From IMG/VR virus record IMGVR_UViG_3300032241_002541, positions 1-22,297 of that record: a DNA stretch of 22,297 nucleotides. One strand, given 5' to 3'. Position numbers and translations under genes: made by a program. The DNA is from a virus. Each line of letters begins with the position of its first letter. The first letter of the stretch is position 1. The notes under the pieces are model-generated. The model did not search any database. It worked only from the letters and a program-made list of their open reading frames with translations, and was not told where the DNA came from. Shown in pieces: positions 1 through 22,297 of this stretch.

Positions 1-83
1 AGAGAGATGTAAAAAGTAAATTAAATTAAATGCAAACGATGAAAGTGCATATTTACTAGCCGCTTAAGGTTAGTATAGGGTTT

Positions 84-122
84 TGCCAATTGTCCTAGTA
101 ACAGAATCAGTTGGCATTTTTA
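84..122 (+). terminator. Weak terminator-like hairpin upstream of the outer-membrane gene
   Basis: TGCCAA (84-89) can pair with TTGGCA (111-116), and a T-rich run (117-122) follows. The 21-base loop is long for an intrinsic terminator, so this may be the end of an upstream transcript or a 5' leader structure. The rest of 1-139 is A+T-rich. I see no gene in it, only a good ribosome binding site (AAGGAG) just before position 140. Confidence 0.3.
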
Positions 123-139
123 ATTAAAAAGGAGTTAGT

Positions 140-601
140 ATGAAAAAGACGTTAATCGCAATTGCCGCTATGGCATTTATCGGTGCCGCTTCTGCTGTTG
201 AAGTTGGCGTATTTGGCGGTGAAGATGTATCACATCAAGATTCTTCATTGAATCATTCACTATTTGGTGCTTCTATTGGTCAACATTTTGGTCCAGTATC
301 TGCAACTGCTGAATTTGCTCGCAAGAATGAAATTGGCACAAACCAAAATCGTTCTTCATTAGTTGCTGGCTATGATGTTGCAACTGTAGGTACAGTTACA
401 GTTACACCTAAAGTCGGTGGAACTTTTGTTGACAATGAAATTGTACAAAGCGGTTATGCCTTACGTTATGGCGTAGGTGCATCTGTTCCATTGGCATCTA
501 AAGTTGCCGGTACAGTAGATGTATATCATCTACAAGGTGATTCTCGTATCACATCACAAACAGGTAATACGGTTACTGCTGGAGTTAGATTTAGTTTCTA
601 A
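140..601 (+). CDS. Phage-encoded outer-membrane beta-barrel protein
   Basis: A small outer-membrane protein of 153 residues. Residues 1-19 form a classic Sec signal peptide: lysines, then a hydrophobic stretch ending in Ala-Ser-Ala before Val-Glu-Val. The mature part is made of alternating hydrophobic/polar strands (for example SATAEFAR, SSLVAGYDV, GTVTVTPKVGG, TVTAGVRFSF). It ends in Phe, the signature recognised by the Bam machinery. The length of about 134 mature residues suits an 8-stranded barrel. A strong AAGGAG lies 6-7 bases before the start. No tail-fibre or enzyme motif is visible. Inferred role: change of the host surface, such as receptor masking or superinfection exclusion, or permeability. 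It implies a Gram-negative host. The barrel class is well supported; the specific function is not known. Confidence 0.7.
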   Translation: MKKTLIAIAAMAFIGAASAVEVGVFGGEDVSHQDSSLNHSLFGASIGQHFGPVSATAEFARKNEIGTNQNRSSLVAGYDVATVGTVTVTPKVGGTFVDNEIVQSGYALRYGVGASVPLASKVAGTVDVYHLQGDSRITSQTGNTVTAGVRFSF

Positions 602-642
602 CTAAATAATTGTATGGGTTGTGGACTCCCAATAAAAGTCCA
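602..642 (+). promoter_or_regulatory. CTAAATA late-promoter-like motif followed by a hairpin
   Basis: CTAAATA (602-608) directly follows the stop codon of the outer-membrane gene and resembles the T4 late promoter TATAAATA. Downstream, TGGACT (622-627) can pair with AGTCCA (637-642). An alternative TGGG/CCCA pairing (615-618 with 628-631) is also possible. The arrangement resembles the motif and hairpin at 1886-1926. This would serve the gene at 678. Promoter activity is inferred from motif similarity only. Confidence 0.4.
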
Positions 643-677
643 GTTTACACACACTCATCACACACAAGGAGAAAACT

Positions 678-956
678 ATGAGTATGACCCCATATGAGGT
701 AAGATTAGAGTTATTAAAAATGGCTAAAGATATGTTGACCGATGATTTTCATTCAAAGCGTCAAACAATATCAGAAGCATGGCACACACAGATTGAAGCC
801 GCAAAGATTGCCGGAACACCTTCACCTGATGCACCAGTGATGCCAAATTACCCAACAGAGAACGACATTATCACCAAGGCGCAAGTCTTGAACGATTTTG
901 TGTCTCAAAATCCGACCCCACACGTAGAAGTAAAAACGAAAAAATCTAATTCGTAA
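678..956 (+). CDS. Conserved T4-like phage protein of unknown function
   Basis: A 92-residue soluble protein with no signal peptide or membrane segment. The first half is predicted helical and charged (EVRLELLKMAKDMLTDDFH, then a KRQTISEAWHTQIEAAK helix). The middle is proline-rich (around residues 48-58), and a final helix (ENDIITKAQVLNDFV) precedes a lysine-rich tail. My impression is that proteins of this type recur as hypothetical proteins in T4-like phages of aquatic bacteria, but I cannot assign a function. An AAGGAG lies 8 bases before the start. A strong intrinsic terminator follows the stop at once, so it may be the last gene of its transcript. Confidence 0.7.
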   Translation: MSMTPYEVRLELLKMAKDMLTDDFHSKRQTISEAWHTQIEAAKIAGTPSPDAPVMPNYPTENDIITKAQVLNDFVSQNPTPHVEVKTKKSNS

Positions 957-966
957 TTGTGGGACT

Positions 967-992
967 GGGGCCTTTTATGGCCCCTTTTCTTT
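967..992 (+). terminator. Rho-independent terminator
   Basis: GGGGCC (967-972) pairs perfectly with GGCCCC (979-984) around a TTTTAT loop. The run TTTTCTTT follows. It lies 11 bases after the preceding stop codon and just before the ribosome binding site of the next gene. Confidence 0.85.
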
Positions 993-1004
993 CAAGGAGA
1001 CCAG

Positions 1005-1514
1005 ATGAAGTTTCTAACACAAACTTTCTTCATAATTCTTTCATTGGTATTAATAACAACAAACGCTAAACCGGCACCTGATATTACCGAAGCCATCAAA
1101 GCAGATTTCAATAAACAAGTTCTCTGTATGGCAAAAAATCTTTACTATGAGGCCGCTATGGAACCTTATGAGGGTAAACTAGCCGTTGCTCAAGTAACAA
1201 TCAATAGAACACAGAACAAAAACTTTCCTTCTGATGTTTGTGGAGTAGTCTATCAAAAAACAAATGGCACTTGCCAGTTCACATGGACTTGCGAGAAATC
1301 TTATCCTGTTCGTAATGAATACGCATGGGAAGAATCAATATATATAGCAAAAAGAGCAATGACTGAAGGTATTTTACACAAAGAAATTGCTAAGGCAAAA
1401 ATAATTTTTTACCACGCTGCGTATGTTCATCCTGGTTGGACAAACATACATCCATTTAAAACTATTGGAAATCACATATTTTATGCAAAATACAATGACA
1501 AGAATCAAAATTAG
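1005..1514 (+). CDS. Secreted cell-wall hydrolase, SleB/CwlJ (Hydrolase_2) family
   Basis: A 169-residue peptidoglycan hydrolase. I chose the Met at 1005 because AAGGAGA lies just before it and an N-terminal signal peptide follows (MKFL, then a hydrophobic stretch ending TTNA). An open frame from 957 would run through the terminator and add an implausible N-terminus. The catalytic domain spans about residues 35-165. It shows the family's features: LYYEAAMEP (catalytic Glu), EGKLAVAQVTINR, the CGVVYQ block, CQFTWTCEK, and the C-terminal FYHAAYVHPGW. Expected role: cleavage of host peptidoglycan after export by Sec, either as an endolysin or an accessory lysis enzyme. The stop overlaps the start of the next small gene, suggesting one transcript with gene 33. 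The family is certain; its place in the infection cycle is inferred. Confidence 0.85.
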   Translation: MKFLTQTFFIILSLVLITTNAKPAPDITEAIKADFNKQVLCMAKNLYYEAAMEPYEGKLAVAQVTINRTQNKNFPSDVCGVVYQKTNGTCQFTWTCEKSYPVRNEYAWEESIYIAKRAMTEGILHKEIAKAKIIFYHAAYVHPGWTNIHPFKTIGNHIFYAKYNDKNQN

Positions 1515-1680
1515 TCCTTTTATGAAAGATGAATTTTTTTTGGTAACAGAAAAAGATAGGGAAACCGAATCAATAGGCTTGCCATCAGTTATAAAAAATA
1601 GTATACTATTGAATAAAGAAGACATTCCTGAAATCATTAGAGTATTAAATGAATATGCCAACAAAGATAGAAATAAGTGA
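1495..1680 (+). CDS. Small protein of unknown function between the hydrolase and gene 33
   Basis: A 61-residue acidic/basic protein (MTRIKISPFMKDEFFLVTEK at the start). It appears to have a beta-rich N-terminal half and a helix near the end (EDIPEIIRVLNEYANK). The start is uncertain. The Met at 1495 gives a 20-base overlap with the hydrolase gene; Met 1483 and the frame up to 1423 are alternatives with larger overlaps. No Shine-Dalgarno sequence is visible, so translation is probably coupled to the gene before it. Its stop overlaps the start of gene 33. I do not recognise a family. Its packing between two real genes, both overlapped, supports it being real. Confidence 0.55.
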   Translation: MTRIKISPFMKDEFFLVTEKDRETESIGLPSVIKNSILLNKEDIPEIIRVLNEYANKDRNK

Positions 1681-1876
1681 ATTTAGTGAGATAATTTTAA
1701 ACAGAGCTCATCAAAAAAAATTATCTATAATGGACTCGGTAATTGATTATTGTAATGAGACAACAATGGAAGTTGATGTTGCATCAACGTTATTGTCTCC
1801 GGCTGTTAAGTTAAAAATTAGAGAAGAAGCACAAGAATTAAACTTACTAAAAAGAACATCTAAACTTCCTGTTTAA
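1649..1876 (+). CDS. 33: Late-promoter transcription coactivator, gp33-like
   Basis: A 75-residue homologue of T4 gp33, which bridges host RNA polymerase to the DNA-bound sliding clamp (gp45) and enables transcription from late promoters with the sigma-like gp55. The core matches the short phage coactivator family. It has a helix around KKLSIMDSVIDYCNETTMEVD (about residues 24-44), an AxxLLSPAVKLKIREEA helix, and a conserved C-terminal LNLL(K)R motif of the kind gp33 and gp55 use to bind the clamp. Met 1649 and Met 1655 are both possible starts, and neither has a good ribosome binding site. It overlaps the stop of the small gene before it. Position just before gene 59 repeats T4 order 33-59-32. 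T4 gp33 is longer (112 residues); short forms like this one are, to my knowledge, usual in T4-like phages of aquatic bacteria. Confidence 0.8.
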   Translation: MNMPTKIEISEFSEIILNRAHQKKLSIMDSVIDYCNETTMEVDVASTLLSPAVKLKIREEAQELNLLKRTSKLPV

Positions 1877-1885
1877 ACTGTTTAA

Positions 1886-1893
1886 TATAAATA
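1886..1893 (+). promoter_or_regulatory. T4-type late promoter (TATAAATA)
   Basis: An exact match to the T4 late-promoter octamer TATAAATA lies 9 bases after the gene 33 stop. It is oriented to transcribe the GIY-YIG remnant and gene 59. A strong hairpin starts 3 bases downstream, so it would be at the very 5' end of the transcript. Confidence 0.65.
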
Positions 1894-1896
1894 GGT

Positions 1897-1926
1897 GTAG
1901 GTCACGGATTCCCCAATCCTACCTAC
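1897..1926 (+). other. Leader hairpin downstream of a late promoter
   Basis: GTAGGT (1897-1902) pairs perfectly with ACCTAC (1921-1926). An inner stem GGATT (1906-1910) pairs with AATCC (1915-1919) around a CCCC loop, with a 3-base bulge on one side and 1 base on the other. No T-run follows, so it is not an intrinsic terminator. It is better read as a 5' leader structure for RNA stability, processing or translation control. Confidence 0.6.
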
Positions 1927-1951
1927 TCTAAAGCTTATTAGGAGCATCAGC

Positions 1952-2062
1952 ATGAATATTTATTCTATCTACAAAGCAACAAACAAAATCAATGGTAAAT
2001 GTTATATTGGATTTGATTTCAATTGGCCTTCTCGAAAATATAAATGTGAATATTATGAATGA
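1952..2062 (+). pseudogene. Truncated GIY-YIG homing endonuclease (36 codons) leading into gene 59
   Basis: This short frame begins behind an AGGAG ribosome binding site (1941-1945). It encodes the N-terminus of a GIY-YIG nuclease: IYKATNKINGKCYIGF, with the two signature segments (SIY in place of GIY, then YIG). It stops at a TGA (2060-2062) after 36 residues, so the Arg and Glu needed for catalysis are absent. The stop overlaps the gp59 start at 2055. The segment IYxATNxINxKxYIGF is shared with the endonuclease at 22012. Most likely it is the remnant of a homing endonuclease gene whose 3' part was lost. It may now serve as a leader ORF that brings ribosomes to gene 59. Confidence 0.7.
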
Positions 2063-2648
2063 CAATACAGGATTTGAAGCTTACAAACTTTATACAGCAT
2101 TAAAACTCCATTTTACCAGTGATTCTTATGATGTGTTGAAATATAACTATAAAACCAATGTGTCAAAACAAACATTCACTACCAATAAATCAAAATATCA
2201 ATTTTATAAACTATCCCGTAAATACAATCCGGAAGAACTAAAAGATTTTTACGTGGCAAACTTTATTAATGGTAATGGTGGTTGGGTAGGTGATTTACTC
2301 CAAGATGGTGATGAGATTTATACCAAGTGGAAAAAAATTCAGCAGAGCTTGACTTATAACTTTGAACAAGATATAATTCATCTATTCGAAACAGAAAATT
2401 GGTTGAAAGTAAACAATGGCCAACATCCATATCTACTTGAAGAAACCATGAAGAAAGGTATTGAGATTGAAACCTTATGTATTTTAAATGATATTATGCA
2501 ATTTTTTCCGATGTGGTCAGAAAAGATTTCAGATGACATCATTTGGCCAAGTTTCAAATTGAAATGCCAGAGATATACACCTTTCATTAATTATGATAAA
2601 AACAAATTCAAAACAATTTTAAAAGAACAAATAAATGCAATCGCATAA
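2055..2648 (+). CDS. 59: Helicase loader gp59
   Basis: A homologue of T4 gp59, which loads the replicative helicase gp41 onto gp32-coated forked DNA. The start at 2055 gives a protein of 197 residues beginning MNDNTGFEAYKLYTALKLHF, which fits the family's N-terminus (T4 gp59 has 217). An in-frame Met at 1992 would add 21 residues read from out-of-frame endonuclease sequence. Recognisable family blocks include YKLYTALKLHFTSDSYDVLKY, FYKLSRKYNPEELKDFYVANF, WVGDLLQDG and WKKIQQSLTYNFEQDI. There is no Shine-Dalgarno sequence in front of 2055, so translation is probably coupled to the 36-codon endonuclease remnant, which it overlaps by 8 bases. It sits between genes 33 and 32 as in T4, with a HAD phosphatase gene inserted before gene 32. 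Confidence 0.88.
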   Translation: MNDNTGFEAYKLYTALKLHFTSDSYDVLKYNYKTNVSKQTFTTNKSKYQFYKLSRKYNPEELKDFYVANFINGNGGWVGDLLQDGDEIYTKWKKIQQSLTYNFEQDIIHLFETENWLKVNNGQHPYLLEETMKKGIEIETLCILNDIMQFFPMWSEKISDDIIWPSFKLKCQRYTPFINYDKNKFKTILKEQINAIA

Positions 2649-3138
2649 AGTAGAAAAGATTTACGTTGATATGGATGGAGTACTCTGTAACTTTGTTAAA
2701 AAGTATAGAGAATTATTTAATCAAGATCCAGAATCTTTACGTAATAAAAAAGATTATAATAAAAATTTTGATAATTTTATTAATGGTCAACACTTTGCAT
2801 CTCTAGAAATGATGCCAGATGCTTTTTTTATGGTTGATTATTTAAGAAGTCGTTCTCTACCTATTGAAATACTATCTTCAACAGGAAGACCAGAAAACCA
2901 TGAAGAAGTATCCAGACAAAAGATAGTCTGGTTACAAACTCATGGTATTACATTTAAGCCAAACTTTGTTCCAGGTAAAGAACTGAAGAAGAAGTTTGCT
3001 ACACCGAATTCCATTATCATTGACGATACTTTATCCGTTATTGATGATTGGAAGCAAGCTGGCGGTATTGCGATTCATCACAAGAACGCCAGAGATACTG
3101 TGGTAATGTTAAAGTTTTATCTATTGGATGGAACTTGA
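2635..3138 (+). CDS. HAD-family 5'(3')-deoxyribonucleotidase-like phosphatase
   Basis: A 167-residue member of the haloacid dehalogenase superfamily, resembling cytosolic 5'(3')-deoxyribonucleotidases. Motif I is VDMDGVLC, with nucleophile Asp12 and acid/base Asp14. Motif II is ILSSTGRP (residues 79-86), a basic GKELKKK segment supplies the motif III lysine, and motif IV is IIIDDT (Asp130/Asp131). The small cap between motifs I and II (about residues 20-75) is typical of the type C enzymes. Likely reaction: removal of phosphate from a (deoxy)nucleoside monophosphate, shaping nucleotide pools during phage replication. Phosphatase activity on another small substrate is possible. It overlaps the end of gene 59 by 14 bases, and its stop lies inside the -35 box of the gene 32 promoter. 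Confidence 0.8.
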   Translation: MQSHKVEKIYVDMDGVLCNFVKKYRELFNQDPESLRNKKDYNKNFDNFINGQHFASLEMMPDAFFMVDYLRSRSLPIEILSSTGRPENHEEVSRQKIVWLQTHGITFKPNFVPGKELKKKFATPNSIIIDDTLSVIDDWKQAGGIAIHHKNARDTVVMLKFYLLDGT

Positions 3139-3163
3139 CAACGCCTAAATATTGTTATATAAT
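3135..3163 (+). promoter_or_regulatory. Perfect sigma-70 consensus promoter for gene 32, with an embedded late-type motif
   Basis: TTGACA (3135-3140) and TATAAT (3158-3163) both match the bacterial consensus in all positions and are separated by the ideal 17 bases. CTAAATA (3145-3151), similar to the T4 late octamer, lies in the spacer. This suggests that gene 32 (and rubrerythrin behind it) is strongly transcribed by host polymerase early, and perhaps again late. A weaker GTGACA / TATACT pair (3171-3176 and 3196-3201) has a 19-base spacing. Confidence 0.8.
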
Positions 3164-3180
3164 GATATTCGTGACAATAC

Positions 3181-3200
3181 TCCGTTACATTCCGTTATAC
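3181..3200 (+). repeat. Tandem 10-base direct repeat in the gene 32 leader
   Basis: TCCGTTACAT (3181-3190) is followed directly by TCCGTTATAC (3191-3200), with 8 of 10 positions identical. It lies about 15 bases upstream of the gp32 start codon. T4 gp32 represses its own translation by binding its mRNA leader cooperatively, so a repeated leader element is a candidate operator. That role is inference. Confidence 0.4.
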
Positions 3201-3214
3201 TAGAAAGGTTAATT

Positions 3215-4102
3215 ATGGTAGATTTCTCTAAATTGAAAAAGAGTTCAGGCAATCTGGACAAACTCGCAAAAGCCATCGAAGCACTCAACGCTTCATCTGA
3301 TGGATCCAATGATTCTAAAGACAACTACTGGCGACCCGAAGTAGATAAAGCAGGTAATGGCATGGCCGTTATTCGTTTTCTTCCTGCTTCTGCCGCTGAT
3401 GGTGAAGACGCTTTGCCTTGGGTTAAAATCTTCTCACACGGTTTTCAAGGACCTGGTGGTTGGTTAATTGATAATTGTCTCACAACTAAAGGTCATGCCT
3501 GTCCTGTTTGTGAACACAATTCTACACTATGGAACTCAGGCATTGAAGCCAACAAAGATGTGGTTCGTAAACAAAAACGTAAGTTGAATTATATATCTAA
3601 CGTGTATATCGTTTCTGATCCTAAACATCCAGAGAACGAAGGACAAGTTAAATTGTTCAAGTTTGGTAAGAAAATCTTTGATAAGATTACTGAAGCAATG
3701 AATCCACAATTTGCTGATGAAGAAGCAATCAATCCATTTGATTTGTGGAAAGGTGCTAACTTCAAGTTGAAGATTCGTAAGGTTGAAGGTTATCAGAATT
3801 ATGATAAGTCCGAATTTGAATCACCATCTGCTTTGTTAGATGATGATGAAGAATTGGAAAAAATTTGGAATTCTGAGTTCTCGTTGAGTACTCTTACCAA
3901 TGGTAAAGAATTCAAATCATATGATGAATTGAAATCTCGTTTAGATAAAGTATTGGGCTTGAATGGTGATGTTCCTGTTTCTAAAACAACTGTGGAACAA
4001 ATCAAAGAAACAGCAAAATCTAAACCAGTAAAAACAGTTGAACCTGATATTGCTGATGGAGATGATGATATGAAATATTTTGAATCGTTAGCTGAAGAAT
4101 AA
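3215..4102 (+). CDS. 32: Single-stranded DNA-binding protein gp32
   Basis: A 295-residue homologue of T4 gp32 (301 residues), which coats ssDNA during replication, recombination and repair. I chose Met 3215, preceded by AGAAAGG, because MVDFSKLKKS matches the family's cooperativity domain; an upstream frame from 3152 would lie inside the promoter. The core OB fold has the zinc ligands His75, Cys88, Cys96 and Cys99 (T4: His64, Cys77, Cys87, Cys90). A KRKLNYISNVYIVSDP segment follows, with the basic KRK triplet of the LAST-type motif. The C-terminus is acidic (DIADGDDDMKYFESLAEE), the tail T4 uses to contact partner proteins. It lies downstream of genes 33 and 59 as in T4 and has its own strong promoter. 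Rubrerythrin follows after 10 bases and is probably co-transcribed. Confidence 0.95.
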   Translation: MVDFSKLKKSSGNLDKLAKAIEALNASSDGSNDSKDNYWRPEVDKAGNGMAVIRFLPASAADGEDALPWVKIFSHGFQGPGGWLIDNCLTTKGHACPVCEHNSTLWNSGIEANKDVVRKQKRKLNYISNVYIVSDPKHPENEGQVKLFKFGKKIFDKITEAMNPQFADEEAINPFDLWKGANFKLKIRKVEGYQNYDKSEFESPSALLDDDEELEKIWNSEFSLSTLTNGKEFKSYDELKSRLDKVLGLNGDVPVSKTTVEQIKETAKSKPVKTVEPDIADGDDDMKYFESLAEE

Positions 4103-4112
4103 AGTAAAAATT

Positions 4113-4550
4113 ATGGCTGAAAATTTAAAAGGCTCTAAGACTGCCGAATGTCTTAAAGAAGCGTTTGCAGGTGAATCAATGGCTAATCGCCGTTATTTGT
4201 ACTTTGCAAATCGTTGTGATGTAATGGGTGACAATGATACAGCGGCTTTGTTCCGTTCTACTGCTGAAGGTGAAACGGGTCATGCTCATGGTCATATGGA
4301 GTTTTTAATTGAAGGTGGTGCTGGTGAACCCGGTACTAATATGCCAGCAAGTACAGTTACTGAAATGTTGGAAGCTGCCATCAGCGGTGAAACACATGAG
4401 TATACTGATATGTACCCTGGTATGGCAAAGACTGCTCGTGATGAAGGTTTTGATGAAGTTGCTGATTGGTTTGAGACTTTGGCTAAAGCTGAACGCTCTC
4501 ATGCTGGTCGTTATACAAAACAATTAGCGGCAGTTCAAGCCGATTCATAA
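4113..4550 (+). CDS. Rubrerythrin (ferritin-like di-iron domain only)
   Basis: A 145-residue rubrerythrin, a di-iron enzyme that reduces hydrogen peroxide or handles iron and oxygen stress. All expected ligands are visible: Glu21, Glu54-x-x-His57, Glu93, Glu96 and Glu127-x-x-His130. Their spacing closely follows Desulfovibrio rubrerythrin (Glu20, Glu53, His56, Glu94, Glu97, Glu127, His131). The usual C-terminal rubredoxin domain is missing: there is no CxxC pair, and the protein ends soon after the four-helix bundle. Electrons would have to come from a host donor, as proposed for single-domain relatives. The gene follows gp32 by 10 bases with a poor ribosome binding site and ends at a strong terminator. 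Its composition looks more G+C-rich than its neighbours by eye, hinting at acquisition from a bacterium. The family is certain; a role in protecting infected cells is inferred. Confidence 0.93.
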
Positions 4551-4588
4551 AACTCTTTCTTTTTAAGTGTCTTCTGGAGAGTTTTAGG

Positions 4589-4612
4589 CCCCGCATAAGT
4601 GCGGGGTTTTTT
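4589..4612 (+). terminator. Strong Rho-independent terminator after rubrerythrin
   Basis: CCCCGC (4589-4594) pairs perfectly with GCGGGG (4601-4606) around an ATAAGT loop, and six T residues follow. It ends the gene 32-rubrerythrin transcript. On the other strand the hairpin lacks a T-run, so it is not obviously a terminator for the convergent minus-strand operon. Confidence 0.9.
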
Positions 4613-4617
4613 ATTGG

Positions 4618-6615
4618 TTAAACAACTCTAGTATTATACAAAGTCACTCGTTCATATGTTGGGTCCTTATTTCTTATATTGCCCATAGGTAATTTAGAAG
4701 TATCTTCAGGATCTGCATATGATAATCCTTTTCTTCCTTGGCCGGCGACTGAAGTGTTGTTTACAACAGATGTTTTATTCTTAGGTATAGCATTATCTAA
4801 TTTCATAGATTGATTCATTTGAGTAGAAGCATTTAATTTTTGGCCAGCATTAGGTGTCGGTGTTGGTACAACACTTGTTGGTGATGACATACTACTAGGC
4901 GCACTACCAGGTGTGCTTGCTGGTGTACTTCCGCCACCAGATTGTGATGGTACTGTTGTTGCAGTTGGCATTGCAGGTGCCGTTGCGGCCGCTGGCGTAG
5001 TTTTAGTTTCTTCCTTTTTCAAACCATCTGCGGCACCTTGTGGGTCTGCTGGAGGATCGGCATCTTTACCGCTAGCGAAATAATCAAACATTTTCTCTGC
5101 GGCATACTTACCAAGTTTTTCACCACCAAAGAAACCTGCTGCGCCTCCTAGAATTCCTCCAACAAGCGTGCCTGCTCCTGGGACAACAGAACCTATTGAG
5201 CCACCAAGTAATCCACCAACTTCTGCACCGCCTAAGCCACCTAAACCGCCACCTACAGCACCAATAATTTCTTTTCTAAGTTCTTGATCGGATATTTCTC
5301 CCGCTTCATTCTTATCAATAGCAGTTTTAACATCATAAATTAAAGCTGCACCAGCGGCAATTAAGGATAAACCTGGTATTTTTTCCAAGAATTTAAGAAC
5401 GCCTTTGGCAGATTCTAAAAATTTAGATACTTTAGTTGCAGATTTTGCTGCGCCTTCTACTAAACCTTCTGCGGAACCAATAGCTGTTTTTGCACCACCT
5501 TTAAGTGCATTTAGACCTTTGCTTGCCAATTTTTTTAATGCGCCAACACCAAACATTCCGCCAAGTGTATCTAATACCGTATCAATTATACCTCCACCAC
5601 CTGGTTCTGATTTTGCAGTACTTCCTATAGGCGCACCTGTTAATTTAGCCAATGCTGCCAAAAGTTCTTTGTGTCTTTTTTCTTTTAAATCATATTCTTC
5701 TTGTTTCTTATCATTCTCCAACTCTCTTTGTTTGATATCATCTTCACGGTTTTTTTGCATGAACGCATAGATATCACCAAGAATTGCTGTAGAATTTCCG
5801 CCTAATTCTACACCGCCTTTACTAATTTTTGTTGCTGTGTTAGTTTTTTCATCACCAATTTGAGAAGCTCTAGAACTTTTTCTTCTATATCTTGAACTAA
5901 AATATTCTAATTCACTTTGGTCTCTACCGAGAATTTTACCAAAGATGGCAGATGCACCACGACCACCAACACTTTTGGCTATGTTTAATGGATCAAATTT
6001 CTTTTTGATATCAGTAAATGTTGCCTGAGTTTTTGTTCCTATAGCACCTTTAATAGAATCTTTAATACTTTTGCCTTGAATAATATTTTCGGCAATTAAA
6101 TCACCAACAGAATATCTTCTTATCTTGTCAGCAAATTTATATTCTTTTACTTTTTTATTATCACTACTAGGTTCTTCTTCCTCTTTTTTTACTTTTTTAT
6201 TATCACTACTAGGTTCTTCTTCCTCTTTTTTTACTTTTTTATTATCACTACTAGGTTCTTTTTTATCTACTTCTTCAACTTTTGTGGCAGTAGGTTTGGA
6301 TTCGTTTTTTATATCTTGTTGCTCAAGGTCTTTTAATTCTTCTTTGACTTCATTTAAATCTTTTTCTAATTTTTTAATTATTTTACTTAAAGATTCATCT
6401 TTTTCATTAGGCATCTCCAGTTTAACCATTTCTGGAATTGGAACATCTCCTTTTATTACTTGTTCAGCTGGTAATGCTTCTACGGCTTTTTTTATATTAT
6501 CATAAACTTTTTTCTCCGCAGCAGTATAACCCATCAAATTCTGTTCAACAGATTGAATTTGTGCTTCTTTTAACTTATCAATTGTTTTTCTAAAGTCTTT
6601 TGATTTTTTAGCCAT
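4618..6615 (-). CDS. Tape-measure/baseplate-hub-like protein (position of T4 gp29)
   Basis: A 665-residue virion protein, probably inside the tail tube or hub. Layout: a charged helical N-terminus with a likely coiled coil (residues 70-105); a linker with three copies of a 14-residue PSSDNKKVKKEEEE unit (about 120-157); and a block ILGDIYAFMQKNREDD...KRHKELLAAL (278-322) shared with the lysozyme protein before it. Next come an amphipathic alanine/glycine region with a hydrophobic segment (LSLIAAGAALIYDV) and a long glycine-zipper stretch (451-500). The tail is Pro/Ser/Thr-rich with a VVNNTSV motif, also shared with that protein. Glycine-zipper hydrophobic segments are common in tape measures and membrane-penetrating hub proteins. 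Its place after gp26 fits T4 gp29, but I see no clear sequence match to gp29. The start overlaps the previous stop by 8 bases. Confidence 0.6.
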   Translation of the reverse strand: MAKKSKDFRKTIDKLKEAQIQSVEQNLMGYTAAEKKVYDNIKKAVEALPAEQVIKGDVPIPEMVKLEMPNEKDESLSKIIKKLEKDLNEVKEELKDLEQQDIKNESKPTATKVEEVDKKEPSSDNKKVKKEEEEPSSDNKKVKKEEEEPSSDNKKVKEYKFADKIRRYSVGDLIAENIIQGKSIKDSIKGAIGTKTQATFTDIKKKFDPLNIAKSVGGRGASAIFGKILGRDQSELEYFSSRYRRKSSRASQIGDEKTNTATKISKGGVELGGNSTAILGDIYAFMQKNREDDIKQRELENDKKQEEYDLKEKRHKELLAALAKLTGAPIGSTAKSEPGGGGIIDTVLDTLGGMFGVGALKKLASKGLNALKGGAKTAIGSAEGLVEGAAKSATKVSKFLESAKGVLKFLEKIPGLSLIAAGAALIYDVKTAIDKNEAGEISDQELRKEIIGAVGGGLGGLGGAEVGGLLGGSIGSVVPGAGTLVGGILGGAAGFFGGEKLGKYAAEKMFDYFASGKDADPPADPQGAADGLKKEETKTTPAAATAPAMPTATTVPSQSGGGSTPASTPGSAPSSMSSPTSVVPTPTPNAGQKLNASTQMNQSMKLDNAIPKNKTSVVNNTSVAGQGRKGLSYADPEDTSKLPMGNIRNKDPTYERVTLYNTRVV
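6149..6260 (-). repeat. 42-base tandem repeat inside the tape-measure-like gene
   Basis: Copies begin at 6149, 6191 and 6233 on the plus strand, exactly 42 bases apart; the third is incomplete. They encode the PSSDNKKVKKEEEE linker units. The near-identity of the DNA suggests recent expansion by slippage or unequal recombination, and copy number probably varies between relatives. Confidence 0.85.
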
Positions 6616-8092
6616 TTATTATTCTTTTTTGGTGTAATGGACTGTCATCATCTGTAATCATAAGAGCACTCGCCTGTTTGTTTTGAGGAGGAGGTGCAAT
6701 AGTGGTATTATTTACAAGCGTTGTTGAAGATTGGTTTGCTGCCATCTCATCTTTTAAACTTTTATTTGTAGCAGAAGCAGGTGCAACAGCAGATGAAGCG
6801 GGAGTTGAAGGAGCAGGACTTGCTTTATTTTGAGGCATAGGTGCAGCAGAAGCAACTTGAGTTGGTTTTGATAATTGGTCCGCTTTATTTTCCTTTGCTG
6901 GTGTTGCAGATGCGGTCTTAGTATCATCTTTACCAGCTGGTACTGCTGTATCAGTATTTGAACCTGCACCAGCACGTATCATGGCAACAATCTCAGGTGC
7001 TCTTTTGCCAACTTGAGTGTACCATTTACTTGTTTCTAAATTCTTTGCTGCGCCTTCAATATCACCAGATTCTAGTGCTTTGGTGAAACTTGGCCATTTC
7101 TTATACCAAGCAGGTCCCATATTGAATGTCAGGTCAATCAAGGCCGCTTTACCTTTGTCATTTAAGTTATTGTAACCGGGAATCTTTTCAGCTGCCTTCA
7201 TGTGATGATTATAATCTTGTGAGAATAAATCATCAACTTCTTTATCAGATAATTGTCTGTTCCATTCCGGTGGTAAAGATTTGCCATCACCAATCAAGTG
7301 ACCAACACCAACAGTCCAAAGACCCAATGAGTCCTTATATGGTGCATTTTTAACACCTTCATGGCGTTTAATCATACTCTTTGACATTTCATAAAGAGTA
7401 CCAGTAGCAACTACTGCGGTTGCACCAATACCTGCTGCCGCTCCAGGTGATATACCGGATGGTGCCGCACTTGGTCTTGCGGCTGCACCTGGTTTCGGAG
7501 CACCAGCACTTGGTCTTGCGGCTGCACCTGGTTTCGGAGCACCAGCACTTGGTCTTGCGGCTGCACCTGGTTTCGGAGCACCAGCACTTGGTCTTGCGGT
7601 TGCACCTGGTTTTGGAGCACCAGCACTTGGTCTCGGCGCAGGAGCTTTTGGCGCAGGTGTTTTAGGTGCCGGAGTTTTTGGCGCAGGGGCTTTAGGTTTT
7701 TCTTCTTTGAGTTTTTCTTCTTTTTTAGGTTTTTTCTTATATGTTAAAGCCTTAATTAATTCACCGTGCCATTCTTCTTCTTGACGATTTTGATCTTTTA
7801 ATTTAGTGACAGCTAATTCTTTTTGAGTATCATAATCTTCACGATCTTCTTTCATCAATTTATAGATGTCGCCAAGAATTTGTTCAGCAGAATTTTTTGT
7901 TTTTTTGTGTGCAACACCAGACATTTCTTTACCCATATTTTTAGATGTGTCTTTCATCTGTGTGGCAGTTTGTTTTGTTTGTTCAGATAGTTCTGGTTTT
8001 TCTTTTTCAGACGATGAAGTACCACCAGTCAGTAGGTTTTTTCCTACCGAGCTCAAAGTATTACCTATTCCTTTTAATGAAGGCAGTTTCAT
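6608..8092 (-). CDS. Tail-associated lysozyme fused to a tape-measure-like scaffold
   Basis: A 494-residue protein. The N-terminal 120 residues contain the block ILGDIYKLMKEDRED...EWHGELIKAL (72-116) shared with the next gene. Then comes a Pro/Ala linker: PAPKT repeats (135-153) and four 13-residue RPSAGAPKPGAxA repeats (about 154-206). A hydrophobic Gly/Ala stretch (about 214-231) follows. The enzymatic domain (about 235-373) is T4-lysozyme (GH24) type, with RHEG (Glu245), KDSLG (Asp254), WTVGVGHLI (Thr260) and the later LTFNMG block. The Glu-Asp-Thr spacing of 9 and 6 equals T4 lysozyme Glu11/Asp20/Thr26. The C-terminal low-complexity tail holds a TLVNNTTI motif. Inferred role: local peptidoglycan digestion during tail penetration, replacing the lysozyme domain missing from the gp5-like spike here. 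Its start overlaps the stop of the short -1 frame ORF (ATGA). Confidence 0.82.
   Translation of the reverse strand: MKLPSLKGIGNTLSSVGKNLLTGGTSSSEKEKPELSEQTKQTATQMKDTSKNMGKEMSGVAHKKTKNSAEQILGDIYKLMKEDREDYDTQKELAVTKLKDQNRQEEEWHGELIKALTYKKKPKKEEKLKEEKPKAPAPKTPAPKTPAPKAPAPRPSAGAPKPGATARPSAGAPKPGAAARPSAGAPKPGAAARPSAGAPKPGAAARPSAAPSGISPGAAAGIGATAVVATGTLYEMSKSMIKRHEGVKNAPYKDSLGLWTVGVGHLIGDGKSLPPEWNRQLSDKEVDDLFSQDYNHHMKAAEKIPGYNNLNDKGKAALIDLTFNMGPAWYKKWPSFTKALESGDIEGAAKNLETSKWYTQVGKRAPEIVAMIRAGAGSNTDTAVPAGKDDTKTASATPAKENKADQLSKPTQVASAAPMPQNKASPAPSTPASSAVAPASATNKSLKDEMAANQSSTTLVNNTTIAPPPQNKQASALMITDDDSPLHQKRIING
7470..7639 (-). repeat. 39-base tandem repeat in the lysozyme linker
   Basis: Four nearly identical 39-base copies begin at 7470, 7509, 7548 and 7587 on the plus strand, and a partial fifth begins at 7626. 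They stay in frame and encode the proline/alanine-rich hinge before the lysozyme domain. Identity at third codon positions points to recent duplication. Confidence 0.9.
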
Positions 8093-8283
8093 CTATTTAA
8101 TTTTTGTTTTTCTTTAATTTTTTGATTTTCTTCTTCAATATATTGAATCAAAAGATTCACATAAATATCTCTTTCCCAAGGTAACATATTGTCAAGTTCT
8201 GTAAGACTATATTTGTGGTGTTGCATTAATGAAAAATTAGTCTTATAGTAGTTCCTTAGATTATCATGACGAAATGTTAACCG
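8089..8283 (-). CDS. gp26 C-terminal extension read by -1 frameshift (tail-assembly-chaperone-like, often called gp51)
   Basis: This frame encodes 64 residues, RLTFRHDNLRNYYKTNF, then LMQHHKYSLTELDNMLPWER, then DIYVNLLIQYIEEEN and a basic end. The block LPWERDIYVNLL and the HDNL/NYY segment look like genuine conserved protein, not a random frame. It has no usable start. A TGA lies immediately upstream of the slip site, and the first ATG comes at codon 20 with no ribosome binding site, inside the conserved part. The likely product is a gp26 fusion of about 304 residues made by -1 slippage at 8283-8292. Its stop overlaps the lysozyme gene start as ATGA. By analogy with lambda G/GT, the fusion would chaperone the tape-measure-like proteins encoded next. 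T4 gp51 (249 residues) is much longer, so the gp51 name would be positional only. Confidence 0.75.
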   Translation of the reverse strand, partial: RLTFRHDNLRNYYKTNFSLMQHHKYSLTELDNMLPWERDIYVNLLIQYIEEENQKIKEKQKLNR

Positions 8284-9002
8284 AAAAAATTTTCAAGGCC
8301 TTCCACATTGATAGTATGATGAAATTGACATTTTTTACAAGTCATTTCAATTTTTTGTCTCATTTTTGGTAAATTATTAAAAAATTCTTCTATTTTGTTA
8401 AATTGTTCTTGATTCAAATTTTCAATAAATTCTACCATTTCAGATTGTTCAACTTCATTAGCATAGTAATATTGTTCACTATCATAAATGTATTCTACGG
8501 ATTGTGCTATAATATTGAATGTCAGTGTATTAACATCTTCATATTGTAAAGCATTTCTAACAAAAGCAAACTCAGGATATTTTAATTTGATAATAAATTT
8601 ATCATTCAGCTGAATTTGATTAGAAACATTTTCTCCCATTTCAACTTTAATTTTGGTCAAATCAATATTTGTTTCCATAATATTGTTACACATTTTATCT
8701 TCTACCATATTGTTGCAACGATACCTAGCGTCAACAATTTCACCAACTGATTTTGCTCTTAGGTTAATGAAAAAATATTCGGCATCAATAATTGGCAATT
8801 TATCAATATCTGTGTTTTCTGTTAAACAACAATTATTCAGTATATCAGCAACATTTTGCTGAATTACTTCAGTTTCATCTGATTCCATAGCCATCAATAA
8901 ATTTCTTTGTTCTTTGACGGTAAAAGGACGGTATTTTATCCTTTTTTTAGAAAGTGGTAACATCAATTCATATATCGGTGTATCAATTTTCGGCAAAGCC
9001 AT
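8277..9002 (-). CDS. 26: Baseplate hub assembly protein gp26 (T4_baseplate family)
   Basis: A 241-residue homologue of T4 gp26. It opens with the family hallmark MALPKIDTPIYELMLPLSKK followed by IKYRPFTVKEQRNLLMAMES. It also carries VADILNNCC and a central segment ending LKYPEFAFVRNA. Four cysteines, Cys96 and Cys105 (in RCNNMVEDKMC) and Cys222-x-x-Cys225 (in MTCKKCQFHH), could form a zinc site; that is inference. An AAGGAG lies 8-9 bases upstream of the start. T4 gp26 takes part in forming the central baseplate hub, but the position upstream of tape-measure-like genes and the frameshifted extension suggest a tail-assembly-chaperone role like lambda gpG. It is 28 bases downstream of the tail-tube-like gene. 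Confidence 0.87.
   Translation of the reverse strand: MALPKIDTPIYELMLPLSKKRIKYRPFTVKEQRNLLMAMESDETEVIQQNVADILNNCCLTENTDIDKLPIIDAEYFFINLRAKSVGEIVDARYRCNNMVEDKMCNNIMETNIDLTKIKVEMGENVSNQIQLNDKFIIKLKYPEFAFVRNALQYEDVNTLTFNIIAQSVEYIYDSEQYYYANEVEQSEMVEFIENLNQEQFNKIEEFFNNLPKMRQKIEMTCKKCQFHHTINVEGLENFFG
8283..8292 (-). other. Candidate programmed -1 frameshift site
   Basis: On the minus strand the gp26 frame reads GAA AAT TTT TTC GGT TAA. It contains two overlapping slippery heptamers of the X XXY YYZ type: A AAT TTT (complement 8286-8292) and T TTT TTC (complement 8283-8289). A -1 slip at either gives the same product and continues into the 64-codon frame. The gp26 stop follows two codons after the first site. 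I did not identify a clear stimulatory pseudoknot. Confidence 0.7.
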
Positions 9003-9029
9003 ATTATATTCTCCTTGTTAACAAAATTA

Positions 9030-9596
9030 TTAAGACCAATCAGCAGTAGGTCCAGGATCAAAACTATCACTATCATTTGATGCTGGTGGCGAACTAGGTG
9101 ATTGTGTATTATTGATCCAAAATGTATAAGCAAAAGTTACATTTATTTTGTGTTTTGAATCAACATTAGCCCAATCCAAATCCATTTGATTTATATTGAT
9201 AGGATAAGCATCAGCCAACGTAACCGAATAACTCAATTCATTTATAACATTATACTGATTAATCGTTATATCTTGTACATAATCACTTTTGTAGGCTATG
9301 TCAAAACTACTAGTCGGATTAATTTTTTCCATCCAAGCATCAAAAAATAACTTTTCTGTCATTGCATCATCAACCAAAAATGTCATATCAATATCATTAA
9401 AAGTTATATGGTTTGGAAATTTTTCATACGGTCCATAAGTTTTTTGTTCAATAGTCTCCAAATGTTTGCCTGGAAGTTGAGAAATTTCACACCTATATCT
9501 AAGTGTTGGACTGCTAGGAATGAAAACATCAAACTTATCAGGTCTAGCTACATCAGCCTTAAAACTATGTAAAAATTCTGAAATTGTGCCTGCCAT
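9030..9596 (-). CDS. Tail-tube-fold protein (gp19/gp54-like)
   Basis: A 188-residue protein of the T4-type tail-tube family. The pattern runs ARPDKFDVFIP, RYRCEISQLPGKHLETIEQKTYGPYEKFP, DIDMTFLVDDAMTEKLFFDAWMEKI, DIAYKSDYVQDITINQYN, VTLADAYPININQMDLDW, then KINVTFAYTFW. This is the usual order in gp19 tubes and in the baseplate tube-initiator gp54. The last 25 residues are a Ser/Pro/Asp-rich tail. Because it lies among baseplate hub genes, not beside the sheath gene, I favour a baseplate tube-initiator or hub-proximal tube ring over the main tube subunit. The main tube gene is not in this window. It starts directly at the stop of the previous gene, with AAGGA as ribosome binding site. Confidence 0.75.
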   Translation of the reverse strand: MAGTISEFLHSFKADVARPDKFDVFIPSSPTLRYRCEISQLPGKHLETIEQKTYGPYEKFPNHITFNDIDMTFLVDDAMTEKLFFDAWMEKINPTSSFDIAYKSDYVQDITINQYNVINELSYSVTLADAYPININQMDLDWANVDSKHKINVTFAYTFWINNTQSPSSPPASNDSDSFDPGPTADWS

Positions 9597-10205
9597 TTAA
9601 GATTCCTTTATCTCTTGCTTTACGTCTTCCCAAATTTCTTTTGGTTTAGCCTTTTTAAATTGATGTACTGGTAAAAATGTAGCTACATCCCATTCATTTG
9701 GCGCTACAGTCAATATTTTTGACCTAATATGACTAGTCAAATATCGTTTTAAACAAGGCCTAAACTCTTTAAGTTGTCTGGTAGCATTTAATATATCATA
9801 AGTTATTCTAATTTTTTTGATTTCATCGTTTTCATCATAAGAAGCATATTTAAGCAATTTACCTAAAAATGCTATTCTGTAACGAATTGGTAAATAATGT
9901 AGATTTAGCCCTAGAAATCCATCTGGATATTTTTGTAACAACAAAATCAAAGGAAACTTATCGTAATACGGTAAATCTTCTTTGCCTTTAGGATCATAAA
10001 AAAAGAAATACAAACAACCAAGTAAGAATTTCTTATTTTCTCTTGTTTTTTCTCTTGCTATAGAACCTGGTATTGCACCTACATTTTTCAACTCTGCAAT
10101 TTTGTTCATTAACCATTGCACAGTCTGCTTGGCAGGAAACTTAGGCTCGGCCGGTTTCTGTTGAGCAAGAGTTGTTAATTTTGAAGGTTTTATTTTAGTA
10201 GCCAT
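9597..10205 (-). CDS. Conserved T4-like phage protein of unknown function next to gp4
   Basis: A 202-residue basic protein with no signal peptide. Residues 1-25 are Lys/Pro-rich. A helical region follows (VQWLMNKIAELKNVGAIPGS). Then comes a notable central block, CLYFFFYDPKGKEDLPYYDK and FPLILLLQKYPDGFLGLNLH, continuing YLPIRYRIAFLGKLLKYA (about residues 64-120). The C-terminal half is basic and ends in a charged helix. The block LPYYDxFPL...DGFLGLNLHYLP looks like a conserved phage family I have met only as hypothetical or structural protein. T4 gene 2 (DNA-end protector) lies next to gene 4, so gp2 is a positional guess without motif support. Its start is 5 bases from a CTAAATA motif, and the gene is packed between gp4 and the tube-like gene. 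Confidence 0.65.
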   Translation of the reverse strand: MATKIKPSKLTTLAQQKPAEPKFPAKQTVQWLMNKIAELKNVGAIPGSIAREKTRENKKFLLGCLYFFFYDPKGKEDLPYYDKFPLILLLQKYPDGFLGLNLHYLPIRYRIAFLGKLLKYASYDENDEIKKIRITYDILNATRQLKEFRPCLKRYLTSHIRSKILTVAPNEWDVATFLPVHQFKKAKPKEIWEDVKQEIKES

Positions 10206-10210
10206 TTAAA

Positions 10211-10217
10211 TATTTAG
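10211..10217 (-). promoter_or_regulatory. CTAAATA late-promoter-like motif overlapping the gp4 stop
   Basis: On the minus strand CTAAATA includes the TAA stop of gp4 and lies 5 bases before the ATG of the following gene. With T4 geometry a transcript would begin at or next to that ATG. It may be a real start for a leaderless message or just A+T-rich start context. Confidence 0.3.
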
Positions 10218-10651
10218 GTGATTCCCAGGTCGTCTTCAGTCAATACTCTGAATTCCCAACCACGGTCTAAACAGTATTCTTTTGCATATTTCCATTTGGC
10301 CTGATTGACAGCATAGTTCTTTATTTCATTTTTATATTGTTCTGTAATTCGTTTTTTAGGTTTTGGCATTTCGGTTTGATATTTTGGCTTCACCTCAAGC
10401 ATCATTGTTCTTAATTTACCATCTTTGGTACGTAATTTAACCAAAAAATCTGGAAAATATCTATGCTTCTTATTATCAACCGGAGATATATAAGGAACAA
10501 TCAGTTCTTCAGATGCCCACGACAAAATGTCGGGGTTATTATCTAACCACGACATCACTTTACACTCCCAAGATGAGCGATATACAATATTGGTTGAATC
10601 ACCAATGTATTTTTGAGGGTTTCTTGGTTTAAACAGTCCGGAATATGCCAT
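10214..10651 (-). CDS. 4: Head completion nuclease-fold protein gp4
   Basis: A 145-residue homologue of T4 gp4 (150 residues), needed to finish DNA-filled heads before tail joining. The start MAYSGLFKPRNPQKYIGD and the segments VYRSSWECKVMSWLDNNPDI, SEELIVPYISP, HRYFPDFLVK, LEVKPK and GWEFRVLTEDDL follow the T4 protein closely. A TnsA/PD-(D/E)xK-type nuclease centre is visible: Glu29, Asp68 in PDF, and Glu86-Val-Lys88. It is the first gene of the minus-strand operon and diverges from gene 48 with only 38 bases between the start codons. No Shine-Dalgarno sequence is evident. TATAAAAA on the minus strand is a possible imperfect late promoter. Confidence 0.9.
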   Translation of the reverse strand: MAYSGLFKPRNPQKYIGDSTNIVYRSSWECKVMSWLDNNPDILSWASEELIVPYISPVDNKKHRYFPDFLVKLRTKDGKLRTMMLEVKPKYQTEMPKPKKRITEQYKNEIKNYAVNQAKWKYAKEYCLDRGWEFRVLTEDDLGIT

Positions 10652-10656
10652 AAATA
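10649..10656 (+). promoter_or_regulatory. Late promoter octamer (CATAAATA) for the baseplate operon
   Basis: CATAAATA matches the NATAAATA late octamer described in T4-like phages and lies 33 bases before the gene 48 start, leaving room for a leader with an AAGGA ribosome binding site. It overlaps the start codon of the divergent gp4 gene. Confidence 0.6.
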
Positions 10657-10689
10657 ATAATGTATATTAATTTTTTATAAGGATTTTAG

Positions 10690-11541
10690 ATGGCTGCTAT
10701 ATCAATATCGTCATCTTCTAGTGGAGGAGGAGGAGCCGGCGCAAGTACAAGTGGTAGTGCTCCATTGAGCAAATTATATAATAATCCATATTCAGTAGGA
10801 ACATTACAATATCCATCCGATTTAGGCGGAGCACAAAAAAGACACACTGTAACTTTTGCAGCAATGACAACTGCGCCTGCAGGCGTAGAAACAACTTCTT
10901 CTAGTACAGTGGATCCAGGAAGTCAAAGTGTATCATCATCACCCGGCATTAGTGTTCAGCCAGTTAGAAATATACAATCAGATGTCATAACTTTATATAT
11001 GCCTGATACTATTAATTTTAATTACGCTGCGTCTTATGGTAATGTTAGTTTAGGTGACGCAGTTAAAGAAGTTGCCGGTTTAACAAAAATTGGAGGTGCT
11101 TTAACCGGTGCAGCAACATCAGCATCAGCATCTTTACTTGCGTATACACAAGGTATTGTACTAAATCCGCAGCAACAATTATTATTTGATGGCATTGATT
11201 TTAGAACTTTTCAAATGTCTTTTACTTTTACTCCAAAAAACGGGTCCGAATCATCAACAATACAAACAATCATACAAAAATTTAGAAGTCATGCCGCACC
11301 AAAAATTGGAACATCGGCAGCAGGAGCATTTTTTAGTGTTCCGGACAGTTTTATAATTAGTTTTTCTTCACCATTTATAACTAAATTAAAAGAAAGTGCT
11401 TTAATGACAGTTGATGTAAATTATGCACCTAATGGTATTTGGTCCGCTCATCCAGATGGATCACCAACTCAAATTAATATGACTTTACAATTTAAAGAAC
11501 TTACTTTGGTTGATAGAACTTCAATTGATGCAGGATTTTAA
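10690..11541 (+). CDS. 48: Baseplate tail-tube cap protein gp48
   Basis: A 283-residue homologue of T4 gp48 (364 residues), which sits on the hub and, with gp54, starts tail-tube polymerisation. After a Ser/Gly-rich N-terminus (residues 1-25) come LQYPSDL (about 39-45) and the tube-like domain: LYMPDTINFNYAASYGN, then QLLFDGIDFRTFQMSFTFTP, FRSHAAPKIG, VDVNYAPNGIWSAHPDG and MTLQFKELTLVDR. These are the usual gp48 landmarks. The protein is shorter than T4 gp48. It opens the right-hand baseplate operon and is followed by gene 53 after 2 bases. Confidence 0.92.
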   Translation: MAAISISSSSSGGGGAGASTSGSAPLSKLYNNPYSVGTLQYPSDLGGAQKRHTVTFAAMTTAPAGVETTSSSTVDPGSQSVSSSPGISVQPVRNIQSDVITLYMPDTINFNYAASYGNVSLGDAVKEVAGLTKIGGALTGAATSASASLLAYTQGIVLNPQQQLLFDGIDFRTFQMSFTFTPKNGSESSTIQTIIQKFRSHAAPKIGTSAAGAFFSVPDSFIISFSSPFITKLKESALMTVDVNYAPNGIWSAHPDGSPTQINMTLQFKELTLVDRTSIDAGF

Positions 11542-11543
11542 CT

Positions 11544-12176
11544 ATGCAATATTTTAATACATTACCAAAAATAGTTTATACTAGCCCTATTACAAATAAA
11601 AGTACTGCAGCCATTAATCTATTAAATCGTGCCAGTATTATACCTAGTATTTTTCTTAATCCTCTTTTATTCTATACATATGATGTACAAGAAGGTGATA
11701 CTCCAGAAAGTGTGGCATTTAAATATTATGGTGATGTATATAGGTATTGGATAGTTTTATTTGCTAATCAAGCATTTGATCCACAATGGAATTGGCCACT
11801 AACATCACAACAATTTTTACTTTATATGCAAAACAAGTATGAAAACGTTGCGGGTGGCGCAAATAATGTTATTTCTTACACACAAAGCACTGTATATGAA
11901 TATCAAAAAATAATTACGCAATACGAAGTAAATACAAAAACTACAACAATCAATACTGTAATCATTGATGAATCAACATATAACTCGTTGCCAGATTTTA
12001 GTAACAATACGTATTATGTATCTTCAGGACAAGTAAACGTGACGGTTGTTAGAAATATATTAAATATCTATGATTACGAAAATAATTTAAACGAATCAAA
12101 ACGAAATATTAAAATTATTGACAACAATTACGTACCTAAAATTGAAGAAGAATTGCAAAATTTAATGGCAAAATAA
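11544..12176 (+). CDS. 53: Baseplate wedge protein gp53
   Basis: A 210-residue homologue of T4 gp53 (196 residues), the wedge subunit that joins wedges around the hub. The N-terminus (MQYFNTLPKIVYTSP and FLNPLLFYTYDVQEGDTPES) leads into a LysM-like fold at about residues 44-75 (VQEGDTPESVAFKYYGDVYR), continuing YWIVLFANQAFDPQWNWPL. The C-terminal part (YDYENNLNESKRNIKIIDNN) is the conserved gp53 tail. It lies 2 bases after gene 48 and 1 base before the gp27-like gene, so translation is coupled. In T4, gene 53 adjoins gene 5; here gp48 and gp27 flank it. Confidence 0.9.
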   Translation: MQYFNTLPKIVYTSPITNKSTAAINLLNRASIIPSIFLNPLLFYTYDVQEGDTPESVAFKYYGDVYRYWIVLFANQAFDPQWNWPLTSQQFLLYMQNKYENVAGGANNVISYTQSTVYEYQKIITQYEVNTKTTTINTVIIDESTYNSLPDFSNNTYYVSSGQVNVTVVRNILNIYDYENNLNESKRNIKIIDNNYVPKIEEELQNLMAK

Positions 12177-12177
12177 T

Positions 12178-13494
12178 ATGGCAAAATTACCTTTAACGCT
12201 GTCAATACAAGAGTTGACTTTGACCGGATCAACAGGAGATTTAAATTTAAAAGAACAAATGATACAATTTGTTTATTATGAAGATTTATTTGCTTTTTGT
12301 TTTTCCGGAGTGTTAACAGTTACCGATTCAGCAGGCAATATTGAAAATTTACAATTAACTGGTAACGATTCTTTAAAAATTGTTTTAGGTCAATCTGCAG
12401 ATGATCCAAATAAAACAACAGAAATTTTTAGAGTTTATAAGATAACAAAAAGAAAACCATCAGGAAACTTAAACTCTGAAACTTATGATTTATGTTTGTG
12501 TTCTGAAGATTTGATGATTTCCGAACAAATAAAAGTCAGTAAATCTTATCCTGGAATGAAAATATCTGATATAATTACTGATATTTTACAAAATCAACTT
12601 GGTGTTAGTAAACCCGTTACAGCAGAAGCAACAACTGGAATATATGATTTTATTGTTCCTACGTTTAAGCCTTTTGAAGCAATTAGTTGGTTATCAACTT
12701 ATGCCAGATCAGCAAAGTATTCGGGTTCAGACATGATACTGTTTGAAACAAAAGAAGGATATTTTTATAGATCATTACAATCAATATATTCGGATGAAGT
12801 ATATAATATTTACAAATACGATACAAAAAATTTACCTGATAGTAAAGAAACTTTTTCTGAAAAAGAGTTGTCAATACAAAGATACGAAATATTTAAAAAT
12901 TATGATATGTTAAATGAAGAAAATTCTGGCACATTTGCAAATAGATTAATTTCAATTGATCCTTTAATTAGGTCGTTTTATGTGACTGATTTTGATTATA
13001 AAAAATATTCAGGAGTTATGTTAAATGGCAATCCTCCTACAAATTTTTATGTGAATAGGCAAGGTAATGCTATAAACACCACGTATGAAGGTGTTTTAAA
13101 AATGGCAACAACAAATAAAAATGAAAAAAAATCTAGTTACATTACAACAAAACAAGACCGAGTCGGTTCTGTCGCACAAGATATTTTTATTGAAACATAT
13201 GTACCACTTAGAACAGCTCAAATATCATTATCAAACTATTCTAAAATGAAAATAGAGGTACCTGGTGATACAGAATTAACAGTTGGTAAAGTTATACAAG
13301 TTAAAATAAATTCAATTAATCAAACAGGTGATACTGGAGGTAATAATAGAGACATAGATAAGTATTATTCTGGTGTATACTTAGTAACAGCACTTCAACA
13401 CGTTTTTAGAACAAACCAATTTGTAACTTTACTAGAAATAGCTAGAGATAGTTCAATGACTGGTTACGATGCACCTCCTAAGGCAATAAAATAA
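12178..13494 (+). CDS. 27: Baseplate central hub protein, gp27-like
   Basis: A 438-residue protein taken as the gp27-type hub trimer that holds the central spike. Features: an N-terminal beta domain (LTLSIQELTLTGSTGDLNLK, then a YYEDLFAFCFSGVLTVTD strand pair); a second barrel with EIFRVYKITKRKP; a helical segment (SYPGMKISDIITDILQNQLG); and FIVPTFKPFEAISWLSTYAR, a motif common to gp27 and VgrG-type hubs. A C-terminal barrel (ELTVGKVIQVKI ... YYSGVYLVTALQHVF) completes it. T4 gp27 has 391 residues. The assignment rests on these hub features and on direct coupling to the gp5-like gene (stop and start overlap in TAATG). Sequence similarity to T4 gp27 itself looks weak by eye. Confidence 0.78.
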   Translation: MAKLPLTLSIQELTLTGSTGDLNLKEQMIQFVYYEDLFAFCFSGVLTVTDSAGNIENLQLTGNDSLKIVLGQSADDPNKTTEIFRVYKITKRKPSGNLNSETYDLCLCSEDLMISEQIKVSKSYPGMKISDIITDILQNQLGVSKPVTAEATTGIYDFIVPTFKPFEAISWLSTYARSAKYSGSDMILFETKEGYFYRSLQSIYSDEVYNIYKYDTKNLPDSKETFSEKELSIQRYEIFKNYDMLNEENSGTFANRLISIDPLIRSFYVTDFDYKKYSGVMLNGNPPTNFYVNRQGNAINTTYEGVLKMATTNKNEKKSSYITTKQDRVGSVAQDIFIETYVPLRTAQISLSNYSKMKIEVPGDTELTVGKVIQVKINSINQTGDTGGNNRDIDKYYSGVYLVTALQHVFRTNQFVTLLEIARDSSMTGYDAPPKAIK

Positions 13495-14390
13495 TGAATA
13501 ATTATATTGGAAAAGACGGTTTCAATTGGTGGTTAGGTGTCATTGAGGCAGTAGATGATCCTTTAAGTTTAGGCAGATGCCGAGTTAGAATATTTGGATG
13601 GCACACATCTAATAAAAAATTAATACCAACAGAAAATTTACCGTGGGCTTTACCTATAAATTCTCCAAATTCTTCTATGACTGCAGCTGCACCCGTCATT
13701 GGAGATTATGCTTTTGGTTTCTTTTCTGATGGAATATCTGGTCAAGCACCTTTTTTGATTGGTATATTTCCAGGTATTCCTCAAAATGGTAAAAATGATT
13801 CTCTCGGTTTTTCTGAAGGTGACCATTATCCAGTCGGAGAACCAACAACAAGTCGTTTATACCGAAATGATGAATTTTTTAACAAAACTTGTGTGTATTA
13901 TAATGACAATAATTTAGACACGGGAGTGCCAACAGCAGACGGTAGTTCTTGGAGTGAACCAAAATCTGGATACGCTACAACGCCTGCTAGCAACAGGGTT
14001 ATTGAGACCAAATCAGGACACGTATTTGAGATGGACGATACTCCTGGCGCTGAAAGGATACACCTAAACCACAAGGCCAACACATTCTTTCAGATAGACG
14101 CTTCAGGCAACATGGTTACCAAAGTTTCTGGTAAAAATTATGAAGTTTACCTATCGGATAACAATATTCATGTAAAAGGTGTATGTAATATAACTGTGGA
14201 TGGTAATGCCAACATATATGTTAAAGGTAATGTGACGGAAAAAGTGGATGGTAATATAGAAAGAACAGTTGGAGGTAATGTGACCGAAACAATTGGTGGT
14301 AATTATCAAGCACAAGTAAGCGGAACATATCAGGTAACATCAGGTGGAAATATGACATTGATAGCACCAAAAATTGATTTAAATCCATGA
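13494..14390 (+). CDS. 5: Central spike protein gp5-like, without a lysozyme domain
   Basis: A 298-residue gp5-type spike. Residues 10-95 form the N-terminal OB fold: FNWWLGVIEAVDDPLSLGRC, RVRIFGWHT, IPTENLPWALPI, DYAFGFFSDG, then FLIGIFPGI. Residues 169-190 (IETKSGHVFEMDDTPGAERI) match the segment before the needle in T4 gp5. Residues 225-290 are a triple-stranded beta-helix with valine/glycine octads (VDGNANIYVKGN, VDGNIERTVGGN). T4 gp5 has 575 residues and carries a lysozyme domain between OB fold and needle. Here a short linker of about 75 residues takes its place, with no RxEG or TxGxGH motif. The PAAR protein two genes on would cap the needle. The stop overlaps the next start in ATGA. 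Confidence 0.9.
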   Translation: MNNYIGKDGFNWWLGVIEAVDDPLSLGRCRVRIFGWHTSNKKLIPTENLPWALPINSPNSSMTAAAPVIGDYAFGFFSDGISGQAPFLIGIFPGIPQNGKNDSLGFSEGDHYPVGEPTTSRLYRNDEFFNKTCVYYNDNNLDTGVPTADGSSWSEPKSGYATTPASNRVIETKSGHVFEMDDTPGAERIHLNHKANTFFQIDASGNMVTKVSGKNYEVYLSDNNIHVKGVCNITVDGNANIYVKGNVTEKVDGNIERTVGGNVTETIGGNYQAQVSGTYQVTSGGNMTLIAPKIDLNP

Positions 14391-14608
14391 AACACGAATT
14401 TAAAATATTAAAAAATCGTCAAATAGAAATTTATGACGATTACGATAAAATACCAGAAGATTTTGACCACATTATATCTTTTAAACCATGGATACCAGAT
14501 GGTCCACACACACATGATGAACATAGTGAAATATCTGAATGGAATAATAAATTACAAAATTTAATTAAAAAGGAAAAAGAAAATGCCAGCCGTAACAAGA
14601 ATAGGTGA
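14387..14608 (+). CDS. Small conserved protein between spike and PAAR genes
   Basis: A 73-residue charged protein starting MKHEFKILKNRQIEIYDDYD. It carries EDFDHIISFKPWIPDGPHTHDEHSEI and a lysine-rich C-terminal helix (EWNNKLQNLIKKEKENASRN). The His/Asp/Glu cluster (PHTHDEHSE, residues 40-48) could bind metal or form a small helical hairpin. No enzyme motif is seen. It overlaps gp5 by 4 bases and PAAR by 26. Its fixed place between spike and spike tip suggests a role in spike assembly or a chaperone for the PAAR protein; this is inference from position only. Confidence 0.65.
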   Translation: MKHEFKILKNRQIEIYDDYDKIPEDFDHIISFKPWIPDGPHTHDEHSEISEWNNKLQNLIKKEKENASRNKNR

Positions 14609-14873
14609 TGCAGATGTAGACCATTGTAGCGGAATGACTCGTGCAGTCGGGTCATCTAATGTGTTTGTTAACGGCATACCAGTTAGTCGGCAAAGTGACG
14701 TAAACACTTCACATTTACTTCCTGGGTCTCCATGCCCGTCACACTCAGCTCCAATCACCAAAGGATCATCAACCGTTTTTATCAACGGCTTAGGTTGCGG
14801 CAGAATTGGAGATGCAATTACATCTTGTACCAGCGTGGCAGCAGGTAGTTCCAATGTATTTGCAGGTGGTTAA
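14583..14873 (+). CDS. PAAR-repeat spike-tip protein
   Basis: A 96-residue PAAR protein that forms the sharp, zinc-bound cone on the end of the gp5 needle (gp5.4 in T4). The start MPAVTRIGDADVDHCSGMTR, repeated SSNVFVNGIPVSRQSDVNTSH and STVFINGLGCGRIGDAITSC, and the ending SSNVFAGG are typical. Conserved His and Cys residues (His14, Cys15, His44, Cys51, His54) include the probable zinc ligands. The start at 14583 follows AAAGGAAAAAG and lies inside the end of the preceding gene. There is no C-terminal toxin or effector extension, so it is a structural tip only. After it comes the only sizeable gap in the operon (94 bases). Confidence 0.9.
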   Translation: MPAVTRIGDADVDHCSGMTRAVGSSNVFVNGIPVSRQSDVNTSHLLPGSPCPSHSAPITKGSSTVFINGLGCGRIGDAITSCTSVAAGSSNVFAGG

Positions 14874-14955
14874 TTAAAAATTTCAAAATTTTGTGTTCCG
14901 GCCTCAAAATTCTCCGAACCGTAGCTCAGATTCCAAAAAGCGTTTTTACTCCTGT

Positions 14956-14963
14956 AATAAATA
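14956..14963 (+). promoter_or_regulatory. AATAAATA late-promoter-like octamer just before gene 25
   Basis: AATAAATA fits NATAAATA and ends 4 bases before the gp25 start codon. It lies in the 94-base gap after PAAR, the natural place for an internal promoter. T4 late geometry would put the transcript start at about the ATG, so either the message is leaderless or the motif is start-site context. The rest of the gap (14874-14955) is A+T-rich and holds no gene I can support. Confidence 0.35.
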
Positions 14964-14967
14964 GAAG

Positions 14968-15360
14968 ATGACCACAATAATACAAAAATATTCAGATATA
15001 GATTTTGCCTTCAACATTAGACCTGTTGTAGGTGATATAGCTTTGAGTTATAATCAACAAGCAGTAATTCGTTCGGTTCGTAATTTATTATTAACAAATC
15101 ACTTTGAAAGACTTTTCAATCCAGACATAGGTTCAAATCTAACCGGTTTATTATTTGAAAATATCAATCAATCAACAACTGTGGCAATTGAAAACGAAAT
15201 AAGAAATACTATAAACAATTATGAACCTAGAGTTACAATAGATTCTATAGCAGTTAGTGCTTTACCGGATCAAAATGCCTATAGTGTCAGACTTACGTTT
15301 TATATTAACAATATTTCTGATATACAAACAGTAACAGTTTTATTAGAGAGAAACAGATAA
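14968..15360 (+). CDS. 25: Baseplate wedge protein gp25
   Basis: A 130-residue homologue of T4 gp25 (132 residues), the sheath-initiating wedge subunit of the gpW/gp25 family conserved in contractile injection systems. Landmarks: DIDFAFNIRPVVGDIALSYN, QQAVIRSVRNLLLTNHFERLFNPDIGSNL, LLFENI, and the diagnostic EPR motif in NNYEPRVTID (Glu86-Pro87-Arg88), followed by strands ending VTVLLERNR. There is no Shine-Dalgarno sequence near the start. Gene 6 follows 1 base after the stop, as in contractile systems where gp25 and gp6-type proteins work together. Confidence 0.95.
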   Translation: MTTIIQKYSDIDFAFNIRPVVGDIALSYNQQAVIRSVRNLLLTNHFERLFNPDIGSNLTGLLFENINQSTTVAIENEIRNTINNYEPRVTIDSIAVSALPDQNAYSVRLTFYINNISDIQTVTVLLERNR

Positions 15361-15361
15361 A

Positions 15362-17437
15362 ATGGCCGGAGCAAATTCAAACATACAAATTACCGACCTT
15401 GATTTTAATTTAATCAAGAACAACATGAAGACCTTTTTACAAGGTCAAACGGTTCTACAAGATTATAATTTTGATGGTTCTGCCCTATCAACTTTGTTGG
15501 ATGTGTTAGCATACAACACACAATACAATGCCTTTTACTTGAATATGGTTGCTAATGAGATGTTTTTGGATACAGCCATTCAAAGAAACTCGGTCATTTC
15601 TCATGCAAAATTACTTGATTACACACCAAAATCAAATGTTGCACCAACAGCAACAATTAATTTAAATGTTTATGGAGTTACAGATAGTTCTTTAACTTTG
15701 CCACAATTCACTTCATTTTTGTCTGAAGCTATTGATGGTGTTAATTATAATTTTGTCACAACAGATTCTTACACAGTAAATACAAATACTACCACAAAAA
15801 CAGCGACCTTTTTAAATATACCAATTAAACAAGGTTTGCCAACAAAACAACAATTTACTGTTAGTGTTGCAGATAATCCAAATTTTTTATTTGAAATACC
15901 TGATCCAGCCGTAGACACAACCACTTTACTAGTAACTGTACAACAATCGTCATCTAATGCCTCGTATCAAACATTTAGTTTAGCTACAAGTTACTTAACA
16001 TTAACCGGTTCAGATAATGTTTATTTTTTACAAGCAGGTTTAGATGGTCTTTACCAAATATATTTTGGAGACGGAATCTTAGGAACATTATTGTCTGACG
16101 GAAACGTTGTTAATATTTCATATATTACAACACAAGGTACTGCTGCAGCAGGTGCAAATTCATTTGTGTTAATGGATACAGTAAGTGGATATTCAAATAC
16201 TTTTGTATATAGTGTGGTGCCAGCAACACAAGGATCAAATGCCGAAAATATTGATTCCATAAAATTTCAAGCACCAAAAGCTTATGCAGCACAAGGTCGT
16301 GCAGTAACAGTTGAAGACTACATTACAGCAATACAAGAAAATACTTTAGGTTTTTCAGTAGATGCTGTTAACGTATGGGGTGGAGCACAAAGTATTCCTC
16401 CCGTGTACGGACAAGTTTTCATTTCTGTTAAACCAACAGGTGGTTATCTGTTAACTGCATTACAAAAACAACAATTGATTTCTGAAGTGATACAACCAAT
16501 TTCTGTATTGACTGTTACTCCAAATATTGTAGATCCTGATTATGTTTATTTGAAAATATCAACAGACGTTATATATAATCCAAATAAAACAACAAATACC
16601 GCTAATAATTTATCAAATATTATATTAAATAATGTTAACAATTATGCAGCCACAAAATTAAATAGTTTTAATTCAACATTTTCAGCTACTGATATTATTT
16701 TAACAATACAAAATTCTGATGCATCAATTATTACCAACCAAGTTTCAGTACAATTACAAAAAAAATTCTATCCTAATTTAACAAATTCACAGTCTTATAC
16801 ATTAAATTATGGAACAGCGTTAAAAAAAGGTATTGTTTTTAGTGGTATCACAAGTTCTCCGAGTATTACAGTTACAACTACTTCTGGCAACCAATCTTCT
16901 GTTTATATACAAGAAGTTCCTTCAACTTCTAGTGGAATAGATTCTATCACATTGTTAAATGCAGGTTTTAATTATCTCTATCCACCAATTGTAACTATTA
17001 TTGGAGATGGAATAGGAGCAACTGCAGTAACAACTATAGCTGGAGGAAGCATATCAGGAATTAAAGTTACTAATGCCGGAAGTGGTTACACAACAGCATA
17101 TGCTATAATTACCAATGCTCCTGGCGACAATTCAGGTTCTTTAGGCGCAGTCACCGTGACTTTACAAGGTCAATACGGAACACTAGCTCTTTATCAAGTT
17201 AATACAACAAGTGGAAAAACATTAATTACTAATAATATAGGAACAGTTGATTATGAAAATGGTATTATCACTTTAAATAATTTTTCACCAATTTCTGTTA
17301 ACAATTTGTTAGGCCAATTGACAATAACTGCAACACCTGTATCAACATTAATACCTTCAAGTTTTAACCGAATCATAACAGTAGATGCTTTTGATCCTAC
17401 TGCTATCACCGTTAATGTCACACAAGCAACTTCATGA
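15362..17437 (+). CDS. 6: Baseplate wedge protein gp6
   Basis: A 691-residue homologue of T4 gp6 (660 residues), the wedge protein whose dimers form the ring around the hub. The start (ITDLDFNLIKNNMKTFLQGQ, then LQDYNFDGSALSTLLDVLAY) and the following NTQYNAFYLNMVANEMFLDT and RNSVISHAKLLDYTP are strongly conserved. So are LYQIYFGDGILGTLLSDGNV, FQAPKAYAAQGRAVTVEDYI and VYGQVFISVKPTGG. Residues about 520-606 are an added beta-repeat module (LLNAGFNYLYPPIVTIIGDG, then VTNAGSGYTTAYAIITNAPG), which recurs in the next two genes. The stop overlaps the gene 7 start in ATGA. Confidence 0.94.
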   Translation: MAGANSNIQITDLDFNLIKNNMKTFLQGQTVLQDYNFDGSALSTLLDVLAYNTQYNAFYLNMVANEMFLDTAIQRNSVISHAKLLDYTPKSNVAPTATINLNVYGVTDSSLTLPQFTSFLSEAIDGVNYNFVTTDSYTVNTNTTTKTATFLNIPIKQGLPTKQQFTVSVADNPNFLFEIPDPAVDTTTLLVTVQQSSSNASYQTFSLATSYLTLTGSDNVYFLQAGLDGLYQIYFGDGILGTLLSDGNVVNISYITTQGTAAAGANSFVLMDTVSGYSNTFVYSVVPATQGSNAENIDSIKFQAPKAYAAQGRAVTVEDYITAIQENTLGFSVDAVNVWGGAQSIPPVYGQVFISVKPTGGYLLTALQKQQLISEVIQPISVLTVTPNIVDPDYVYLKISTDVIYNPNKTTNTANNLSNIILNNVNNYAATKLNSFNSTFSATDIILTIQNSDASIITNQVSVQLQKKFYPNLTNSQSYTLNYGTALKKGIVFSGITSSPSITVTTTSGNQSSVYIQEVPSTSSGIDSITLLNAGFNYLYPPIVTIIGDGIGATAVTTIAGGSISGIKVTNAGSGYTTAYAIITNAPGDNSGSLGAVTVTLQGQYGTLALYQVNTTSGKTLITNNIGTVDYENGIITLNNFSPISVNNLLGQLTITATPVSTLIPSSFNRIITVDAFDPTAITVNVTQATS

Positions 17438-20400
17438 TAACTTCCGGCCAAGATACTTCTGTATTAATTCCTTCGCAACTTCCTGCGTTTGTTCGGGATG
17501 ATCCGAACTACCAAACGTTTGTTGCTTTTTTGCAAGCATACTATGAGTGGTTGGAATTAGCCAATACTTCAAACTCACTAATATCTACTGCTTCATCTGA
17601 ACAAGGTATCACTTTTGCTTCAAAAAATTTATTAAATTATACTGACATCAATAGTACAACTAATGATTTTTTACAGTATTTTATCAATGACTTTCTACCA
17701 AATCTTCCAGAAAGTGCATTAATTTCTCCGCAATTAGCTATTAAAACAGCTAGACAATTATATCAATCAAAAGGTACACCGGCTTCTTATAAATTTTTAT
17801 TCAGAATACTGTACAATTCTGATTTTGATTACTTAGATACAGAAGATTTTGTTTTAAAACCTTCTAGTGGTAATTGGTATATTGCAAAAAGTGTGCACTT
17901 GTTTAGTTCAGACACAAATTTTTTAATAACTTCAAATTTAAGATTGTTTGGCCAAATAAGTGAAACCTTAGCAACAATACAAAATGTTATACAAAACGGT
18001 GACAAAACAGAAGTTTTTATTGATGATATCGAAAGAGAATTTCAAAACGGTGAAATTGTTTCGGTTTTAGATTCATTTAATCAACCGGTTTATTTTTATG
18101 ATGGATCAATTGTTTCGGCCAATACGCCAGGTGCAGAAACGCTTTCTGCTATTATTGTTGGTCAGATTAACCAGATTAATATTAAATCTAGTACACTTAC
18201 GCCAAATCCGTACAGAGGGTCTTTATATAATCCTGGAGATCCGGTTGTTGTTTATGGTGGTTTGAATCCAAATGTAGCTAATCCAATTGGTGCAACAGCT
18301 GAAGTTGGAACAGTAACTTCAGGATATCTAACTGGTATAACGGTAACGAACGGTGGTTATGGTTACGATTTATCTAACACAATTATTAATATTGCAAATG
18401 CTCTTGATGCTAGTGCATCAATTGCTTCGGTAAATCCAGCACCAAGTGGTGTTGCTAATTTAACATTTTTTTCAACAGAAACAATTGGACCAAAAGCAAA
18501 TATACAACTCGGTAATAGTTCATATGGTTTTGCTAATAATATTTTAGCAAACGCAAATACATCATTAGCCAACACTTTGGTTTTTATTACAGATGTAACT
18601 TATCCAATTTCATTTGTAAATTTAAATATCGGTGGAGGAGTAACATCACTGACGCCTATTGTTACAGCAATAACACAATATCCGGATGATTACGCAAATA
18701 CAATTATTGGTAATATTCCAAAAAGTGTTTATAGTAATATTATATCAGTACCAGCAGTAACTTCATCAAATTCATATGCGTATCTATCTTCATTAGGTAT
18801 TTTAGCGCCAATACAGATTGCAAATACAGGTTCAGGTTATTTGGCAAATGATACTATTATTATAACTGGAGGTAGAGGATACGGAGCTTATGCTAATATT
18901 ACAAGTTTATCTAATACCGGAGGAATTATTGGTGTAACATATGTTAATGCTTCAAAACAAGGCATTGCAAATAATCTTTATCCTATTGGCGGTATGGGTT
19001 ACACTCCAAATTATTTACCATCAATTACTATAAGAACATCAACCGGTTCAAATGCTAGTCTTTATGTTCCTGGTATTTTAGGAGCAAGTTCTGTGTTAAC
19101 TGCCAACACACAACGTGTTGGCTCAATTACAACAATTAATATTATCAATCCTGGTGAAGATTATGTTACAACACCAAAAGTTTCATTAAATGTATTAGAT
19201 GTTCTTGTTTCAAATTTGACTAGTACTTTTTTACCAAGTAGTGGTGATGTAGTATATCAAGGTAGTAGTGTGTTAAGATCATCAATGTTGGCTTCCGTTG
19301 ATTCTATTGTGCCATTAATTAATAATATTGATCCAAAACAAATTGTATATAATTTAAGATTATATAATTATGGTAACACAAGTTCAATACCAGCAAGTGT
19401 AAATGGTCCAATATTTGTGAATGGTAAAAATATTGTAATGAATATTTCAGCATTTTCGTACAATAGTTATTATAGTTCTGATGGTGTTAGAATTTATGGT
19501 GACGGTACAGCACAAGCAACTGCAAGTTTTTTAAATGGCTTATCAATCGCTCAAGGACAATATATTGATTATGCCGGTCAACCTAGTGGATACAGCGTAT
19601 TAGAAAGTAGAGATTATAATCCATACACATATCAAATTACAGTAGACCAAACAATATCGGTATATAAAGATGTTATACTAAAATTGTTACATCCAGCAGG
19701 TATGAATTTGTTGGGTCGTTACGCTATGAAATCTAACAGTAACGTAAGTTCTGTAATTGTTGACACATTACAACAAGGTGTAACATTATCTTATGATACT
19801 AATTTTGCAAATTCAAATGTTGTAATGTCAGCAACGTTTGCGAATCCATCAAACAACATTATACAATTTAATAATTTGAATGGTGTTAATTTGGCCAACA
19901 TCATTCAAATAGGTAACACAATATCATTTACAACAAACACAAATGATATTGTTACAGGTGTTGTAACATCAGTAAACGCTATATCAAATACTGTCACTAT
20001 CAGTTCAAATATCTGGTTAAGTTATGCAAATGTTGCGTATGTAGCAAATGGTTCTTATATTATAATAGGTGATTTGATGTTAGAAAGTGGCGCAGAAGAT
20101 TTATTAAATGATATAACTAACAATGAAAACGAAGACTTGATGATAGGACCGAAACTAAATATACTAGGTTTAACTAACTCTTACAATTTAATTAACGGTG
20201 GAATTTATAGTAATCCATCTGTTCCTTTGGAAGATATAGTCCGAGTTAATGATTTGTTGTTTGTAGGAAATAATTTGACTCAATTAAATGGCAATACATC
20301 TAATGTTATTAGTGTTGACTATACAAACAATGTTATCTATTTGGATTTTCCAATTGCAAATAGTGCAGTCAACACATTCTTGTCTGTAAATAGAACTTAT

Positions 20401-20448
20401 ACGGCTTTAGGTTCAAATGTCTTTATCTATGGTGCAGAAGCCGCATAA
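17434..20448 (+). CDS. 7: Baseplate wedge protein gp7
   Basis: A 1004-residue wedge protein in the position and approximate size of T4 gp7 (1032 residues), which seeds wedge assembly and anchors peripheral proteins. The N-terminal 165 residues are the conserved part: LPAFVRDDPNYQTFVAFLQA, YYEWLELAN, NDFLQYFINDFLPNLPESAL, and KTARQLYQSKGTPASYKFLF before RILYNSDFDYLD. The remainder is rich in Asn, Ser, Thr, Ile and Gly. It carries several beta-repeat modules (TVTNGGYGYD around 300, NTGSGYLANDTIIITGG around 465, GGMGYTPNYLPSITI around 515, INPGEDYVTTPKVSL around 575). A second conserved stretch near residue 735-770 (ITVDQTISVYKDVILKLLHP, AGMNLLGRYAM) fits the family. Similarity to enteric T4 gp7 is probably weak outside the N-terminus. 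Confidence 0.86.
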   Translation: MITSGQDTSVLIPSQLPAFVRDDPNYQTFVAFLQAYYEWLELANTSNSLISTASSEQGITFASKNLLNYTDINSTTNDFLQYFINDFLPNLPESALISPQLAIKTARQLYQSKGTPASYKFLFRILYNSDFDYLDTEDFVLKPSSGNWYIAKSVHLFSSDTNFLITSNLRLFGQISETLATIQNVIQNGDKTEVFIDDIEREFQNGEIVSVLDSFNQPVYFYDGSIVSANTPGAETLSAIIVGQINQINIKSSTLTPNPYRGSLYNPGDPVVVYGGLNPNVANPIGATAEVGTVTSGYLTGITVTNGGYGYDLSNTIINIANALDASASIASVNPAPSGVANLTFFSTETIGPKANIQLGNSSYGFANNILANANTSLANTLVFITDVTYPISFVNLNIGGGVTSLTPIVTAITQYPDDYANTIIGNIPKSVYSNIISVPAVTSSNSYAYLSSLGILAPIQIANTGSGYLANDTIIITGGRGYGAYANITSLSNTGGIIGVTYVNASKQGIANNLYPIGGMGYTPNYLPSITIRTSTGSNASLYVPGILGASSVLTANTQRVGSITTINIINPGEDYVTTPKVSLNVLDVLVSNLTSTFLPSSGDVVYQGSSVLRSSMLASVDSIVPLINNIDPKQIVYNLRLYNYGNTSSIPASVNGPIFVNGKNIVMNISAFSYNSYYSSDGVRIYGDGTAQATASFLNGLSIAQGQYIDYAGQPSGYSVLESRDYNPYTYQITVDQTISVYKDVILKLLHPAGMNLLGRYAMKSNSNVSSVIVDTLQQGVTLSYDTNFANSNVVMSATFANPSNNIIQFNNLNGVNLANIIQIGNTISFTTNTNDIVTGVVTSVNAISNTVTISSNIWLSYANVAYVANGSYIIIGDLMLESGAEDLLNDITNNENEDLMIGPKLNILGLTNSYNLINGGIYSNPSVPLEDIVRVNDLLFVGNNLTQLNGNTSNVISVDYTNNVIYLDFPIANSAVNTFLSVNRTYTALGSNVFIYGAEAA

Positions 20449-20465
20449 TAAATTTAGGTAATTAT

Positions 20466-20473
20466 AATAAATA
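20466..20473 (+). promoter_or_regulatory. AATAAATA late-promoter-like octamer just before gene 8
   Basis: AATAAATA lies in the 29-base gap between genes 7 and 8 and ends 4 bases before the ATG, exactly the arrangement seen before gene 25. The repetition of octamer and spacing makes chance less likely. Its activity is unproven. Confidence 0.35.
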
Positions 20474-20477
20474 AATC

Positions 20478-21965
20478 ATGGCAAATCAAAACATTCTAAC
20501 AGATTATTTCAAAGTAACACAATCGCAACAGGATTACTACGCTCCTGTGGCCACATTGCCTGCTGCTCCTTATCCTCCTGTTGTATCGGTTTATTGTTTT
20601 TTAGGCGGAATTACTCCATGGCCAAACGATAATTCTCCTCCTACACCAACAAAAGATCAACAGTATTTAAAATCGGTATATAAACAAATATTTGCGGCAA
20701 AACAAATCAAAACAAATCTTATTTCATTAGTCATCACAAGATTTGATTGGACTTCTGGTACAGTTTATGACTATTACCAAGATAATATTGATTTAACGGG
20801 TAAAGACAATAACGGTCTTCCTCTCTATAAATTTTATGTAAAAAACAAATATAATCAAGTATTTAAATGTTTATGGAATAACAATGGAGGAACATCAACA
20901 TATGAACCTGTATTTGCTCCAGGATCATATTTAAGTAACAACATTTATTATGGATCAGATGGTTATAAATGGAAATATATGTATACAATTGACGCTGGTT
21001 CTGCACAAAAGTTTATGGATTCTAACTGGATGCCTGTACCTATTGATACGATACAATCACAAATTTATTCCGGTGAAACACTAGACCCAACAGGACCTAT
21101 TTTATGGAACGGTAATCCGAATATCTATGAAGCACAAAATGGCACAGCGGGTTATGGAGATATTGAGGTAATTAATATTGTAACTCCGGGTACTGGTTAT
21201 AATCCAACAACAAACGCTATTACAGTTACTATTACTGGAGATGGATTTGGTGCTGCTGCCAATGTTGTTTTTTCTCAAAGTTCAAATACAATTACAGATA
21301 TAACTATAAATAATTCTGGAACAAATTATACATATGCAAACGTTTCAATCACATCAACTTTAGGTTCAGGAGCCACAGCAATTGCGCCAGTATCACCAAT
21401 TGGAGGTCACGGATATGATCCAGCATCAGAATTGGGTGTTTCTCATATAATGTACACTTGTGAATTCAATAATACTGAATCTGTCGATGGTGTAATAATG
21501 GTGCCTACAGACATTGAGTATAGGCAAGTTGGATTATTATTTAATCCATTAGCAAAAAGTACTTATCCATATTTTGCAAATGCAAGTATATATAATACAA
21601 CAACATTATGCCAAATGGCTCCAGCTCAAGGTAATTACAATAATTATGAGATTGTATATCAAGGAAATCCAGGTACTGTTGTTACAACAAATTTAGCAAC
21701 AATACAGGCAACTTCATCATTTTCAGCAATAATTTTAGATTTTAGTTCTGATACCAATGTTTTAAGCTTAATAAATATAAATGGTACTCCAGTCATTAAT
21801 TTTCCAATTTATGGAGTTACAACAAAAACTAACAGAACATTACTGACATATACTTCTCCAGACTTCATTAATTTTTCTGGATATATGGCGTACATAGAAA
21901 ATAGAAGTCCTGTACAAAGAAGTATTGACGGTATTGAACAATTTAAATTTGTACTAGGATATTGA
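20478..21965 (+). CDS. 8: Baseplate wedge protein gp8
   Basis: A 495-residue homologue of T4 gp8 (334 residues), which dimerises in the wedge and contacts gp7 and gp10. Conserved landmarks: ILTDYFKVTQSQQDYYAP, VYCFLGGITPWPND, YKQIFAAKQI, VITRFDWTSGTVYDYYQDNI, YKFYVKNKYNQVFKCLWNNN, YYGSDGYKWKYMYTID and AQKFMDSNWMPVPID. The protein is about 160 residues longer than T4 gp8. Part of the extra length is an inserted beta-repeat module (about residues 230-315: INIVTPGTGYNPTTNAITVT, ITGDGFGAAANVVF, INNSGTNYTYANVSITS), related to those in gp6 and gp7. The end returns to gp8-like sequence (ILLTYTSPDFINF-type strand, VQRSIDGIEQFKFVL). Confidence 0.92.
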   Translation: MANQNILTDYFKVTQSQQDYYAPVATLPAAPYPPVVSVYCFLGGITPWPNDNSPPTPTKDQQYLKSVYKQIFAAKQIKTNLISLVITRFDWTSGTVYDYYQDNIDLTGKDNNGLPLYKFYVKNKYNQVFKCLWNNNGGTSTYEPVFAPGSYLSNNIYYGSDGYKWKYMYTIDAGSAQKFMDSNWMPVPIDTIQSQIYSGETLDPTGPILWNGNPNIYEAQNGTAGYGDIEVINIVTPGTGYNPTTNAITVTITGDGFGAAANVVFSQSSNTITDITINNSGTNYTYANVSITSTLGSGATAIAPVSPIGGHGYDPASELGVSHIMYTCEFNNTESVDGVIMVPTDIEYRQVGLLFNPLAKSTYPYFANASIYNTTTLCQMAPAQGNYNNYEIVYQGNPGTVVTTNLATIQATSSFSAIILDFSSDTNVLSLININGTPVINFPIYGVTTKTNRTLLTYTSPDFINFSGYMAYIENRSPVQRSIDGIEQFKFVLGY

Positions 21966-21978
21966 GGACAAATTATCA

Positions 21979-22004
21979 CTAAATACATTTATATCACATA
22001 GGAG
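21979..22004 (+). promoter_or_regulatory. CTAAATA motif and ribosome binding site before the endonuclease
   Basis: CTAAATA (21979-21985) follows the gp8 stop by 13 bases, and an AGGAG (22000-22004) lies 7 bases before the next ATG. Homing endonucleases in T4 often have their own late promoters. This is a candidate of the same kind. Confidence 0.4.
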
Positions 22005-22011
22005 TGAATAA

Positions 22012-22297
22012 ATGTCGTGTATATATCTAGCAACTAATATAATTAATGATAAAAAATATATTGGTTTCACAAGTAAAGAATTTCGTAAAAGAAAATTTCA
22101 ACATAAACAATTTGCTCTAAAAAGAAACTCTCCATTTGCTTTCCACCAAGCCATTCGTAAATATGGTTGGAATAATTTTAAATGGGAAATAATTTATGAA
22201 AGTTGGGATGATGAACATTGTTTAACCGTTATGGAACCTCATTTTATTATTGAATATGGAACTTTTGGTGAAAATGGTTATAATATGGATAAAGGTG
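22012..22297 (+). CDS. GIY-YIG homing endonuclease, 3' end outside the window
   Basis: The first 95 codons of a SegA-type free-standing GIY-YIG endonuclease. The module is complete in what is visible: CIY with Tyr5, KKYIGF with Tyr16 and Gly18, catalytic-site basic residues Arg25/Arg27 in FRKRKF, the helix FHQAIRKYGWNNFKWEIIYE, and the metal-binding Glu75 in VMEPHFIIEYGTFGENGYN. The first Gly of GIY is replaced by Cys. Such enzymes cut related phage genomes lacking the gene and spread it to them. Its place directly after gene 8, with its own ribosome binding site, is typical of an intergenic insertion. The N-terminus is similar to the remnant at 1952. The sequence ends at the window edge, so the DNA-binding C-terminus is unseen. 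Confidence 0.88.
   Translation, partial: MSCIYLATNIINDKKYIGFTSKEFRKRKFQHKQFALKRNSPFAFHQAIRKYGWNNFKWEIIYESWDDEHCLTVMEPHFIIEYGTFGENGYNMDKG

Follow-up and report, generated by a model that had tools for sequence, protein, structure and literature searches.

Does the short open frame that follows the gp26-like gene of this phage encode a protein of its own, gp51, or is it the C-terminal part of a longer form of gp26 that is made by programmed -1 frameshifting, as in the gpG/gpGT tail chaperones of phage λ? The DNA analyzed here (the window) is a stretch of 22,297 nucleotides, positions 1 to 22,297 of IMG/VR virus record IMGVR_UViG_3300032241_002541, and an earlier note made from its sequence had proposed the second answer. 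The genes around the locus are the following:

10651-10214, minus strand: head closure
10205-9597, minus strand: DNA end protector
9030..9596, minus strand: tail tube protein, directly upstream of gp26 (phrog_45, 1.6e-33)
8277..9002, minus strand: gp26-like gene of 241 aa, putative short chaperone form (TAC-N; PF12322, phrog_150, AF2 pLDDT 88)
6608..8092, minus strand: 494-aa protein with a phage lysozyme domain (PF00959, 2.4e-16), the next gene after the extension
4618..6615, minus strand: 665-aa tape-measure-like or tail-lysin-like protein (weak matches to phrog_1047, 1.5e-10, and to phrog_23574, tail length tape measure, 1.5e-6)

The window gp26 matches PF12322 across residues 9-240 (5.3e-57, 193.5 bits; curated cut-off 24.5) and phrog_150, a baseplate hub family, at 3.3e-61. 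Its 3′ end on the minus strand reads GAA AAT TTT TTC GGT TAA and contains two overlapping heptamers, both of which begin at codon position 3, the correct X XXY YYZ phase for tandem -1 slippage. The elements of the putative frameshift site are:

8286..8292, minus strand: A AAT TTT, the first slippery heptamer, in phase and found in only part of the relatives
8283..8289, minus strand: T TTT TTC, the second slippery heptamer, also in phase; this one is conserved (TTTTTT(C/T) in 42/42 divergent representatives)
8277..8279, minus strand: zero-frame gp26 stop codon TAA, 3 nt past the heptamer
8089..8283, minus strand: -1 frame extension (putative TAC-C, gp51-like), 64 codons and a TGA, with phrog_634 and phrog_150 matches

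The -1 frame is shut by a TGA directly before KFF and after the slip stays open for 64 residues, from CGG at 8283 to 8092; its own TGA at 8091-8089 overlaps the ATG of the next gene at 8092 (ATGA). The earlier note had described the two in-phase heptamers, the preceding TGA, the 64 open codons and the ATGA overlap, and all were verified on the window coordinates. A slip on either heptamer would give the identical product, ...ENFF-RLTFRHDNL..., and the predicted fused gp26-51 protein is about 304 aa long. For the -1 frame there is a match to phrog_634, the family of the baseplate hub assembly catalyst gp51 (4.8e-30, profile positions 56-118 of 121), and a second match to the far C-terminus of phrog_150, the gp26 profile (positions 232-276), a first sign that the gp26 family itself includes fused members.

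Among all the ORFs of the window, a heptamer in the last codons combined with a long -1 extension was found in no other except that at 13494-14390 (TTTAAAT, 72 codons), and this candidate was rejected as a second frameshift because its -1 frame is just the neighboring ORF, which starts at 14387. The product of 13494-14390 is a gp5-like spike protein with OB and C-terminal repeat domains and no others; the lysozyme domain is in the 8092-6608 protein.

In tblastn searches, gp26 was matched in 1016 phage records and the extension in 548. The extension matches listed begin at residues 1-7, nearly all of them at residue 1, and overlap the gp26 end; among these listed matches the starts precede any usable start in the window. 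From two scans of IMG/VR came 160 loci, and named phages were added to these. An in-phase TTTTTTC or TTTTTTT lies 2-4 codons ahead of the gp26 stop in 158/158 loci with a complete extension, a set that was chosen for a heptamer and a complete extension and from which no gp26 of these groups was omitted for heptamer absence, since the unselected list holds contig-end-cut loci (heptamer present), T4-type genes, and one Ackermannviridae phage. The 158 loci were clustered into 42 divergent representatives; within the bodies of their gp26 genes, in-phase XXXYYYZ occurs at a background of 0.0079 per codon and TTTTTTN at 0.0016 per codon, and by this sequence measure the terminal heptamer exceeds chance. 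The codon ahead of the T6 is AGT, AAT, GAT, GGT, or GCT, so that its third base is T in 42/42, where a T-ending codon followed by TTT would be expected in about 48% from the amino acids and pooled codon usage (the sequences are related, and this comparison is thus not a formal p-value).

The 158-locus set includes S-RSM4, P-SSM2, Melnitz-2, Vibrio D491s, phiM19, and a Desulfovibrio phage, and the canonical heptamer is also kept in Vibrio KVP40, Synechococcus MC09, Mendera, and Pseudoalteromonas XG4 (T TTT TTA). The heptamer and the open -1 frame are both kept by the relatives tested in the freshwater, marine-cyanophage, Sinorhizobium, giant-Vibrio (KVP40-type), and Menderavirus groups, the one exception being the record of Stenotrophomonas phage IME-SM1 (L181). 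The latter has T5 at the slip site, as opposed to T6 in its sister phage Mendera (L193), and because of this its annotated gp26 runs into an aberrant C-terminus; the T5 is likely a homopolymer sequencing error.

Seven loci from Ackermannviridae and probably related phages (L004, L182, L184, L185, L186, L187, and L192) have a homologous -1 extension at the gp26 end and no canonical heptamer; NTT TTY is present instead (ATTTTC, GTTTTC, CTTTTT, or GTTTTT). An ATG overlaps the gp26 stop in four of these seven. It is absent there in 2050H1, KFM-TASP06, and Sajous1, which suggests a single-tRNA Phe slip in these three.

Phage T4 offers a natural comparison. Its gp26 (208 aa) and gp51 (249 aa) are encoded on opposite strands, both match PF12322, and gp51 covers phrog_150 positions 13-280 plus phrog_634. 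Judged by their sequences, T4 gp26 and gp51 are paralogs, with gp51 comprising the gp26 domain and the extension in one frame. When T4-type gp51 proteins, gp26 proteins, and -1 extensions are aligned, the gp26 end and the extension start join at an invariant Phe column (F200), and this seam is the slip-site Phe codon; T4 thus holds as two paralogous genes what the window would make from one. The AF2 model of a T4-type gp51 is well folded (pLDDT 94, compared with 88 for the window gp26 model).

From the sequence signals, their conservation, the selection on the -1 frame ahead of any start (below), and the natural fusion in T4 gp51, the best reading is that this locus very probably encodes a TAC-N/TAC-NC tail assembly chaperone pair through -1 ribosomal frameshifting, much like λ gpG/gpGT. 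On this reading gp26 would serve a T4-like contractile tail as its short assembly chaperone (TAC-N). While holding tRNA-Phe (or the Asn and Phe tRNAs) on T TTT TTC or A AAT TTT, a minority of ribosomes would slip back one base, bypass the TAA, and read 64 more codons to give gp26-51 (TAC-NC). Like λ gpG/gpGT, the short and long forms, present at a set ratio, would then cover the tape-measure protein whose gene follows and recruit tail tube subunits. That slippage is the mechanism at work, its rate, and the role of the pair as chaperones in the window phage are what we infer here. The relatives' heptamer and open -1 frame, together with the T4 fusion, bear out the earlier note's view of gp26 and its extension as a frameshifted T4-like tail chaperone.

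The most durable of the competing explanations accepts the frameshift and assigns the pair to baseplate hub assembly rather than to tape-measure or tail-tube chaperoning. In T4 the classical role of gp26 and gp51 is in hub assembly; both are listed as hub assembly chaperones, with gp51 absent from the virion (PMC3004832). Foldseek finds that the window gp26 resembles many myovirus "baseplate hub" proteins, and neither sequence profiles nor Foldseek with the gp51 model (best E 0.3) gave any PDB match, whether to λ gpG or to another solved tail chaperone; such folds vary widely, and the missing match is therefore weak evidence. Against a hub role, Vladimirov et al. (2022), as represented in the papers that cite it, assign gp26 and gp51 as TACs, and the order tail tube, gp26/51, tape-measure-like gene resembles that of G/GT. 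In this order the upstream tail tube gene is clear, and downstream there are one lysozyme-domain protein and one protein with weak tape-measure matches. The earlier note had the chaperone serving two tape-measure-like proteins; this is supported in part, in that the 665-aa protein has its weak tape-measure matches and is the likely chaperone client, whereas the 494-aa protein proved to be a lysozyme-domain protein. Overall, a hub role in place of chaperoning seems improbable.

It is less probable still that the extension is a separate gene 51, read either from a start codon of its own or through reinitiation past the gp26 stop, with no fusion made. Databases do annotate gp51 as its own gene, and some relatives have an ATG at or just past the gp26 stop, in the form TAATG (KVP40 and some Ackermannviridae), TGATG (Mendera), or TAAGTATG (P-SSM2); in the P-SSM2-type, Vibrio, and some other phages, where this ATG is at the stop or within a few codons past it, reinitiation is possible. 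In the window, however, the first in-frame ATG of the extension is residue 20 (8226-8224), and it has no Shine-Dalgarno (SD) sequence (anti-SD duplex -0.6 kcal/mol), as the earlier note had stated. The start is not conserved among the relatives: the first ATG of the extension shifts among residues 3, 4, 19, 20, and 33 or is absent, Met20 is replaced by I, V, or L in other members, and mean SD strength is -1.9 kcal/mol for extension starts vs. -4.9 kcal/mol for gp26 starts. Codons 4-19, which precede the common Met20, have a mean pN of 0.24, a pS of 0.78 (near saturation), and a pN/pS of 0.31, and stops interrupt them in 0/37 representatives in the -1 frame and in 36/37 in the other two frames. 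Such substitution patterns place the residues before the first common Met under purifying selection, and this selection, the invariant heptamer, and the fused state of T4 gp51 itself all argue against a separate gene. Zero-frame read-through of the gp26 stop codon is ruled out by the stops in 36/37 representatives.

Transcriptional slippage, in which RNA polymerase slips on the T6 to give mRNAs with one base more or less and the same fusion, is the least probable explanation. In its favor are the T6 of the window and the T8 of two loci (L079 and L086). Against it, T6 is short for polymerase slippage, the run in phiM19 and in most of the other phages is only 6-7 T long, and the codon phase NNT TTT TTY is kept with its third-base T throughout the representatives, as tandem tRNA slippage needs.

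For ribosomal frameshifting, the reading favored here, one candidate stimulator lies upstream of the slip site:

8299..8304, minus strand: SD-like GGAAGG, possible stimulator, 9 nt upstream of T TTT TTC

This spacing resembles that of dnaX. Anti-SD pairing upstream of the slip is stronger than in synonymous recodings in 81% of the 42 representatives (mean z -1.5), and such sequence comparisons are suggestive of an upstream SD-like stimulator across the group; the window's own element (-5.5 kcal/mol, z -0.3) is no stronger than synonymous recoding. Downstream, the window's group showed no consensus RNA structure, and the window's 50- and 70-nt structure z-scores are positive. The stop codon 3 nt past the slip may help frameshifting. 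In the P-SSM2 group (L121-L171) there is a conserved hairpin, AGTATG...CATACT, about 5 nt past the heptamer and just after the gp26 stop; it has no compensatory changes and so is inseparable from protein conservation.

The abstract of the Vladimirov et al. paper is said to report that several T4-like groups conserve the frameshift and that genes 26 and 51 are those used by T4. The T4-like TAC genes were identified in that work (Vladimirov, Gautam & Davidson, Virology 2022, 566:9-15, as cited in PMC12846349 and PMC10885494), to which a passage of PMC12846349 also attributes poly-T slip signals in TAC-N genes of T4-like phages, and a passage of PMC10885494 states that, in place of frameshifting, some T4-like phages have one short gene plus a longer, fused one. 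A 2016 review had the G-T frameshift conserved in long-tailed phages "except T4" (PMC5009743), and T4 was long listed as such an exception. The KVP40 annotators had already remarked on the likeness of the short frame to the T4 gp51 C-terminus. The frameshift proposal of the earlier note is thus correct, and already known.

As far as the published accounts cited above describe them, the T4-like gp26/gp51 proteins belong to the same family as those of the window (PF12322, phrog_150, and phrog_634) and likewise come in a short and a long version. T4 and its near relatives encode the long version in a gene of its own, the in-frame gp51, which is divergent to gp26 and has no slip site, whereas the window has one gene and a putative frameshift. 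The λ gpG/gpGT-type chaperones, like the window pair, have a slip site near the 3′ end of the short form followed by a -1 extension. They lie between tail tube and tape-measure genes, but the window's downstream tape-measure matches are weak, and no solved tail chaperone was matched by sequence profile or fold; the λ slip site is G-rich and that of the window poly-T. Genes "26" and "51" of KVP40, P-SSM2, and S-RSM4 have the same arrangement, T TTT TTC, and extension as the window but are annotated as two genes, and close to the gp26 stop of several there is an ATG that is absent in the window.

Both states can be seen here: most T4-like groups have one gene with a slip site, and T4 itself has a duplicated pair. 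If the fusion is made by frameshifting, hundreds of cyanophage and Vibrio phage records probably give "gp51" a wrong start, the real product being a gp26 fusion. Because the general point has been published, what this locus adds is one more well-supported member and comparative detail, with the SD-like stimulator trend and the Ackermannviridae variant as side gains. A broader scenario, tentative and somewhat doubtful, is that an ancestral T4-like frameshift cassette was replaced by lineage-specific ratio devices (duplication and in-frame fusion in T4; in Ackermannviridae, coupling of stop and start or a lone P-site Phe slip on NTT TTY), and that in the window's lineage, where the gp5-like spike is without a lysozyme domain, a lysozyme associated with the tape measure is a further client of the chaperone.

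Two further features of the window were noted. Near-perfect tandem repeats in the lysozyme-domain gene (window 7640-7460, minus strand) encode ARPSAGAPKPGA in translation, and these repeats are a probable flexible linker. A rubrerythrin-like protein is encoded at window 4113-4550 (PF02915, 4.6e-24), beside a single-strand DNA binding protein, and is a possible auxiliary metabolic gene.
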